Below are positions 1-64,000 of a stretch of 64,000 nucleotides of DNA, in pieces (position 1 is the stretch's first letter; each line of letters begins with the position of its first letter). This stretch comes from Hyphomicrobiales bacterium (GTDB taxonomy: Bacteria; Pseudomonadota; Alphaproteobacteria; Rhizobiales; Rhizobiaceae), in assembly GCA_900469955.1 (NCBI GenBank), contig UBYX01000003.1:310001-374000 (forward strand), written 5' to 3'. The notes below the pieces were generated by a model that was not told the origin of the DNA, made no database searches, and worked only from the letters and a program-made list of their open reading frames with translations. A program made the position numbers and the translations under genes.

Positions 1-132
1 TGTATCGCGGCGCCTGATGGCAAATTACTGGCGCAAGCGCCTGGAGCTGGGGAGGCATTGATCCTTGGCGACATAGATCCTTCGGCTTATGCGCTCTCGC
101 GAGCGGAAAACACCTATCTTGCCGATCTGTGA
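1..132 (+). CDS. Carbon-nitrogen (nitrilase-family) hydrolase, C-terminal end only
   Basis: Only the last 43 codons lie in the window, read in frame 1 to the TGA at 130-132. The residues PDGKLLAQAP and the following ILGDIDPSAY resemble the C-terminal strand of nitrilase-superfamily amidohydrolases, where 'P.G..la.a' is followed by an acidic 'a-D-I-D' element and then an Arg-rich helix. The catalytic Glu-Lys-Cys residues would lie upstream and cannot be checked, so substrate is unknown. A T-rich hairpin follows directly, so this is probably the last gene of its transcript. The family call rests on a short tail; it could be another alpha/beta hydrolase. Confidence 0.55.
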   Translation, partial: CIAAPDGKLLAQAPGAGEALILGDIDPSAYALSRAENTYLADL

Positions 133-150
133 CCACGCCGAGAGCAAGAA

Positions 151-197
151 TTCCACCTGTTGGTTCATTGTCCAGGTGGAACGGTTTACTTTTTCGA
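151..197 (+). terminator. Rho-independent terminator after the nitrilase-family gene
   Basis: A perfect 9-bp stem TTCCACCTG (151-159) / CAGGTGGAA (173-181) encloses a 13-nt loop and is followed by a T-rich stretch (GTTTACTTTTT, to about 196). It lies 18 nt past the stop at 132 and fits a classical terminator reading on the plus strand. Confidence 0.7.
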
Positions 198-249
198 CAG
201 TTAGTTACTCGTCAACCGTGGCGGGTACGGGCTAACGGAGGAAGTATCA

Positions 250-549
250 ATGCTCAAGATTATTTCGATCTCTCTGCTGTCCCTTGGACTGGCAACAGGC
301 GCTCTTGCCCAAAGCCGCGATGGCGGGAATACCGGCGAACAGCCTGGTGACCCTTTGAATAAGGTCAATCCCGGCGCAGTGCATGCCCCTCAAGCAACCG
401 ATGACACGACCACCCATAGTGTCCGGACCAACTGCGCTCCGAACATGCAGACGAACAAGACATCCCCCAATCCTGACAAGACAGCGACTACTAGTGTCAC
501 TGCAGGTGAGGCTGGCCCGAACACCTCCGGTCAATCATCAGACTGCTGA
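250..549 (+). CDS. Small secreted hypothetical protein
   Basis: A 99-residue protein of unknown function. The first 20 residues form a clear Sec signal peptide: Lys at position 3, a hydrophobic core (IISISLLSLGLATG) and an Ala-x-Ala site, with cleavage expected after ALA or ALAQ. The mature part is low in complexity, rich in Thr, Asn, Pro, Gly and Ser, with two Cys (one at the very C-terminus) and no predicted helix-forming stretch. The start is supported by GGAGGAAG about 6 nt upstream. Many rhizobia encode such small periplasmic peptides; no family can be named. It stands alone between two hairpins and is probably monocistronic. Confidence 0.7.
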   Translation: MLKIISISLLSLGLATGALAQSRDGGNTGEQPGDPLNKVNPGAVHAPQATDDTTTHSVRTNCAPNMQTNKTSPNPDKTATTSVTAGEAGPNTSGQSSDC

Positions 550-565
550 TATAGCTGCTGTGCGA

Positions 566-587
566 TTGGCCGGTCCCCACCGGCCAA
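566..587 (+). terminator. Hairpin terminator candidate
   Basis: Perfect 9-bp stem TTGGCCGGT / ACCGGCCAA with a CCCC loop, 17 nt after the stop of the secreted-peptide gene. No T-run follows, so it may be a GC-only terminator or an mRNA-stabilising hairpin. Confidence 0.5.
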
Positions 588-699
588 CGCCTGTCATCCG
601 CCCAAGATGACCTCGATAAACCTGTAAGCTTTAGCCTACTCTTTTCTTTGTCAGCCCCTGCCCTAACTGCTCTTCCCGTTCAGACCAGGAGACGAGACA

Positions 700-1074
700 A
701 TGATCATTCGATCGGGCGGTTGTCTGTGCGGAAAAGTTGCCTATAGCGTGCGGGACGCTCCTCTTCGCATCGGCCTTTGTCATTGCGTCGACTGCCGCAA
801 GGAGAGCGGCTCAAGCTTCGTCACCTTTGGGATCTGGCCGCGGAACGCCTTTGAAAGCTCGGGCGAGGTCAGATTTTTCCGTGGCCGCGGCTTCTGCCCG
901 AACTGCGGTTCTCGCGTCTTCAACGAAAGCGAAGGAGGCGAGGTGGAAATTCGGGTGGGATCACTCGACATGGCGCCGTCCGATCTCGAACCAACCTATG
1001 AAATCTGGGTGAAACGTCGGGAAAACTGGCTGCGCGCACTCCCGATCGACCAGCATGAGCAAGACCGAGGCTGA
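700..1074 (+). CDS. GFA/CENP-V-like zinc protein
   Basis: A 124-residue protein of the glutathione-dependent formaldehyde-activating (GFA, CENP-V/Mss4-like) fold. The family's zinc ligands are all visible: GGCLCGKVAY near residue 7, CHCVDCRKESG near residue 27, and FCPNCGSRVF near residue 66. Length is typical. Members of this group bind zinc and glutathione-like ligands, but only a few act on formaldehyde, so the enzymatic role is open. The start is supported by AGGAGAC 8 nt upstream. It precedes the HD gene by 42 nt on the same strand and may be cotranscribed with it. Confidence 0.85.
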   Translation: MIIRSGGCLCGKVAYSVRDAPLRIGLCHCVDCRKESGSSFVTFGIWPRNAFESSGEVRFFRGRGFCPNCGSRVFNESEGGEVEIRVGSLDMAPSDLEPTYEIWVKRRENWLRALPIDQHEQDRG

Positions 1075-1116
1075 GACCAGGCGCACCGCCGTACTTGATC
1101 AAAAAAAGGATCTCCC

Positions 1117-1557
1117 ATGCCGCAGGTGGATTTGCTTGAAAGAGCGATCGCGATCGCCATGGACGCACATGAAGGTCAATCATCGAAGACTGGCGGCCCG
1201 TTTATCGACCATGTGCGACGGGTAGCGGATCAGGTGTCCGCGAATGACGAAAAACTTGTCGCCTGGCTGCACGATGTCGTGGAAAAAGCACCCGGGTGGT
1301 CATTTGATCGCCTTCGTGGCGAAGGATTTCCCGAAGAGGTCGTCCGGGCGGTGGACGCGTTGAGCAAACGCGAGGGCGAGGACTATTTCCAATTCGTCCG
1401 GCGTTCCATCGCCAACCCGCTTGCAATATCCGTCAAACGGGCGGATCTGACCGATAATCTTGCCCAGGCAACTCAAATGGGCGGAGACATATCCAAATAT
1501 GTCGAGGGCCTGCGTATCCTTGATGAGCAATATCCCCGTTGTCTGGCGGAACCTTGA
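1117..1557 (+). CDS. HD-domain phosphohydrolase (RelA/SpoT hydrolase-like)
   Basis: A 146-residue single-domain protein. The N-terminal pattern A..AHEGQ..KTGGPFIDH, then WLHDVVEK around residue 50 and KRADLTDNLAQ near residue 108, follow the His / His-Asp / Asp metal sites of (p)ppGpp-hydrolase-type HD domains. There is no synthetase, TGS or ACT domain, so it is at most a stand-alone hydrolase like a small alarmone hydrolase or MESH1-type enzyme; another nucleotide substrate is equally possible. AAGGATCTCCC just before the ATG supports the start. An SDR gene follows on the same strand. Confidence 0.75.
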   Translation: MPQVDLLERAIAIAMDAHEGQSSKTGGPFIDHVRRVADQVSANDEKLVAWLHDVVEKAPGWSFDRLRGEGFPEEVVRAVDALSKREGEDYFQFVRRSIANPLAISVKRADLTDNLAQATQMGGDISKYVEGLRILDEQYPRCLAEP

Positions 1558-1615
1558 GCCATCTCTCCCGTTCGTTTCCGCGCAGCACGCGCTAGCACGA
1601 CCGACAGGTGAGCTC

Positions 1616-2395
1616 ATGGAATTTTTATCTAAAGTGGCTCTGGTGACAGGTGCCGGGTCGGGCATTGGCAAGGCGGCAGCAGTCAAGCTTGCCGCAGAAG
1701 GAGCCAAAGTCGGCGTTCTCGGCCGCACGCGAGACGAAATCGACAAGACAGTCGACGAAATCGTCAGATCCGGCGGCGAGGCTCTCAGTCTGGAAGCGGA
1801 TGTATCGGACGAAAGTCAGATGCGGGAAGCGGTCGGAAGGCTCGCCACGCGGTTTGGACGCATCGATATCGTGGTGGTAAACGCAGGCATCAACGGCGTC
1901 TGGGCTCCGATCGACGACCTGAAACCTCAAGAGTTTGACAAGACAATTGCTGTCAATCTTCGGGGCACGTACCTGACTTTCCACACCGTGGTGCCGCATC
2001 TGAAAAAACAGGGCGGCTCGGTCATTGTTGTCTCGTCGATCAATGGCAATCGCACGTTCAACACACCGGGAGCGACAGCCTATGTGGCAACAAAGGCGGC
2101 ACAAGTCGCCGTGGTGCAGCAACTGGCACTTGAGCTCGGCAAGCATAAAATTCGGGTCAACGCGGTTTGCCCAGGCGCGATCGACACAAACATCAACGAG
2201 AATACCACCGTGCGCAGCGAGAAAGATACGGCGGTGCCGGTGAAATTCCCAAAAGGCGATATTCCGATAACTGGCGGCAAGGCCGGCGAAAGCAACGACG
2301 TGGCGGATGTCATCCTGTTTCTGGCGTCCGATCGCTCACGCCATGTCACCGGCACGCCCATCTTTGTCGACGGCGGGCAAGGCCTTCTGAGATAG
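1616..2395 (+). CDS. SDR-family NAD(P)-dependent oxidoreductase
   Basis: A 259-residue classical short-chain dehydrogenase/reductase. The cofactor motif TGAGSGIG sits near residue 12, NAG near residue 87, the catalytic Ser in VVSSINGN near residue 140 and the Tyr-x-x-x-Lys pair as YVATKAA near residue 158; the C-terminal FVDGGQ closes the fold. Arg in GRTRDE after strand 2 suggests NADP preference (inference). The reading frame is open upstream to 1460, but that part overlaps the HD gene and has no SDR homology, so the ATG at 1616, preceded by AGGTGAG, is taken as start. Substrate unknown. Confidence 0.88.
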   Translation: MEFLSKVALVTGAGSGIGKAAAVKLAAEGAKVGVLGRTRDEIDKTVDEIVRSGGEALSLEADVSDESQMREAVGRLATRFGRIDIVVVNAGINGVWAPIDDLKPQEFDKTIAVNLRGTYLTFHTVVPHLKKQGGSVIVVSSINGNRTFNTPGATAYVATKAAQVAVVQQLALELGKHKIRVNAVCPGAIDTNINENTTVRSEKDTAVPVKFPKGDIPITGGKAGESNDVADVILFLASDRSRHVTGTPIFVDGGQGLLR

Positions 2396-2464
2396 ATATC
2401 GCACTTGAACCCCGGGGTTGGAGCGAACTAGTATCTTCAAAGATGAGGGTGGGGAGATTTGTGG

Positions 2465-3022
2465 ATGGTAACTACACCGAATTTCGGATCCGCTCCAATC
2501 GTCATCATCGATCTCCAGACAGGCATGTTCGACGGGCTCGTCGATCCGCCTCTGCATGGGTCGGATCGGCTGGTCGAACGCGTCTTAGCCATCATCGATC
2601 GGGCTCGCCGGGACGGCCGAAAGATCGCATTTATCCGGCATGACGGTCCGCCCGGCGATCCGCTGGCGCCGGGAGAGCCTGGCTGGGCAGTCTGGCCGGC
2701 ACTCGGACAGGCCGATGATGAGCCGACCTTTTCGAAAAGCGTTGGCGATGCCTTCAGCAATCCAGATTTCAGGCGATGGATCGAGGAACAGGGGGCGCCT
2801 GAGGTGATCCTGCTTGGAGCGCAGACGGATTTTTGCGTTGCCGCAACAGTAAAAGGCGCCCTGTCTAATGACCTCAAGGTGACCGTCATTTCTGACGCGC
2901 ATAGCACGCTTGATCAGCCGGACGAGGCTGCGGCAGCAATCGTTAACCGCTACAACGCGCAGTTTGCCGAGGCCGGCGTCAATCTGGTGACCACCGATCG
3001 GTTCATCCAGGCGGTGGCATGA
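2465..3022 (+). CDS. Isochorismatase-like cysteine hydrolase
   Basis: A 185-residue hydrolase of the isochorismatase/nicotinamidase superfamily. The catalytic Asp is in VIIDLQTGMF near residue 15, the Lys in FSKSVGDAF near residue 90, and the nucleophilic Cys in LGAQTDFCVAAT near residue 122. Members hydrolyse amides such as nicotinamide, ureidoacrylate or carbamoyl compounds; nothing here fixes the substrate. GGGGAG about 9 nt upstream supports the ATG at 2465 rather than the TTG two codons earlier. Its 3' end overlaps the convergent ABC-F gene by 20 bp. Confidence 0.85.
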   Translation: MVTTPNFGSAPIVIIDLQTGMFDGLVDPPLHGSDRLVERVLAIIDRARRDGRKIAFIRHDGPPGDPLAPGEPGWAVWPALGQADDEPTFSKSVGDAFSNPDFRRWIEEQGAPEVILLGAQTDFCVAATVKGALSNDLKVTVISDAHSTLDQPDEAAAAIVNRYNAQFAEAGVNLVTTDRFIQAVA

Positions 3023-4601
3023 CAGCGAGTTCCAGCCGGCGGGTCACGCCGATCCCATTCAAGAAACTCTCGTCGTGGCTAACCACCAGAAGCGCCCCAT
3101 CGTAGAGACGCAATCCTGCTTCCACCGCGGCGATCGAGTCGATGTCGAGGTGGTTGGTCGGTTCATCGAGGATAAGCAAGGATGGCGGTTCTGGTCCGCC
3201 GAGTACGCAGGCGAGCCCTGCCCGCAGCATCTGCCCGCCGGACAAGCTACCGACAACCTGCAGGGCTGCATCGGCCCTAAACATGAACCGCGCCAGTGCC
3301 GCGCGGCAAGCATTTTCATCCGCGTTTGGATTGATCCGCCTAAAATTGTCCCGTATCGACGATTTCGGATCAAGCAGGCTCACCTGCTGATCGAGCAAGA
3401 CGGCCTTTGTCGCTACTCTGATCGTGCCAACAAACGGTTTTAAGCGCCCAACGATGAGCGACAGCATTGTGGTTTTCCCCGAGCCGTTCGCGCCTGTCAG
3501 GGCGACGCGCTCGGGCCCGGTGATCTCAAAAGAAAGGTCGCTCAGAACCGGTGCGTCTGGCGTATAACCTGCCGTGACGCTGTCCATCCTGAGCACGGTC
3601 TTGTTCGCCGGCAGGCCGGTCAATGGTAGCGTGACCGAAAGTGGCTGGAGGGTTTCGATCTTTTTCCGCGCAATTGAAATGTCTTGGTTCGCTTGAGCCC
3701 GCCGGCGCTCGGCCAGCCGAGCATTCTCGCCGCTGGTATTTTCCGCCTTCCGTTTAAGCCCGCCGGCAATGATTCTAGGCATATCGCCCCTTGCCGCCCT
3801 CTTTTTACCAAAGCCATCACGTCGCGCCTTGCGTTCGACCGTTTCCTGGACCGTGCGGTTGACTTCCGTCATCTGCTTTTCGGCATCCGCCAGATCGTGT
3901 TCAGCCGCCGCCAGTTCGAACGCCTTACGCTCACGGTAGTGGGTCCAATTCCCCCCATAACGGGTAGCCCCGAGGGTCGTCAGTTCAACGGTCGCATCGA
4001 CGATGTCGAGCAATTCGCGGTCATGGCTGACGATGATCGCCCCACCCCGCCATTGGCCGAGAAAATCGATCACAGCGCGTCTGCCATCCCGGTCGAGATT
4101 GTTGGTGGGCTCATCGAGGAGGAGGAAATCCGGTTGGGCAAAGATCAGTGCCGCAAGCCCTGCCCGGGTTCGCTGACCGCCCGAGAGGCTTAAGAGCGGT
4201 GTCTGCGCGTTTGCTTGCAATCCCGCGCGCGCCAAGGCCTCCGCCATATGCGCTTCGACCGTCCAGTCGGCCTGAGCAAGTTCGTCCACGGACGCTTCAC
4301 CCCGTTCGGCGCGGGTGAGCAGGCGGAGCGCAGTGCGCGTGCCGAACAGATCGGCGATGGCCTCTTCTGGTCTGACCTGCACCAGCTGGCGCAACAGGCT
4401 CAACGTGCCGGAAACCGAAAGCCTGCCGGATGTGGGCACCAGGTCGCCGGTGATGAGCTTCAGAAGCGTCGTTTTGCCGACACCGTTGCGGCCGACAAGC
4501 CCAACCCGTTCGGGCCCGAAGCGGAGGTTCAGCGCTGAGAAAATTGGCCGGCCGTCAGGCGTGGACCACGAAAGATCGGAAAGAGTGATGGAGACGGACA
4601 T
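3003..4601 (-). CDS. ABC-F family ATPase
   Basis: A 532-residue soluble protein with two ABC cassettes and no membrane segments. Cassette 1 shows Walker A GRNGVGKTT near residue 35, signature LSGGQ near 145 and Walker B LLLDEP; cassette 2 shows GANGSGKTT near 370, LSGGQ and LLILDEP near 480. Between them lies the charged linker typical of ABC-F, with the Glu- and Arg-rich stretch. ABC-F proteins bind the ribosomal E site and act in translation or antibiotic protection; the subgroup cannot be fixed here. ATG at 4601 begins MSVSITL; an ATG at 4622 is the alternative. A short overlapping leader ORF precedes it (see findings). Confidence 0.88.
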   Translation of the reverse strand: MSVSITLSDLSWSTPDGRPIFSALNLRFGPERVGLVGRNGVGKTTLLKLITGDLVPTSGRLSVSGTLSLLRQLVQVRPEEAIADLFGTRTALRLLTRAERGEASVDELAQADWTVEAHMAEALARAGLQANAQTPLLSLSGGQRTRAGLAALIFAQPDFLLLDEPTNNLDRDGRRAVIDFLGQWRGGAIIVSHDRELLDIVDATVELTTLGATRYGGNWTHYRERKAFELAAAEHDLADAEKQMTEVNRTVQETVERKARRDGFGKKRAARGDMPRIIAGGLKRKAENTSGENARLAERRRAQANQDISIARKKIETLQPLSVTLPLTGLPANKTVLRMDSVTAGYTPDAPVLSDLSFEITGPERVALTGANGSGKTTMLSLIVGRLKPFVGTIRVATKAVLLDQQVSLLDPKSSIRDNFRRINPNADENACRAALARFMFRADAALQVVGSLSGGQMLRAGLACVLGGPEPPSLLILDEPTNHLDIDSIAAVEAGLRLYDGALLVVSHDESFLNGIGVTRRLELAVMPPPG

Positions 4602-4656
4602 GGACAGGTTCCCGGATTGCAAGGCGAAGCGGCGTTGCGATCGGGTTGGAATCCAT
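4555..4656 (-). CDS. Possible leader peptide overlapping the ABC-F start
   Basis: A 33-codon reading frame on the minus strand starts at 4656, 6 nt after an AGGATGG Shine-Dalgarno, and ends at TGA 4555-4557, about 45 nt inside the ABC-F gene in another frame. The ABC-F start itself has only a weak GGGAA. Its arrangement would allow translational coupling or attenuation, as is known for some antibiotic-responsive ABC-F genes, but the peptide resembles nothing recognised and may be a chance frame. Confidence 0.25.
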   Translation of the reverse strand: MDSNPIATPLRLAIREPVHVRLHHSFRSFVVHA

Positions 4657-5351
4657 GGTCGACCATCCTGTTGCTGTTACTGACGGTTGAAAGCTAAGCC
4701 CGAAATGCGGCTGGTTCAAGGTAGGTGAAGCCAGGAGCGGCCCTGTGCTTCAACGGATGAGTGGGCGAGCCCCCGTACGAGCGTTTGGCAACGGAGGCAT
4801 CAACCAGCTATCGTTGATGAAGCCGACAGTGCCGGGGAATTAAAATCTTGAAACCGGCAAGCTAGCATCGCGAAGATGAGCATGTTGTCATCGATTATCG
4901 CCGCGATACTCCCTGTATAGGCATGGCGACCGCCATCAGCTTTTTCGCGAGCGCCAGAAATTCAGCAAGGGCCAGGGCGAAAAAGTCATCAGAAGGTTTG
5001 AGCCCCGGACGAAAGTCGGAGGTCGGGGCGACGGATATCAGACCGAAGTCCCATGGCGGAACCCGCTATAGGGTTGTGGTGTTTAGGTCGCAAGTACGCG
5101 AAGCCCAACACCAGCGCCACGTTGCATTGGCTTCGCCCAAGGTGGCGCACAAAACCCTCGGTCTCCCGTCGCCTCCTGGCGGCGGGTTTATTCATTCTCG
5201 CTTCCGGTTACCAGCGATCTCAGCTATCACGCCTTCTACCGGGTAGTGGAAACGCTGCAGGGCTGCTTTAGAAATGAAAGCAGCCGTTCCAACAGGCGCC
5301 ATAACAGAGAGAAGGGCAAGGGGTAACGGCCTGCTCCATCAGTCCGTCGCT
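4657..5351. other. Long gap without a convincing gene; possible gene remnant
   Basis: About 700 bp with no well-supported gene. On the minus strand two overlapping frames have protein-like stretches: one from 5195 (MNKPAARRRRE...) to 4989, and another open stretch 5065-4895 containing PPWDFGLISVAP and FFALALAEFLALAKK. The two could be the halves of one frameshifted coding sequence joined near 5060, but neither has a good ribosome site, and the second lacks an early start codon. The plus-strand frames here are probably shadows. No transposase motif was recognised. Confidence 0.3.
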
Positions 5352-5480
5352 TCAGCGGCCCGCTGGTACGTCAACCTGGACATCTCCGACAAGCGGCTCG
5401 TCATTGGCGTCATCATTAAGTGCAGAAATGCTCAGGACGCAGGCGACAAGCCCTGCAACAAGTAAGAACCCATAAGGCAT
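5352..5480 (-). CDS. Tiny single-pass membrane protein (42 residues)
   Basis: A short frame on the minus strand starting at 5480 and ending at TGA 5352-5354. AGGAGAG lies 6 nt upstream of the ATG, an excellent Shine-Dalgarno. The product begins MPYGFLLVAGLVACVLSIS, a single hydrophobic span of about 18 residues, followed by an acidic tail (NDDANDEPLVGDVQVDV). This is the architecture of small inner-membrane proteins or of an uncleaved signal anchor. The longer plus-strand frame over the same bases lacks a ribosome site and is rejected. Function unknown. Confidence 0.6.
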   Translation of the reverse strand: MPYGFLLVAGLVACVLSISALNDDANDEPLVGDVQVDVPAGR

Positions 5481-5673
5481 CGGTATCTCTCCTGTGCCCC
5501 CTGGGATTGAGTACACGCTTGAAAACTTAACGATCCGCTAATGTAAATGGTTAACATTTCCACAAAGAACCATTGTTGCACACTTGCGCACTTGGGGTTC
5601 TTTTACATGCCAACGCTTCTTGGAAGGCGCTTGGTGAGGAGGCCGCCACGTGGCGACCCCCTGCTTCGGTCCA

Positions 5674-5856
5674 TTAATTCGAAGGAGCCGGCGTAGCTGG
5701 TGCCGGAGTTGCTGGCGGGTTAGTCCCCGTGGTAGCCGGAGGCGTGGCCGGAGCGGTAGCTGTACCGGCGGGCTCTTCGGATCCTGGCATGAACATCATC
5801 ACCGCTATGATGATGACGACGACTGCGACGATACCAATTATGACGTTTCTGCTCAT
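5674..5856 (-). CDS. Small membrane-anchored Pro/Ala/Thr-rich protein
   Basis: A 60-residue protein. It starts MSRNVIIGIVAVVV with a strongly hydrophobic stretch to about residue 20 (ending IIAVMMFM), then a tail of Pro, Ala, Thr and Gly repeats (PATPPATTG..., PATPAPATPAPSN) that is probably extended and periplasmic. GGAGGAG 6 nt before the ATG at 5856 fixes this start against the upstream ATG at 5937, which would add an unrelated hydrophilic extension. Such anchored Pro/Ala-rich peptides are common in rhizobia; no function is known. Confidence 0.7.
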   Translation of the reverse strand: MSRNVIIGIVAVVVIIIAVMMFMPGSEEPAGTATAPATPPATTGTNPPATPAPATPAPSN

Positions 5857-5996
5857 GAATGCTCCTCCGTAAGCCTGCATTGGCTCCCCGTGAGGTAGTT
5901 CGGGCTGTGGATTTGTCCACCCGTGGCCCGACTGCAACGGCTGTTCAATTCCTCCGGTCGGGCGCGCCTCGACGCTGGCACGCCGGCCCCGAATAG

Positions 5997-6034
5997 AAAG
6001 AGGACCGAAACGAATATTCGCCTCGGTCCTCTTT
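5997..6034. terminator. Strong hairpin between pepT and the small membrane gene
   Basis: Perfect 12-bp stem AAAGAGGACCGA (5997-6008) / TCGGTCCTCTTT (6023-6034). The loop itself holds a second perfect palindrome CGAATATTCG (6011-6020). It lies 140 bp beyond the pepT stop on the minus strand and upstream of the small membrane-protein gene, so it may terminate pepT. There is no long T-run, only the stem's own TTT. Confidence 0.5.
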
Positions 6035-6173
6035 GGCCCCCGCCATGTGTTGCGTCCTTTATCGCCGGAAAAGCAATGAGCGGCAATTCCGAGTTTTCAC
6101 CCGCGCCAAACCATACGTAGAATCCCTAATGCCGCTCTCACCCAAACCATATACCAAAAGCCGGGACCAGAAA

Positions 6174-7409
6174 TTACGCCCGCTCCTCCCAGAGCTTCGC
6201 AAGCTCCACGATCGTCTTCACTGCCTTTTCCATGTCCTGGCTGCTGACGAATTCGAGAGGCGAATGGAACGCATGGCCCCCGGCGAAGATATTAGGGCAA
6301 GGAAGGCCCATGAACGAGAGCCGCGAGCCGTCCGTGCCGCCGCGGATACTGCCGCGCACCGGCTCCATGCCGGCCCTGCGGATCGCTTCCACCGCAAACT
6401 CGACGATCTCAGGATGCTTGTCGAGCACTACCTTCATATTGCGGTATTGATCCTTGACCGTGAAGGTGAAGCTGGAACCCGGGTAACCGGCAAGCACCTC
6501 CATGGTGATCTTTTCGAGCAACGCTTCCTTGGTCTTGAGGCCTTCTTCGGTAAAATCCCGGATGATGAAGCTCAGATTCGCCTTCTCCATTACGCCGGAA
6601 ATACCGGTCGGATGGATGAAGCCATCGCGCCCTTTAGTCGTCTCCGGCGCCGCGTCTTTCGGCAGGCGGTCGATGATCGCCCCAGCAATGCGGATGGCGT
6701 TTTCCATCTTTCCGTATGCAAAGCCCGGATGGATTGCGACGCCCTTGATGTCGATCTCGACCGCATCTGCGGAAAAGGTCTCGTCCTCGATCGTGCCGGC
6801 GGTCTCCCCGTCGAGCGTGTAGGCGAAATCGGCGCCGAGCTTCTTCAGGTCCACCTTGTCGACCCCGCGGCCGATCTCCTCGTCGGTGGTGAAGAGGATA
6901 CGGATCGCGCCGTGCTTGATGTCGGGATTGTCGATCAGGAATGCAGCGGCCGACATGATTTCGGCTATGCCGGCCTTGTCGTCGGCTCCTAAAAGAGTAG
7001 TACCGTCGGATGTGACGATGTCATGGCCGATCAGGTCCCTCAGCACCGGATGTTCGGCAACCTTGATGACCTGGGTGTCGTCGCCGCCAAGCTGGATGTC
7101 GCCGCCTTGGTAATTCCTGATGATCTGCGGCTTTACGCCGGTGCCAGAAAAGTCGGGCGCGGTGTCCATATGGGCGGTGAAGCAGACGACCGGCACGTTG
7201 TTCTTCGTGGTTGTAGCGGGGATCGTCCCGTAGACGTAGCCGTGCTCATCAAGGTGAGCATCACTTACCCCGATTGCCAACAGCTCCTCCACGAGCAACC
7301 GGCCGAGATCCTTCTGCTTCATCGTGGAAGGCTGGGTTGGGGACTTGGCATCCGATTGGGTATCGATGACGACATAACGGAGAAAACGATCGGTAACGCT
7401 ATCGGCCAT
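6174..7409 (-). CDS. pepT: Peptidase T (tripeptide aminopeptidase)
   Basis: A 411-residue M20B metallopeptidase, matching the roughly 408 residues of characterised PepT. It removes the N-terminal residue from tripeptides in the cytoplasm using two zinc ions. The zinc-site motifs are in order: FTAHMDTAPDFSG near residue 80, GADDKAGIAEI near 140 and TTDEEIGRG near 175 with the catalytic Glu, then RGGTDGSRLSFMG near 355 and the final His in GGHAFHSPLEF near 378. The N-terminus MADSVTDRFLRYV aligns with other PepT proteins, so the ATG at 7409 is preferred over 7445 although its ribosome site is weak. It appears monocistronic. Confidence 0.93.
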   Translation of the reverse strand: MADSVTDRFLRYVVIDTQSDAKSPTQPSTMKQKDLGRLLVEELLAIGVSDAHLDEHGYVYGTIPATTTKNNVPVVCFTAHMDTAPDFSGTGVKPQIIRNYQGGDIQLGGDDTQVIKVAEHPVLRDLIGHDIVTSDGTTLLGADDKAGIAEIMSAAAFLIDNPDIKHGAIRILFTTDEEIGRGVDKVDLKKLGADFAYTLDGETAGTIEDETFSADAVEIDIKGVAIHPGFAYGKMENAIRIAGAIIDRLPKDAAPETTKGRDGFIHPTGISGVMEKANLSFIIRDFTEEGLKTKEALLEKITMEVLAGYPGSSFTFTVKDQYRNMKVVLDKHPEIVEFAVEAIRRAGMEPVRGSIRGGTDGSRLSFMGLPCPNIFAGGHAFHSPLEFVSSQDMEKAVKTIVELAKLWEERA

Positions 7410-7592
7410 GACTGAAAATCCAAGTGCACATACGAGGGAGGACAAGTTTTAGCGGGCAGAAGAGACCTCGTGAATGGGGTACGTGGTTTTTTGCGCACGC
7501 GAAAAAGCCCGGCATCGGTTATGAGGTCCCAAGATCGCACCAGGCGCCCGGCTGCAATTACTACCGTAGTGGCCTGCCTATGGAACCATCGT

Positions 7593-7994
7593 CTATAAGC
7601 CCCGGCCAGCTTTCCGGTTATTTTCGATGCGGGTAAGGCAACCAGTTACCTTTGCCATCAGCAGATCAAAATCGATCGGCTTCGTCAGATAAGCTTCCGC
7701 GCCTGCCCTCAGGCCCGAAAGGACGTTTTCCCGATCCGTCAAAGCCGTCAGCATGATAAAGGGGGTATCGGCTAGATCTGGATAATTGACCTGGATCTCG
7801 GCAAGTAGTTCGTGACCGCTCATGACCGGCATGGAAATGTCGCAGATGACGAGATCCGGCCATTTGGAAATCAGAAGGTCCAGCCCTTCCTGACCATTGG
7901 CGGCCTGAAGGGTGGAAAAACCGGCATCCTCCATCTCCTCGACCAGAAGCTGGCGGATATCGTGCTCATCGTCTATGCATAAAATCGTCGTCAT
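7593..7994 (-). CDS. CheY-like single-domain response regulator
   Basis: A 133-residue receiver domain with no output domain. Acidic pocket residues are in CIDDEHD (residues 5-11), the phospho-acceptor Asp in VICDISMP near residue 53, the Thr switch in MLTALTD, and the Lys in YLTKPIDF near residue 104. It starts 10 nt after the stop of the histidine kinase, with AGGAA before the ATG, so kinase and regulator form an operon and are probably cognate. With no effector domain it must act by protein interaction or as a phosphorelay intermediate. Confidence 0.88.
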   Translation of the reverse strand: MTTILCIDDEHDIRQLLVEEMEDAGFSTLQAANGQEGLDLLISKWPDLVICDISMPVMSGHELLAEIQVNYPDLADTPFIMLTALTDRENVLSGLRAGAEAYLTKPIDFDLLMAKVTGCLTRIENNRKAGRGL

Positions 7995-8004
7995 GGTTCC
8001 ATTC

Positions 8005-9642
8005 CTAAGCTGTCTTCGCCTCAAGGACGTCGTCGAAGGGAAGATCCAGGGTAAACGTCGTGCCGCGGCCAAGTTCGCTTTCAACGAAGATCGATCCGCC
8101 ATGTAGTTCGACGATTTCCTTCACGATATTAAGGCCTATCCCTGTGCCGGCGATACCGGTGGCGCTGCGTGCCCTGAAGTAGGGCTCGAAGAGCTTCGAA
8201 AGGTCATCCGAATCTATTCCGATACCGGCGTCTCTTATGGTGATGAAAACGCGCGGTCCCTGCTGCCAGCCTTTCACATCGATTTCCGGAGAGTTCGGCG
8301 AGTATTTGACCGCGTTTGAAAGCAGATTCGTAAAGACACGGCCAAGCGCCGCCCCATCCACCATTTGAAAAGCGGGCAAGGCCGCCAGATCAGCGCGAAT
8401 GTGATGGTCCTTGCTGATTTCCATTCGATGCGCGATACATTCCTCTATCACGGCAGCGAGAGAGCAGGGTCTTTTATCGATTTCGATCGTTCCGGTGGCG
8501 ATCCGTCCGGCGGCCAGGATACTCTCCATCAGATCCACCATCCGGACCACCGCCCCCTTGATCTGAACGCACTTGTCAGAAAGAAACTGCGGCGTCACCT
8601 CGCCTTTCGTACGTGTAAGACGCTGCGCCGCCCCGTCGATCACGGCAAGTGGCGTGCGAAATTCATGAGAGATCATCGCCACGAAGCGGCGCTGCAGGGC
8701 GTTGATCGCTCTCTCCTGCTGCAGAAGGCGGTCAAGTTCGACGTTCTTCAATTGGACTTCCACAGTCCTTTCCTCGACCGTTTTTTCCAGCCGATCGCGG
8801 TGCTCGCGCAGCCTCTGTTCGCTGGATTGCAAGGCTTTCATCGCGAGTTGGCGATCATGAACGTCTTCCAACAGACCGTACCACCTGATCACCTCGCCTG
8901 CCTCGTTCAACCGGGGTGCCGCACGGTTGCGAAACCACCGATACCGGCCCTTCACCGGCCCGATGCGATAGACCATGTCGAAAGGAGCGAGGTTTTCAAC
9001 GGCCGCCTGCCATTGGGCGACAACCTGGGAGAGATCCTGCGGATGGACCGTTCTTTCCCAACCGCGCCCGAGAGCTTCGTGCAAATCAAGCCCCGAGGCG
9101 TGTTGCCAGCTCGGGCCAACCTCGATCACATCCCCTGCGGCATCCGCCACCCAAGGTGTCTGGGGATGAAGCTCCACAAATGAGCGGTAATGTTCTTCGC
9201 TCGCACGTAAAACCTGCTCGGCGCGGCGCAATTTGGTGATATCGGAAATAACCGCGATCAACACGGGCTTTGTCGTGCCGCCAATGGGAAGGAGCGCCCG
9301 ACGTTTATGTGTTACCAATATTCGAGTTGCGCCGCCTCGACTGGTTACTTCCTCTTCGAGCAGACTGTCTTGGCCTGTCGCCATGACCTCAGAATCTATG
9401 GCCCGGATTCGGTCGGCGTCCGATTTTTGCAGGAATTCATGCCCTGTGCGGCCCAGGAGGTCCTCCGGGCTCATGCCGATCAGGTCGCAGGCTTTTTTAT
9501 TGAGATACAAGAAGCGCGATTGGTCATCCTTGATGAGAATCGGCTGATGGGCTCCTTCGAACAGAGCCTGCAAGATATCCATATCTTGAAGCTGCTCGTT
9601 AGTCTCTCTCAGATGGGAACTGCCCGCCAACCAGGCCTCCAT
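8005..9642 (-). CDS. PAS-domain hybrid-free sensor histidine kinase
   Basis: A 545-residue cytoplasmic-looking kinase with no clear membrane span. Two PAS domains lie at roughly 22-145 and 148-270 (the second with the WFRNRAAPRLNEAGEV PAC-like segment), then a coiled coil near 270-310. The HisKA box ISHEFRTPLAVI carries the phospho-accepting His at about residue 326, and the HATPase_c domain has the N box NLLSNAVKYSP, G1 DAGIGID and G2 GTGIGLNIVK. It is expected to autophosphorylate and pass the phosphate to the adjacent receiver. The signal is unknown; PAS domains often sense redox, oxygen or small ligands. The start is preceded by a hairpin leader that may mask its ribosome site. Confidence 0.9.
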   Translation of the reverse strand: MEAWLAGSSHLRETNEQLQDMDILQALFEGAHQPILIKDDQSRFLYLNKKACDLIGMSPEDLLGRTGHEFLQKSDADRIRAIDSEVMATGQDSLLEEEVTSRGGATRILVTHKRRALLPIGGTTKPVLIAVISDITKLRRAEQVLRASEEHYRSFVELHPQTPWVADAAGDVIEVGPSWQHASGLDLHEALGRGWERTVHPQDLSQVVAQWQAAVENLAPFDMVYRIGPVKGRYRWFRNRAAPRLNEAGEVIRWYGLLEDVHDRQLAMKALQSSEQRLREHRDRLEKTVEERTVEVQLKNVELDRLLQQERAINALQRRFVAMISHEFRTPLAVIDGAAQRLTRTKGEVTPQFLSDKCVQIKGAVVRMVDLMESILAAGRIATGTIEIDKRPCSLAAVIEECIAHRMEISKDHHIRADLAALPAFQMVDGAALGRVFTNLLSNAVKYSPNSPEIDVKGWQQGPRVFITIRDAGIGIDSDDLSKLFEPYFRARSATGIAGTGIGLNIVKEIVELHGGSIFVESELGRGTTFTLDLPFDDVLEAKTA

Positions 9643-9692
9643 GGTAAGCCGCCATAATTCTACGAGCGCTAAATTAGCGCCTCTGGCTTACC
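9643..9692 (-). promoter_or_regulatory. Nested inverted repeats in the kinase leader
   Basis: Immediately upstream of the kinase ATG (9642), GGTAAGCC (9643-9650) pairs with GGCTTACC (9685-9692). Enclosed within is a 7-bp dyad GCGCTAA-A-TTAGCGC (9666-9680). In the minus-strand RNA the downstream arm touches the start codon and the GGCGG that would serve as ribosome site, so folding could block translation. The inner dyad could instead be a protein operator. Confidence 0.45.
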
Positions 9693-9751
9693 GAATGCTG
9701 AAAGAGGCTCTTATTGTTTTACAGGCTGGCGGAAACAACACACGCGGAGGT

Positions 9752-9788
9752 TATGGAACCCCTCCTCGGCACGAAGAAGGGTTCCATA
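9752..9788 (-). terminator. Hairpin terminating the small-protein operon
   Basis: Outer stem TATGGAACCC / GGGTTCCATA (9752-9761 and 9779-9788). In minus-strand RNA the interior also pairs (UUCUUCG with CGAGGAG, using two G-U wobbles), giving about 17 bp with a 3-nt loop. On the plus strand those wobbles become A-C mismatches, so the structure belongs to the minus strand, 16 nt past the stop at 9805. No U-run follows. Confidence 0.55.
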
Positions 9789-9804
9789 AATCTTTGGCCA
9801 CGCG

Positions 9805-10017
9805 TTATTGAGCGGGGCGTGTTCCGCCACCCTTCTTTTCCGCATCGTGGGTGTGGTGACTGTCTCGTTCGCCCCCACCGCCGGAAACACGGCTTTGCGC
9901 ACGACGGTCATCGTCGGCCGGGGGCTTTTTGACATCTAGCGGTGCCTTGGCGTTCTCGTGGGAGGCGCCGGGGCCACCCTGGCGGATGCTGGCAGGGGTC
10001 TTCTCGGACGTGGACAT
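9805..10017 (-). CDS. Small hydrophilic hypothetical protein
   Basis: A 70-residue protein, almost certainly disordered: rich in Lys, Asp, Gly, Pro and His, with no hydrophobic core (for example GGPGASHENAKAPLDVKK, then a GGGGERDSHHTHD segment). AAAGGAGG lies about 7 nt before the ATG at 10017, one of the strongest ribosome sites in the window, which makes it a real gene despite its composition. It starts 12 nt after the stop of the gene at 10030-10215 and is followed by a hairpin, so the two form a two-gene operon. Comparable rhizobial peptides are often linked to stress responses, but that is only a guess. Confidence 0.65.
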   Translation of the reverse strand: MSTSEKTPASIRQGGPGASHENAKAPLDVKKPPADDDRRAQSRVSGGGGERDSHHTHDAEKKGGGTRPAQ

Positions 10018-10029
10018 CACAAACCTCCT

Positions 10030-10215
10030 TTATCGATCCTGCTGGTACCCTTGGTGCGTCGTGTTGACCTTGCTGTTGCCCTGCTGCCCCTGCTTGTCGA
10101 AATTCACAGCGCCGGGATTGGTCGTCCGTTCGTCACCGGTTCCCGACGTCGCGGGTTGGCCGGTGCCTTTCGGGCTACGGTTGTCTTCTGGGATGGGTGG
10201 GAGGCGGCTGTTCAT
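10030..10215 (-). CDS. Small hydrophilic hypothetical protein, first gene of pair
   Basis: A 61-residue polar protein (MNSRLPPIPEDNRSPKGTG...), rich in Gly, Asn, Gln and Thr, without Cys or hydrophobic stretches and ending HQGYQQDR. GAGGAG about 6 nt before the ATG at 10215 supports the start; the frame stays open further upstream to 10425, but that part has no ribosome site and overlaps the promoter region of the divergent alpha-glucosidase. It is the first gene of an operon with the 9805-10017 gene. It is probably unstructured; no function can be assigned. Confidence 0.65.
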   Translation of the reverse strand: MNSRLPPIPEDNRSPKGTGQPATSGTGDERTTNPGAVNFDKQGQQGNSKVNTTHQGYQQDR

Positions 10216-10347
10216 CGGATGCTCCTCTACTTTGCTACCTCCTGAGCTAACCCGTAAGCCGGCGGCCTGTTCCAATTTTGCGGAACACGGTTGAGCCTGC
10301 GACGTTGCGCAAGTGAGAAGTTCAAGAAGGCAGGGAGAGACGACCTC

Positions 10348-12045
10348 ATGAACCCGGTCCCACATCAGCCCGCGACCATGGCCGAGCAACCGACGTCTCC
10401 TGCGATGGAGCGCAAGTGGTGGCACACCGCTACTGTCTATCAGATCTATCCGCGCAGCTTCGCCGACAGCAATGGAGATGGCATCGGCGATCTTCCGGGT
10501 ATCGCCTCCAAGCTGGACTATCTGGAAAACCTAGGTGTCGACGTCCTCTGGCTCTCGCCCATCTACAAGTCGCCGATGGACGACAATGGCTACGATATCT
10601 CCGACTACCAGGACATTGCGCCCGAATTCGGTAGCCTGGCAGATTTCGACCATCTGGTAGCCGAGGCGAGGAAGCGCGGTATCGGGATCGTCCTGGACCT
10701 GGTCGTCAACCACACGTCGGATGAACATCCCTGGTTTCTCGAATCCCGCAAGTCTCCCAGCAGCCCCTATCGCGACTTCTACATCTGGCGCAAACCAGGT
10801 CCCGATGGCGGTCCTCCGAATGGTCTCATGTCATCCTTCGGCGGACCTGCCTGGACCCTGGATCCTCAAACGGGGGAATATTATCTCCACCTCTTCTCCC
10901 GTCGCCAACCGGATCTCAACTGGGAAAACCCAAAGGTCCGGCGAGAACTATACGACATGATGAACTGGTGGCTGGACCGTGGCATTGCCGGCTTCCGAAT
11001 GGACGTCATCGACTATATCGGCAAGCAGGTCGATCAGGAACTCGTAAAGGACGGGCCTCATCTTCACGACTACCTGCAGGAGATGAATCGCGAGACGTTC
11101 GGCGGCCGCAATTTCCTCACGGTCGGCGAAGCCTGGAGCGCGACGCCGGGCTCGGCCTTGCTCTACACAGGACGCGATCGCAACGAGCTTTCGATGGTCT
11201 TCCAGTTCGAGCACGTCACACAACAATGGGACGAAGTCTACGGCAAGTGGCGCTCGAAACCCTTCGACCTCGTGAAGCTGAAGTCAGTGCTGAGCAAATG
11301 GCAATATGCCTTGTCGGAAGACGGGTGGAACTCGCTTTTCTGGGGAAATCACGACTTGCCGCGTGCCGTCTCCAAGTATGGCGACTCAACCGGCTATCCG
11401 TCGGAGTCCGCCAAAATGCTGGCGACCGTCCTGCATTTGTTAAAAGGCACGCCCTTCATCTATCAGGGCGAAGAGATCGGAATGACCAACGTCCCGTTCA
11501 CCAAGATAGATCAATATCGGGATATCGAGACCCTCAATATGCACCGCCTGCATATGGAGGCTGGACTGTCGCCGGAAGAGTTCATCAAAGGGGCGAACGA
11601 CAACGCACGTGACAACGCGCGTACGCCGATGCAATGGAGCGCCGCGCCCCATGGCGGCTTTTCCTCCGGTGTGCCCTGGATTGAGGTCAATCCCAACTAC
11701 ACGACGATCAACGCCGAAGCTGCCATGACTGACGAACGATCCGTCTGGAACCACTATCGGCAATTGATTGCCCTGCGGAAAGCTCATCCTGTTATTGTCT
11801 ATGGGCTTTATCAGTCCTGGTTGGATCAACATCCGGACGTCTTTGTCTATACCCGTAGCCTGGACCACGAGCGGCTGGTGGTTATCGCCAATTTCACTCC
11901 GCGGGAAGTATCACTGACCATACCGGATGAACTCAAGATGACAGGACAATGCCTGATCTCAAACTACCAGCCTGTCGACAATCTCGGCCCGATTGTAGAA
12001 CTCAAACCCTATGAGGCTTTTGCCATACTGTCACCGACCACGTAA
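10348..12045 (+). CDS. GH13 alpha-glucosidase (oligo-1,6-/alpha-1,4-glucosidase type)
   Basis: A 565-residue cytoplasmic glycoside hydrolase of family 13. The N-terminus WWHTATVYQIYPRSF and the segments DLVVNHTSDEHPWF (region I), GFRMDVIDY with the nucleophile Asp219 (region II), VGEAW with the acid/base Glu261 (region III) and GNHDLPRA with Asp336 (region IV) form a complete active site. It is expected to release glucose from maltose, sucrose or isomaltose-type oligosaccharides. No signal peptide and no sugar transporter lie next to it. GGGAGAG supports the ATG at 10348; ATG 10378 is possible. Its 3' end overlaps the convergent P-type ATPase gene by 15 bp. Confidence 0.92.
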   Translation: MNPVPHQPATMAEQPTSPAMERKWWHTATVYQIYPRSFADSNGDGIGDLPGIASKLDYLENLGVDVLWLSPIYKSPMDDNGYDISDYQDIAPEFGSLADFDHLVAEARKRGIGIVLDLVVNHTSDEHPWFLESRKSPSSPYRDFYIWRKPGPDGGPPNGLMSSFGGPAWTLDPQTGEYYLHLFSRRQPDLNWENPKVRRELYDMMNWWLDRGIAGFRMDVIDYIGKQVDQELVKDGPHLHDYLQEMNRETFGGRNFLTVGEAWSATPGSALLYTGRDRNELSMVFQFEHVTQQWDEVYGKWRSKPFDLVKLKSVLSKWQYALSEDGWNSLFWGNHDLPRAVSKYGDSTGYPSESAKMLATVLHLLKGTPFIYQGEEIGMTNVPFTKIDQYRDIETLNMHRLHMEAGLSPEEFIKGANDNARDNARTPMQWSAAPHGGFSSGVPWIEVNPNYTTINAEAAMTDERSVWNHYRQLIALRKAHPVIVYGLYQSWLDQHPDVFVYTRSLDHERLVVIANFTPREVSLTIPDELKMTGQCLISNYQPVDNLGPIVELKPYEAFAILSPTT

Positions 12046-14244
12046 CAGACGGAGCGCGTTGATCGTAACCAGCACAGTCGCTCCGGTATCGGCCAGAATT
12101 GCCGGCCAGAGCCCGGTCACACCCAGAACCGTTGTTACCAGGAAGACCGCCTTCAGGCCAAGAGCAATGGCAATGTTCTGGTGAATGTTGCGCATCGTGC
12201 GCTTCGACAACTTGATCATGTCGGCGATGTCGCCGACCCGGCCGTGTAGAACCGCAGCGTCGGCCGTTTCAAGCGCCACGTCGGTACCGCCGCCCATGGC
12301 GATGCCTATGTCCGCCGCGGCAAGCGCCGGCGCATCATTGATCCCGTCACCCACTTTGCCGACCCTAAAACCTTTCCCCTTCAGGTCGTCCACGATGCGC
12401 TGCTTGTCCTCAGGCATCAGCTCGGCATGTACCTCAATGCCGAGGTCCTTGCCGATCGCGCCGGCAGTACGGGCGTTGTCGCCGGTTAGCATGAGCGTTT
12501 TGAGACCGGCATCAGTCAGCGCTTTCAGGCCAGCTTTTGCGTCAGGCCGCGGCTCGTCGCGCATGGCGATGGCGCCCGCCAGCGCGCCGCCTACGATCAA
12601 CACCGAGACGGTCTTGCCCTCATCATTGAGGCCGGCGATCTGTCGCCGATGCGCCATGGACAGCGATACCCGATCGGCCGCTGCTTTCGGCGACCCCAAG
12701 AAGGCCTCCTGGCCTCCGATGACGGCCGTTACCCCCTCGCCACCAAGGGCCTTTGCGCTGCTGGCGGCAGGAATGTCCACTTCTTCATCCGCCGCCCTTG
12801 CAAGAATAGCCATTGCAAGCGGATGGCTGGACCCTGTTTCGAGCGCAGCAGCGATACGCAGCACCTCATCGGCGTTGCGGCCGAATGCAATCACGTCGGT
12901 TACCCCGGGCTTGCCGGCAGTCAGCGTCCCGGTTTTATCGAATGCAATGGCTGTGAGCTTGCCCACCGTTTCAAGTACCACGCCGCCCTTCATCAGCAAA
13001 CCGCGTCGAGCGCCGGAGGAAAGCGACGCAGCGATTGCTGCGGGCGTCGAGATGACCAAAGCACAAGGACAGCCGATCAGTAGAATGGCAAGTCCCTTGT
13101 AGATCCACGCATCCCAGGCCCCACCTGCGATGAGCGGCGGCAACACGGCAACCAACGTCGCGACGACTACGACAGCTGGCGTGTAGTAGCGTGAAAAGCG
13201 GTCGATAAAGCGTTCGGTGGGCGCCTTGCTTTCCTGCGCTTCTTCGACCAGCCGGACAATCCGGGCGATTGTATTGTCGCCAGAAGCCGCCGTCACTTTG
13301 ACGCGCAGCGCCGCCGCTCCGTTCACCGTGCCGGCGAAGACCGCATCGCCGACGGTCTTTTCAGCCGGTATGCTCTCGCCCGTTACCGGCGCTTCATTGA
13401 TCGTACTTTCGCCGGCGACGATGACGCCGTCGGCAGAGATGCGGTCGCCTGGTCGCACGAGGATGATCGATCCCACGCTAAGATCTTCTGCCGGCACTTC
13501 GCGTATCTTGCCGTCTGCGTCCAACAGCGCGGTCTTCGGCACCAGCACCGTCAGGCTCTGAATACTCTGGCGCGCCTTGCCAGCCGCGACGCCTTCCAGA
13601 AGCTCGCCGACCAGGAACAGAAAGACCACCGCCGCGGCTTCCTCCGACGCATCGATGACCACCGCTCCGAGCGCGGCGACCGTCATCAGCATCTCGATCG
13701 AGAAGGGCGTACCCGCTATTGCCGCCATGACGGCGCGGCGGGCGATCGGGATTAACCCAATGAGCATGGCGGCGACGAAGATATAGGTATCGTAGGCAGG
13801 AACGAGACGCCCGACCCCATAAGCTGCTGCCAACGCAATACCGGAAAGGATCGTCAAGCGCCCCTTGGCACTCTTCCACCACGGCCCTTCGGTGAGGTCG
13901 TGCCCATGCAATCCCTCGACATTTTTCGTCCCGTGGCTGCCGTGGTCGTGCTTGCCATGGTCGTGGTCGTCATGATCATGACCACAGGCATGATCCGGCA
14001 GCTTTACTGAAGAAGGTGCCTTCTGCCCCAGAGCGCGCAGCGAATAACCAAGGCCGATGACCTTCTTTTCGATGGCAGGCAGATCGCACGTGCCATTATG
14101 ACTGACCATCATCGTACCTGCGGCCACAGAAACGGAAACGCTCTCGACCCCTGGTATGCGGCGAACCGCCGTGTCGATCTTTGCTGCGCAACTTGCGCAA
14201 TCCATTCCGCCGATCTTGTAGCGGGCCTGGTTCTTCGTCGTCAT
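12031..14244 (-). CDS. zntA: Zn2+/Cd2+/Pb2+-exporting P1B-type ATPase
   Basis: A 737-residue heavy-metal pump. Domains in order: an HMA metal-binding domain with GMDCASCAAK (Cys16, Cys19), a His/Asp-rich metal-binding linker near residues 88-105, the N-terminal membrane helices, the actuator TGES loop, the membrane metal site CPC at 392-394, the phosphorylation motif DKTGT with Asp436, the SSHPLA nucleotide site and GDGINDAPAL, and a last helix with DTGATVLVT whose Asp is characteristic of Zn/Cd/Pb (IB-2) pumps. It exports divalent metals from cytoplasm to periplasm. A MerR-type promoter lies just upstream, which fits metal induction. It could equally be called cadA. Confidence 0.92.
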   Translation of the reverse strand: MTTKNQARYKIGGMDCASCAAKIDTAVRRIPGVESVSVSVAAGTMMVSHNGTCDLPAIEKKVIGLGYSLRALGQKAPSSVKLPDHACGHDHDDHDHGKHDHGSHGTKNVEGLHGHDLTEGPWWKSAKGRLTILSGIALAAAYGVGRLVPAYDTYIFVAAMLIGLIPIARRAVMAAIAGTPFSIEMLMTVAALGAVVIDASEEAAAVVFLFLVGELLEGVAAGKARQSIQSLTVLVPKTALLDADGKIREVPAEDLSVGSIILVRPGDRISADGVIVAGESTINEAPVTGESIPAEKTVGDAVFAGTVNGAAALRVKVTAASGDNTIARIVRLVEEAQESKAPTERFIDRFSRYYTPAVVVVATLVAVLPPLIAGGAWDAWIYKGLAILLIGCPCALVISTPAAIAASLSSGARRGLLMKGGVVLETVGKLTAIAFDKTGTLTAGKPGVTDVIAFGRNADEVLRIAAALETGSSHPLAMAILARAADEEVDIPAASSAKALGGEGVTAVIGGQEAFLGSPKAAADRVSLSMAHRRQIAGLNDEGKTVSVLIVGGALAGAIAMRDEPRPDAKAGLKALTDAGLKTLMLTGDNARTAGAIGKDLGIEVHAELMPEDKQRIVDDLKGKGFRVGKVGDGINDAPALAAADIGIAMGGGTDVALETADAAVLHGRVGDIADMIKLSKRTMRNIHQNIAIALGLKAVFLVTTVLGVTGLWPAILADTGATVLVTINALRLLRGR

Positions 14245-14272
14245 CTCTCTCTCCGTCTGGGATAGAGCAACC

Positions 14273-14303
14273 TATCTACAACCTCTAGTGACTGGAGCTA
14301 CAA
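14273..14303 (-). promoter_or_regulatory. MerR-type (ZntR/CadR-like) promoter and operator of the metal ATPase
   Basis: Reading the minus strand, a -35-like TTGTAG (14303-14298) and a -10-like TAGATA (14278-14273) are 19 bp apart, the overlong spacing typical of MerR-family promoters. The spacer holds a 15-bp dyad, CTCCAGT-C-ACTAGAG (14297-14283), matching in 6 of 7 arm positions. The ATPase ATG is 29 nt downstream. The regulator gene is not in this window. Confidence 0.65.
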
Positions 14304-14361
14304 GCTGTTTATTGAAAAAAATTAGCTGGCATCCGTCGCGACATCGGACTAGTGCTGTCGT

Positions 14362-14440
14362 AAGACAGGGGCGTCCGGTTTGCCGGGCTGAGAAGCACCC
14401 TTTGAACCTGAACCAGATCATGCTGGCGGAGGGAGTCGCT
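14362..14440 (+). ncRNA. TPP (thiamine pyrophosphate) riboswitch
   Basis: The THI-box consensus is plain: ACAGGGGCGTCC at the start, GGGCTGAGAAGCACCC (14386-14401), CTGAACCAGATCATGCTGG (14408-14426) with the conserved pyrimidine-sensing CTGA segment, and the closing GGAGGGAGTCG. It sits in the leader of thiMED, where TPP binding lowers expression of thiamine genes. The mechanism (transcription stop or masking of the ribosome site) is not clear from sequence; no U-rich terminator was seen before thiM. Confidence 0.93.
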
Positions 14441-14498
14441 CGGGCCTTTTCTGATTTTGCGCCCTGCGTCTGCTCCGCCCGACAAGGCAAGGATGCAG

Positions 14499-15296
14499 AT
14501 GACAGAGACTCCAGGCCAGATTCTGGCAGCCATGCGCCAAAAGAACCCTCTTGTGCAAAACATCACCAATTTCGTGGCAATGAACATCGCAGCCAATGTG
14601 ATGCTCGCGGCCGGTGCCTCGCCAGCGATGGTACATGCGAAGGAGGAAGCCGGGGATTTTGCTCGCATCGCCGCGGCGCTGACGATCAATATCGGCACGC
14701 TTTCGCCGGACTTCCTATCCGGCATGAAGGAAGCGGCAAAAGCAGCAGGCAAGGCCGGCAAGCCCTGGATTCTGGATCCGGTCGCCCATTTTGCTACGGC
14801 CTATCGTAGCGCCGCGATTGAAGAATTGCTTTCGCTGAAACCGACGGTCATCCGCGGCAACGCGTCGGAGATCATGGCACTTGCCGGCAGCCGGTCGAGC
14901 GGTCAAGGCGTCGACAGCGGCGACAGAACCGAAAAGGCCGAAGGAGCGGCTATTGCGCTCGCTCGTCGTCACGCTTGCGTCGTGGCCGTTACCGGAGAAC
15001 AGGATTTCGTCACAGACGGTCATCGCTCCGTCCACATCCTGGGCGGCTCCGATCTTATGCCGCGCGTCACCGCATTGGGCTGCTCGCTGACAGCCTTGGT
15101 TGGTGCTTTTGTCGCAGCACGTCCAGACCAACCCTTTCATGCAACGGTGGCCGCACTTGCAATGTTTGTAGTGGCGGGAGAGGAAGCCGCCCTCGCCGCC
15201 AGTGGCCCTGGTTCCTTCGCTCCGCTTTTCCTCGACCGTCTAGCAGCACTTCTACCCGAGACACTGGACGCCAAGGCGAGGATTGTTGCCGCATGA
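14499..15296 (+). CDS. thiM: Hydroxyethylthiazole kinase
   Basis: A 265-residue ribokinase-fold enzyme, near the 262 of E. coli ThiM. It phosphorylates 4-methyl-5-(2-hydroxyethyl)thiazole with ATP so that the thiazole can be salvaged for thiamine. Diagnostic stretches are NPLVQNITNFVAMN near residue 17, ILDPVAH near residue 90, RGNASEIMALAG, the AVTGEQDFVTDG segment, and MPRVTALGCSLTALVGAF with the catalytic Cys near residue 190. AAGGA lies 5 nt before the ATG at 14499; an ATG at 14493 is almost as good. The TPP riboswitch controls it. Its stop overlaps thiE (ATGA). Confidence 0.93.
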   Translation: MTETPGQILAAMRQKNPLVQNITNFVAMNIAANVMLAAGASPAMVHAKEEAGDFARIAAALTINIGTLSPDFLSGMKEAAKAAGKAGKPWILDPVAHFATAYRSAAIEELLSLKPTVIRGNASEIMALAGSRSSGQGVDSGDRTEKAEGAAIALARRHACVVAVTGEQDFVTDGHRSVHILGGSDLMPRVTALGCSLTALVGAFVAARPDQPFHATVAALAMFVVAGEEAALAASGPGSFAPLFLDRLAALLPETLDAKARIVAA

Positions 15297-15928
15297 AGGC
15301 GTTCGATCTCTCCGTCTATCTCGTGCTGGACCCTCAGTTGTGCCATAGCCTCGGCATGGTGCAGACGGCTCGGCTTGCCGCGGAAGGCGGTGCCACCATG
15401 GTTCAACTGCGCGACAAGCAAGCCAGCACCGCCCAAATGATCGAAACTGGCCAGGCATTGAAGGCCGTGCTCACAAGCTTTGGCATACCATTGATCATCA
15501 ACGACGACGTTGAAGCGGCAATCGCCATCGGCGCGGAAGGTGTGCATGTGGGACAGAGCGACATGGAAGCCGCCGTAACCCGCAAGCGTGTGGGACAAGC
15601 GATGATCCTCGGCGTGTCAGTCGAGACAGAGGAGCTTGCGCGGCAGGTCGATCCATCGATAGTCGATTATGTCGGAATAGGCCCGGTCTTCGCCACCCCC
15701 ACCAAGCCGGACCATAAGCAGCCAATCGGCTTCGGCGGATTGGCGCGCATCGTGGCTGCCGCCTCCGTGCCCGCGGTGGCGATCGGCGGCCTCAAGGCGG
15801 AACATGCCGGCAAGGCACTGTCTGCCGGAGCGAAGGGGATCGCAGTGGTCTCCGCCATTTGCGGTCAGCAGGACCCGAAACAAGCTGCCCGGACAATAGC
15901 CGAAGAGATCAAAAAGGTGCGCGCATGA
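15293..15928 (+). CDS. thiE: Thiamine-phosphate synthase
   Basis: A 211-residue TIM-barrel enzyme joining HMP pyrophosphate and thiazole phosphate to give thiamine monophosphate. The family signatures are visible: VQLRDKQAS near residue 36, [25 protein letters not shown] written in two parts around residues 64 and 76, [14 protein letters not shown] near 125, and VPAVAIGGL near 160. The start is the ATG inside the thiM stop codon (ATGA overlap), so translation is probably coupled; earlier in-frame codons lie inside thiM. It is the central enzyme of this salvage operon. Confidence 0.93.
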
Positions 15929-16746
15929 TCCGCAACGTTCTCTCCATCGCAGGCTCGGATCCCTCTGGCGGTGCCGGTATCCAGGCCGACCTCAAAACCT
16001 TCTCGGCGCGCGGCACCTTTGGGATGGCCGTCCTCACCGCATTGACCGCACAAAACACGAGCGGGGTGACAGGGGTCCATCTCGTTCCGCCCGCTTTCGT
16101 GGCCGAGCAAATCCATGCCATCTTTACCGACATCCGGGTCGACGCGGTCAAGATCGGCATGATCGCCAATGCCGAAATCGCCGAAGCTGTCGCAGATGCG
16201 CTTCGTCCCTATCATGACAATCTGCCAATCGTGCTCGATCCTGTCATGGTCGCCAAGGGCGGAGCATCACTTCTGGCTCCCGATGCGGTCGAAGTCCTGG
16301 TCGATCGGCTGATGCCCATCTCCACGCTTGTTACGCCCAACCTGCCGGAAGCGGCAGCCCTTTTACGGGACCCTGTCGCAACTAGCCGCGCGAACATGGC
16401 CGAGCAGGCCGAGCGGCTGCTCCGGCTGGGCCCGAAGGCGGTGTTGGTTAAGGGCGGACATCTGGAAGCAGCCGAAAGCCCGGACATCTTAGCCAATATG
16501 AACAGTCGCCATTGGTTTGACGCTGTTCGGGTTCCCACGCAAAACACCCATGGAACAGGTTGCACCTTGTCCAGTGCGATCGCCGCCGAACTCGCAAAGG
16601 GCGCTCCGCTTGCCGAGGCCGTGTCGACCGCCAAGGTCTATCTCGCCAGCGCCATAGCCGCGGCCGACAGGCTCAGCGTCGGCACCGGCCATGGACCTGT
16701 TCAGCACTTCCACGCCCTGTGGGCTGAACACGAACAGTCGAACTAA
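15925..16746 (+). CDS. thiD: HMP / HMP-phosphate kinase
   Basis: A 273-residue ribokinase-like enzyme that phosphorylates hydroxymethylpyrimidine twice to give HMP-PP for ThiE. Motifs: [20 protein letters not shown] at the N-terminus, [14 protein letters not shown] near residue 75, [15 protein letters not shown] near 105, and the anion-hole/catalytic [17 protein letters not shown] near 210 with the Cys. It starts inside the thiE stop (ATGA). Together thiM, thiE and thiD form a pure salvage operon; no de novo thiC, thiO, thiS or thiG is present here. It ends 28 bp from the convergent hutD gene. Confidence 0.93.
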
Positions 16747-16765
16747 GCGGGAGAGCCGGCCCGCT
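16746..16765. terminator. Short hairpin between convergent thiD and hutD
   Basis: A 6-bp GC stem AGCGGG / CCCGCT with an 8-nt loop begins on the last base of the thiD stop codon and lies 10 nt from the hutD stop. It is the only structure in the gap and could act for both operons, but it is short and has no T-run. Confidence 0.35.
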
Positions 16766-16774
16766 GGCTTCGTC

Positions 16775-17356
16775 TCAAGGCAAAAGCTCTATTTCGATGA
16801 AGTAAATGACACTGCCGTGCTCGGCGCTCACGTGAACATCGACATTCGCAGCGATCGAGCAAAGGACGTCCTCTCCTTCCGCCGCAAGCTCGATGCCATC
16901 CACCCTGACTGTACAGGCGCCCGTAAAGACGATTGCGGAAAGTGCCTTAACACCTCTGAGTACAATGTAACCGTCAAAGGCATGCCGTTGCACTCGATGC
17001 CAAGCGTGGCCACGAAAGGTCATGACGTTAAGGTCGGTGATCGGTGCGGCCAGACATCGTGCGGAAACCTCACTATCGCCGGAGAAGGGAAAGGGGTCGC
17101 ACAATGCCTGCATTTCCGGCTGCTTGACGCCATCCACCGTCAGTTGCATGCCGTCACCGGCAAGCACCGCGATCGTCCGGTCAATCCCGGGAAAGGGCGA
17201 GAAAGCACTCTCTCCCTCCACTGTCGCCAGGCTGATGCGCCAGAGAAACCGGCCATTCGGATCTCCTGACAAAGGTTCGGACGCCACCTCGCGGGTGACG
17301 CCCTTGCCATTTTTCCAGGGCATGACCCTATGACTGTCTGCTTTGAGAAGATGCAT
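16775..17356 (-). CDS. hutD: HutD/Ves family protein
   Basis: A 193-residue cupin-like protein, the last gene of the hut operon. It shows the HutD/Ves hallmarks: MPWKNGKGVTREVA near residue 12, WRISLATVEGESAFSPFPG near residue 40 and IDRTIAVLAGDGMQL. In pseudomonads HutD limits hut expression, apparently by binding formylglutamate or urocanate, but the mechanism is not settled. The start at 17356, 8 nt after the hutU stop with GGACCGGAG before it, is preferred; the frame is open far upstream inside hutU with no homology. Confidence 0.85.
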   Translation of the reverse strand: MHLLKADSHRVMPWKNGKGVTREVASEPLSGDPNGRFLWRISLATVEGESAFSPFPGIDRTIAVLAGDGMQLTVDGVKQPEMQALCDPFPFSGDSEVSARCLAAPITDLNVMTFRGHAWHRVQRHAFDGYIVLRGVKALSAIVFTGACTVRVDGIELAAEGEDVLCSIAANVDVHVSAEHGSVIYFIEIELLP

Positions 17357-17364
17357 CTCCGGTC

Positions 17365-19038
17365 CTAATTGCCGAGGATGCCCGGCAGGCGCAGGCCTTT
17401 TTCCTTCGCGCATTCCAACGCGATCTCGTAACCTGCGTCCGCGTGGCGCATTACGCCGGTGGCCGGATCGTTCCAAAGAACCCGCTCCAGGCGCTTCGCC
17501 GCATCGTCGGACCCGTCGGCGCAGATGACGACGCCCGAATGCTGAGAGAAACCCATACCGACGCCGCCGCCGTGATGCAGTGAGACCCAAGTCGCGCCGG
17601 AGGCGCAGTTGAGCAGGGCATTGAGGAGCGGCCAGTCGGATACCGCATCCGACCCGTCCTTCATGGCTTCCGTCTCGCGGTTCGGTGAAGCGACAGAGCC
17701 GCTGTCAAGGTGATCGCGGCCGATGACCACAGGCGCCTTCAGCTCGCCATTCTTGACCATTTCGTTGAAGGCGAGCGCCAGGCGGTGACGGTCGCCCAGA
17801 CCCACCCAGCATATGCGCGCCGGCAGGCCCTGAAAGGCGATGCGCTCGCGGGCCATGTCCAGCCAGTTGTGCAGGTGCTTGTTGTCCGGCAGCAGTTCCT
17901 TCACCTTCGCATCGGTCTTGTAGATGTCCTCGGGGTCGCCGGAGAGTGCTGCCCAACGGAAAGGACCGATCCCACGGCAAAACAGCGGACGGATATAGGC
18001 AGGCACAAAGCCCGGAAAAGCAAAGGCGTTTTCCAGACCCTCTTCCTTGGCAACCTGGCGGATATTGTTGCCGTAGTCGAGCGTTGGAACGCCTGAGTTC
18101 CAAAAATCGACCATGGCTGCCACATGGATTTTCATCGACGCCCGGGCGGCGGCTTCAACCGCCTTCGGATCGCTTTCCTGCTTCGCCCGCCATTCGGCGA
18201 CCGTCCAGCCGATCGGCAGGTAACCGTGAATTGGGTCATGAGCCGAGGTCTGGTCGGTCACGATGTCGGGATTAATGCCGCGGCGAACAAGTTCCGGGAA
18301 AATCTCGGCGGCATTGCCGATAAGGCCGACAGATTTGGCTTCACCAGCCTTGGTCCACTGATCGATCAGCGCAAGCGCTTCGTCCAAGGTATGCGCCTTG
18401 GCATCAACATAGCGGGTGCGCAGGCGAAAGTCGACGCGTGTCTCATCGCATTCGACAGCGAGGCAGCAGGCACCGGCCATGACCGCGGCGAGCGGCTGGG
18501 CTCCGCCCATGCCGCCGAGACCGCCGGTCAATATCCACTTTCCCTTCAGGTTGCCGCCGTAATGTTGGCGCCCGGCTTCCACGAAGGTCTCGTAGGTTCC
18601 CTGGACGATCCCCTGCGTGCCGATATAGATCCACGAACCAGCCGTCATCTGGCCATACATGGCCAGACCCTTGCGGTCGAGTTCGTTGAAATGTTCCCAG
18701 GTTGCCCAGTGGGGGACAAGGTTCGAATTGGCGATCAGAACACGCGGCGCATCCTTGTGCGTGCGGAACACACCAACCGGCTTGCCGGACTGCACGATTA
18801 GGGTCTCCTCCTCGGTCAGCGTCTTCAGTGTCGCAACGATGCGATCGAAATCATCCCAGGTGCGGGCGGCACGGCCAATACCGCCATAGACCACCAATTC
18901 ATGCGGACGTTCGGCAACGTCCGGATCGAGATTGTTCATCAGCATGCGCAGCGGCGCTTCGGTCATCCAGGTCTTGGCGTTCAACTCGGTGCCTTGCGGT
19001 GCACGGACTTCGCGGATGTTGTGGCGTGGGTTGCTCAT
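17365..19038 (-). CDS. hutU: Urocanate hydratase
   Basis: A 557-residue NAD+-dependent enzyme, the length usual for urocanase, converting urocanate to imidazolonepropionate in the cytoplasm (second hut step). Clear matches: the N-terminus [19 protein letters not shown], the Rossmann-like [13 protein letters not shown] near residue 172, the active-site Cys region [18 protein letters not shown] near 405, and [18 protein letters not shown] near 485. It starts 1 nt after the hutG stop and is followed 8 nt later by hutD, consistent with one polycistronic transcript. Confidence 0.96.
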
Positions 19039-19039
19039 T

Positions 19040-19849
19040 TTAGTTTCCCTTGGTCTTCAATTGATCCGCAACGGACTCAATGCGTGTCAGGAGCTCTTTC
19101 AGGTGTAGGCGCAGCTTTTCGGCCTTCCGCTGGTCATAGGCGAAGGGCGGCTCCTCGGTGGCCAGATGTGTAATCTGCGAAAGCTCCATCTGGATTGCAT
19201 GGACGCCTGTTTCCGGCCGGCCATAGTGGCGGGTGGTCCAGCCACCCTTGAAGCGGCCGTTGACGACGGCCCTGTAACCTTCCGCTGACCGGGCCACCTC
19301 GAGGGCAGCCGCCTCGATACGAGGATCGCAGGTGCGACCCATATCCGTGCCGATGTTGAAATCGGGCAACCGTCCTTCAAATAGGAACGGAATGAGCGAG
19401 CGGATGGAATGGCAATCATAGAGCACGGCGACACCGTGAATTGCCTTGACGCGTTCAATCTCGGCAAGAAGGGCCGCGTGATACGGAGCGTGGAAGTGTT
19501 GCAGCCGATAGTCGGTGTCACTCTTGCCCGGTTCTTCGCCTCGCTTCCAGATGGGCTTGCCGTCGAAGTCTGTCTCGGGGATCAGACCCGTCGTATTCTG
19601 GCCCGGGTAAAGGCTGGCGCCGGTGGGATCGCGGTTGGCATCAATCACGTAGCGATGAAAGGTCGCCCGCACTGTTGTGATCTGGGGCAGCAGGCCGCAG
19701 TAGAGTTCGTGGATGTGCCAGTCGGTATCCGCCAACAGGAGTCCGTTCTCATTCAGACGTCCTCTGACGTCCGGGGGAACCTCTGTCCCTGTATGAGGGA
19801 AGGCGAGAATGACCGGGGATGCGCCCTGAACGATTTCAAAGATCGCCAT
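19040..19849 (-). CDS. hutG: N-formylglutamate deformylase
   Basis: A 269-residue zinc hydrolase of the N-formylglutamate amidohydrolase family, the last catabolic step: N-formyl-L-glutamate to glutamate and formate. Family features are [14 protein letters not shown] near residue 12, [10 protein letters not shown] near 45, [20 protein letters not shown] near 68, LYDCHSIRS near 140 and [16 protein letters not shown] near 205. Its presence with hutF shows the five-step pathway rather than the formiminoglutamase (four-step) route. The ATG at 19849 lies 1 nt after the hutH stop; the upstream open frame is a shadow of hutH. Confidence 0.93.
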
Positions 19850-19850
19850 A

Positions 19851-21386
19851 TCAGCCCTCCAATCCGGGAAGCAGACCATCCGAGACGCTGGCGACAAGTG
19901 ACCCGTCCGCCACGAGAGCACTTGCCGCAGCGAGATCCGGCGCCATGAAGCGATCCTCTTCAAGGGTCCGGACGACCGCCCGCAAAGCGGCCACCGCCTT
20001 CTGCAGCTCAGGCCCGGTGGTCAGCGGTGCGCGGAAGTCGACGCCTTGCGCGGCCGTCACTGCTTCGATGCCGATGATGCCGAAAAGGTTTTCTGTCATC
20101 TGCAGCAGCCGGCGCGCACCGTGGCAGGCCATGGAGACATGATCCTCCTGGTTAGCCGAAGTGGGTGTCGAATCCACCGAGGCGGGATGAGCCATCTGCT
20201 TGTTTTCGCTCATCAGGGCAGCCGAGGTGACTTCGGCAATCATCAGGCCGGAATTCAACCCCGGTTTCTTGGCCAGGAAGGCCGGAAGACCGTATGAAAG
20301 GGTCGGATCGACCAAAAGCGCTATGCGACGCTGAGCGATCGCGCCGATCTCGCAAACGGCAATGGCAATCTGATCTGCGGCAAAGGCAACTGGCTCGGCA
20401 TGGAAGTTGCCCCCGGAAACGACGCTGTCGTCGGATAGAACCAGCGGATTGTCGGTAACGGCATTGGCCTCGATTTCGAGCGTCCGGCCGGCCATGCGCA
20501 GTAAATCCAGGCAAGCACCGTCGACTTGCGGCTGGCAGCGGATGCAATAGGGATCCTGCACTCGCTCGTCACCCTGCAGATGGCTTTCCCGGATAACCGA
20601 GCCGGCAAGCAGGCCACGCAATGCCGCCGCCGTGTCAATCTGGCCCCGATGGCCACGCAAGATGTGAATATCGGCTACAAATGGTGCGGACGAACCCATC
20701 GCCGCGTCGGTCGAAAGCGCGCCGGTGATCAAAGCGGCCTGCGCTGCTCGATGGGCGCGAAAAAGCCCGGCAAGCGCCAGCGCCGTCGAAGCCTGAGTGC
20801 CGTTGATCAGCGCAAGTCCTTCCTTGGCGGCGAGAATGACCGGGGCGAGCCCGGCGCGATCCAGTGCCACACCGCCCGGCAGCCGCTCGCCTTCAAAAAA
20901 GGCCTCCGCCTCGCCCATCATTACCGCCGCCATATGCGCGAGCGGCGCCAGGTCTCCGGATGCGCCGACAGATCCTTTTTCCGGGATCAGCGGTATCACT
21001 CCCTTTTCGAGCATACCCTCGATCAGGCGCACCAGTTCGAGCCGCACGCCGGAAGCGCCACGACCAAGCGAGACCAGCTTCAGCGCCATGATCAGGCGAA
21101 CGATGTTTTCCGGCAGCGGCGCGCCAACACCGCAGCAATGCGACAGGATCAGATTGCGCTGCAGCACTGCCGTATCGCTGGCGTCGATCTTGATCGATGC
21201 GAGTTTTCCAAACCCGGTGTTGACGCCATAGACCGGTTCGTTCCCTGCTGCGATGGCGGCAATTCGGCCAGCCGCGCGTTCAATGCCAGCATCAAAGCTG
21301 CGATCCAGAACGGCACGCCCGGCATTCCGGTAGATCGTCGCGAGTTCGGCGAGCGAAACGCGACCGGGATGAAGTGTTATCGTCAC
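19851..21386 (-). CDS. hutH: Histidine ammonia-lyase
   Basis: A 511-residue lyase (the Pseudomonas putida enzyme has about 510) that removes ammonia from L-histidine to give urocanate. The MIO cofactor precursor Ala-Ser-Gly is at residues 142-144 within [14 protein letters not shown], exactly the classical position of the catalytic Ser143. Other matches are [35 protein letters not shown] and [20 protein letters not shown]. Translation starts at GTG 21386, preceded by AGGAG and overlapping the hutI stop (GTGA); an in-frame ATG further upstream lies inside hutI. This is the functional HAL of the operon. Confidence 0.95.
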
Positions 21387-22615
21387 GATGAAACTCCTGA
21401 CATTGATGTGGAGGCCAGCTCGCCCCGCCAGATCCGCCGATACAGCGGATTGAAGCCGATCCGGTAAACGAGTTCCGCCGGGTTCTCGATATTCCAGATG
21501 GCGAGATCCGCCTGCTTGCCGACTTCGATGGTGCCGATGCTGTCCAAACGTCCAAGCGCACGCGCTGCCTCCCGTGTCACGCCGGCCAAGCATTCCTCCA
21601 CCGTCAGGTGAAAGAGAGTAGCACCCATGTTCATGGTCAGCAGGAGCGAGGTCAGCGGCGATGTGCCGGGATTGCAGTCCGTAGCGAGCGCCATTTTCGT
21701 TGCATGGCGGCGGAACAGATCGATCGGCGGCTTCTTCGTTTCACGGATGAAATAATAGGCGCCCGGCAGCAGTACGGCGACCGTTCCGGCCCTGGTCATG
21801 GCGGCAGCCCCTTCGCTGTCGGTATATTCCAGGTGATCTGCAGAGAGCGCGCCATAATCAGCTGCAAGAGCCGCGCCTTGGAGATTGGAAAGCTGGTCGG
21901 CATGCAGCTTGACCGGCAGGCCATGCGCCCTCGCCGCCTCGAACACCGTTCGCATCTCGTCCGGCGCGAACGCAATGCCTTCGCAAAAACCATCCACGGC
22001 ATCGACGAGCCCTTGCGCATGGGCGGCATCAAGTCCCGGCAACACCACCTCGCGGATGAAATCGCCATTGCGGCCCTTGTAGTCTGCCGGCGTCGCATGG
22101 GCGCCGAGATAGGTGGTGGTGACGTTGATCTTGCGCTCGTTTGCCAGGGAACGCGCCGCGCGCAGCATCTTGCCTTCGTCCTCGACGGTCAGGCCATAGC
22201 CGGACTTGATCTCGACGGTGGTCACCCCTTCCGCCAGCAGCGCATCCAGGCGCGGCAGGCTTTCGGCCACAAGATCCGCTTCGCTTGCCTCTCTCACCTG
22301 CCGGACGGACGAAACGATTCCACCGCCCGCACGGGCGATTTCCTCGTAGGTCGCCCCGGCGAGCCGCATTTCGAATTCCCGCGCGCGGTTTCCGGCGTGG
22401 ACGAGATGGGTATGGCAATCGATCAAACCCGGCGTGATCCAGCGACCGCCGCAGTCGACGACAACGATACCATCGGCCACGGGGACGCTTCTTTCATCGC
22501 CAACACAGGCAATGCGGCCATCTTCGATCAGAATAGCCCCATCTTCGATCACTCCCAACCCAGCGCGGTTCGGCGACATGGTTGCCAGCCTTGCATTGCG
22601 CAACAGCATAGTCAT
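21383..22615 (-). CDS. hutI: Imidazolonepropionase
   Basis: A 410-residue amidohydrolase-superfamily metal enzyme opening the imidazolone ring to give N-formimino-L-glutamate (third hut step). The metal ligands are in [16 protein letters not shown] near residue 70, and the substrate-binding stretch [15 protein letters not shown], the VEIKSGYGL segment, KLHADQLSN near 240 and [12 protein letters not shown] near 315 (metal-binding Asp) are characteristic. Its start overlaps the upstream lyase-like gene (ATGA) and its stop overlaps the hutH GTG, so it is translationally coupled on both sides. Confidence 0.95.
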
Positions 22616-24120
22616 AGCGTCTCGCTTTCCGATCCAATACGGGTCATGCCAATGAGGGCGCGGACCCGGGCGATCAGTGCATTCAGCGGCTGATCGTCCC
22701 GATAAAAAGGTACCTCGGCCCGGACCAGGTCATAAAGCCGCCCCGTTCGAGCGGCCTTTGCTGCCGATCCCGCCTGCTGGTCGTAGGCCTGCGCAGCCGC
22801 CGCCACTTCGATTGCGAGGATGGTCTGCAGATTTTGAAGGATCCACAGCGCCTTATCGGCGGCCGGCGTGGCATGGGTCAAAATGTCTTCCTGCAGCCCG
22901 GACGTGATGCCGCCATCGAGGCTCGCAGGCGCTGCCAGACGGCGGTTTTCCGCTACCAGCGCCGCCGCTGTGTACTGGATGATCATGAAACCGGAACACA
23001 CGCCGCTTCCAGCGGCAAGAAATGCCGGCAGGCCGCTCACCAGCGGGTTCACAAGCCGGTCGATCCGCCGTTCGGATATTGCCGCGAGTTCGGCTGCAGC
23101 CGTCGCCATGCTGTCCATGGCCAGGCCCAACCCGGCACCGACTGCATGAGCCTGCGAATGCACCTGCGGCGCTTCGGGTGAGCCGGTCACGACGGGATTG
23201 TCGGTAATGCTCGAAAGCTCGCCATCGACGACCTCCACGGCCTGCCGCAAGGCGTCGCGGACAGCGCCATGGATTTGCGGCACCGCCCGCAGGCTCAAAG
23301 GATCCTGGGTCCGTCTTCCAGCCGATTGCGCCAGAAGCTGACTTCCGGCAAGCCACTGGCGCAGATTTCGCCCTACCTGTTGCAATCCGGCGGAGTGACG
23401 CAGGGAAAGCGGGATTTCGGCAAACGGATCAGCCTGAGCGCCGAGGTTTTCGTATGTCATCGCCGCAGCCGCATCCGCCCAGTCGAGCAGGTGATAGAAG
23501 CGGGAAAGCGCCAGCGCAGCAAGACCGGTCGCACAGGGCGTGCCGTTGACAAGGCTCAAGCCTTCCTTCGCCTTCAGTGTAACCGGTTCAAGACCGAGCC
23601 GCTTCAGCGCCTCGCGCCCCGCGATCAATTCGCCGGCGTGTCTGCATTCCCCTTCGCCTATCAGCACAAGACCGATCGCGGCAGCATGGGTAAGATAACC
23701 GACCGAGCCGCGAGACGGGATAACGGGCAGAAAATCCGCATTCAAGAATGCCAGAAGCGCCTCGACCACTTCAACGCTGATGCCGGAAAAGCCGTGGGCA
23801 AAATTTGCAATCTGCGCGGCCATGACCGCGCGCGTCTCGGCCTTGTCGAGCGGATGGCCGACGCCGCAGGCATGGCTCAACAAAATGTTTCGCGACAGGG
23901 CCTGCTGGTCGTTCCGATCGATAATGACATCACAGAGGGCGCCAACACCGGTATTGATGCCATAGCCGCGGATTTCCCGTTCGACCAATGTATCGACAAT
24001 TGCGCGCGCCTTTGAAATCCGCTGCCAGGCTTGGACCGAAAGAACCAATTCGTTGCCATTGGCGACTGCCGCAATCTCCCTCCAGGTCAAAACTTTATCG
24101 AGAACGACAACGTCAACCAT
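22612..24120 (-). CDS. HAL/PAL-family protein lacking the MIO Ala-Ser-Gly
   Basis: A 502-residue protein homologous to histidine ammonia-lyase through its length ([67 protein letters not shown]). At residues 142-144, where the ASG tripeptide makes the MIO electrophile, it reads Tyr-Leu-Thr ([10 protein letters not shown]). By family knowledge it should not be an MIO lyase. It may bind histidine or urocanate as a regulator, form mixed oligomers with HutH, or act differently. It sits between hutV and hutI with ATGA overlaps, so it is clearly part of the hut operon. Often annotated hutH2 in rhizobia. Start ATG 24120 overlaps the end of hutV by 8 bp. Confidence 0.85.
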
Positions 24121-24943
24121 GATGGGCTGCCTCTGCGCTGGCACGGCGCTGCACGAAACGAGCAACATAGTCATCTGCCGGCGTATTCAGAATCTGGCTT
24201 GGCGTACCGACCTGCACGAGCCGGCCGTCTTTCAAAATGGCGATCTCCGCCCCGATGCGCAGCGCCTCATCGAGATCGTGGGTGATGAAGACGATGGTCT
24301 TGGAGAGGTTTTTCTCCAATTGCAGGAGCTGGTCCTGCATATCGCTGCGGATCAGCGGATCCAGGGCCGAAAAGGCCTCATCCATCAGGATCACGTCGGT
24401 ATCGGCTGCCAGCGCGCGCGCAAGGCCAACGCGCTGCTTCATGCCACCGGAGAGCTGATGCGGATATTTGTGTTCGTAACCGAGAAGACCGACTGTCTCG
24501 ATCCATTTCATACCGATCGGACTGGCCTCTGCCTTGCTTAAGCCCCGCACACGCTGGCCATAGACCACGTTCTGCAACACCGTCCGATGCGGCATCAGGC
24601 CGAAGCTCTGAAATACCATGCTGACGCGGCGGGTGCGGAATTGCCTGAGATCGCGAGGATTAAGGTCCAGCACATTGCGACCGTCCACGAGGATCTGCCC
24701 GCTGGTCGGCTCGATCAGGCGATTGATATGGCGCACCAGAGTTGATTTTCCCGAACCGGAAAGGCCCATGATCACAAAGATGCGCGCTGCGCCGATCGTC
24801 AGACTGATATCGTTGAGACCAACGCTGCATCCGGTGCGCTCAAGAATTTCGCCCTTTTCGGCGCCGTCGCGCGCCATGGCCAGCGCTTCACGTGAGTTTC
24901 GGCCGAAGATCTTGAAGACGTTGCGGATCTCTATCTCAGCCAT
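24113..24943 (-). CDS. hutV: Histidine/urocanate ABC transporter ATPase
   Basis: A 276-residue ATPase of the glycine betaine/proline (ProV/OpuAA) type, without the C-terminal CBS domains of ProV. Walker A GLSGSGKST is near residue 58, the Q-loop FQSFGLMPHRTV near 105, signature LSGGMKQRVGLARAL near 165 and Walker B VILMDEAFSALDP near 185, with the switch His in FITHDLDEA. It powers import by HutW/HutX. The ATG at 24943 overlaps the hutW 3' end by 8 bp, supporting coupled expression. Substrate assignment comes from its place in the hut operon. Confidence 0.92.
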   Translation of the reverse strand: MAEIEIRNVFKIFGRNSREALAMARDGAEKGEILERTGCSVGLNDISLTIGAARIFVIMGLSGSGKSTLVRHINRLIEPTSGQILVDGRNVLDLNPRDLRQFRTRRVSMVFQSFGLMPHRTVLQNVVYGQRVRGLSKAEASPIGMKWIETVGLLGYEHKYPHQLSGGMKQRVGLARALAADTDVILMDEAFSALDPLIRSDMQDQLLQLEKNLSKTIVFITHDLDEALRIGAEIAILKDGRLVQVGTPSQILNTPADDYVARFVQRRASAEAAHHG

Positions 24944-25793
24944 TCTGGCCGTCCTCCAGCTTGGACCGGCCGAAGCCTTGGGTAATACGGTCAAGGACGA
25001 TGGCCAGGATAACGATACCCAATCCGGCCTCGAGCCCTTTTCCGACATCGAGCGTCTGAATGCCGTTCAACACCTGTTCGCCGAGACCCCGCGCGCCGAT
25101 CATGGAAGCCACCACGACCATCGAAAGAGCCATCATGATCGTCTGGTTGAGACCCGCCATGATCGTCGGGGTCGCAAGCGGCAGTTCGACGCCGAACAGG
25201 ATCTGCCGCGGGCTGCCGCCGAAGGCGGTTGCCGCCTCGACAACCTCGCCGTCGACCTGGCGGATACCGAGATCGGTCAATCGGATCAACGGGGGAACAG
25301 CATAGACAATGGTGGCCAGCACAGCCGGTACCTTGCCGAGTCCGAAAAGCATGATCGCAGGAATGAGGTAGACGAAGCTTGGCATGGTCTGCATCACATC
25401 AAGAACCGGGAGCGTGATGCCACGCATGAGGCGGCTCTTGGCCAGCCATATGCCCATTGGCACACCAATGGCGACCGAGATCAGCGTTGCCATCAGCATC
25501 AGAGCGAGCGTCTGCATGGCCAGATCCCATAGACCGAGCGCTCCGATCACAAACAGCATCACCGCCACGATCACGACAAGGGCAACCTTGCGGGTTGCCT
25601 GCCAGGTCAGCGCCATGAAGGCGATGATCACCAGCCACCAGGGCAAACCTCGCACGATCCACTCAATGAACAGGATGGCCTGCAGGATCGTCTGTGAAAT
25701 CGCCTTGAAGACAAAGCCGTAATTAACCACCAGCGACTGCACCGCCGTGTTTATCGGCCCGCGGATGGAGATATGGAAGCTGTCGGGAAACAT
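24936..25793 (-). CDS. hutW: Histidine/urocanate ABC transporter permease
   Basis: A 285-residue inner-membrane protein with about six hydrophobic spans (for example IIAFMALTWQ region near 58, LVVIVAVMLFVIGALGLW near 75, LALMLMATLISVAIGVPMG near 100, and the C-terminal GLGIVILAIVLDRI). The EAA-type loop that docks with the ATPase reads DGEVVEAATAFGGSPRQILF near residue 190. It belongs to the ProW/OpuAB permease group used for betaine and, in rhizobia, histidine and proline. The gene follows hutX after a 106-bp gap that contains a strong hairpin. Confidence 0.92.
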   Translation of the reverse strand: MFPDSFHISIRGPINTAVQSLVVNYGFVFKAISQTILQAILFIEWIVRGLPWWLVIIAFMALTWQATRKVALVVIVAVMLFVIGALGLWDLAMQTLALMLMATLISVAIGVPMGIWLAKSRLMRGITLPVLDVMQTMPSFVYLIPAIMLFGLGKVPAVLATIVYAVPPLIRLTDLGIRQVDGEVVEAATAFGGSPRQILFGVELPLATPTIMAGLNQTIMMALSMVVVASMIGARGLGEQVLNGIQTLDVGKGLEAGLGIVILAIVLDRITQGFGRSKLEDGQNG

Positions 25794-25866
25794 CGCTCAA
25801 GTCCTTGAAGTGACAAACCGCCCACCCGCCCGCTTGAAAATATCAAAGCGACGCGACGCATAGTCG

Positions 25867-25892
25867 TGGCCGCGCGCAAAGACGCACGGCCA
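25867..25892 (-). other. Intercistronic hairpin after hutX
   Basis: In minus-strand RNA a 10-bp stem, TGGCCGTGCG pairing with CGCGCGGCCA, with one G-U wobble and a 6-nt TCTTTG loop, begins 8 nt after the hutX stop. Such hairpins between a binding-protein gene and its permease gene usually protect the upstream mRNA or partly stop transcription, so the binding protein is made in excess. Confidence 0.6.
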
Positions 25893-25899
25893 GCTGAGA

Positions 25900-26937
25900 C
25901 TATTTCAACGAGGCTTCGATCTTGGCTTTGGCTTCGGGCGAAACCCAGGCGCTCCAGACAGCACCCTTGGTCTTCAGGAACTGGTTGGCGGCGGCAACCG
26001 CGTCAGCCTTCTGATCCACCATGTAAGCGAGGCTCGCATTCACCTCTTCCAGTGGGAAAGTCGCCTTTTCCAGGATTTGGATAATTTCAGGCGCCTCCTT
26101 GGCGAAGGTGCTGTTGACGCCGTAGGCCACTTCGACTGCCGGGAAGGCGCAGCCGGCTTCGCGCTTGCCGGTGGCGCTTGTCAGCTCCTTCCAGCAGGCT
26201 TCGTCGTAAGCGGGCTCCTCAAGCTGAACCAGCTTGAACTTGCCCATGACGGCCGTCGGGCTCCAATAGTAGAACAGCACCGGCTCGCCCTGCAGATACG
26301 CCGAACTGATGGCCGCATCGAGCGCGGTTCCCGTACCCGGGCGGAAGTTCACATAGGCATCCGTCAGCTTGTAGGCTTCGAGCTTGGCGGTGTTGACGCC
26401 TTCGCAAGTCCAGCCGGACGGGCAATTGAGGAAGCGACCCTTGGAAGGTTCTTCCGGATCCTTGAACAGCTCAACGATCTTCGGATCGGAAAGCTGCGAG
26501 ACGCTCTTCAGGTCGGGCGCCAGCGGCTTAACGCCCCGAGCCTGGTCTCCCTTAACGAGATATTCCGGCACGAACCAGCCTTCGGAAGCACCGACAAACG
26601 TCTTGCCGACCGAAGTGACCTGGCCCGCTGCGGCGGCATTATTCCAGACATCGGAACGGCCAATCCACTCCTCGGCAAAGATCTGCACATCATTGTTGGC
26701 AGTTGCCTGCTCCAGAGTGACCGAATTACCGGGAATAGAGTCCACCTTGCAGTCATAACCTTTGGACAGGATCGCCTTCATCACTTCAGTAATGAGGGCG
26801 CCGCTCTCCCAATCGATGCCGGCAAAGGTGACGGTCTTGCCGTCTGCGCAATAGGTAGCGGCGTTGGCACCGGTGATGGAGCCTCCGAGCATCATTCCGG
26901 CGGCAAGCAGTGTGTATTTCAGTTTGGCACTCAGCAT
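25900..26937 (-). CDS. hutX: Histidine/urocanate ABC transporter substrate-binding protein
   Basis: A 345-residue periplasmic protein of the ProX/OpuAC group. A Sec signal peptide occupies about residues 1-27 (hydrophobic LLAAGMMLGGSITG, cleavage after ANA). The mature part begins with VTFAGIDWESGALITEVM and contains several Trp and Tyr residues that form the aromatic box of this group. Four Cys in the mature chain (YDCKV, LNCPSGWTCEG, DEACWKE, AGCAF) suggest disulfides. AAAAGGGGA before the ATG is a good ribosome site. Position at the head of hutXWV supports histidine or urocanate as ligand. Confidence 0.92.
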   Translation of the reverse strand: MLSAKLKYTLLAAGMMLGGSITGANAATYCADGKTVTFAGIDWESGALITEVMKAILSKGYDCKVDSIPGNSVTLEQATANNDVQIFAEEWIGRSDVWNNAAAAGQVTSVGKTFVGASEGWFVPEYLVKGDQARGVKPLAPDLKSVSQLSDPKIVELFKDPEEPSKGRFLNCPSGWTCEGVNTAKLEAYKLTDAYVNFRPGTGTALDAAISSAYLQGEPVLFYYWSPTAVMGKFKLVQLEEPAYDEACWKELTSATGKREAGCAFPAVEVAYGVNSTFAKEAPEIIQILEKATFPLEEVNASLAYMVDQKADAVAAANQFLKTKGAVWSAWVSPEAKAKIEASLK

Positions 26938-26984
26938 GAAAATTCCCCTTTTTGTCTGCTCATGAATTGGTGCAAGTTGAAGGC

Positions 26985-28355
26985 CTAGGCCAGTTTTAGA
27001 AGAACCTCCCGGAACGCATTGTCGATTGCCTCCTCATTCCTGTGGCGACCCTCGCGGACGACCCATTGTCCTGCAGCCATCACGTCGCGAACCGCTTCGG
27101 CTCCTAGCGCAAACAGCCAACGGCCGAGAATCTGATCGCCGGAAGCCGCGCCGATGAACGGATTATTGCCGTTAAGGACCACAAGATCGGCTCTTGCTCC
27201 GACGCGGATACCGCTAGAGCGCATTCCTGCCGCCTGGCCGCCTCCGGCGAGCGCCGCATCGAACAGGGTCCTGCCGACGGACGCGCCCGGACCGCTGGCG
27301 AGCCGGTTGCGGCGACGATCGCGCAATCTCTGCCCATATTCCAAAAGACGCAGCTCTTCTGCGACCGTCGTCGCGACATGACTATCGGTGCCGATGCCAA
27401 AACGTCCGCCAAAGCCGGCGAAATCCGTTGCCGGAAAAATTCCGTCGCCCAGATTGGCTTCAGTTGCCGGACAAAGTCCGGTCACCGCTCCGGAGCGGGC
27501 AAGCCGCCTTGTCTCGTCCGCGGTCATATGCGTGGCATGAATGGCGCACCACCTGTCGTCGACCGGCATCTCGTCGAGCAGGAATTCCGCCGGTCGGCGT
27601 CCGCTCCAGGCGATGCAATCCTCGACCTCGCGCTGCTGCTCGGCGACATGGATATGGATGGGACCGCCGGTTTCTTCCGCAGCCAGAATAGTCCGCATTT
27701 CGTCCGGCGTCGCGGCCCGCAATGAATGGATTGCAAGACCCAGCGTTGCCCCCGCAACTTCGCAATCGGGCTTCAGCGCCTGCAAAAGTGCGAGAAACTG
27801 ATCGACATCATGGATAAAGGGGCGCTGCCCCTCACCTGGTTCAGTTCCGCCAAAACCCGCATGGGCATAAAAGACCGGCAGATGGGTAAGCCCTATGCCG
27901 GCGGCTTGCGCAGCATGCAGAATCCGGCGGGATGTTTCTTCCCCGCTTGCATAACGGCGACCACCCGCAGCATGATGGAGATAGTGGAATTCGATGACGT
28001 GGCCGAAGCCACCCTTGAGAAGTTCACTGTACAACTTGGTGGCAACAGCCTCAATGTCATCCGGGGACATCCTGCCGACAAGCCGGTACATCGCGTCACG
28101 CCACGTCCAGAAACTGTCGTCCGTCGTCCCGGCCAGCTCTGCAAGGCCCGCCATGGCACGCTGAAATGCATGGGAATGCAGATTTGCCAGGGCTGGGACG
28201 ACCGGACCGGCTGCTTCAACGAGGGATGACTCTATCACCGCATTGGGTTCGATCGCAGCAATTAGGCCTTCGCCGCTGATGGTCAAGACCACGTCCGACG
28301 CCCAACCTTCCGGAAGCAAAATCTGTCTGCACAGGAGAGTTTGAGATGTCGCCAT
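26985..28355 (-). CDS. hutF: Formiminoglutamate deiminase
   Basis: A 456-residue amidohydrolase converting N-formimino-L-glutamate to N-formylglutamate and ammonia, the fourth hut step. The metal site LANLHSHAFQRAMAG is near residue 58, followed by FHYLHHAAGGRRY near 122, AIHSLRA near 205, IHVAEQQREVEDC near 233, HATHMTADET near 268 and GTDSHVA near 322 with the metal-binding Asp. It is the first gene of the operon, preceded by the regulatory gap shared with hutC, and GAGGTCGG lies upstream of the ATG. Confidence 0.94.
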   Translation of the reverse strand: MATSQTLLCRQILLPEGWASDVVLTISGEGLIAAIEPNAVIESSLVEAAGPVVPALANLHSHAFQRAMAGLAELAGTTDDSFWTWRDAMYRLVGRMSPDDIEAVATKLYSELLKGGFGHVIEFHYLHHAAGGRRYASGEETSRRILHAAQAAGIGLTHLPVFYAHAGFGGTEPGEGQRPFIHDVDQFLALLQALKPDCEVAGATLGLAIHSLRAATPDEMRTILAAEETGGPIHIHVAEQQREVEDCIAWSGRRPAEFLLDEMPVDDRWCAIHATHMTADETRRLARSGAVTGLCPATEANLGDGIFPATDFAGFGGRFGIGTDSHVATTVAEELRLLEYGQRLRDRRRNRLASGPGASVGRTLFDAALAGGGQAAGMRSSGIRVGARADLVVLNGNNPFIGAASGDQILGRWLFALGAEAVRDVMAAGQWVVREGRHRNEEAIDNAFREVLLKLA

Positions 28356-28490
28356 TTACCGACCTCGACAAGTTGTATAGGGAACATGGCAGAGTTTTTA
28401 CGAGGGAGCAAGTGGGGTGCAAAAAGTTTGCGCTTTATTTTCGGTGCGTATTTTGTATGCACGTGACGGCATCACCGAGGAGGACCGAGC
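28356..28490. promoter_or_regulatory. hutF-hutC divergent control region with candidate HutC sites
   Basis: This 135-bp gap holds two copies of TTGTAT (28373-28378 and 28453-28458). The first is joined to a small palindrome ACAAGTTGT (28368-28376) within the hutF leader; the second is inside an imperfect 19-bp palindrome GTGCGTATTTTGTATGCAC (28444-28462) ahead of hutC. Binding of HutC to both would repress the operon and itself, as in other hut systems. GAGGAGGA before hutC is its ribosome site. Confidence 0.5.
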
Positions 28491-29225
28491 ATGATCGAGG
28501 GCGACCAGACCATCAAGGCTTCGGGTTCACGCGAGCTTCCGATTTATGAGCGGCTAAAGGCGGACATCAAGAAGCGGATCGAAACCGGCGAATGGCCCGC
28601 GCATCACCGCGTGCCTTCCGAAAATGAAATCGCCGAAACCCTGAATGTCAGCCGCATGACGGCCAACCGCGCCTTAAGAGAACTTGCCATGGAAGGCGTG
28701 ATTGTCAGGGTGCAGGGCCGTGGATCCTTCGTGGCGAACAAGAAGCGAAGCGCGCCGTTCATGGGTGTCCGCAATATCGCCGACGAAATTGCCGAGCGGG
28801 GTTCCACCCACAGGCCTCAGGTCATCCTCGCCCAGACCGAGGTCTGCGGGCACGATCTCGCCGAAGCCATGAAAATCGAGGTCGGCATGCCTGCCTTCCA
28901 TTCCGTCATCTTGCATCACGAAGATGATGTGCCGATCCAGCTGGAGGATCGCTTCGTCAACCCTGCGGTGGCCCCGGACTATCTGAGCCAGAATTTTCAG
29001 ATGACGACGCCCAATGCCTATCTGACGCTGATAGCGCCGATCTCCCACACCGAGCAATTCGTTGAGGCCGTGCTCCCGCAGCCATGGGAATGCAAGCACC
29101 TGGCGATCGCCCGTTCCGAGCCCTGTCTGCTGATCCGCCGGCGCACCTGGTCCGCTGACCGGATCGTCACATCCGTCCGTCTTCTCTATCCAGGCACCCG
29201 CTACCGTCTGGAGAGTTCTTCCTAG
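28491..29225 (+). CDS. hutC: GntR/HutC-family repressor of the hut operon
   Basis: A 244-residue transcription factor. The N-terminal winged helix carries the GntR pattern PIYERLKADIKKRIETGEW, then VPSENEIAETLNVSRMTANRAL near residue 43 (written here as two joined parts) and VRVQGRGSFVA; the C-terminal UTRA ligand domain starts near residue 90 and includes EDRFVNPAVAPDYL, typical of HutC. HutC proteins bind urocanate, which releases them from DNA. Divergent placement beside hutF supports the role. The neighbouring gap contains candidate operators. Confidence 0.93.
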   Translation: MIEGDQTIKASGSRELPIYERLKADIKKRIETGEWPAHHRVPSENEIAETLNVSRMTANRALRELAMEGVIVRVQGRGSFVANKKRSAPFMGVRNIADEIAERGSTHRPQVILAQTEVCGHDLAEAMKIEVGMPAFHSVILHHEDDVPIQLEDRFVNPAVAPDYLSQNFQMTTPNAYLTLIAPISHTEQFVEAVLPQPWECKHLAIARSEPCLLIRRRTWSADRIVTSVRLLYPGTRYRLESSS

Positions 29226-29294
29226 GCAGCTTTCCAAAGTGATATCTGGCGCAAGCGCAGCACCAGTCAGACGAGCCCTAGCTGGTCTAAAACA

Positions 29295-29594
29295 CTATTC
29301 GAACGTGATCCATGGCACACCCTGAACCAGCCGACCGCCATGCTCGCAGGCATCACCGAGGCGGGCGACGTTCTTACCATTGATCTTCGCGACTGACGAC
29401 CCGCCAGTAATGCCAGCAGTGGTCGGTACACCGGTGCAAAGGCACTTGTCGCTGACAGTCGCGATCGGCACACCCTCGACGCAGACAAAATTCTGGCCCG
29501 TCTTCACCACTGGCCCGCCCACATGCGGGCGCGGCCCCGGCTCGACCATGGGGCAGACATGCATGTGGCCCTTAAGCGTTACGAAACTACCCAT
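29295..29594 (-). CDS. PAAR-domain T6SS spike-tip protein
   Basis: A 99-residue PAAR protein that caps the VgrG trimer to sharpen the T6SS spike. It shows PHVGGPVVKTGQNFV near residue 24, ATVSDKCLC, and TAGITGGSSVAKINGKNVA followed by ARLGDACEHGG, with Cys and His placed to bind zinc. There is no C-terminal toxin extension, so effectors are delivered as separate cargo. AAGGAATAGGTC before the ATG supports the start. It is the last gene of the hcp-vgrG transcript, the same position as atu4352 in Agrobacterium tumefaciens. Confidence 0.92.
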   Translation of the reverse strand: MGSFVTLKGHMHVCPMVEPGPRPHVGGPVVKTGQNFVCVEGVPIATVSDKCLCTGVPTTAGITGGSSVAKINGKNVARLGDACEHGGRLVQGVPWITFE

Positions 29595-29621
29595 GACCTA
29601 TTCCTTCGAGAAACGCCGCTA

Positions 29622-30287
29622 CTAGCTGCCCAGATTGCGGAGAAATTTTCCTCCGCCTTCCTGCACCCGGTTGAGTTTGATTGGGCCGAGTTGGGCGAGG
29701 AAGGTAAAGTGTTCCAAGGCGCTCACCTTCTTCAATGTCTCGGGAGTACCGCTTCCGCCCATGGCCAGCGCAGGAAAGTAGCCCAAGACCTCTCCAACCC
29801 TCAAAAATCCATGCTTTTTGAGGGTTTTGGCGAGAACAGGTTTAGCGCTTTCGGGGTCCAGAAGATCGTAGAAACCCTGATCGAGATAAAGAATGGAGCT
29901 TACTATGGCGCCCATTCCTCGCTCCTTTGCCTTCTTGTTGAGTAGGCTGGTCGCCTCCAGGCGCGGCAGGTCGATTTCCATCGTCTCGTTCCAGTCCGCA
30001 TTCCAGACGAAGAGCCGCCCAATCGCTCCATAGCCATAGATGAAGGTCCGTTCAGGCTTGAAGTCCGCGTCGCCGGCAAAGATCAACCGGCTAAGCTCCG
30101 TCATTTCGATAGGATTGCAGAATTGAAACCGGCCTCTTTGCCAGACCCCAACGCCAGCCTCCTGCAGGAAATCGATGAACTCGGCAGGAAACACCTCCCG
30201 CAAAGATTTCAGGTCATCGGCGGCTACGGTCTTTACGTCAGTGAAATCGCCGTATTCGGAAACCAGATACTGAAAATCCTCGTGCAT
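29622..30287 (-). CDS. tdi: Tdi-like immunity protein (GAD-like / DUF1851)
   Basis: A 221-residue cytoplasmic protein. The N-terminal FPAEFIDFLQEAGVGVWQRG (about residues 30-49) followed by FQFCNPIEM matches the GAD-like domain, and the C-terminal part from about 140 the DUF1851 region, the pair found in Agrobacterium Tdi1. It should bind and neutralise the DNase encoded just upstream, protecting the producing cell. The ATG at 30287 lies 8 nt after the toxin stop; an in-frame ATG at 30314 overlaps it. Assignment comes from domain pattern plus gene order. Confidence 0.82.
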   Translation of the reverse strand: MHEDFQYLVSEYGDFTDVKTVAADDLKSLREVFPAEFIDFLQEAGVGVWQRGRFQFCNPIEMTELSRLIFAGDADFKPERTFIYGYGAIGRLFVWNADWNETMEIDLPRLEATSLLNKKAKERGMGAIVSSILYLDQGFYDLLDPESAKPVLAKTLKKHGFLRVGEVLGYFPALAMGGSGTPETLKKVSALEHFTFLAQLGPIKLNRVQEGGGKFLRNLGS

Positions 30288-30295
30288 ATCTTTGT

Positions 30296-30928
30296 TCAGA
30301 CTCCCGGTTTGCATCGCTGCAGCTTTATGTTCATTTTGTCCGCGCCATCTTCTTTGGCATCCTTGGCCATGTCCAGCAACTCTTGGCGGCGGGCCGGCCA
30401 ATTGCCTCCGATGGAACGGTTTTCGCTCTTCGGGCCGACACCGGACATCGAGCCATCACCGCCGCCACCCCAGTCGAGCGTATGAAGCGCATCTAAGCCT
30501 TTCATCATACGACCGACCTCGGACTTAACCGCGGACCTTCTCTCTGCCGCTCCCATCCCGCCTTTTTCTAGCTCGGCATCAAGCATTGAACTGAGCTCGC
30601 GCTCAGCCCTCAATCGTTCCGATGCTCGCGCGGCACCGTCACTAGGACGTCCTTTGAAGTTCTTGAGTGCGGTCTCCAATTCATCCGGCGTCAGATTATT
30701 GAGGGCTGCCTCCTGCATTTCAAGCTGACGATCGAACTCCTCATCGTTACCCTTCTTGCCTTTTTTGAAGCACTTCACTCGTTGTTTGCAGTTGCGGCAA
30801 ATTTTGCCGCCTTTTTTCGCGAGCCGTTTCAGAGTCTGCTTTGATTGCCTCTTCAGATACTGCTGAAGAACTTTCTTTGCAGCCAACCGCAAGAGTATGC
30901 CACCAACGATAACTATAGGAGCCGCCAT
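30296..30928 (-). CDS. tde: Tde-like T6SS DNase effector (Ntox15, HxxD)
   Basis: A 210-residue toxin. The C-terminal half resembles Ntox15 (Toxin_43): CRNCKQRVKCFKKGKKG near residue 45, then DALHTLDWGGGGDG with the catalytic His-x-x-Asp at 149-152, and NRSIGGNWPARRQELLD near 172. Ntox15 effectors of Agrobacterium (Tde1, Tde2) are DNases that need a Tap adaptor for loading on VgrG. The N-terminus MAAPIVIVGGILLRL is hydrophobic with a Gly pair and resembles that of the second effector in this locus. It follows its adaptor gene by 6 nt and precedes the immunity gene by 8 nt. Confidence 0.85.
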   Translation of the reverse strand: MAAPIVIVGGILLRLAAKKVLQQYLKRQSKQTLKRLAKKGGKICRNCKQRVKCFKKGKKGNDEEFDRQLEMQEAALNNLTPDELETALKNFKGRPSDGAARASERLRAERELSSMLDAELEKGGMGAAERRSAVKSEVGRMMKGLDALHTLDWGGGGDGSMSGVGPKSENRSIGGNWPARRQELLDMAKDAKEDGADKMNIKLQRCKPGV

Positions 30929-30934
30929 CGAGGA

Positions 30935-31894
30935 TCACCTACCTCCGTCGGTTGCGGCCGCGCTTTCCATCGCATTGCGAAGGCGCTGCGCCGGCGTGAG
31001 TTTCAAATCGCGGCTGTCGCCGCCAGCTCCTGACTTGACATAGTTGACGAGCTTGCGATCAAGCGCCACCTCGCCTCGACTGGCGACGTAGAGAAAGGCC
31101 CAATCGCCCAAGTCCTCGTCCGTATGCAGACCCAGCTTGTTACCGGATACCCGCGCCTTGCCGACTTGCCTATGGAGCTCCGCATCGTCGATATCGTCGA
31201 CGACTTCCGGCGCAGTCTCACGCAGATATTCCGCGATGGATCTCGCGCTTTTGTTACGGATCGCCTCCTCCAGACGATCGATCTGCTCATTCGTCAGCCT
31301 CAAGGGTCCGGTCGGAGGTCGGGGCAGGCCACCGGAACGCATGGCGCGCTTGAGGCCCCGCTCCTCCGTGGTATTGAACAGGATGACCGGAGCTGGACCG
31401 AAGAAGCGGGCTAATTGCTCAGGCGTCAGGACCGGCAACAGATCGCTGAGAACGGTCGGATCCCAATGTCTGAACAGAACCCGCTCATATTTCACCGACT
31501 TGCCATAGGCTCCGTCGTTGCCCGGGGCATTCTGGTCTGGAATGAGAATCTCATTGATGGTCCGCAGATGCCGCCATAACACCTCTTCACCGTCGGGGCA
31601 GGACCAAAAAACGGCACATGGCATTTCGAGTGCAAGCCCCTCGACGTGCTCTCGTGCGGCACGCTCCCTGACGTTCACGAACCAAGGCCCGTCGCGGCGC
31701 ATCTCTCGATCGCCGCCCTCGCGAAACAGCGAACGGCACGGCACACCAACTTCGTTGAAATCATCTTCGAGGTTTTCGAAACATCCACCGTCAAGCACGG
31801 AAAAAATCGGCTGTGGCAGCCTGTCGAGGCTGGCACTGAGACGGCGCGCGCCAGTGTCTGAATCCGAAGTATCGGACTGGGATCTGTCCTGCAT
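30935..31894 (-). CDS. DUF4123 effector adaptor (Tap/TEC), module 1
   Basis: A 319-residue adaptor of the DUF4123 family, needed to load the neighbouring Tde-like DNase onto VgrG. The domain covers about residues 20-145, with PIFSVLDGGCFE, MRRDGPWFVN, AVFWSCPDGEEVLWRHLRTI and YERVLFRHWDPTVL. The C-terminal half (EEAIRNKSARSIAEYLRE...) is helical. GGAGG lies 6 nt before the ATG at 31894, which is preferred over in-frame ATGs at 31906 and 31918. It is a clear paralog of the adaptor at 33513-34451 (same motifs, same length), so the module has been duplicated. Confidence 0.88.
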   Translation of the reverse strand: MQDRSQSDTSDSDTGARRLSASLDRLPQPIFSVLDGGCFENLEDDFNEVGVPCRSLFREGGDREMRRDGPWFVNVRERAAREHVEGLALEMPCAVFWSCPDGEEVLWRHLRTINEILIPDQNAPGNDGAYGKSVKYERVLFRHWDPTVLSDLLPVLTPEQLARFFGPAPVILFNTTEERGLKRAMRSGGLPRPPTGPLRLTNEQIDRLEEAIRNKSARSIAEYLRETAPEVVDDIDDAELHRQVGKARVSGNKLGLHTDEDLGDWAFLYVASRGEVALDRKLVNYVKSGAGGDSRDLKLTPAQRLRNAMESAAATDGGR

Positions 31895-32026
31895 GTAAAC
31901 CTCCATCCTTTGCCCCATAAGTCATGCCCGTCACAGCCGCGTCGCCCTCGATGGCTCCAAAGCTTCCTTACGAATTTTGCAGAAAGGCATATCCCTTGCC
32001 TCACATTTCTCTCAAAGTTGGTTTGC

Positions 32027-32422
32027 TCATGTTTCCGCAAGGCGCCGCCGGCGCTCGCTCAGGAATATGTCGGTAGGAGAGAGCGGATCGCGATCGCCCT
32101 TCGCGCCGATCGACAACAACCGGCTGCCATCGGTTATTTCGGCCCCCTCGAGATGATCAATGAAAATCTCCTCGTCTCCTTCAATGGCATTGAAGGAGAC
32201 TGTAAATTTTACGCCCGACCACTTTTGGATGTAAGGAGCGACAATATCACTCAGGATACGCAGGGCCTCAGGGGCCTGCGTCGGTTGGTCGAGCAAGACC
32301 CAAAGGCATGCCTCGCCAAACTGCAGCTGCAATTCGCCTAGAACCATTTCCCAGGCCCTGCCGTCTTGCTCCCCGGCCTGTCGCAGGATTTCCTGCATGT
32401 CGTTGGCGATTTCTTCTTCCAC
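32027..32422 (-). CDS. Candidate immunity protein, second copy
   Basis: A 131-residue soluble protein with no signal peptide. It is paralogous to the next gene upstream (32527-32925): both share a W..VL....Q core, FWVL/LWVL near residue 38, a proline-spaced helix, and TVSF followed by (E/H)GD-E near residue 80. GTG at 32422, preceded by GAGAGG, aligns its N-terminus with the paralog; a TTG at 32437 and an ATG at 32398 are alternatives. Lying behind an effector candidate, the pair are probably immunity proteins against it. It could also be an orphan antidote to a related toxin of competitors. No known family recognised. Confidence 0.6.
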   Translation of the reverse strand: MEEEIANDMQEILRQAGEQDGRAWEMVLGELQLQFGEACLWVLLDQPTQAPEALRILSDIVAPYIQKWSGVKFTVSFNAIEGDEEIFIDHLEGAEITDGSRLLSIGAKGDRDPLSPTDIFLSERRRRLAET

Positions 32423-32526
32423 GGCCGCCTCTCTCAATAGATCGTGTCGCGGGGTTTACCCGCGTGGGTCTCACGGGGACCGGGCGCCTTTGGTTGCGAA
32501 TGGGCCCTCTGCCTCGCATGTCATCT

Positions 32527-32925
32527 TTAACTATCCTTTCTCAATGCCCAATGATCATGGGGATAGGCGACGTCGAATACCGACTCTACGCGTGGATTCT
32601 CAAAGGGTTCTTCATATAAATCGTCAACCGCATTGCTTGAAAAAAACTCCTCCCCCTTGAACATCCCATGGCTATATTCTTTATCTCCATGGTATGACAC
32701 AAATGATACCGTAACGTCAGATTGAGATCCCTCCTGTAACGGCCTAAGTTTTTCTTGAAGAAAACTAATTGCGTTGGGGATTTGCTCTCTGCCCTCAACA
32801 AGTACCCAGAATGGTATCTCTTGATACTGATGATGGTCTTGAGCTAGGATCCGTATCCACTTGTCTCCATCGCTCTTCTGAAGTTCATGTAAAACCTGTT
32901 CTAGTTTCGGCTTTGTCTCAGCCAT
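32527..32925 (-). CDS. Candidate immunity protein, first copy
   Basis: A 132-residue acidic protein (MAETKPKLEQVLHELQ...) starting 9 nt after the effector candidate stop, with AGGAAAA before the ATG. It has Trp near residue 23, FWVLVEG near 40 and VTVSFVSYHGDKE near 72, shared with its neighbour at 32027-32422. Its base composition is visibly richer in A and T than the surrounding genes, which suggests recent acquisition. Small acidic, cytoplasmic and directly behind a toxin-like gene is the usual profile of a T6SS immunity protein acting on a cytoplasmic toxin. No family can be named. Confidence 0.65.
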   Translation of the reverse strand: MAETKPKLEQVLHELQKSDGDKWIRILAQDHHQYQEIPFWVLVEGREQIPNAISFLQEKLRPLQEGSQSDVTVSFVSYHGDKEYSHGMFKGEEFFSSNAVDDLYEEPFENPRVESVFDVAYPHDHWALRKDS

Positions 32926-32934
32926 TGTTTTTTC

Positions 32935-33513
32935 CTATTGATAGTGGAATGGCTTGGTTGGGGGATCTAAGCCTTCCTGTGTCTCTGCGCCTGCAGGAAG
33001 CGAGCCACAACCACGCCGATTGAACTTGTTAATCCTATCTCGCAGATACTGCTGCTTTTGGCGGATTTGATCGTGGTGACCTTTCCAGTTTCCCAGACTT
33101 TCCCCAGGTTTGTTGGGATGTGGAACCGTGGCATTGGGATCCATTTGAAATAGATCGTACATCCCTAGGCCCCCGAGGCCTGTGGGGCTGTCTGCCAACA
33201 TGTCGCCACGACGTTTCGTCAATTCGGTAACGGTCCGCTGAATTTGTTCCCTTAGGGCCGCGCATTCCGGATCCTCTTGTGGACAATCGCCGGTGGCGCA
33301 GGTGTCAGCGATAGCGCCGCTTTGAAGTTGGGAACCGGCCTGGCTGTTGGCTCCGGAAATACTGTTCGCCATGTGATTGACGACCTGCTCGGTCGCCTGC
33401 TTTCCGCCAGCGCCATACCACCAGGTGCCAACGATGGCGGTAGCACCGGCCGCAGCCCAGAGTGTGCCCTCATAGATCGCGATACCGCCGATGATAACCA
33501 AGGGCGCAGGCAT
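32935..33513 (-). CDS. Unrecognised T6SS effector candidate, module 2
   Basis: A 192-residue protein directly behind a DUF4123 adaptor, the position of vgrG cargo toxins. N-terminus MPAPLVIIGGIAIYEG continues as a Gly/Ala-rich hydrophobic stretch to about residue 38, like a glycine-zipper translocation segment. The C-terminal half carries four Cys (72, 77, 84, 169), a Lys-Arg-Arg near 100, and a compact block W143..HH146-147....KQ153-154..LR...I..FN..GCG, whose spacing looks like a catalytic or zinc-binding toxin core. It matches no family I can name. ATG 33513 shares one base with the adaptor's stop (TGATG). Two candidate immunity genes follow. Confidence 0.72.
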   Translation of the reverse strand: MPAPLVIIGGIAIYEGTLWAAAGATAIVGTWWYGAGGKQATEQVVNHMANSISGANSQAGSQLQSGAIADTCATGDCPQEDPECAALREQIQRTVTELTKRRGDMLADSPTGLGGLGMYDLFQMDPNATVPHPNKPGESLGNWKGHHDQIRQKQQYLRDRINKFNRRGCGSLPAGAETQEGLDPPTKPFHYQ

Positions 33514-34451
33514 CAACGCGCCTCCTTGAGCTTCATCGCCACGATTGTCATAAGATGGGTAATGCGGTCGTCCGGACTGAAAGTGTTGCTCTTATCTTTC
33601 ATCAAAGCACGAACCTCAGGCATTGCGCCGAATTGCCCGCTGCTGACCACCTGCATGTAGCACCACCTGCCTGTGCTGGCCTCGGAGACAATGCCGTACG
33701 TTGCCGCCTCCTGCATGTGGCGCTTGGAGAGAACTCGAAGCTCTTCGTCGGTCATATGACGGGTGTGGTTGGGTGCGGCATTCCGCAGATAACGGCACAA
33801 CTCTTCGGACCGATGGTCATAGCGGGCGTCTTCGATTGAACGAATGTCCGTCGGACCAAGCTTCAAAAGTCCTCTTGGCGCTGGTGGCAGATTGCCGGGG
33901 CGGGTAGCTCGCTTGAAGCCACCATAATTCGTGGCATTCACGATAATTGCGTCTGCCGGGCCAAAGATACGGGCAAGGTGCTCAGGCCTGAGCTTGGGCA
34001 GGAAACTACCGATTACATTTGGATCCCAGTGCCTGAAAAGCACGCGCTCATAATGAACCGGCCTATCGCCGGCGGTATTGCTCGCGCCTCGATCGTCGGG
34101 GACCCATATCTCGTTTATGGTTCGCAGATGCTGCCATAAGGCGTTGCCACCATTTGCGCATGACCAGAATACCGCGCAGGGCTTGGCCAGTGCCATTTCA
34201 ACCACATGCGTGCGGGTCTTTTCTTCCTCTAGCTTCACCAACCAAGGTCCATCTCGCCGCATTGCTTCGCTACCGCCGCGCAGGAACAGAGACCGGCTTT
34301 GAATGCCGAGGTCAGCCAATTCATCCTCGACATCGTCGAAATGCGCACCATCAAGAACTGCGAAAAGTGGGCCCGCCAAAGTGTCAAGCGCCTCATGAAA
34401 AGTTCGGTGATCCAGATCGTCTCCGGCACCAGTGACATCAAGTTCCGGCAT
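33513..34451 (-). CDS. DUF4123 effector adaptor (Tap/TEC), module 2
   Basis: A 312-residue DUF4123 protein starting 6 nt after the vgrG stop, where Agrobacterium has tap-1. Matching segments are PLFAVLDGAHFDDVEDEL near residue 27, MRRDGPWLVKLEEEK near 62, PCAVFWSCANGGNALW near 90 and YERVLFRHWDPNV near 135, followed by a helical C-terminal part. It probably recognises the hydrophobic N-terminus of the 192-residue effector candidate and docks it to VgrG. Sequence identity to the module 1 adaptor is obvious by eye through the DUF4123 domain and weaker in the C-terminal part. Confidence 0.88.
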   Translation of the reverse strand: MPELDVTGAGDDLDHRTFHEALDTLAGPLFAVLDGAHFDDVEDELADLGIQSRSLFLRGGSEAMRRDGPWLVKLEEEKTRTHVVEMALAKPCAVFWSCANGGNALWQHLRTINEIWVPDDRGASNTAGDRPVHYERVLFRHWDPNVIGSFLPKLRPEHLARIFGPADAIIVNATNYGGFKRATRPGNLPPAPRGLLKLGPTDIRSIEDARYDHRSEELCRYLRNAAPNHTRHMTDEELRVLSKRHMQEAATYGIVSEASTGRWCYMQVVSSGQFGAMPEVRALMKDKSNTFSPDDRITHLMTIVAMKLKEAR

Positions 34452-34457
34452 GACGCC

Positions 34458-36866
34458 TCACAGCCGCACGAAGGGGGTCGAGGACTGCGACATATTCTTG
34501 AGGCAAGACGCTCCCTTGCCGGGACCGCCTTTCTTAAAGTTTATGCGGTTGCCTTCGACATCGATCTTCAAGGCGTACAGCTTGATGCCCTTTTGGGTAA
34601 TGGAGATATAGCCACCGGGCGCGGATAGTCGAATCTCGTCATCTGCAAAGATTTCCCAGACCTTTGCCTCGCCATGATATTTTTCGCCGGAGATGAGATT
34701 ATAGAGTTTGCCCACATCCACGGAAATCTTCTCTCCGACGGAAAGATGTTGTTCCTTGCCGACCTGGCGCATTTCGGTCTGGCCGATATTGGTGACCTTG
34801 CTCATGCCGATCTGCTCGGCCTTCGCAACGCCCACAGTGGTCGACTGGAAAGACCCGACGATGGTGTTCATGATGCCCGGTAACGGGAAAAGGCCGGAAG
34901 CGTCTTCCCCGACGCCGGTTCCGGAACCGGCGAGAGCCGTGCCGGCGTCAGCGCGCGGATTGGGTCCCGAGACCACTCCTTGGCGACTGCCCAGGCCGCC
35001 TGCGCCGAGGAAGCCTAGCGCGGACGACGCCAGCGTACCAGCAAATGCGGCGACACCCGGACCGCCGCCACCCGCGATCTGCGCTGCCTGCGAAAGAAGA
35101 CCTGACGTCTGCCCTGATAAGCCTTGTACCGCCCCCATCAGAGCCATAGCCATCGGCCCCGTACCGCCGACAACGGTGTTCATCGAGCCGCCGACTTCAT
35201 GCTTCTGGTTGCCTGAGACCTCCACGGCGCGATTGCCTCCAACCGACGCGACTTCGTGGCGATCCACGCGTTTCGTCCGATCGTTCAGTACGCGGGTCGT
35301 CTGATCCTTCTGGGCATGGAAGAACATGTTCTCCCGCCCCGCATCGTCCTCGAAGGACATTTCGTTGAAGCCGGTTCCCTTGTGGGTGTTCGAGCGCATC
35401 ACCATGCGCGTCTTGTTGGCGGGCAGGTCGTAGGGGACGGCATTGGCGGGGTTCGGCACCACGCCGGTCACCAGCGGCCGGTCGGGGTCGCCATCGACGA
35501 AGGCGACCATCACCTCCATGCCAATGCGGGGAATGATCTGGCCGCCCCAGGTGGAGCCCGCCCAGTTCTGCGCCACCCTGACCCAGCAGGTGTCCGATCC
35601 GTCCTTCTTTGCCTTGCGGTCCCAAGGAAACCACAGCTTTATGCGACCATACTGATCCGGATGGATTTCCTCACCGGATGGGCCTGCGACAATCGCCACC
35701 TGCGTACCCTCGATACGCGGCCGCTTCGTCTCTCGATGGGGTGTCATCGGCACGCGCGAGGGCACCGCCTCAAACGTATTCTTGTATTCCGGCTCGTTGG
35801 AATTGGTCTCATAGGAGCGGTCAACAACCGTGTGCACCGCCTTGACCAGCACATGCTCTTCGTACTGATGTTCCGGATGAGCCACTTCATAGGGGGTGAA
35901 GCGGCGGCCGGTTTCGAGAATGCGCGATGTCGAAGCGCCGAAGACCCGATCATGATCGGCCTCACTTGCCTGCATTCTGAGCTTTTCCGCGCGCTCGGCT
36001 TCCGCCACCGTGGAGATGCGGGCCGGATATTCGTAAAGCTCGCGCTTTATGGCGTCTGGCATCTGCACGAGCGAGGGCGTCATCGTGCCGGGCACCATGC
36101 GCGGCGTCTCGAAATTCCAGTCGGCGCCGGCCCTTTGGCCGGGCACATAGGAATAACGCCGGCTCCAGTCGTTGATATGGTTGCGGTCCGACGATCCTTG
36201 CGCCAGCCGGACCTTCGCCTCCCCTTGCGCCGATGGTGAGGGGCCAAGCCATCCGGAAGCGGCATCGGCCACGTGCAGCTTGTGTTTGCCGTCCTCGTGG
36301 CTGAACCAGTAGAACAGACCATCTTCCTCGAAACGCCTTGTTAAATAAGCAAGATCCGTCTCATTCCACTGCACGGAATAGTGTTGCGGTGGTGGAGGCG
36401 TGACGATGCCCGAGATATCCGGTGACGGAATGCCGTGTTCGGAAAACAGCGTCTCGACGATATCGATCGCCGTTTTGTCCATCCAGATGCGGCAATCGGA
36501 GCGGCGGGACAAAAGCCACATCTGAGGCCTCAGCACCATGGAATAGGAGCGCAAGCCACGGGTGATCGGCGGTCCTTCGTTGAGCTCGGTCACCAGTCCG
36601 TTGAACGGCCGGCGAACGGCGCTGCCCTCCTCGCCATCGCCCTGCTGGACTTCGATCGACACATCCACCAGCCGGCCGATCAGTTCCTCCGGCTTGACGA
36701 TCGGCTTCTTGGCACGCGCCGATATCTTGATCTCGAAAAGCGAGGAAACACCCTCCTCGATCGTCACCCGCTCGGGCAGCAACTGATCCTCGCCCAAGGG
36801 CGAGACGATCTTCAGGATGCGGCTCGCCTGGATGAAATCGGCAGAAGAGGATACTAGGTTATCCAT
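34458..36866 (-). CDS. vgrG: VgrG spike protein
   Basis: An 802-residue TssI spike. Residues 1-380 are the gp27-like part (for example VQWNETDLAYLTRRFEEDGLFYWF split near 164), followed by the gp5 OB-fold (EEIHPDQYGRIKLWFPWDRK near 412; GWGGQIIPRIGMEV-type motif) and the beta-helix with DRTKRVDRHEVASVGGNR repeats near 530. About residues 566-660 form an unusual Gly/Ala-rich insertion before the last beta-helix repeats (KVTNIGQTEMRQVGKEQ). The C-terminus has no toxin domain but a short Cys-containing tail that may dock the adaptor or PAAR protein. Two cargo modules follow. Confidence 0.95.
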   Translation of the reverse strand: MDNLVSSSADFIQASRILKIVSPLGEDQLLPERVTIEEGVSSLFEIKISARAKKPIVKPEELIGRLVDVSIEVQQGDGEEGSAVRRPFNGLVTELNEGPPITRGLRSYSMVLRPQMWLLSRRSDCRIWMDKTAIDIVETLFSEHGIPSPDISGIVTPPPPQHYSVQWNETDLAYLTRRFEEDGLFYWFSHEDGKHKLHVADAASGWLGPSPSAQGEAKVRLAQGSSDRNHINDWSRRYSYVPGQRAGADWNFETPRMVPGTMTPSLVQMPDAIKRELYEYPARISTVAEAERAEKLRMQASEADHDRVFGASTSRILETGRRFTPYEVAHPEHQYEEHVLVKAVHTVVDRSYETNSNEPEYKNTFEAVPSRVPMTPHRETKRPRIEGTQVAIVAGPSGEEIHPDQYGRIKLWFPWDRKAKKDGSDTCWVRVAQNWAGSTWGGQIIPRIGMEVMVAFVDGDPDRPLVTGVVPNPANAVPYDLPANKTRMVMRSNTHKGTGFNEMSFEDDAGRENMFFHAQKDQTTRVLNDRTKRVDRHEVASVGGNRAVEVSGNQKHEVGGSMNTVVGGTGPMAMALMGAVQGLSGQTSGLLSQAAQIAGGGGPGVAAFAGTLASSALGFLGAGGLGSRQGVVSGPNPRADAGTALAGSGTGVGEDASGLFPLPGIMNTIVGSFQSTTVGVAKAEQIGMSKVTNIGQTEMRQVGKEQHLSVGEKISVDVGKLYNLISGEKYHGEAKVWEIFADDEIRLSAPGGYISITQKGIKLYALKIDVEGNRINFKKGGPGKGASCLKNMSQSSTPFVRL

Positions 36867-36878
36867 GTGTCGAATCCG

Positions 36879-37808
36879 TTAGCGTTGCTGCGGCCGAGGG
36901 TGGGCTTTGAAATAATTTGGCAATTTCGCCATAAAGGCCTGAAGCATCTTGATATTGGCCTCGTCCGTCACATCACGGAAACTGTCCACCAATACTTGGC
37001 GTTTTGCCTTTCCCTCTGCGCTTCGATAGAAATTCGTCAGGACGGACAGATCGTCTTTGGAAAGTCTTGCGAGGATGAAGGTCAATCGCGCGCTTTCGTT
37101 GGAACGCGCTATGTCCTTCGGAATTGGCTTTTCGTTCGTGCTTCGATCACGTAGTGTCGTCACCACCCCACGCAATTCGCTGCTCAGTTTTTCCTGCGGC
37201 ATGGATGCCAGTTCCATGATTTGGTCTTCCGAAAAAGCTTCGAAGCCGACATACATCACCTGTGCAGTCAACGCTGTTTCCACAGCGAGCGCCGGGCCTG
37301 CCATCTGGTCGGCGAGTTGCAGGATAGACGGGCCGTCTTCGGTGCTGGCGAGGCGAGCCTCGACCTCCTTCACCTGCGTCTGGTCCTGGCTTTCATACAT
37401 TTCGATGGTTGCCTCGCGAGCGTCTTCGAAGGCATCGGCAGCCTTAGTGAAGGCGCCTGCATCAATAGCTCCATCATCGACGCGAGAGAGGTCTTCACGT
37501 ATTCTTGCCTGCATCGTTTTCGGATCGAACGAAGCCTCGATGGCTTGACCTAGTAGTGGTGCCGACTTCGCCGTGTCTTGACTACCCCAATCTGCGGCTG
37601 CCTTCGCCACGCGATCGAGGCTCGACGGTAGCGCGGAGAGCCGCGCTCCCACCTGTTCAATCTGCAGGAGAGCTTCGTCAATGTCATCGGACGCCGAGGC
37701 AAGTGCCGGCAGCGAGATCGCCATGGCGAAAACCATGGCTGCATTCCCTATCGCGCCGAATACCATCCTCGCCTCGGTCCATCGAGACAGCATCGCGGTC
37801 GATTTCAT
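36879..37808 (-). CDS. Secreted protein beside hcp cargo gene, candidate periplasmic immunity
   Basis: A 309-residue protein with an N-terminal hydrophobic segment (IGNAAMVFAMAISLPALASA, residues 17-36) that reads as a Sec signal peptide with cleavage after ALASA. The mature part is helical and acidic; near its C-terminus LTNFYRSAEGKAKRQ faintly resembles the DUF2059 pattern. GAGGTG before ATG 37808 supports the start; GTG 37817 is the alternative. It lies between the 356-residue gene and vgrG, the position of the Tae amidase/Tai immunity pair of Agrobacterium, so an antidote to a periplasm-acting toxin is a reasonable guess, not proven. Confidence 0.65.
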   Translation of the reverse strand: MKSTAMLSRWTEARMVFGAIGNAAMVFAMAISLPALASASDDIDEALLQIEQVGARLSALPSSLDRVAKAAADWGSQDTAKSAPLLGQAIEASFDPKTMQARIREDLSRVDDGAIDAGAFTKAADAFEDAREATIEMYESQDQTQVKEVEARLASTEDGPSILQLADQMAGPALAVETALTAQVMYVGFEAFSEDQIMELASMPQEKLSSELRGVVTTLRDRSTNEKPIPKDIARSNESARLTFILARLSKDDLSVLTNFYRSAEGKAKRQVLVDSFRDVTDEANIKMLQAFMAKLPNYFKAHPRPQQR

Positions 37809-37818
37809 CGACGGCACC

Positions 37819-38889
37819 TCATATCATCCGCACATCGGTGAGCTGCCTGGGACGCGCCTCGTTGGCCAGACGATTGATGATCTGCTCGGCCTTGACGATC
37901 TGTGCATGGTCGGTCGGATCGAGGAATATCCTCATCGCCAAGTTCTGTTCGGGATAGAACCGTCCGTTGCCCGTCCGCATGCTGAGTAGGTCGATGCGCT
38001 CCCGGATGCCGGAACCGACGCTGTCGTATTTGATGCGCTGGCCTTCATCGAAAGGACGGCCCGGCCTCGGGGAGACCTCCTTCGGATAATTGCGATCAGT
38101 GGGCATCTGCGGGATATCCCGCTTACGGTATTCGATTTCCTGCCCGGCAGCAGGTCCCATTGGGGCACGGAAATAGGTGACCAGTTTGTCGGAATCGAGC
38201 ACGGCCGTCATGTAGAACAGCAATTCCATCTTCTGCGCCAGCCTCTGCTCGTCCACGCTCCTCCCGGCTGGAGGATTGCAGAATGGAATGCGGCGGGCCA
38301 GATCGGCGATCTTCGATTTATTTGCCTCGCTGACGGAGGCGTCATCTCGCACGCCCTGGATGAAGTCGTGAACGCAGATATGGTTGACGTTGATGAAATC
38401 TTCGATCTGCGTCATATAGTTGATTGCCGTCGAAGACCCTGCGATTTTTGTACTGCTGGTCAGGCTTTCAGCGGCACGCGTCACCTGCTTGCCGGCTAGC
38501 TTCTTTGCCTCGTCCAGAACACCTCCCAGCGCAAACATGAACGTTTTGTTGCTGGCGGCGACGCTCAGAACCGAAAAGGTACGGTTGAGATTGTTGTTGC
38601 AGATCACGCTCAGCATCGCGCGTCCGGCCAACACCCGCACAGAGGTGGTGGCGAAGGCCGCCATCATGACGCTGCCGCTGACGATCGAGGCGGCGAAAAC
38701 GAAAAGTTCGGCCATCGCGCGATCGCGCTCAGCCTGGGCTTTCGTCTCGCGATTGAAATTTTCCAGTGCAAGATCATAGGCCCGCACATAGGGATTGGCC
38801 ACGTTCAGCTGCCATTGGGACTTGTATTTGGGAAGTTCCAGAAGAATATCGTTCAGGCGCTCGGTTGCTGTCGGCACGACCGTCTCCAT
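37819..38889 (-). CDS. Hypothetical protein downstream of hcp, candidate Hcp-delivered effector
   Basis: A 356-residue protein without signal peptide. A hydrophobic segment at about 60-85 (LFVFAASIVSGSVMMAAFA) and a second, weaker one near 115-125 could insert in membranes; the rest is helical and charged, with Cys at about 97, 173 and 208. No catalytic motif was recognised. It is the first gene after hcp, the slot for Hcp-carried effectors, and is followed 10 nt later by a secreted partner. A pore-forming or membrane-active toxin fits that layout, but a structural accessory role cannot be excluded. The ribosome site is weak, and a 12-bp direct repeat precedes the start. Confidence 0.6.
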   Translation of the reverse strand: METVVPTATERLNDILLELPKYKSQWQLNVANPYVRAYDLALENFNRETKAQAERDRAMAELFVFAASIVSGSVMMAAFATTSVRVLAGRAMLSVICNNNLNRTFSVLSVAASNKTFMFALGGVLDEAKKLAGKQVTRAAESLTSSTKIAGSSTAINYMTQIEDFINVNHICVHDFIQGVRDDASVSEANKSKIADLARRIPFCNPPAGRSVDEQRLAQKMELLFYMTAVLDSDKLVTYFRAPMGPAAGQEIEYRKRDIPQMPTDRNYPKEVSPRPGRPFDEGQRIKYDSVGSGIRERIDLLSMRTGNGRFYPEQNLAMRIFLDPTDHAQIVKAEQIINRLANEARPRQLTDVRMI

Positions 38890-38997
38890 TGTCCAAAGCA
38901 GAATTGTCCAAAGCCGAAATAGGGCTCATAGCGCATTCGCGAAAACCGTCGTTTCCCGTTGTCGGCGCGAGCGGCATGGCGATCTTTTTGACTGACG

Positions 38998-39024
38998 CAG
39001 CGCCGACCCCGAGGATCGGCACTG
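38998..39024 (-). terminator. Hairpin downstream of hcp
   Basis: CAGTGCCGATCC / GGTCGGCGCTG on the minus strand form about 11 bp with one G-U pair, one bulge and a TCGG loop, 18 nt after the hcp stop. No U-run follows. It probably stabilises or partly terminates hcp mRNA, letting Hcp be made in excess of the cargo genes behind it. Confidence 0.45.
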
Positions 39025-39041
39025 CAGTTTTCGAAAAAACC

Positions 39042-39518
39042 TTAAGCCGCCTTGGTGGTGGCAAGGTCGTAGGACGCGATCATCGGCGACTGCGGCTTCT
39101 GCATATCGTCGTATGGCGTGTACTTCACTTCCATCTTGGTGAAGTTCAGCTTGATCGTTTCGACCGGACGGTCGCCGTTGGAGTCGATCGAATAGCTGGC
39201 GATCAGGGTGTTGGTCAGCGTGTATTCGATGTAGGTTTCACCGGGATTGCCGGTGGTGACAAGGTGGATGACGGTGCGCTTGCCGGTGCGGCCCGAGCAG
39301 GCTTCCTGGAAGAGTTTGGTCGACGAGGAGTCGCTGACCTTGGTCAGGATGACTTCCGATACAGTTGGCTCGGAAGCTTCACGGTTTGCCGCGGAACCGG
39401 CAGACGTGTTCATGTTGCGGGAGACGTTCCAGTGAATGGCTTCGATATCCATCCACTTGCGATGCTGCTCGTGAGTCGCGTCGCCCTGAATACCCTCGAT
39501 CTGCAGATAAATCGGCAT
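39042..39518 (-). CDS. hcp: Hcp tube protein
   Basis: A 158-residue TssD subunit; hexameric rings of it stack into the inner tube that is fired from the sheath. The start MPIYLQIEGIQGDATHE and the segments WMDIEAIHWNVSRN, LTKVSDSSSTKLFQEACSG and the C-terminal KLNFTKMEVKYTPYD are typical of the family. CAGGAGAG before the ATG is a strong ribosome site, fitting high expression. It lies 38 nt behind tssH on the same strand, with a 3' hairpin before the cargo genes. Confidence 0.96.
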   Translation of the reverse strand: MPIYLQIEGIQGDATHEQHRKWMDIEAIHWNVSRNMNTSAGSAANREASEPTVSEVILTKVSDSSSTKLFQEACSGRTGKRTVIHLVTTGNPGETYIEYTLTNTLIASYSIDSNGDRPVETIKLNFTKMEVKYTPYDDMQKPQSPMIASYDLATTKAA

Positions 39519-39556
39519 GCTATTAACTCTCCTGTAAGGGTTTTGCCTAGTTGCTG

Positions 39557-42334
39557 CTAAGGCGCAGTCGCCTTTCTTGCTGCTCCTCCCCGAGAACTTT
39601 TTCGCTTCGGGGCTTCTTCATCCGCCTGCCGGTCTTTTACTGGTTCGGCGAATTGTGTGCGAACGGGCGCGTCTTCGGCACGAATGCCGAAACGCTGGCC
39701 GTCGTAACTGATAATCACCTCGGTTATTTTGCGGTCGTCGGCAACCGCATCGAGGAACAAGGTCGAAAGCATCGGCAGGAGGTCGCGCGCAATCATGACC
39801 TCGATTGTGCGCGCGCCCATCTCGCTCATCTTGGCTCGGGAAATCAGCACCTCCCGCGCTTCAGGAGAAAGCATGAGGTCAGCGCCATAGGCCGCGCTGA
39901 CTCGCTCTTGGATGCGGCCAATCTGGATATCGATGATGCCGGACAAAGTCTCGCGGCCGAGCGGCATGAAAGGCAGTATGGTGGTACGCCCGAGGAATGC
40001 GGGTTTGAAATGGTTTTGCAGTTCAGGCAGCAGCAGCGTCTCCAGTGCCTCGCCCTCAGGCATGGTGTCCGGATCGGCCGAAAGGCTTGCCAAGAGCTCG
40101 GATCCCGTATTCGCCGTCATGAAGATCGTCGTATTCTTGAAATCGATGTCGCGGCCTTCGCCGTCGCGAAGCGTGCCCTTGTCGAAGACCTGATAGAAGA
40201 TCTCCTGGACGCCTGGATGGGCCTTGTCGATCTCGTCGAGCAACAGCACGCCATAGGGGCGCCGGCGGACTGCTTCGGTCAGAACGCCCCCCTCTCCATA
40301 TCCGACATAACCGGGTGGAGAACCGAGCAGCATCGAGATCTTATGCTCTTCCTTGAACTCCGACATGTTGATCGTCGTGAGATACTGATTGCCGCCATAG
40401 AGGATGTCGGCGAGCGACAGCGCTGTTTCGGTCTTGCCTGTCCCTGACATCCCGACCAGCAGGAAGACGGCCGGTGGCCGACGCGGATCGGAAAGCCCCG
40501 CTCGAGCTGCTCGCATGGCGGATGCGATCCGATCGATCACATAATCTTGGCCAAGCACGCGCTCCTTGAGGCGGGCATCGAGCGTCTTCACCGTCTCGAT
40601 CTGGTCCGACAGGAGCCTCCCAACCGGGATTCCCGTCCACCGGGCAAGAATTGTCGCGACCACATCCTTGTCGACCACACGCGGGACAAGGGGTGTTTCC
40701 CCGGCCGCCTCTGCAAGCCCTTTCTCTGCGATGGTCAACGCGGCTCGCGCACTTTCCGGCGTCATGGCATGCGGGGGGAAAGGCGCGACATTGGTGCCTT
40801 CCGCGTCGTCTTCGGGCGCGGCGAGCGGCAGGGCACCTGCATCCGAGGTGAAAACCGCCTCGAGGCGATCGGCTTCGCGCACGAGCCGTAATTCCTCGTC
40901 GAATTTTGTTTGCGCAGCGCCAATTTGGACGGCGATGTCTTCGCGGGCTTCAGCAATTTCTGCCAGCCGTGCAACAGCCTGAGGTGTTTGAGGCTCCTCT
41001 CTCAGCCAGTTCGCCTCCGCGTCCAGCAGATCTCGCTCATTGATGAGCAACTTCAACGCCTCCGGCGTTGTCTGGCGCGCAAGCGCAACGGCAGCCGCGG
41101 CGGTATCGAGAAGGCTGATGGCTTTGTCGGGAAGCTGCCGGGCCGGCAGATAACGAGCCGACAGCCGCACGGCAGCAACGATCGCTTCGTCGCGGATACG
41201 AACTCGATGATGTGTCTTGAGCTTCGCCGCTACGCCGCGCAGCATACGGATGGCAGTATCCTCTTCCGGCTCCTGCACATGCACGGTCTGGAAGCGTCGG
41301 GTGAGCGCTGCATCCTTTTCGATGAAACGCTTGTATTCTCCCCAGGTGGTCGCTGCGATGGTGCGCAGTTCACCACGGGCCAGAGCCGGTTTCAATATAT
41401 TGGCCGCATCGCCTTGACCGGCCTGTCCTCCGGCTCCGATCAGTCCATGCGCCTCGTCGATGAACAGAATGACCGGTTGTGGTGACGCCTTGACCGCGTC
41501 AACCACGCCATGCAGGCGCCGTTCGAATTCCCCTTTGACGCCGGCGCCCGCCTGCAAGAGACTGAGATCGAGCAAAAGGAGTCTGACATTCCTGAGCCGA
41601 TCAGGCACGTTGCCAGCCGCTATCTCCAGAGCTAGCGCCTCCGCCACCGCGGTTTTGCCGACGCCGGCTTCGCCGACCAGGATGGGATTGTTCTGGCGCC
41701 TTCGCGTCAGAATGTCGATTATCTGACGCAGTTCCTGATCCCGGCCGATAACCGGATCGATCCGTCCGGCGCCGGCATCGGCCGTCATGTCGCGAGTATA
41801 GAGCCGCAGGAACTCATTCTCGCCGGATGAAAAAACCGGCGCATCCAGCGCCGGCTCGGAAACAGTCGGATGGCGGACACCCGCCTTGCGCATGAGGTCC
41901 TCGAGCATCGCGCGATCGAGACCGCGCAAGGACGGCGCCACACCGCGCACAATGGCGCGCAAACTCTGGTCGTCGATCAGGGCAGAGAGCACGTCCGGCA
42001 ACGTCACTACGTCACGGCCCCATTGAAGCGAGGCGACCAGCCAGGCTTCACGCCCCAACAGGAGCAGGTTCTGAGACAGCGAAAGCGCGCTTCCCGGGTC
42101 TCGTGCAATGTCGGCGACCGCCACATCCAGCTCCTGCCGCAATGTAGTGCCGGGAAGCGCGAGCTCCTCGAAAAGTGCAGAAAATTGAGGAATGTCAAGC
42201 ATGGCGCGAAGCCAGTGAGCAATCTCGACCACGGGATGCTGCTGTCTTGCCGCGAGCGATGCCGCTGTCTCAAGACCGACACGCAGATTTGGCTCAAGCG
42301 TTCTGATGAGACGGTTGAGGTCGATGTCTGACAT
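39557..42334 (-). CDS. tssH: TssH (ClpV) AAA+ ATPase
   Basis: A 925-residue AAA+ disaggregase that takes apart contracted TssB/TssC sheaths for reuse. The N-terminal Clp-N repeats span about 10-155; D1 has Walker A GEAGVGKT at 221-228 and Walker B ILFIDEAHG; a coiled-coil middle domain follows near 420-530; D2 has Walker A GMSGTGKT near 628 and LLLDEIDKAHP. The C-terminal tail is Arg/Lys-rich. The frame is open to 42424, but MSDIDLNRLIRTL at 42334 is the natural ClpV start. It is divergent to tssA and heads the hcp-vgrG cargo transcript, as atu4344 does. Confidence 0.95.
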   Translation of the reverse strand: MSDIDLNRLIRTLEPNLRVGLETAASLAARQQHPVVEIAHWLRAMLDIPQFSALFEELALPGTTLRQELDVAVADIARDPGSALSLSQNLLLLGREAWLVASLQWGRDVVTLPDVLSALIDDQSLRAIVRGVAPSLRGLDRAMLEDLMRKAGVRHPTVSEPALDAPVFSSGENEFLRLYTRDMTADAGAGRIDPVIGRDQELRQIIDILTRRRQNNPILVGEAGVGKTAVAEALALEIAAGNVPDRLRNVRLLLLDLSLLQAGAGVKGEFERRLHGVVDAVKASPQPVILFIDEAHGLIGAGGQAGQGDAANILKPALARGELRTIAATTWGEYKRFIEKDAALTRRFQTVHVQEPEEDTAIRMLRGVAAKLKTHHRVRIRDEAIVAAVRLSARYLPARQLPDKAISLLDTAAAAVALARQTTPEALKLLINERDLLDAEANWLREEPQTPQAVARLAEIAEAREDIAVQIGAAQTKFDEELRLVREADRLEAVFTSDAGALPLAAPEDDAEGTNVAPFPPHAMTPESARAALTIAEKGLAEAAGETPLVPRVVDKDVVATILARWTGIPVGRLLSDQIETVKTLDARLKERVLGQDYVIDRIASAMRAARAGLSDPRRPPAVFLLVGMSGTGKTETALSLADILYGGNQYLTTINMSEFKEEHKISMLLGSPPGYVGYGEGGVLTEAVRRRPYGVLLLDEIDKAHPGVQEIFYQVFDKGTLRDGEGRDIDFKNTTIFMTANTGSELLASLSADPDTMPEGEALETLLLPELQNHFKPAFLGRTTILPFMPLGRETLSGIIDIQIGRIQERVSAAYGADLMLSPEAREVLISRAKMSEMGARTIEVMIARDLLPMLSTLFLDAVADDRKITEVIISYDGQRFGIRAEDAPVRTQFAEPVKDRQADEEAPKRKSSRGGAARKATAP

Positions 42335-42566
42335 CCGCCAAGCCCTGTCTTTTGGGTCGAAATTCAGTGTTCTCTTAGATGCGAGGCAACAACTAGGGCG
42401 GTTACCGGGGCTTGTCCAGATCAAAATTCGCGCTATTTCGGAAATAACTGAAATCGGTAGACGTCACAAATCTGTCATTCTTCCGGTACGGTTGACAAGC
42501 CAGTATAGGCACCACAAGATGCTAGTTAACTAACTTTACCCAGTGATTTTGGGGGGAAAAATAAGA
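42335..42566. promoter_or_regulatory. Divergent T6SS promoter region
   Basis: The 232 bp between tssH and tssA must carry both operon promoters. On the plus strand TTGACA (42492-42497) is followed after 17 bp by CAAGAT (42515-42520), a plausible sigma-70 type promoter for tssA. A perfect palindrome TAGTTAACTA (42523-42532) lies at the expected start site and could be an operator. GGGGGGA (42551-42557) is the tssA ribosome site. This stretch is richer in A/T than the genes. No sigma-54 GG-N10-GC element was spotted. Confidence 0.5.
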
Positions 42567-43628
42567 GTGAATGTCCGGGCACTAGTAGATCCACTTGATG
42601 AAGACAGGCCGTGCGGAGAAAATCTGCGTATCAATACTGTATCGAGGGAAATATACTATAGAATTAAGGACGCACGGAGCGCAGCAAGGACCGCAGAACG
42701 CGGCGCTGGGCCCGGAGAAATTATTGGCGTTTCTCCTGAATGGAATGAAGTCAGCAATCTGGGATTGCAGATTCTTTCTTCCCAGAGTAAAGATATCGAA
42801 GTATTGGCATGGCTCGCAGAGGCGCAATTGAGGCTGCGCGGGTTTGAAGGGCTGCGCGATGTCTACACGGCGATGATGTCGCTTTTAGACAACCATTTCG
42901 ATGCTCTTCATTCGATCGGCGACGAGGATCTGGACGAGCGCTTCGCCCCGCTCGCCGGCCTCAACGGTGTGGGCGGCGAAGGCACCATCATCCAGGCGAT
43001 CCGGCTGACTTCATTGGTCCCTGGCGGGAAATTCGGACAGTTGTCGCTTTGGGATTTTCAACTCTCACAACGCGCAGGCGAAGAGTCGCGACGCGAGCAA
43101 CTCCAGCAGGCCGCAATGGAGGCCGGTGTCGCACGGATGTCGGCCCAGCTGAACATCCTGATGGAGTGCATCGCTGCGTTCGACCGGCTGGTTGAAATAC
43201 TTGACGCTCGCTGTGGCGAACATGCGCCACCTAGCTCAAATACACGCAGAGTGTTGCATGAGGCGGCATCCGCAATCAGGGTGATCGCAGGTCTTGGTGC
43301 CGCCGAGGTGATCGAGCCGCTGACGGCCGGCCCAAATTTGGAGGCGGCGAACGTCAACCTCGCGGGAGAACTGCCCAACCCAATGCGCATGGGCTCGGCC
43401 GATTCGATTTCCTCGCGCGAGGAAGCGCTGGAGCTTTTGACGTCTGTCGCCGCCTATTTTCGCCGAAGCGAGCCGCATTCCCCAATATCGATGTCAATAG
43501 AGACTCTTGTTCGCCGCGCCCGGATGAATTTTTCCGAGCTTCTTGCGGAGCTGCTGCCAGAGCAACAGGCACGCGATGCAGTTCTTTCGGCAGCCGGAAT
43601 CAAGCCTCTTGCCGAGCGGGGAGGCTGA
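42567..43628 (+). CDS. tssA: TssA baseplate/sheath-assembly protein
   Basis: A 353-residue protein with the ImpA N-terminal domain ([16 protein letters not shown] near residue 6, then [26 protein letters not shown] split near 55). TssA primes baseplate and tube/sheath growth. GTG at 42567 is preferred because GGGGGGA lies 9 nt upstream and the domain begins there; the GTG at 42543 would precede that site. The C-terminal third contains [26 protein letters not shown] (split), typical of the family's second half. It opens the structural operon. Confidence 0.9.
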
Positions 43629-43714
43629 ATGCTCTTCCGATCTTTAAGGCCTGCCCTGCTTATCAGTCTCATAATTCTAAATCGCGATCTGCCGACGGCA
43701 TAAGGAGAATTCAA

Positions 43715-44239
43715 ATGGCAAGTGTGCATGAAAAACTGGAACGAGTGCGCAAACCGCGGGTCCACATCAAATACGAAGTGGAAACGGAAGGCGCAATGGT
43801 GGTCAAGGAACTGCCCTTCGTCGTCGGGGTCCTCGGCGACTTTTCCGGAAACCCGACACAGCCACTCAAACCGTTCGGGGAACGCAAATTCGTGCAGATT
43901 GACCGAGACAACTTCGATGATGTGATGAGGCGCATGACCCCCGGCCTTACCATTTCCGTCGACAACACCTTGCAGAACGACGGAACCCAGCTACCGGTTT
44001 CGTTGAAATTCGAAAGCATGGAAGATTTCGAGCCTGGCTCGATCGTCAGTCAGGTGCCGGCGCTCAAAGCTCTTTTGGATGCACGCAACGAACTGCGCGA
44101 CCTGATGAGCAAGGCCGATCGCTCCGAAGAATTGGAGCGCCTCCTTGAGGACATTCTCCAGAACAAGGCCGATCTTTCTCAGCTCGTTGCCCAGCTAGGC
44201 GGCAACAAAGCCGACGAAACAAAAAATCCGGTCAATTGA
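43715..44239 (+). CDS. tssB: TssB sheath small subunit
   Basis: A 174-residue VipA-type sheath subunit that assembles with TssC into the contractile sheath. The family signatures [18 protein letters not shown] near residue 16, [12 protein letters not shown] near 34 and the [18 protein letters not shown] stretch near 54 are clear, as is the [15 protein letters not shown] motif. AAGGAG 8 nt before the ATG gives a strong start. A 125-nt gap with a perfect hairpin separates it from tssC, unlike the overlaps later in the operon. Confidence 0.96.
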
Positions 44240-44313
44240 GCAAACGGTGTTCGGGCCGCCAGCCCGGCATCTCCAATTCCTGCTTCTCTTTGGTTGAGCA
44301 ACGGATTTCGCGG

Positions 44314-44332
44314 GAAAGGACCTCGTCCTTTC
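44314..44332 (+). other. Intercistronic hairpin between tssB and tssC
   Basis: Perfect 8-bp stem GAAAGGAC / GTCCTTTC with a CTC loop in the tssB-tssC gap, 32 nt before the tssC ATG. It could guard mRNA ends or tune the TssB:TssC ratio. Confidence 0.5.
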
Positions 44333-44364
44333 GGGGCCGCTGCTCTCAAAAAAAGGATCACGAC

Positions 44365-45846
44365 ATGAGCGCTGACACGCAATTGCAGACGAAGGAAGAG
44401 GTCGGCTTCGCCCCGGATCACGACCTGCTTTCAAAGGTCGTCGCGGCCACCCGCCAGACAGAGCCCAACCGTGCCCAGGACCTGCTGCGCACCCTGACGG
44501 ACCAAGCCCTCAAGGGAACCGTCACCTATGATCGCAATCTGACGATCACCCTGAACAACGCCATAGCGGAGATCGACAAGAAGATCTCCGAGCAACTCGC
44601 CACCATCATGCAGGCGCCCGAATTCCTGAAGCTGGAAGGCACGTGGCGCGGGTTGAACTATCTCGTCAAGAACAGCGAGACGAGCGCCAACTTGAAGATC
44701 CGGGTGTTGAATGCATCCAAGCGCGAGATCTCCAAGGATCTGGCCAAGGCAGTCGAATTCGACCAGTCCAGGCTTTTCAAATCGGTCTATGAAGACGAGT
44801 TCGGGACACCGGGCGGCGAGCCCATGGGTGCCCTGGTCGGTGACTATGAATTCGACAATTCGTTCGAGGATGTCCAGTTGCTGCAGGGCATCTCTTCGAT
44901 TGCCGCAGCCGCCTTCGCACCTTTCATCTCGGCGGCCAGCCCGCGCATGTTCGGCTTTGAGGATTTCAGGGGATTGGCCAAACCCCGGGATCTCGAAAAG
45001 ATCTTTGAAACCGTGGAATACGCAAAGTGGCGTAGCCTTCGCGACAGCGACGATTCCCGTTTCGTCACTCTCGCGTTACCGCGCGTTCTGGCCCGCATGC
45101 CCTACGGCCCGAAGACCAGCCCAATCGACGAGTTCAACTACGACGAAACGAACGGATCGAAAACCGGCGAGTTGCCGCATTCCTCCTATTGCTGGATGAA
45201 CGCCGCCTATGTGATGGGAACGCGACTGACGGAGGCCTTTGCCAAGAGCGGCTGGTGCACTGCAATCCGCGGAGCTGAGAACGGCGGCAAGGTCGAGGGC
45301 TTGCCGATGCACATTTTCTCAAGTGATGATGGGGATTTGGATCTCAAGTGCCCGACGGAAGTCGGCATTACCGACCGCCGCGATGCCGAATTGGGAAAAC
45401 TTGGCTTCTTGCCGCTCTGCCACTACAAAAACACCGACTACGCCGTGTTCTTTGGAGCCCAGACCACGCACAAGCCGAAGCTTTATGACCGGCCGGAGGC
45501 CAATGCAAACGCCGCGGTTTCGGCCCGTCTGCCCTACATGATGGCGACGTCGCGTTTTGCTCATTATCTGAAGGTCATGGGGCGGGACAAGATCGGCTCC
45601 TTCATGGAAGCGGAAGATTGCGAAGCCTGGCTCAATCGGTGGATCTCGAACTATGTCAACGCGAATGACGACGCTGGCGAGGAATCCAGGGCCAAATATC
45701 CGCTGCGGGAGGCCCGGGTCACTGTACAGGAGGTTCCCGGCAAGCCCGGCGCCTACAATGCAGTCGCCTGGATGCGCCCGTGGTTGCAGATGGAGGAATT
45801 GACCACATCCCTTCGCATGGTCGCTCGGATCCCCTCCAAATCCTGA
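44365..45846 (+). CDS. tssC: TssC sheath large subunit (first copy, TssC41-like)
   Basis: A 493-residue VipB-type subunit, the full-length form that pairs with TssB. Its markers are [16 protein letters not shown] near residue 87, [17 protein letters not shown] near 150, [17 protein letters not shown] near 180 and the C-terminal [19 protein letters not shown] near 452. AAGGATC before the ATG at 44365 supports the start; the longer open frame overlaps the tssB end without homology. In Agrobacterium the first of two tandem tssC genes (TssC41) is the one that binds TssB. Confidence 0.95.
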
Positions 45847-45854
45847 CGTGACCG

Positions 45855-45885
45855 CACGCGCGGCGCCCCCCCCGCGCCGCGCGTG
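45855..45885 (+). other. Very stable hairpin between the two tssC genes
   Basis: Perfect 12-bp all-GC-rich stem CACGCGCGGCGC (45855-45866) / GCGCCGCGCGTG (45874-45885) with a loop of seven C residues, 8 nt after the tssC stop and 32 nt before the next ATG. No T-run follows, so it is more likely a processing or stability element than a full terminator. Confidence 0.6.
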
Positions 45886-45917
45886 ACCTCTTGATTCACG
45901 GTTTGACCGGGACGACG

Positions 45918-47306
45918 ATGGGTTCGAACACCAAATGGCGGCGCCGCGCGGATCAAGTGATCGCGCTGATCGATGAGGCGCTTAACCAGCAGACCAATAT
46001 GATTCTTCATCATCCGGACTTCCAGGCGATGGAGGCCCGGTGGCGGGCGCTTGCCATGCTGGTAGGCGAGGCCAGCCGCAGCGGCGACGTAAAGATCAAA
46101 ATCCTCAGCCTTGGCTGGCGGGACCTTGCGCGCGGTATGGAGCGGGCTACCGACTTTGATCAAAGCCATCTATTCGAGCTGGTATATAGCCGCGAATTCG
46201 GCATGCCTGGCGGTGAGCCCTTCGGCCTTCTGGTCGGCGACTACTATTTTTCTCCAGACGAGCCGGGGGGCGGCGATCCGATCAGCACGCTCTCGCAGCT
46301 CGGCATGGTCGCGGCAGCAGCCTTCTGCCCCTTTGTCGCTGGCGCCTCACCGGGGGCGATCGGGCTGGAAAACTTCACCGAGCTGAACCGGGTCCATGAT
46401 TTTTCCTGGCTCGCAAGCGATCCTGGCAGAATCCGCTGGAACGGACTTCGCGCCCGGGAAGATTCCCGTTTCCTCGGGCTTGTGGCTCCGCGCATCCTGC
46501 TGCGGCCGCCGCTAGAACCCTATTCGCGTCAGCGCAGCGATGGCTTTCCTTTCCGGGAAATCACGTCGGCTGACGGTAGTTCACTTTTATGGGGCAATGG
46601 CGCCTTTGCCTTTGCGACGGTGGTAATCCGCAATTTCATAGAATCCGGTTGGTTTGCCGACATTCGCGGCGTTACCCAGGACGCGATAGACGGCGGTCTG
46701 CTCAGCGCCGCTGAATTGCGGCCCTATGACTTCGATACCGAAAGCCACGGGCTATCAGCTCAAGCCCCGGTAGAGATGCGGTTAACCAGCGCCCAGGAGC
46801 AGCAATTCAGCGACCTCGGAATAATTCCGATCGCCACGACTTACCTCTCCGCCTCGGCGATCTTCAATTCGAACCAGTCGCTGCACGCGCCACCGTATTA
46901 TTCCAACGAGCATGCCCGCCAGAACGCGCGCCTGACTGCAATGCTGCAATACGTGCTCTGTGCTTCGCGTTTCTCCCACTATCTCAAGGTCATCATGCGC
47001 GACGAAATCGGCCAGCTTTCTGAAGCGGTTTCGATCGAACGCAAGCTGGCCGATTGGCTCAGCACGTACACGCTCGGCAATGACGATGCCGACCTGGCGT
47101 TGCGTACCCGCTTTCCGCTGCGCTCCGCTGGCATCAGTGTCAGCGAGATCCCAGGCAAGCCTGGCACCTTTTCGTGCACCGTACGGCTTCAACCGCATTT
47201 CCAGCTGGATGACGTCTCAACAAGCTTCCACCTCATCGCCGAGACCGCGACCGCCGGCGGGACTCCAACCCGTTCCGCCGCCCTGCCCGAAAGGATATCT
47301 GCATGA
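45918..47306 (+). CDS. TssC paralog (second copy, TssC40-like)
   Basis: A 462-residue homolog of the preceding sheath protein. It keeps EARWRALAMLVGEAS near residue 37, GMPGGEPFGLLVGDYYF near 96, ASRFSHYLKVIMRDEIG near 355 and RFPLRSAGISVSEIPGKPG near 400, but has a shorter N-terminus and many substitutions. Agrobacterium has the same tandem copy, shown to be needed for secretion. Whether it joins the sheath or the baseplate end is unknown. The ATG at 45918 has only a weak ribosome site; TTG 45891 is the alternative. Its stop overlaps tagJ (ATGA). Confidence 0.88.
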   Translation: MGSNTKWRRRADQVIALIDEALNQQTNMILHHPDFQAMEARWRALAMLVGEASRSGDVKIKILSLGWRDLARGMERATDFDQSHLFELVYSREFGMPGGEPFGLLVGDYYFSPDEPGGGDPISTLSQLGMVAAAAFCPFVAGASPGAIGLENFTELNRVHDFSWLASDPGRIRWNGLRAREDSRFLGLVAPRILLRPPLEPYSRQRSDGFPFREITSADGSSLLWGNGAFAFATVVIRNFIESGWFADIRGVTQDAIDGGLLSAAELRPYDFDTESHGLSAQAPVEMRLTSAQEQQFSDLGIIPIATTYLSASAIFNSNQSLHAPPYYSNEHARQNARLTAMLQYVLCASRFSHYLKVIMRDEIGQLSEAVSIERKLADWLSTYTLGNDDADLALRTRFPLRSAGISVSEIPGKPGTFSCTVRLQPHFQLDDVSTSFHLIAETATAGGTPTRSAALPERISA

Positions 47307-48133
47307 CACTATCCGAAAGTATCGCAAGAGCACTCAGTGACAATCTTCTCAAGGACGCGCTGGACGAAACTAGAGCACATTTGAAGACAAAGCCATCCGA
47401 CCAGCAGGCAAGACACCTCTATATCGACCTACTGGTGCTGGCGGGTGATTATGAGCGCGCCGACAGTCAATGCAGCCTCGCAGTCACCTTCGCGCCAGAG
47501 GGGACAATGGGATTTGCCCTGTTGCGCAATGAGCTTCGCGCTATGGCTGCCCGTGAAGCATGGTTCGAAAGCGGTGCGGTGCCTGCCTTCCCGCAAGGGC
47601 CGACCGAGTTGGACAAGCGTGCCATTCGTCTCGGGATCGCCCATCGCCGCGGCGAGGCGGATGACGCAAAAGCCGCGCTCGCCGAATTGGAAGAGATCCG
47701 CGGCGAACGGTCGATGATCTGGAATGGAAAGCCGGTTTCCGACTTCCGGGACTTAGACGACCGCACGCCGCACGGGCTGGAAGTGATCATGACCGGAGGT
47801 TCTTATCTCTGGATCGATTTGGCCAAGATCGCGGAAGTAGCCCTGTTGCCGATAGGGCGACCAAGGGATCTCGCCTTTCGCCGCGCCGAGCTGACCCTGA
47901 TGGACGGTGCAGTCGCTCCCGTCCTTCTGCCGGCGATTTATCACGGGACAGGTCAAGAGGCGAAGCTCAGGCTCGGGCGTGAGAGCGAATGGATCGAGGA
48001 GCCGACGGGGATCATCACCGGCCGCGGCCAGCGTTGTTTCCTTGCCGGTGACGAGTTGGTATCGTTGCACGATACTAACTCCTTGGAAGCAACTGCGGCG
48101 GCCACCGCCCACAAGCGAGTTGCGCATGGTTGA
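47303..48133 (+). CDS. tagJ: TagJ/ImpE accessory protein
   Basis: A 276-residue ImpE (SciE) family protein. The N-terminal part holds TPR-like helices (ALSDNLLKDALDETRAHL, then LYIDLLVLAGDYERA), and the C-terminal half has the IMTGGSYLWIDLAKIAEVAL motif and RPRDLAFRRAELTL characteristic of ImpE. TagJ binds the TssB N-terminus and modulates sheath recycling by ClpV in other bacteria. It starts inside the stop codon of the tssC paralog and overlaps tssE by 8 bp. Confidence 0.9.
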   Translation: MTLSESIARALSDNLLKDALDETRAHLKTKPSDQQARHLYIDLLVLAGDYERADSQCSLAVTFAPEGTMGFALLRNELRAMAAREAWFESGAVPAFPQGPTELDKRAIRLGIAHRRGEADDAKAALAELEEIRGERSMIWNGKPVSDFRDLDDRTPHGLEVIMTGGSYLWIDLAKIAEVALLPIGRPRDLAFRRAELTLMDGAVAPVLLPAIYHGTGQEAKLRLGRESEWIEEPTGIITGRGQRCFLAGDELVSLHDTNSLEATAAATAHKRVAHG

Positions 48134-48635
48134 ACCACTCGAACGCTACCGCCCTCGTGATCGCCTATTGGCCCGCTCGATCCTTGACAGGCTGATCGAT
48201 GAGGCGCCCGATCGAAACTTTGACCCACCGAAAAGCCTGACGGAACAGACGCGCGAAATGCGCGAAGCCATCCGACGGGATCTGGAAGCCCTGCTCAACA
48301 CCCGGCGTTGCCCGACGGCGGCCCCCTATTTGCTGTCGGACCTAAGCGATGCTCTGGTAAACTATGGCGTTGACGGGATGGTCTCGGCCAATCTCGTCAC
48401 AGACGAAGCCAAACTTCGGCTGGCGCAAGTCATCGAGCGGCGCATATCGATGTTTGAAACGCGCCTGTCCGACATCCGCGTGACGATCCTGAAAGGTCGG
48501 ACAATGACCGAGCGGGCGCTGCGGATGAGGATCCAGGCGAGCTTCCGTCTCCACGAGGGGATGCCGCCGATCAGCTTCGAATCGACCGTCGATCCCTCTA
48601 CGCAACGCTTTCTGGTCGAGGCCGCAAATGGCTGA
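48126..48635 (+). CDS. tssE: TssE baseplate protein (gp25-like)
   Basis: A 169-residue gp25-like baseplate subunit of the wedge complex. The gp25 core spans about 35-150, with REAIRRDLEALLNTRRC near residue 47 and AAPYLLSDLSDALVNYG near 67 (LS-L-x-YG pattern), and RLSDIRVTIL near 112. The ATG at 48126 overlaps the tagJ end by 8 bp; the upstream open frame lies in tagJ and is ignored. It overlaps tssF by 8 bp. Confidence 0.92.
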   Translation: MVEPLERYRPRDRLLARSILDRLIDEAPDRNFDPPKSLTEQTREMREAIRRDLEALLNTRRCPTAAPYLLSDLSDALVNYGVDGMVSANLVTDEAKLRLAQVIERRISMFETRLSDIRVTILKGRTMTERALRMRIQASFRLHEGMPPISFESTVDPSTQRFLVEAANG

Positions 48636-50409
48636 TAGCTTCCTGCACCGTTACAACGACGAACTCAAAGCGCTCCGCGGTCGCGCAGCGCGCTTTGCCG
48701 ATGCCTTCCCGAAGGTTGCTGGCCGCCTACGTTTGACCGGAGATGTCGCCGATGACCCCCATGTCGAGCGACTGGTCCAGAGCTTTGCCTATTCAGCGGC
48801 ACGTATACGTCAAAAACTCGACGACGAATTTCCGGAACTGACCGACGGTCTGCTTGAAACGCTTTACCCTCACTATCTTGCCCCCCTTCCATCGATGAGC
48901 ATCGTGCGCTTCCGCCCAAGCGACACGTTGGCCTCGATGCAGTTGGTGCCTAGGCACACGGAGATTCTTGCAGAACCGGTTGGCGGAGAAGCCTGCCGTT
49001 TTCGTACCACTCAAGACGTGGAGATGGCTCCGATCGAGATCATCGAGGCTTCATTGTCAGGTCAGCCCGTCAACGCCCCGCCTTCCCCCTACGGCGGCAT
49101 AGCCGGATGCTTGCGCCTGTCGATCCGCGCGCTCGACCCGCGCAAGGCTGTCGCCGACCTTAAAATGAAGCGGCTGCGCCTGCACATCTCCTCAGCCTGG
49201 CAACAGGCCGTTGCAATCTACGAATTGATCATAAATCAGTCGATTGGGATCGCGTTGGCAAAGCATGCGGACGATGAACAGGCGATCTTCCTGCCGACCA
49301 GCAATCTCAAGCCGGTTGGTTTCGACCTTGAAGAAGCGATGCTGCCTTATCCGGCTCCGAGCTTCACCGGTTACCGGCTGCTTACGGAATTCTTCGCTCT
49401 GCCTCAGAGATTCCTTTTCCTCGATATCGAAGGGCTCGATCTATGGAAAGGCGAGAGGCTGGAGATCTTCATTTACCTCAAGGAGGCCGATGCGAAACTG
49501 GAGCGTACGATCTCGCAAACTGATTTCGCACTCAACGCCGCCCCGGTCGTCAATCTCTTCCGACAGACCTGCGAACCGATAGCCGTCGACGGCTCGCGAA
49601 CGGAATATCGCCTGATGCCAGATGCCCGGCGCCAAAAGACCCGCGAGATCTATTCCATCGACCGGGTACTTATGACCGGTGCGCGAGGAGAAGAACAGTT
49701 CTGCCAGCCCTTCTTTGGTCGCTCACAGCGCCCGGGCGCCACCAGCACGTTCTGGCAGGCCTACCGGCGTTTCGATGCGGATGACCGAACCAGCGACATG
49801 GAAATTGCCTTTGTCGATCGTGACCGCCGTTTCGCAGCGCCCGTCGATGCCGTAGCGAGCGTCGATACACTGTGCATCAATCGCGACCTTCCTGAACAGC
49901 TTCCCTTTGGCGGCGGCCATCCGTTGCTGCAGTTGGCATCTGGCCACGAGGCCGTCGCCGGCGCAGATGCGCTTATTCCGCCCACTCCTTCGGTACGCAT
50001 GAACGACCAGGACGGTCGGAACTGGCGGCTGATGTCACATCTGATGCTCAACCATCTTTCACTCTTCGACAACGGCGGCGCCGCGCTGAAGGATATCCTC
50101 TCCCTTTATGCCTTCCGTGATAACCCGGAGACCAGACAGCTTGTCGATGCCCTAGTTGGCATCAGGGCGCAGAACTCTACCGCACGGCTAGGCAACGGCG
50201 GCATGGTCCCTGGCACAAATATAACGCTGGAATTCGACCCAGCCGCAATCGATCGCCCAGCCGCTTTCCTGTTCGGTAGTGTGCTCGATCGCTTCTTCGG
50301 TCTCTATACATCGATCAACACCTTCACCCGCCTCACCGTCTCGATGAAGGGACAGTCGCGCCCCATTGCGACCTGGCCAGCGCGGGCTGCCGATCGTCCA
50401 TTACTCTAG
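48628..50409 (+). CDS. tssF: TssF baseplate protein
   Basis: A 593-residue TssF (ImpG/VasA) wedge subunit. N-terminal features include FLHRYNDELKALRGRAARFA near residue 5, AFAYSAARIRQKLDDEFPELTDGLLETLYPHYLAPLPSM-like segments (residues 50-92 here split), and LTEFFALPQRFLFLDIEGLD near 250. The C-terminal NWRLMSHLMLNHLSLFDNGG near 463 and FYGSVL-type LFGSVLDRFFGLYTSINTF near 549 are diagnostic. It binds TssG, encoded next, and TssK. Confidence 0.94.
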   Translation: MADSFLHRYNDELKALRGRAARFADAFPKVAGRLRLTGDVADDPHVERLVQSFAYSAARIRQKLDDEFPELTDGLLETLYPHYLAPLPSMSIVRFRPSDTLASMQLVPRHTEILAEPVGGEACRFRTTQDVEMAPIEIIEASLSGQPVNAPPSPYGGIAGCLRLSIRALDPRKAVADLKMKRLRLHISSAWQQAVAIYELIINQSIGIALAKHADDEQAIFLPTSNLKPVGFDLEEAMLPYPAPSFTGYRLLTEFFALPQRFLFLDIEGLDLWKGERLEIFIYLKEADAKLERTISQTDFALNAAPVVNLFRQTCEPIAVDGSRTEYRLMPDARRQKTREIYSIDRVLMTGARGEEQFCQPFFGRSQRPGATSTFWQAYRRFDADDRTSDMEIAFVDRDRRFAAPVDAVASVDTLCINRDLPEQLPFGGGHPLLQLASGHEAVAGADALIPPTPSVRMNDQDGRNWRLMSHLMLNHLSLFDNGGAALKDILSLYAFRDNPETRQLVDALVGIRAQNSTARLGNGGMVPGTNITLEFDPAAIDRPAAFLFGSVLDRFFGLYTSINTFTRLTVSMKGQSRPIATWPARAADRPLL

Positions 50410-50419
50410 GAAAGGAACC

Positions 50420-51451
50420 ATGGATCTGTCGACCTCCCGCCAGCCTGACACCTTAGTGGACTTGCTCGAACACGATCCAGGTCGTTTCGAGCCTGTGACC
50501 GCATTTCGGGTGGCGCAAGCGTCCGTCGAACGCGATCTGAATGTGGTTTCGCATTCCGGTGTCTCGCTGGCGCCGCTTCCGGTCAGCGGTTTCAAGCGGA
50601 CCGGGCAGCAACCGACGATCCGCGCGGCACTGGCGGGTCCTGTGGGACCTACTGGCTCTTTGCCTCCGGCCTACAACGAACTGATCATGCGCGAAGAGCG
50701 CAACAAGTCACGGGCCTTGCTGAGCTTCCTCGACCTTTTCACCGCTCGTCTAACTGAACTCTTTGCCGACGCCTGCGAAAAATACCGGATTGCCAGGCGG
50801 ATGCGGTGGGGCCGAGACCGCAAGCGAAATGCCTTCATCACCACGCTTCTCTCGCTCACGGGCTTCGGCACTGATCGATTGGCAGAGCAAAGCGGTTTTA
50901 ACGAAGACGTGATCCTGCGGTTCTCGGGCTTCTTTGCCGCCCGTAACCGTAACGCCATCAATCTTCGCGCAATGCTTCAGGAATTCAGCGGCTTGCCCGT
51001 GGAGATCGAACTTTTCCGCCCTCGTTGGCTGACGATCCCCGAGGAGGAACGCAGCCGCATGGGACAGCCGCAGGGCGTGCAGATCGGCGTTAATGCCACA
51101 GCTGGTGCCGCCATCCGCGATTTCAGCGGCGGCTTCAGATTGGTGATCGGCCCGCTGCGCTACACCGATTATCTGGCGCTCGCTCCCGGTGGGCGCAAGA
51201 TTGCCGAGCTCTTTGCGCTCACACGCCTCTATGTCGGCTCCGGCCTCGATTTCGACGTTCAGATCGTCCTGAAAAAAGAGGACATTCCCTTCTGCCAGCT
51301 CGGCCAAACTGGGGCGGGAGCGGGGGATTTGCCCCGTCTCGGCTGGAACAGTTGGGCGCGTCTGGCTCCAGCATCAAAAGACAGCAAGGATGCAATCGTC
51401 GTCGAGCATGTTGCCGCCAAGGTCTGGGGAGGCAGCAGCCATGCGGCTTGA
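50420..51451 (+). CDS. tssG: TssG baseplate protein
   Basis: A 343-residue TssG (ImpH/VasB) subunit. The typical start of the domain, LVDLLEHDPGRFEPVTAFRV (split near residue 10), is followed by YNELIMREERNKSRALLSFLDLF near 93 and the FAARNRNAINLRAMLQEFSG segment near 173. The C-terminal GPLRYTDYLALAPGG near 250 is also conserved. AAAGGAA before ATG 50420 fixes the start; the longer open frame runs back into tssF. It overlaps tagH by 11 bp. Confidence 0.92.
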   Translation: MDLSTSRQPDTLVDLLEHDPGRFEPVTAFRVAQASVERDLNVVSHSGVSLAPLPVSGFKRTGQQPTIRAALAGPVGPTGSLPPAYNELIMREERNKSRALLSFLDLFTARLTELFADACEKYRIARRMRWGRDRKRNAFITTLLSLTGFGTDRLAEQSGFNEDVILRFSGFFAARNRNAINLRAMLQEFSGLPVEIELFRPRWLTIPEEERSRMGQPQGVQIGVNATAGAAIRDFSGGFRLVIGPLRYTDYLALAPGGRKIAELFALTRLYVGSGLDFDVQIVLKKEDIPFCQLGQTGAGAGDLPRLGWNSWARLAPASKDSKDAIVVEHVAAKVWGGSSHAA

Positions 51452-52637
51452 ATTAAAACCGATCCCGAACGGTTCGGCACCATTACCTGCCCGACAGAAA
51501 TGGTTCCTGGAACGTGGCCGACGCACGCTGGGCCGCGCGCCGGACTGTGACTGGCAGGTGCCTGAAGATCAACGTTCCGTTTCAAAGGTCCATTGTGTCA
51601 TCGAGCGCGACAGTCAGGGCTATCTCCTACGCGATCGAAGCGCCAACGGTTCCAAGGTAGACGGCATCATCGTTCATGAGGGCGAAGTGGCGCGGCTGAG
51701 GGATCAGTCTCGTCTCGAGCTCGGCAACCTCGCCTTCCTGGTCGAAATCTCCGGCCAGAAGGACGAGGCGATGGAGGATCCCGCCGCCGACCTCACTGTG
51801 AGCGATGAACCGCTGACCATATCGGCTATCCTCGCCGACATCGCACCAGGCGGCAACATCGCCACCGGTATTCTGGGGGAACGGGCTGTGGACGAATGGG
51901 CAACCTCGATGACCGGCCTCAAGGAAAGCAAGGCGATCTCTCGGCAGGTCGAGATCGGCTGGAGCGGTCCACCCGAAATTCAATCCGCCTCAAAGATCAT
52001 CCCCGACGACTGGCTTTCCGATCTTGATACTTCTTCCGACTACGGTAGCCAGATCGAACATGGTGCAGCGACGCGCGTATCGGTTCCGATTGGTTTCGCC
52101 CGAACGCTTCCAGTGCCGGATACCGCCGAATATGACCCGCCATCGACGCCGCTCAACGACTTGCCACCCGCTTCAGCGGTTATCCAAAGCGACATTAACG
52201 AAGGGTTGGAACCTCTTCTCGGCAGACTTGAGGAAACGATCGAGGAAGCCTTTGCGCTTCTCGGTCTGAACGCTCCACTACTTCAGTCTCAATCCGAGTT
52301 TTCCAAGCACCTCCCCCATGAGATGGTGACCAACCGCGTGGAGATGCTGCTCGTGCAGCAACTCAAGCTCAATTCGGCGCTGCGGGCACTCGTGCACGAA
52401 GCAGGCAGGACCTTGGAGCCTAGGGTCCTCGAAGCGCGGGTCGACGCCGGGGAAAGAGGTCTCGCCTGGAGCCGCGGCCGGCGATACTGGCAAGCTTATA
52501 GGGCGCAATTCGATAAGAACGGCAAGACGCTGTCGATCCTAGAGCTCTTCCAGGATGCGATGGCGCACGCCTCGGGCAGAGCCGCTGGTGTGCCCTCAAG
52601 AACCGCGAAGGAAGAAGGTATACGGAATGAGGAATGA
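51441..52637 (+). CDS. tagH: FHA-domain T6SS protein (TagH/Fha)
   Basis: A 398-residue protein with an N-terminal forkhead-associated domain (about 25-95). The phosphothreonine-binding residues are visible: Gly-Arg at 31-32, Ser-x-x-His at 48-51 and the NGSKVDG turn near residue 70. The rest is low in similarity, with a helical C-terminal ImpI-type segment. In Agrobacterium Fha binds TssL when PpkA has phosphorylated its Thr14, which switches secretion on; the TssL here also has Thr at position 14. The ATG overlaps the tssG stop region. Confidence 0.92.
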   Translation: MRLELKPIPNGSAPLPARQKWFLERGRRTLGRAPDCDWQVPEDQRSVSKVHCVIERDSQGYLLRDRSANGSKVDGIIVHEGEVARLRDQSRLELGNLAFLVEISGQKDEAMEDPAADLTVSDEPLTISAILADIAPGGNIATGILGERAVDEWATSMTGLKESKAISRQVEIGWSGPPEIQSASKIIPDDWLSDLDTSSDYGSQIEHGAATRVSVPIGFARTLPVPDTAEYDPPSTPLNDLPPASAVIQSDINEGLEPLLGRLEETIEEAFALLGLNAPLLQSQSEFSKHLPHEMVTNRVEMLLVQQLKLNSALRALVHEAGRTLEPRVLEARVDAGERGLAWSRGRRYWQAYRAQFDKNGKTLSILELFQDAMAHASGRAAGVPSRTAKEEGIRNEE

Positions 52638-53967
52638 GAACAGGGTAGCCTGGAGCGAAGGCATGTTCCTCCGCGTGCAGCATTTCCAACAGGCGGACCG
52701 GTGGACCGAACGGCTGGTACGTACAAGCACGCGCGGCCTCTCTCCCTATCCATGGGGCATTCTTGAAATCGGCATCGACCGCAGCGCACTGGCAATCGGC
52801 CATTTCGCTCTGTCCAATCTGCGCGGAATTCTTCCGGACGGCACCCCGTTCGAAGCTCCAATCGATACAGACCTGCCGCCACCGCTTGAACTGGACGAGG
52901 GCGTCAAAAATTCCATTATCTACCTGGCGCTTCCGGCAAGGCAACCCGGCAAGGCAGACGTTGCGTTAAACGGCGGCGCGATGCTCAACAGCGTGCGTTT
53001 CGTGGCTTCGCCCTATGAGGCACCGGATGCCAATGTCGAGACTGATTTCATGGCCCCGATCGATGTTGGGCGCCTCAAATTACGCTACCTTAAAAGCGGA
53101 GATGAGCTCACTGGATATGACCTGATCGGTCTTGCCCGCGTGATTGAAGTGCGTACCGATCGGGCCGTTGTCCTGGATCCGGAATATATCGCCCCGAGCC
53201 TAAATTGCGCGGCGGAGGCGCGGTTGGCGGAGCTGATGACCGAGCTTCTCGGCATCGTGCGCCACCGCGCAGAAGCGATTGCCGAACGGATCGGCGATCC
53301 AACCATCCGAGGCACGGCGGAGGTCGGCGATTATTTCCTGCTGCAGATCCTCAACCGTGCCGATCCGATGCTCAAGCATCTCCTGGCGAATTCTACCCGT
53401 ATCCATCCGATCGAGTTCTACGAGACATGCATTCAGCTGGCAGGAGAACTTGCCACGTTCACCACCGAACGCAAGCGTGCCACGGATTTTCCGCCTTATC
53501 GACACGAAGACCTGAAAGCGACCTTCGCCGCGGTGTTCGACGACCTCCGGGCTTCGCTTTCGGCCGTATTGGAGCAGGCTGCCGTTGCCATCGAGCTTGC
53601 CGAGCGCCGACATGGCGTGCGGGTTGGAACCATCAACGATCGTTCGCTGCTCAAGGATGCCGGCTTCGTGCTGGCAGTGCGGGCGGAGATGTCGGCCGAG
53701 GAGGTTCGCCGCAAGCTCCCGGCTCAAATCAAGGTGGGGCCTGTCGAGCGCATCGCCGATCTTGTCAACGTCGCGCTGCCAGGCATTCCGGTTCGGCCGC
53801 TGCCCGTGCTGCCACGCCAGCTGCCCTATCGGGCCGGCACCATCTATTTCGAACTCGACACCAAGAACCCGCTCTGGAAACAACTCGATACCTCAAGCGC
53901 CATCGCCTTGCATCTTGCTGGCGATTTCCCTGGCCTTGAAATGGAACTTTGGGCCCTTAGAGAATGA
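52627..53967 (+). CDS. tssK: TssK baseplate-membrane connector
   Basis: A 446-residue TssK (ImpJ/VasE). The N-terminal RVAWSEGMFLRVQHFQQADR near residue 6 is the family's signature shell-domain start, and YFELDTKNPLWKQLDTSSAI near 415 with LHLAGDFPGLEMELWAL closes the C-terminal domain that contacts TssL/TssM. It links baseplate to membrane complex. The ATG at 52627 overlaps the tagH stop by 11 bp, and its own stop overlaps the tssL start (ATGA). Confidence 0.95.
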   Translation: MRNENRVAWSEGMFLRVQHFQQADRWTERLVRTSTRGLSPYPWGILEIGIDRSALAIGHFALSNLRGILPDGTPFEAPIDTDLPPPLELDEGVKNSIIYLALPARQPGKADVALNGGAMLNSVRFVASPYEAPDANVETDFMAPIDVGRLKLRYLKSGDELTGYDLIGLARVIEVRTDRAVVLDPEYIAPSLNCAAEARLAELMTELLGIVRHRAEAIAERIGDPTIRGTAEVGDYFLLQILNRADPMLKHLLANSTRIHPIEFYETCIQLAGELATFTTERKRATDFPPYRHEDLKATFAAVFDDLRASLSAVLEQAAVAIELAERRHGVRVGTINDRSLLKDAGFVLAVRAEMSAEEVRRKLPAQIKVGPVERIADLVNVALPGIPVRPLPVLPRQLPYRAGTIYFELDTKNPLWKQLDTSSAIALHLAGDFPGLEMELWALRE

Positions 53968-55511
53968 AAAACGAACCCGCATCTTCGTGGCAGAACCTAC
54001 CTACCATCGTCGAACTTACCGACGATGGTACCAAGAAGAAACAATCCGCCCGCAAGATGGCGGAAATGCTGGACGATATTCTGGAGTTTCCGGACAACGC
54101 CTCTGGAAACGACCCCGAGCGGCCGAACGCCAAAAACGGCTGGTCAGTGGAATCGCTGCTTCGTGATTTCAGGTTCGGTGGAGAGGACGTGCCAACGCTC
54201 GTCCGCTCGGCAGCCCCGCTACTCAACCTTGCGCACACCCTGCGCTACAGTGACAATCAACCGGATATCGATGAGCTGCGGCGGCTTTCGGTTCAAGCCG
54301 TCAACCGATACGAACGCGATCTAGCAAGCGCCAGGATCAGCCCAGAACGCGCCCGCGCTGCGCACTACGTGGTCTGCGCGACCGTGGATGACGTGATCCT
54401 CAGCAAACCCTGGGGGGTGCGCGCGGGTTGGGCACGCTCCGGTCTGGTTTCGACATTCCATATGGATGTGACGGGCGGCGACCGCGTGTTCGACCTACTG
54501 GATCATTTTCACCATAGTCCCGGCGCCAACAGGGACCTGCTGCTGCTTATCTATCTCTGCCTGTCGCTTGCGTTCGAAGGCCGCACTCGTATTTCGCCGC
54601 GTGGTAACCTAGAACTCGGTCGTATCCGCGACAGTCTCTACAAAACACTCCTCGGTCAGTTTGGCGTTTTCGAACGCGAACTTTCACCACACTGGAAGGG
54701 CGTTTCCGCCCGCCACAAGCCGTTGCGAACTGCCGCCGCCCTTTGGACCCTTCTTTCCGTGCTCGCGCTCGTGTTCGCTCTTGGTTATCTCTTCTTCACG
54801 CTATCTCTCAACCGGGCATCCGATGGAACGTTTCAGCGCCTTGCGAGCCTCCCGCCGCGCCAACCGCCGAGCGTGTTGATTACCACGCCTGAACCAGAAC
54901 CGCAGCCCGATCCGGCGGCGGCGAAACCCGTGCCTGAACCACCAGCTGTGACACCACCAGCGCAGACGCCGTCGATACCGAGCCGGCTCGACAACCTTCT
55001 CGCGTTCCTTCAGCCGGAGGTCGACAAAAAGCTCGTCACTCTCTCCGATTCAAACGGTCGACTTCTGGTGCGCATAAACAATTCCGGCTTGTTCGATATC
55101 GGCAGCGCGGAGGTGAGCGACAAGTTCCACGACCTGCTGCAGAGAATCGGCGGCGCGCTCGCGGCTGAAAATTTCCGGGCCGTGGTCGTCGGTTACACCG
55201 ACAATGTGCCGATCCGCACGATACAATTCCCCTCGAACTGGCATCTTTCGGAAGCCCGCGCCAAGGCCGTGGGACAAATACTCAGTTCCTTCACCGGTCC
55301 TGAGTCGATCCTCACCGAAGGTCGGGCGGATAGCGACCCCATCGCCGATAACAGTACTGCGGAGGGTCGCGAAATGAACCGCCGCACGGAGATCCTGGTC
55401 CTGACGAACCCGTCCGAGCGGCTGACTGATACGAGCCTCAAGGTTCCGCCCATTCAGTCGGAACGACAGGAGGCGCCTGCGGACGCGACCATAGGAGGCA
55501 CGTCAAGATGA
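53964..55511 (+). CDS. tssL: TssL with C-terminal OmpA-like domain
   Basis: A 515-residue inner-membrane protein. The cytoplasmic DotU domain covers about 60-250, one membrane span sits near 260-284 (LLSVLALVFALGYLFFTL), then a Pro-rich linker and a periplasmic OmpA/MotB domain (about 375-490) with VVGYTDNVPI, NWHLSEARAKAV and MNRRTEI, which keep the peptidoglycan-binding residues. The N-terminus reads MKNEPASSWQNLPTIVEL, placing Thr at 14, the residue phosphorylated by PpkA in Agrobacterium. ATGA overlaps join it to tssK and tssM, so the three are tightly coupled. Confidence 0.95.
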   Translation: MKNEPASSWQNLPTIVELTDDGTKKKQSARKMAEMLDDILEFPDNASGNDPERPNAKNGWSVESLLRDFRFGGEDVPTLVRSAAPLLNLAHTLRYSDNQPDIDELRRLSVQAVNRYERDLASARISPERARAAHYVVCATVDDVILSKPWGVRAGWARSGLVSTFHMDVTGGDRVFDLLDHFHHSPGANRDLLLLIYLCLSLAFEGRTRISPRGNLELGRIRDSLYKTLLGQFGVFERELSPHWKGVSARHKPLRTAAALWTLLSVLALVFALGYLFFTLSLNRASDGTFQRLASLPPRQPPSVLITTPEPEPQPDPAAAKPVPEPPAVTPPAQTPSIPSRLDNLLAFLQPEVDKKLVTLSDSNGRLLVRINNSGLFDIGSAEVSDKFHDLLQRIGGALAAENFRAVVVGYTDNVPIRTIQFPSNWHLSEARAKAVGQILSSFTGPESILTEGRADSDPIADNSTAEGREMNRRTEILVLTNPSERLTDTSLKVPPIQSERQEAPADATIGGTSR

Positions 55512-58500
55512 ACCCCTTAAGCCTCTTTTATTCGCTTCGCTCCTACGTAGAGGCCTATGCCGGTCTCCTCGGGCGGCGTTTCATCACCATCATCTGGGTG
55601 GCCGCCGTTTGTGTGGTCATCTGGTTTTACGGCCATCTCGCCGCCTACGGAGATTTCAAGCCGCTCGCTGTCGCAAACACGCGCCTCACGCTGATCGGCG
55701 TCATCATCGCTGGTTGGCTCGCGTATCTCGCCTTTACCATCATCCGCGACCGGCGCCGCGATAAACAACTGGTGGAAGGGATAGAGCAGGATGCTGCCGC
55801 TGAAGCCGCCGCCAGCCAGCAGGCGGAAGTCGGCGAGATCCACAGCCGCCTCAAGGAAGCCCTGCAGCTCCTCCGCCGCATCACCCGAAAGCGTTTCGGC
55901 TATATTTACGACCTTCCCTGGTATGTGATCTTCGGAGCACCCGGTTCCGGCAAGACCACTGCTCTTACCAATTCCGGCCTTAGATTTCCCCTTGGCGACG
56001 CTCTCGGAGGTAATTCCATCCAAGGCATTGGCGGCACGCGCCACTGCAACTGGTGGTTTGCCGACGAGGCGATCCTGATCGACACCGCCGGTCGGTACAC
56101 GACCCAGGACGATCTCAACGGTACGGCCAAAGCAGGTTGGGAGGGCTTCCTCGGACTGCTGCGCAAGTATCGTCCCTCCCAACCCATCAACGGCGCGCTC
56201 GTGACACTGTCCATCGGCGACCTGCTCACGCGCGATGCCGAAGCACAACGCGAGGAAATCAGGATCATTCGCCAACGTCTTTCGGAACTGGACGAATTTT
56301 TACACGCACGCGTTCCGGTCTACCTGGTGCTCACAAAAGTCGATCTCCTCACCGGTTTTGTCGAATTTTTCGATGGGTTCAATAAGAGCGACCGGGAGCA
56401 GGTCTGGGGAACAACGTTCGGACTGGAGGAAAGCTACAAGTCCACCACCCTGCCTGATCGTTTCCTCGAAGAGTTTGCAATGCTGCAGGAACGCGTCGGT
56501 GCAATGCTGATCGAGCGCCTGCAGCAGGAGCCAAACCCGGAATTGCGCGGCCGGATTTTCCGCTTTCCTGCTGAACTCGCCTCGCTGAAGGAACGCCTCC
56601 ACGAAGTTATGACGGAGCTTTGTTTCGGCTCCAAGTTGATCCAACCACCCCTGTTGCGAGGGATTTACTTTGCCTCCGGTACCCAAGCGCAAACTGTGGC
56701 GTCAGCACCCATCCCGCGCTCACGCCGAAGCTACTTTCTATCGCGCCTCTTCAAGGATGTGATCTTCGACGAAGCTTCGCTCGTCGCTCGCGACAAGCGA
56801 TTGTCCGGCCGACAGGTTCTGCTCCGCCGCGCCGCCTACGCCTGCGCAGTCGTGGCGCTCGCAGTGGTTCTCACGAGCTGGACAGCAACCTATTTCCAAA
56901 ACACTTCCGCGCTCGCTAGCGCTGAACAGCGTATCGACGCCTATGAACAACTCGTGCGGGACGTACCGGTGCGCGAGGTCGCCGACACGGATTTCCTGCG
57001 CGTGCTGCCGGCGCTGGACAACCTGGCCGCAGTCACGACGGACTTTTCTCAAGCACGCGTGTGGCCGCTCAGTTTCGGCCTTGACCAGGAAAGCAAGGTT
57101 TCAGGCAGGCAGCGCGAGGCCTACCAGCGGGCCCTGAACGCACTCCTGCTACCACGCATCCTGGTGCAGCTCCAAAAGGAGATGACGGAGACGGTCGAAG
57201 TCGCCAAAGTGTTCGATGCACTCAAACTCTATGGCATGCTCGGGGGTCTCGGCCAGATGGATCCCGCCTTCGTCGCCGCCGAAGCAGAAGACATGTTCAC
57301 GGCCTTGTATCCCGGTGAAGGACGTGCGTTTGCCCGGCAGGCCCTTATTGCTCACGCCACGGCGATGGCTCAGGGTTCATTGCCGCCGATCGAACTCGAT
57401 AGTGTCTTGATAGCCAAGGCCAGGGAAACCATCCGCTCGCAAAGCATCGCTACCCGTGCCTATGACATTCTCGCAGACTACCGGCAGGCGCGAGCTCTTC
57501 CAGCTTGGGCTCCCGCTGATGCGCTTGGTCCGGTAGCTGAACGGGTTTTCGAGCGAAGCTCCCGCACCCCCTTGAACGAGGGTATTCCCGGCTTCTTCTC
57601 CAGTGCCGGATATCGTCTGGTCGTCCTGCCGAGGATCACCGACGCCGCCCGGAAGGCGCTTGATGAGCACTGGGTGCGAGGAGCCGCTAATCCCGCTGGC
57701 ACCACTGTCGACACCATCAGTCAGGCGGCTCTGCAACTTTATTTCGGCAGTTTTCAGCAACGCTGGTCTTCCCTGCTCGCCGACATCAGGGTGAAGCCGT
57801 CCCAGACCATTGCCGATGCGGCAGAAACCACGCGTATTCTGGCGAGCGAGCCAAGTCCGGTGGAAACCATCGTCAAGTCAATCGTCGCCGCCACGGATTT
57901 ACGCGCTCCAGGTACTGAGGTCGCCTCCGCGGGTGATGTTCGCCCTGTTTCCGCTACGGCGCTTGCCAGTGCTGCTAACGCACCGGATCTTTTCGGTTCC
58001 CTTCGCGAGGCTCTTGAGCCACCCGCAGGTCAGACACCCGTTGCAGATCAGAAGGATACGCCAAAGTCCCGGATTGCAATGGTAGGGCCGGTTTTGCAGA
58101 AAGTTCACGAGCAACTATCGCGCGCGACCACTTCCACGGCAGAAGTGGCAAAGGTCTTCGACGTCGACAGCCAGCTTACCAATGCCAATCAGGACCTCCT
58201 CCAGCAGACTCGCCGGCTTCCCGCCCCCGTCGACACCTGGATCGCCGGGGTCGCAGCCGATGTCGGCTCACTCGCTGTCAAATCCGCTCGCACCCGCATC
58301 GACGATGCCTGGGCAGTCGAAGGGGCGGCGTTCTGCTCCAATGTCGTCAGCGGTCGGTATCCATTCGACCGCGAATCTCCGCGCGACGTGGCGATGAGCG
58401 ACTTCGTTCGGTTGTTCGGACCGGAAGGCCTGTTCAAGACATTCTTCAACGCAAAATTGGCAGCCTTCGTGGACACCGCATCGACCCCTTGGGGGTGGAA

Positions 58501-58984
58501 GGGCACCTTCGGCGCATCCAGCATCCCGAGCGAAGCGATTGCTCAGTTCGAGAATGCCGACAAGATTAACCGGGCTTTCTTTCCGGCAGGTAGCGAAAAC
58601 CCGGCAGTCACCATCAACATCAAACCCGTCTCTCTGTCGAAGGAGGCCAACGCGGTGATGCTGGAGATCGAGGGACAGCGGGTGGTTTATTTCCATGGGC
58701 CGATCCAATCCAAATCGATTGTCTGGCCGTCTACCGAAGCGAGCAATGTCTCGCGGCTTGCTTTCCAGCCGGGCGGTTGGCAACAGGCACTGACGGAAAA
58801 CGGTGACTGGTCGCCCTTCCGACTTTTCGACGACGCCCGTATCACCCTGCAGGGTGACGACCTCTTCCGCGCCAAGTTCGAGCAGAATGGCCAGTCGGCG
58901 GAGTTCGACGTTCAGTTCGGCTCGGTATTGAACCCATTCCGGCTGGAGGCGCTCAGCGCTTTCTCGTGTCCCACGCAGTTCTGA
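55508..58984 (+). CDS. tssM: TssM (IcmF) membrane-complex ATPase
   Basis: A 1158-residue IcmF-family protein. Two membrane spans lie near residues 24-45 (FITIIWVAAVCVVIWF) and 62-80, a Walker A motif GAPGSGKTT near 143 begins the cytoplasmic NTPase domain, and a third span is near 440-462 (VVALAVVLTSWTATYF). The long remainder is periplasmic and ends in the beta-domain that contacts the outer-membrane side, with QFGSVLNPFRLEALSAFSCP as C-terminus. Unlike classical systems no TssJ lipoprotein gene is present to receive it. Confidence 0.96.
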   Translation: MNPLSLFYSLRSYVEAYAGLLGRRFITIIWVAAVCVVIWFYGHLAAYGDFKPLAVANTRLTLIGVIIAGWLAYLAFTIIRDRRRDKQLVEGIEQDAAAEAAASQQAEVGEIHSRLKEALQLLRRITRKRFGYIYDLPWYVIFGAPGSGKTTALTNSGLRFPLGDALGGNSIQGIGGTRHCNWWFADEAILIDTAGRYTTQDDLNGTAKAGWEGFLGLLRKYRPSQPINGALVTLSIGDLLTRDAEAQREEIRIIRQRLSELDEFLHARVPVYLVLTKVDLLTGFVEFFDGFNKSDREQVWGTTFGLEESYKSTTLPDRFLEEFAMLQERVGAMLIERLQQEPNPELRGRIFRFPAELASLKERLHEVMTELCFGSKLIQPPLLRGIYFASGTQAQTVASAPIPRSRRSYFLSRLFKDVIFDEASLVARDKRLSGRQVLLRRAAYACAVVALAVVLTSWTATYFQNTSALASAEQRIDAYEQLVRDVPVREVADTDFLRVLPALDNLAAVTTDFSQARVWPLSFGLDQESKVSGRQREAYQRALNALLLPRILVQLQKEMTETVEVAKVFDALKLYGMLGGLGQMDPAFVAAEAEDMFTALYPGEGRAFARQALIAHATAMAQGSLPPIELDSVLIAKARETIRSQSIATRAYDILADYRQARALPAWAPADALGPVAERVFERSSRTPLNEGIPGFFSSAGYRLVVLPRITDAARKALDEHWVRGAANPAGTTVDTISQAALQLYFGSFQQRWSSLLADIRVKPSQTIADAAETTRILASEPSPVETIVKSIVAATDLRAPGTEVASAGDVRPVSATALASAANAPDLFGSLREALEPPAGQTPVADQKDTPKSRIAMVGPVLQKVHEQLSRATTSTAEVAKVFDVDSQLTNANQDLLQQTRRLPAPVDTWIAGVAADVGSLAVKSARTRIDDAWAVEGAAFCSNVVSGRYPFDRESPRDVAMSDFVRLFGPEGLFKTFFNAKLAAFVDTASTPWGWKGTFGASSIPSEAIAQFENADKINRAFFPAGSENPAVTINIKPVSLSKEANAVMLEIEGQRVVYFHGPIQSKSIVWPSTEASNVSRLAFQPGGWQQALTENGDWSPFRLFDDARITLQGDDLFRAKFEQNGQSAEFDVQFGSVLNPFRLEALSAFSCPTQF

Positions 58985-58994
58985 TCGCTTCACC

Positions 58995-60377
58995 ATGAAC
59001 GAACACGCAACACTCGATCAGACAATGACGGAAGCCGACAGGATCGGCTTTTTCGGCAAGCTGCCGACCCATGGCGATTTCGTCTCGACAGGACTGAGCC
59101 GAAACGCCCAAGGTGCCCTCGACAACTGGCTACAGGCAGGCCTTCAGGTCATGCAACAGGAACTCGGCGAAGAATGGGAACGCCTTTTCCGATCGATGCC
59201 CGCCTGGCGCTTCATCGTCGAACGCGGTCTTTGGGGCCCGGCAACGCTTGCGGGCGTAATGGTTCCGAGCACCGACCGGGTTGGTCGCAGCTTCCCGCTG
59301 GTTATCGCCTCCCAACTTCATGGTTTCGCCGACCACCCTCGCCGGCTGTATCTGGACGCGACGTGGTTCACAGCCGCGGAAGTGATCGCGGAAACCGTTG
59401 CCAAAAGCGATTTCGATATAGGTCATTTCACCGCGAGCCTTAAACGGCTGAGAAACCTGCGGCCATCCGACACCGACGAAGGTGAGGTCGACCACCATCA
59501 CATCTCGCCGCGGGGGACGCTTTGGTGGCGGATCGACCGGGAAGACTGCCGCGCGAAAGGCTTTCGCACCGATGGAGCACCTCAACCTGCGCACTTCCCG
59601 AAGCTGTTAGCCGAAGCCGCCGCCGTGGCGCCTCCGCCACCGGACGCTCCACCTGTGAACACAGACTTGCACAAACCTACTCTTCGGGGGGAACAGCGCC
59701 ATGTTCTGAACCTAGCCCATAGCTATGCCAGTCATCCCGGAACACGGCTCACACTAAACGCGGATTCGCTGCTTGTTTTACGAAGCCCATCGATCTTTGC
59801 GGTCGTAGATGGCGTTGGCGACGACAGCGGCGCGGCGGAGGCCGGACGCGTTGTGACAAACGTGCTGAGAGAAGCTGTCCCGCAGGAGACGATGGAGGCT
59901 CTCGTGCAGGAGATTAAAGGTAAACTTGGTCGCGCTCATGGCCTTCTGCAGGCGGCCCACTTGTCATCGGACCGTGAACCAGCGTCGGCGAGTGCCGTGG
60001 TATTGGCAAGCTTTCAGGATCGTTTCGCCCTGTTTTGGGCAGGCGACGCGCGATGCTATCTTGTCCGGGACGGCATGATGCGTTGTCTGACCCGGGATCA
60101 CGTCGAGGTCGGGCTGAAGCGAAGGCTCTCCCGCGGCGTAGGCATCAGGGGCCAGCTCAGCCCTGAACTGAGCTCGGACAAGTTCCTGCCGGGAGACCGT
60201 TTTTTACTGTGCAGCAATCCGCTGCCCCGCGTCCTGCCGGAGCGGACCATCGCGGAAATTCTGCTCTCCGTAAGCCTTGATGAGGTAGCCGCGGTTCTCG
60301 CGCAAGAGGGATTGATTGCCAACTGCCGCGAGAATATCAGCGCCATCGTAATCGATGCACAGACCAATGTCCGTTGA
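58995..60377 (+). CDS. TagF-PppA fusion (T6SS regulator and PP2C phosphatase)
   Basis: A 460-residue two-domain protein. Residues 13-165 are TagF (DUF2094): GFFGKLPTHGDFVSTGLS, then FRSMPAWRFIVERGLWGP and GVMVPSTDRVGRSFPLVIA-like text. Residues 225-455 are a PP2C phosphatase with FAVVDGVGDDSGAAEAG near 272, SASAVVLASF near 331 and FWAGDARCYLVRDG near 348. Two metal-site motifs are atypical: Asp-Asp replaces the usual Gly-Gly after DG-x, and the last DN-x-T reads EN-I-S. TagF and PppA both switch the T6SS off; Agrobacterium has the same fusion. It starts 10 nt after tssM. Confidence 0.9.
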   Translation: MNEHATLDQTMTEADRIGFFGKLPTHGDFVSTGLSRNAQGALDNWLQAGLQVMQQELGEEWERLFRSMPAWRFIVERGLWGPATLAGVMVPSTDRVGRSFPLVIASQLHGFADHPRRLYLDATWFTAAEVIAETVAKSDFDIGHFTASLKRLRNLRPSDTDEGEVDHHHISPRGTLWWRIDREDCRAKGFRTDGAPQPAHFPKLLAEAAAVAPPPPDAPPVNTDLHKPTLRGEQRHVLNLAHSYASHPGTRLTLNADSLLVLRSPSIFAVVDGVGDDSGAAEAGRVVTNVLREAVPQETMEALVQEIKGKLGRAHGLLQAAHLSSDREPASASAVVLASFQDRFALFWAGDARCYLVRDGMMRCLTRDHVEVGLKRRLSRGVGIRGQLSPELSSDKFLPGDRFLLCSNPLPRVLPERTIAEILLSVSLDEVAAVLAQEGLIANCRENISAIVIDAQTNVR

Positions 60378-61275
60378 CCTAACCAAAGGCGAAGCCGAAG
60401 AGGTCGCGCGGCGATTCTCCTCTCTGTGGCAAGCCCTCATCAGTGGCGAAAAAAGTCCCCATTCAAAGGAGACAAGAGCGATGCTCGTGGATCGCGTGCG
60501 CGATGCATTGGATCGCGGGCTCGATAAGCTGGATGGCTCAGACAGGACCATCATTGCCAACACTTTTGTTCTGGAGGCTTTGGTCCATCGCGGAATTTCG
60601 GTCGATGTCTTTCGAGCCCGTCACCGGGAGCTCGGCACGATTCATGCGATAAAGATGCTTCGTGCAGACCATGCCCACGACCCGGTAGCGCGTAGACTTC
60701 TGTTGCGCGAAGCGCAAATCGGGATGGCGCTCCATCATCCCCACATTGCCGCGGCCCAGGTGGTATTGCGACTTTCCGATGGCCGACCCGCACTTGTCAC
60801 TGAATGGCTCGATCACCGCGTGGCAGAGCTTTCACGGGGGTCGCTTTCGATCAAGGATGTGACGACGATGATGGTTGCGTTGCTTTCGGCGATTTCCGCC
60901 GTGCATGCCGCAGGTTTTGTCCACTGCGACCTGTCGCCCTCAAACCTCCGTTACGGAGACAGCATTCGTGATATCAAGATCGTCGATTTCGGAATTGCGC
61001 TGGAAATCGGTCGCAGACATAGCGAGCTCGACATTGCCTTCGCCGGTCAACCGGATTTCGCCGCCCCGGAACAAATGGCGGGGGAGAACGTGGATGTACG
61101 CTCGGATCTCTACGCCGCCGGGCTCTTGCTGTCGCTACTTCTGCGGCATTGCCGGGAGACGGCAGAGAAGGCAGAGAAACTAAAAACTCTCGCAATCCGA
61201 TTGTCGCAGCCGCGTCCGGAAGACAGACCCAAAAACGCGAACGCCGCCCTGCATCTGCTCGGCGGCCTGAAATAG
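60367..61275 (+). CDS. ppkA: Ser/Thr protein kinase PpkA
   Basis: A 302-residue cytoplasmic kinase without a membrane span. AIKMLRADHA near residue 94 gives the ATP Lys, VHCDLSPSNLRYG near 183 the catalytic loop (HCD in place of HRD), KIVDFGIALE near 202 the DFG, and FAAPEQMAGENVDVRSDLYAAG near 230 (split) the activation-segment end. The glycine-rich loop is poorly conserved. It should phosphorylate TssL at Thr14 so that Fha binds, opposing PppA. ATG 60367 overlaps the previous gene by 11 bp; ATG 60355 is possible. It ends the structural operon. Confidence 0.88.
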   Translation: MSVDLTKGEAEEVARRFSSLWQALISGEKSPHSKETRAMLVDRVRDALDRGLDKLDGSDRTIIANTFVLEALVHRGISVDVFRARHRELGTIHAIKMLRADHAHDPVARRLLLREAQIGMALHHPHIAAAQVVLRLSDGRPALVTEWLDHRVAELSRGSLSIKDVTTMMVALLSAISAVHAAGFVHCDLSPSNLRYGDSIRDIKIVDFGIALEIGRRHSELDIAFAGQPDFAAPEQMAGENVDVRSDLYAAGLLLSLLLRHCRETAEKAEKLKTLAIRLSQPRPEDRPKNANAALHLLGGLK

Positions 61276-61288
61276 CCGTGAAGGATAC

Positions 61289-62425
61289 TTAGTTCGAGCC
61301 TGGAAGCGGAGCCGCCGCCGTCGGCGCGCTTTTCTGGTACACCGTAAAGAGCTTTGCGAAATCCACCAGGCCGGAATTGCTGGCATAGAGAATGTCGCCG
61401 TCCATGACCTTGAACTGCTGCATTAGTGCCAGGTTGGAAACGTCGTTCAGGTCCACCCGGTAAATCGCCGGTTTGCTGGTTACGAAAGGTGCACCGGGAT
61501 TCTTGGCGGCATTTACAGCTGCGGCTTGGGTGTAGACGGGCTGGTTGCGCAGAACGTAAAAATTGCTCGCATCAGCGCGATCGTCGAGCAATCCGCCGGC
61601 GCGGCCAAGCGCCTGTGCCAGCGTCAGCTTACCGGGCTCGAACTCGAATTCACCCACGCTCTTGAACGCGCCGAAGGCGGTGAAGGTCACAGCGTCCTTT
61701 CCGATGTAAAGCTGATCGTCGGGCAGGAGATGGACGTTCTGCCGGTCCTCATTTAAAACCCGTTCAAGGGGCGCGCTGGCACGTTGCTTGCCGCGAATGA
61801 GCGTTACGGTCGCTGCGCTCGGCGCGGACGATGCACCTCCGGCAAGCGCAATCGCATCAAGCACTTTTTCCTTGCGGGCTGTGAGAGGGAAGCGGCCAGC
61901 CGAACGGACGTCGCCGTTGACTGTGAAGCCGCTCGTGGGTTTGTCAACAACCGTAACGATTGCCTGCGGGTTGACAGCCGAACCCTTCAAACCAGCAACA
62001 ATGCGCGCCTGCAGTGCTTCGGGTGAAGATTCAAGCACCCGCTGCCGGCCGACGAACGGCAGAGTCACGGTGCCCGCCGAGTCCACAGTAAAACGGCCGA
62101 GATTGAGGGTCTTGCTCTGGGTCGAGGAGAAAAGTCCCTCCTCACCAGTGTCGAGAATCGTCACCTCGACAACGTCCCCGCGACGCAACCTGGTATCGGC
62201 GAACCCGCCCGAACGCATGATGCTGAGGCCGCTATCCGCCGCCGAATAGGCGAGCGGCGAGACAGCCACGGGATCCATCGGCGCATCGGCAAGCCTGACG
62301 ACCCGAATCCGTTCGTTCGTCCTTGGATCGGTGGCGCTATAAAAACTGCCAGCCGTTGGGCCGTCCGAAGGGCGTGCGCAGGCAGCGAGAACCGCGACAA
62401 AAACGAAGGGCATCAGCTTCCGCAT
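61289..62425 (-). CDS. Wza-type polysaccharide export lipoprotein
   Basis: A 378-residue outer-membrane lipoprotein of the Wza/BexD group. The N-terminus MRKLMPFVFVAVLAACARPS has a lipobox ending in Cys16. The Poly_export domain follows (LRRGDVVEVTILDTGEEGLF near residue 80, then VDSAGTVTLPFVGRQRV), and two SLBB-like regions (FTVNGDVRSAGRFPLT near 180 and AFKSVGEFEFEPGKLTLAQALGRAGG near 255, split). It would form the exit channel for an exopolysaccharide; no polymerase or other export genes are visible. AAGGA before ATG 62425 supports this start over 62458. It is convergent to ppkA with a 13-bp gap. Confidence 0.9.
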   Translation of the reverse strand: MRKLMPFVFVAVLAACARPSDGPTAGSFYSATDPRTNERIRVVRLADAPMDPVAVSPLAYSAADSGLSIMRSGGFADTRLRRGDVVEVTILDTGEEGLFSSTQSKTLNLGRFTVDSAGTVTLPFVGRQRVLESSPEALQARIVAGLKGSAVNPQAIVTVVDKPTSGFTVNGDVRSAGRFPLTARKEKVLDAIALAGGASSAPSAATVTLIRGKQRASAPLERVLNEDRQNVHLLPDDQLYIGKDAVTFTAFGAFKSVGEFEFEPGKLTLAQALGRAGGLLDDRADASNFYVLRNQPVYTQAAAVNAAKNPGAPFVTSKPAIYRVDLNDVSNLALMQQFKVMDGDILYASNSGLVDFAKLFTVYQKSAPTAAAPLPGSN

Positions 62426-62743
62426 CACGTATCCTTTGGCAGTGATCTGATGATTCACAGAAATACCAATCTGGATTCGCGCGACAACATCCGGTTGCTA
62501 AAAAAACTCGATTGTGACGACAACAAGGCGTTGAATGTGGCTTATCGGCAACCCGTCGATTGCGGGCGGTCAGTCAGCTTCACCAGAAGCACGTCGTGCC
62601 GTTCTTCGACTCTGTTCGTGCGAGGCAAAAGCGTCATCGAGAAGCTGGCGAGTTACTCCGCCTATTGCGTAGGCAAGGGGGAAATAATCGGATCGGCGCT
62701 CGTCGAAATCGGAATGGCCAAGTCGGCGTACTCGTCAATTGCG
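62426..62743. other. Intergenic region, no gene seen
   Basis: About 320 bp between livF and the export lipoprotein gene. It must contain the promoter of the export gene (minus strand) and the end of the liv transcript. A plus-strand frame (62450-62755) has no ribosome site or recognisable content. No strong hairpin with T-run or clear promoter was found by eye. Confidence 0.5.
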
Positions 62744-63466
62744 TCAGTGCCTTAATCCGCCTTTCTCCACCCCAAGATGCTGCCCAAGCACCGCCTCGTC
62801 GGCAAGCAGTTCTGCGCTCGTGCCCTGATAGACGATCGCGCCGCGATCGAGAATAATGGCGTCGTCGGAAAGAGGCAGGACCTTGCGCGCCTTCTGCTCG
62901 ATGATGATCGCCGACATTCCCTCACCCTGGGTAATCCGCTGGATTGCCGCGAGCAGTTCGTCAACGATGATCGGCGCCAGCCCCTCGGTCGGTTCGTCGA
63001 GGAGAAGCAGCCTGGGGTTGACCATCAACGCACGCCCGACTGCCAACATCTGCTGTTCACCGCCGGACAACTGGTTGCCGAGGTTTTTGCGCCTCTCCTT
63101 CAGACGGGGAAACATGCCGTAGACGCGCTCGACGTCCCACACTCCCGGTCGGGCAATGGCGGTCAGGTTTTCCTCGACCGTCAGCGATTTGAAGATGTTA
63201 CGCTCCTGAGGCACCCAACCGATACCCGCTGCCGCCCGTCTATCTGCCCTGAGCTTGGTGATGTCGCGTCCGGTCAGATGGATTGACCCGGAATGATGTG
63301 TCGTAACGCCAGCAAGCGTGTTGACGAAGGTCGTCTTTCCCGTCCCGTTGCGGCCAAGCAGGGCCAATGTCCGACCCTCACCAATCGCCAGGCTGATGCC
63401 GGCGAGCACGCTTGCCTCGCCATAGCCTGCAACGAGTTTTTCCGTCACCAGTACCGGCGCGCTCAT
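62744..63466 (-). CDS. livF: Branched-chain amino acid ABC transporter ATPase (LivF-like)
   Basis: A 240-residue ATPase of the HAAT family. Walker A GRNGTGKTT is near residue 38, Q-loop VPQERNIFKSLTVEENL near 85, signature LSGGEQQMLAVGRAL near 132 and Walker B LLLLDEPTEGLAP near 152, with the LivF-typical EQ after strand 8 (IIIEQKARK). It powers uptake of leucine/isoleucine/valine or similar amides and amino acids together with LivG and membrane subunits outside the window. Its start overlaps the livG stop (ATGA). Substrate cannot be fixed from the ATPase alone. Confidence 0.9.
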   Translation of the reverse strand: MSAPVLVTEKLVAGYGEASVLAGISLAIGEGRTLALLGRNGTGKTTFVNTLAGVTTHHSGSIHLTGRDITKLRADRRAAAGIGWVPQERNIFKSLTVEENLTAIARPGVWDVERVYGMFPRLKERRKNLGNQLSGGEQQMLAVGRALMVNPRLLLLDEPTEGLAPIIVDELLAAIQRITQGEGMSAIIIEQKARKVLPLSDDAIILDRGAIVYQGTSAELLADEAVLGQHLGVEKGGLRH

Positions 63467-64000
63467 GCGTTTTCCCCGAGATATACGGCCTTGACGCGCG
63501 GATCGGCGGATATTTCAGCGACCGTACCTTCCGTAAAGAGTGCGCCCGCCACCAAAACAGAAATGCGATTGGCGAAAGAGAAGACCAGATCCATATCGTG
63601 CTCGATCAGGAGCACCGTCACATCGCTGGGCAAATCCGAAACGATCGCCAAGACCTCGTGCCGTTCGTCTTCCGGTACGCCCGCCGCCGGTTCATCGAGT
63701 AACAGCACGCGCGGTCTGGACGCGAAGGCGAGTGCGATTTCCAACAGGCGCTGCTTACCATAGGGCAGGATCACGCTTCGCTCACCCATCACCGAAGCAA
63801 GTCCGAAACGGGCCAAAAGCGCTGCTGCCTCCTCAACAATGCTACCGTAGCCCGCGATCGACGCCCACAGGTTATGCCCGACCCCTTCCCGCTCTGCGAT
63901 CGCCAATGCGACCGTTTCGAGTGGTGTAAAATCGTTGAAGAGCTGATTGATCTGAAAGGTCCGGGTCAGCCCGCGCTTGACCCGCCGGAACGATGCAAGC
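63463..64000 (-). CDS. livG: Branched-chain amino acid ABC transporter ATPase (LivG-like), 5' end outside window
   Basis: The last 178 or so codons of a LivG-type ATPase; the frame stays open to the window edge at 64000 and continues beyond it. The edge part reads RRVKRGLTRTFQINQLFND, the Q-loop typical of LivG, then a degenerate signature region ILPYGKQRLLEIALAFASRP, Walker B VLLLDEPAAG and the LIEHDMDLVFSFANRISVL switch. The signature reads LPYGKQR rather than LSGGQ, common in LivG. The Walker A motif lies outside. It overlaps livF by 4 bp. Confidence 0.88.
   Translation of the reverse strand, partial: LASFRRVKRGLTRTFQINQLFNDFTPLETVALAIAEREGVGHNLWASIAGYGSIVEEAAALLARFGLASVMGERSVILPYGKQRLLEIALAFASRPRVLLLDEPAAGVPEDERHEVLAIVSDLPSDVTVLLIEHDMDLVFSFANRISVLVAGALFTEGTVAEISADPRVKAVYLGENA

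Follow-up and report, generated by a model that had tools for sequence, protein, structure and literature searches.

The window, the 64,000-nucleotide stretch of DNA from a Hyphomicrobiales bacterium analysed here, contains a hut operon with the gene order hutF-X-W-V-[MIO-less lyase]-I-H-G-U-D and a divergent hutC. The features are as follows.

28491..29225, plus strand: hutC repressor gene, divergent from the operon (TIGR02018, over cut-off)
26985..28355, minus strand: hutF, formimidoylglutamate deiminase (TIGR02022, over cut-off)
25900..26937, minus strand: hutX, OpuAC-type substrate-binding protein (PF04069, 199.3 bits)
24936..25793, minus strand: hutW, betaine-type ABC permease (best matches are the choline and ProW permease models, both below cut-offs)
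24113..24940, minus strand: hutV, betaine/proline-type ABC ATPase (TIGR01186, 343.7 bits, cut-off 326.6; scanned as a longer ORF, start inferred)
22612..24120, minus strand: MIO-less HAL-fold lyase of HutH2 type, 502 aa, a proposed histidine-betaine trimethylammonia-lyase
23683..23712, minus strand: the shortened MIO loop, codons 137-146 (position derived from the start of the ORF)
21383..22615, minus strand: hutI, imidazolonepropionase (TIGR01224, over cut-off)
19851..21389, minus strand: hutH, ASG-containing HAL (TIGR01225, 714.3 bits, cut-off 539.15; GTG start inferred)
19040..19849, minus strand: hutG, N-formylglutamate deformylase (TIGR02017, over cut-off; scanned as a longer ORF, start inferred)
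17365..19038, minus strand: hutU, urocanate hydratase (scores under the cut-offs of the two thiourocanate hydratase models)
16775..17356, minus strand: hutD (PF05962, 142.2 bits; start inferred)

Curated NCBIfam cut-offs are passed by hutF, hutI, hutH, hutG, hutU, hutC and the ATPase HutV, and those of Pfam by hutX and hutD. HutU scores 696.2 bits against the thiourocanate hydratase model (cut-off 930) and 711.1 bits against its S-methyl counterpart (cut-off 880), and no second urocanase-type match at E<=1e-200 was found in its own genome. HutX carries tryptophans at positions 91, 176 and 225; in E. coli ProX, the counterparts of Trp176 and Trp225 in the alignment are the cage residues Trp140 and Trp188. 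As judged from this alignment, the pair would allow a quaternary-ammonium ligand but is no proof of one. No palindrome was found between hutF and hutC at the set threshold, a promoter scan returned 0 sites (shuffles, 3.6), and there were 9 terminator-like sites against 11.3 expected. Elsewhere in the window (29622-31918, minus strand), DUF4123, Ntox15 and GAD-like/Tdi1 proteins lie in a row suggestive of a Tde-type effector of type VI secretion, accompanied by its chaperone and immunity protein.

The lyase ORF runs on the minus strand from an ATG at 24118-24120 to a stop at 22612-22614; it overlaps hutV by 8 bases at its start and hutI by 4 at its stop. The original prediction described an intact, in-frame gene of 502 residues, overlapped on both sides and lacking ASG, and each of these points stands. 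It also placed the MIO triplet at residues 142-144 in both HAL-like proteins of the operon. That numbering is correct, with YLT in the lyase and ASG in HutH counted from its GTG; the implied replacement is not. The lyase loop reads GSVG-YLTH and has three residues fewer than HutH between the common GSVG and the next common GE, so that the ASG triad is best read from the alignment as deleted rather than swapped, and the shared numbering is partly coincidence.

To place this loop in its family we assembled 101 sequences: 80 loci from a scan of named genomes, 20 further loci and the window itself (without deduplication; L065 and L147 share one contig and are both counted). The scan, which used patterns from the window lyase, returned 101 relatives, and its best 80 loci were kept, at 52-94% identity. 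The nearest relative among these 80 is from Neorhizobium alkalisoli, and most are Rhizobiaceae by title. With the window included, ASG is present in 0 of 101 sequences, GS[VAL]GY in all 101 and His145 in 100. The family loop signature is GS[VAL]GY[LI]x[HD], the YLTH loop of the window lyase recurs in S. meliloti 4H41 (L123), and the HALs found beside MIO-less lyases keep the HAL-type loop (24/24). Purifying selection on the gene, as had been supposed, is borne out by dN/dS values of 0.09-0.15 in pairwise comparisons of the window lyase with five orthologues. A sequencing or assembly error, or a pseudogene, is ruled out by these dN/dS values together with the lack of ASG in all 101 relatives.

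Within the order, 21 of 297 genomes (own included) hold a place at least 49% identical to the window lyase. The own genome matches at 100% and the 20 others at 49-64%, with a clear gap to the remaining matches listed (41% or less). All 21 also have a further HAL-family match, an assignment made at family level. At least 60 plasmid records are listed at 57% identity or more, some of them unannotated, as are the 80 genome loci; where family members are annotated, they are mostly named 'histidine ammonia-lyase'.

Profile scores do not favour this name. Against the HAL equivalog TIGR01225 the window lyase scores 454.4 bits, under the cut-off that HutH exceeds, and it lies under both curated HAL cut-offs; the aromatic amino acid lyase superfamily model PF00221 matches at 504 bits (cut-off 27.3). 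We compared active sites in a 40-row alignment that includes 21 MIO-less family members. Y53, H83, Q272, R278, N308 and E411 are kept in 21/21 family rows, and N192 in 19, with Ser in the other two. All seven positions are common to the family and HAL, where Arg278 corresponds to Arg283 and Glu411 to Glu414, and Tyr53 and His83 are likewise kept. In the set of 101 sequences, the near-invariant residues specific to the family include Tyr142, His145, His284, His325, Asp354, Arg355, Tyr383 and His416.

Two positions that matter for HAL activity differ in the family; P. putida HAL mutants Y280F and F329A appear in PDB titles. At the HAL Tyr280 position, Tyr is present in 9/9 ASG/TSG rows and Leu in 21/21 family rows. 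Leu also occupies this position in 5/5 ergothionase-cluster lyases, the T. denticola ergothionase, Parac_L188 (a shortened lyase that we placed with the ergothionases) and L186, and L027, another MIO-less sequence with a GMAD loop, has Ile. The Phe329 position is Ala in 19/21 family rows, Thr in L147 and Pro in L066. A Lys present in all six ergothionase rows aligned (L188 excluded), the catalytic Lys384 in T. denticola, is Tyr383 in the window lyase and is preceded there by Gln382. L186 itself is an Acidisoma gene (L202, 10676-12217) of another MIO-less type (GSVGYLIATAHI), with a divergent urocanase (833 bits) in its neighbourhood, along with ORFs resembling genes for CoA-linked enzymes. The lyase of L201 (G479:C15:16347-17810) has ACG as its triplet and Leu where HAL has Tyr280, and lies beside a urocanase-like gene.

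An AlphaFold2 model of the window lyase (mean pLDDT 86.4, pTM 0.90; residues 401-412, which include Glu411, below 50) predicts the HAL fold, with Z scores of 44.0 to HAL 7tqr, 43.3 to P. putida HAL 1b8f and 42.0 to ergothionase 6s7j. This comparison does not separate HAL from ergothionase (44.0 versus 42.0). Given that the HAL positions Tyr53, His83, Arg283 and Glu414 are kept and that Tyr280 is replaced by Leu as in the MIO-less ergothionases, the window lyase is probably an enzyme. The earlier premise that lyase activity is lost without ASG is accordingly too strong, since ergothionase (6s7j), of the same fold, is a MIO-less lyase that releases trimethylamine; the suggestion that the protein may catalyse something else was the sounder one. 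The lack of MIO in ergothionase and its trimethylamine product are described in the excerpted text of PMC13405746.

Among the PDB matches of the window lyase, no MIO-less enzyme other than ergothionase has a known activity. The ergothionases (T. denticola 6s7j; L068, L067, L189-L191) share the HAL fold, the lack of MIO and the Leu at the Tyr280 position, and they keep Tyr53, Arg and Glu where the row covers them. In contrast, the window lyase is only 27% identical to that of L190, its loop is three residues shorter than that of HAL whereas the ergothionase loop is one residue shorter, and it has Tyr383 in place of the ergothionase Lys. Ergothionase also goes with a thiourocanate hydratase partner, while the window HutU lies below both such cut-offs. 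The window lyase shares fold and substrate-holding positions with HAL (35% identity to 1b8f, 39% to the window HutH) but differs from it in lacking ASG and in its Leu and Ala at the Tyr280 and Phe329 positions. In the tree, the 21 family lyases form one side of a branch with support 100/100 and seven ergothionase-type rows form another group (99/90), with ASG lyases lying between the two. AU tests nonetheless do not reject one common MIO-less group (p 0.343 and 0.536), so that MIO may have been lost once or independently of ergothionase. A search of 240 genomes for outgroup lyases to root the tree gave two weak matches only, both below cut-off, which were used as extra rows.

Gene neighbourhoods were read at the 101 loci with 25 reference proteins over roughly 8-10 kb on each side, or a shorter stretch where the contig ended sooner; since similarity to the window lyase decided which loci were taken, the shares given here are no census. 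Betaine-type ABC genes lie directly upstream of the lyase at 51 loci (or 52 if L146 is counted, whose ATPase reads as two ORFs), amino-acid ABC genes at 17 and neither type at 33; a single amino-acid-ABC binding protein was scanned, and it belongs to the Lys/Arg/Orn-His type. In the stretch read, hutC is present at 84 loci, any hut gene at 88 and none at 13. A HAL gene is found nearby at 24 loci, window included, and is missing from the stretch read at 77. At 19 loci, no hut gene other than hutC was found to accompany XWV and the lyase. In Aureimonas, considering the cluster only, the MIO-less lyase is the sole hutH within hutC-F-H-I-G-U-D. Among the 33 loci with neither transporter type, A. 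vitis L139 has another OpuAC-type transporter beside hutC and the lyase, whose binding protein scores 98 bits with Lmo1422 and 91 bits with EgtUC. EgtUC is ergothioneine-specific and binds hercynine about 10,000-fold less tightly, according to the portion of PMC9732360 consulted; by its sequence, the distant similarity of the L139 protein would indicate only the ligand class. Some loci with amino-acid ABC genes carry a solA-like N-methyl-tryptophan-oxidase gene near the lyase (L155, 13498-14643; also L058, L063 and L142), and in a Novosphingobium MAG (L137, 6296-7819) a choline-sulfatase gene (787 bits) is divergent from the MIO-less lyase gene.

We take the window lyase to be orthologous to hutH2, the 'putative histidase' gene in the hutXWV operon of S. 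meliloti. The locus on pSymB of S. meliloti Ak57 has the same order, with hutC divergent from hutF-X-W-V-lyase, and its lyase is 71% identical; hutI, hutH, hutG, hutU and hutD follow the lyase in the window but are absent from the 19 kb shown for Ak57. Boncompagni is said to have reported in 2000 that S. meliloti hutX and hutH2 mutants grew about 30% less on histidine and that HutXWV carries histidine and proline.

The clearest case comes from Pseudogemmobacter humi. In 27 family-carrying genomes, hand-picked from the 80 named-genome loci, a strong HAL match (at least 553 bits to the window HutH) is present in 25; none was detected in Pseudogemmobacter humi and one Novosphingobium MAG, although the P. 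humi genome is a draft and the absence no proof. In P. humi, hutC, F, W, V, the lyase, I, G and U form one group and hutX is close by on the opposite strand; the HutU joined to its MIO-less lyase is of the plain type (913 bits). A separate cluster in this genome encodes a thiourocanate hydratase (1021 bits, cut-off 930), ErtE (570, cut-off 520), an OsmF-type binding protein and an ergothionase-like lyase with the loop GSVGCGD (the two regions are L204, 8604-19600, and L203, 4905-14315). P. humi thus keeps a sulfur pathway apart from the MIO-less lyase, as a sulfur-free betaine substrate predicts.

On pAt of A. tumefaciens Ach5, a 61% identical family member follows genes for ErtE, an S-methyl-thiourocanate hydratase, an S/N-oxide reductase and ErtD, as well as XWV. 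Of these, ErtE, ErtD and the hydratase score over cut-off, and identity to the window proteins is 68% for X, 78% for W and 76% for V. Position 383 of this member is Leu, unlike in hut-linked members. Searches for the S-methyl-thiourocanate hydratase at the set thresholds covered 397 genomes from the order and 398 from the phylum and found it in none of them, nor in any of 14 control genomes, so that absence is not shown; among the 40 of 56 plasmid records listed, matches at 80% or more come only from five A. tumefaciens records and one of Lichenihabitans. The latter, on a plasmid of Lichenihabitans psoromatis, encodes a hydratase 82% identical to that of Agrobacterium, and an ASG-bearing HAL-like lyase (L187, 13709-15241) lies amid annotated GST, Zn-dependent hydrolase, urocanate hydratase and amidohydrolase genes, the likeness of the clusters being one of annotated names, with only the lyase scanned. 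This lyase perhaps acts on a thiohistidine with a free amine. Since a similar-looking cluster holds an ASG lyase, such a cluster alone does not predict a MIO-less one.

We are now able to propose a function for the window lyase. On balance, we think it probable that it is a MIO-free trimethylammonia-lyase converting hercynine to urocanate and trimethylamine. The observations behind this proposal are the loss of the MIO triad, the conservation pattern, the predicted fold and the gene context, from which we infer the substrate, the product and all residue roles. HutXWV, an OpuAC/ProU-type importer, would take up hercynine (N-alpha-trimethyl-L-histidine). The hercynine biosynthesis gene egtD was not found in the own genome, in a search whose control matched one archaeon, below cut-off; the compound would accordingly come from outside. 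The roles of the corresponding residues in HAL are known. In the lyase, Arg278 would hold the carboxylate, and His83 and Glu411 the imidazole, while Tyr53 would take the beta proton and trimethylamine would depart. MIO would be dispensable here, as the substrate brings its own good leaving group, trimethylammonium, and ergothionase provides the precedent for its departure without MIO. Deletion of the triad and the change of Tyr280 to Leu would give space for the bulky amine, with Tyr142, His145, His284 and His325 probably in the rebuilt site. Urocanate would then enter HutU-I-F-G and relieve HutC, a repressor that senses urocanate.

Hercynine fits because the kept HAL positions suit an imidazole and a carboxylate, and because the product must suit HutU or, in hutC-only loci, the repressor; the plain urocanate hydratase of the window fits a sulfur-free product. 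The lack of the triad in 101/101 sequences, the betaine-type ABC genes upstream at 51/101 loci and the P. humi and pAt contexts all argue in the same direction. Against this reading, the transporter type varies (17 loci with amino-acid ABC genes, 33 with neither type), 13 loci have no hut gene in the stretch read, S. meliloti hutXWV and hutH2 were reportedly tied to histidine, the Lichenihabitans cluster holds an ASG lyase, the ert link comes from one plasmid lineage, P. humi is a single draft genome, Asn192 is Ser in 2/21 rows and the structural model is weak at Glu411.

Several other explanations must be weighed. The lyase might eliminate trimethylamine from a sulfur-bearing relative of hercynine, be it ergothioneine, S-methyl-ergothioneine or the sulfonate, as its A. 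tumefaciens relative in an ert cluster with an S-methyl-thiourocanate hydratase and the ergothionase precedent among the PDB matches would suggest. We nevertheless regard this as unlikely, given a genome with a plain HutU and no second urocanase-type match at the E-value given above, the Tyr383 in place of the ergothionase Lys, the separate cluster that holds the thiourocanate hydratase in P. humi, and the Leu383 that sets the A. tumefaciens member apart from the hut-linked ones. A plain ergothionase is ruled out for the window lyase by the Lys position and the HutU type. It is rather unlikely, too, that the leaving group is removed from some other N-modified histidine or betaine: the solA-like N-methyl amino-acid oxidase beside the lyase in some loci and the choline-sulfatase in one Novosphingobium locus are compatible with this, but hutC or other hut genes at 88/101 loci argue for urocanate as the product.

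The remaining alternatives retain histidine or HAL itself. The original prediction raised a sensor of histidine or urocanate, or a partner in hetero-tetramers with HutH; in either role the protein would be catalytically dead. HAL-fold proteins do form tetramers, the lyase has no MIO, and a HAL gene lies nearby at 24/101 loci, window included. We find such a role very unlikely, as the stretch read contains no HAL gene at 77 of the 101 loci, no HAL was detected in the P. humi genome, and the lyase has not only kept Tyr53, Arg278 and Glu411 but acquired near-invariant pocket residues of its own. Deamination without MIO of histidine, or of another of its relatives with a primary amine, would suit the position in a hut operon, the amino-acid ABC transporters at 17/101 loci and the growth defect on histidine that S. 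meliloti mutants reportedly show. Ammonia is a poor leaving group without MIO by the established chemistry of the family, however, and the HAL Tyr280 position is Leu in 21/21 rows and the Phe329 position Ala in 19/21; moreover, 25/27 genomes checked keep a real HAL. This activity is highly improbable.

The trimethylammonia-lyase reading for hercynine touches on several published observations. No description of a hercynine lyase was found in the literature searched, with key subscription papers outside it, and the Agrobacterium member may be described already: the excerpt of PMC13405746 cites Yan 2022 for A. radiobacter. Nor did the available portions of that literature contain a statement that S. 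meliloti HutH2 lacks MIO. In the parts of the sources consulted, hercynine was detected in 9/10 cyanobacterial strains (PMC3826126), histidine betaine in soil crust was depleted by organisms to which the authors were unable to put a name (PMC4595634), and S. meliloti hutH2 is listed among putative targets of selection (PMC3410850).

If the proposal is true, the 'histidine ammonia-lyase' names of family members are wrong, and a missing step of hercynine degradation has been found. It would further show how a lyase that loses its cofactor also changes its leaving group, and would mean one more bacterial source of trimethylamine. We put at about even the chances of the broader picture, in which a second type of MIO-free lyase, made from the HAL scaffold by deletion of its cofactor triad, would be the entry enzyme of hercynine catabolism in rhizobial hut operons, and some bacteria, such as P. 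humi, would run their hut operon on histidine betaine rather than histidine. The hut operon could then use hercynine, a soil compound, as food.
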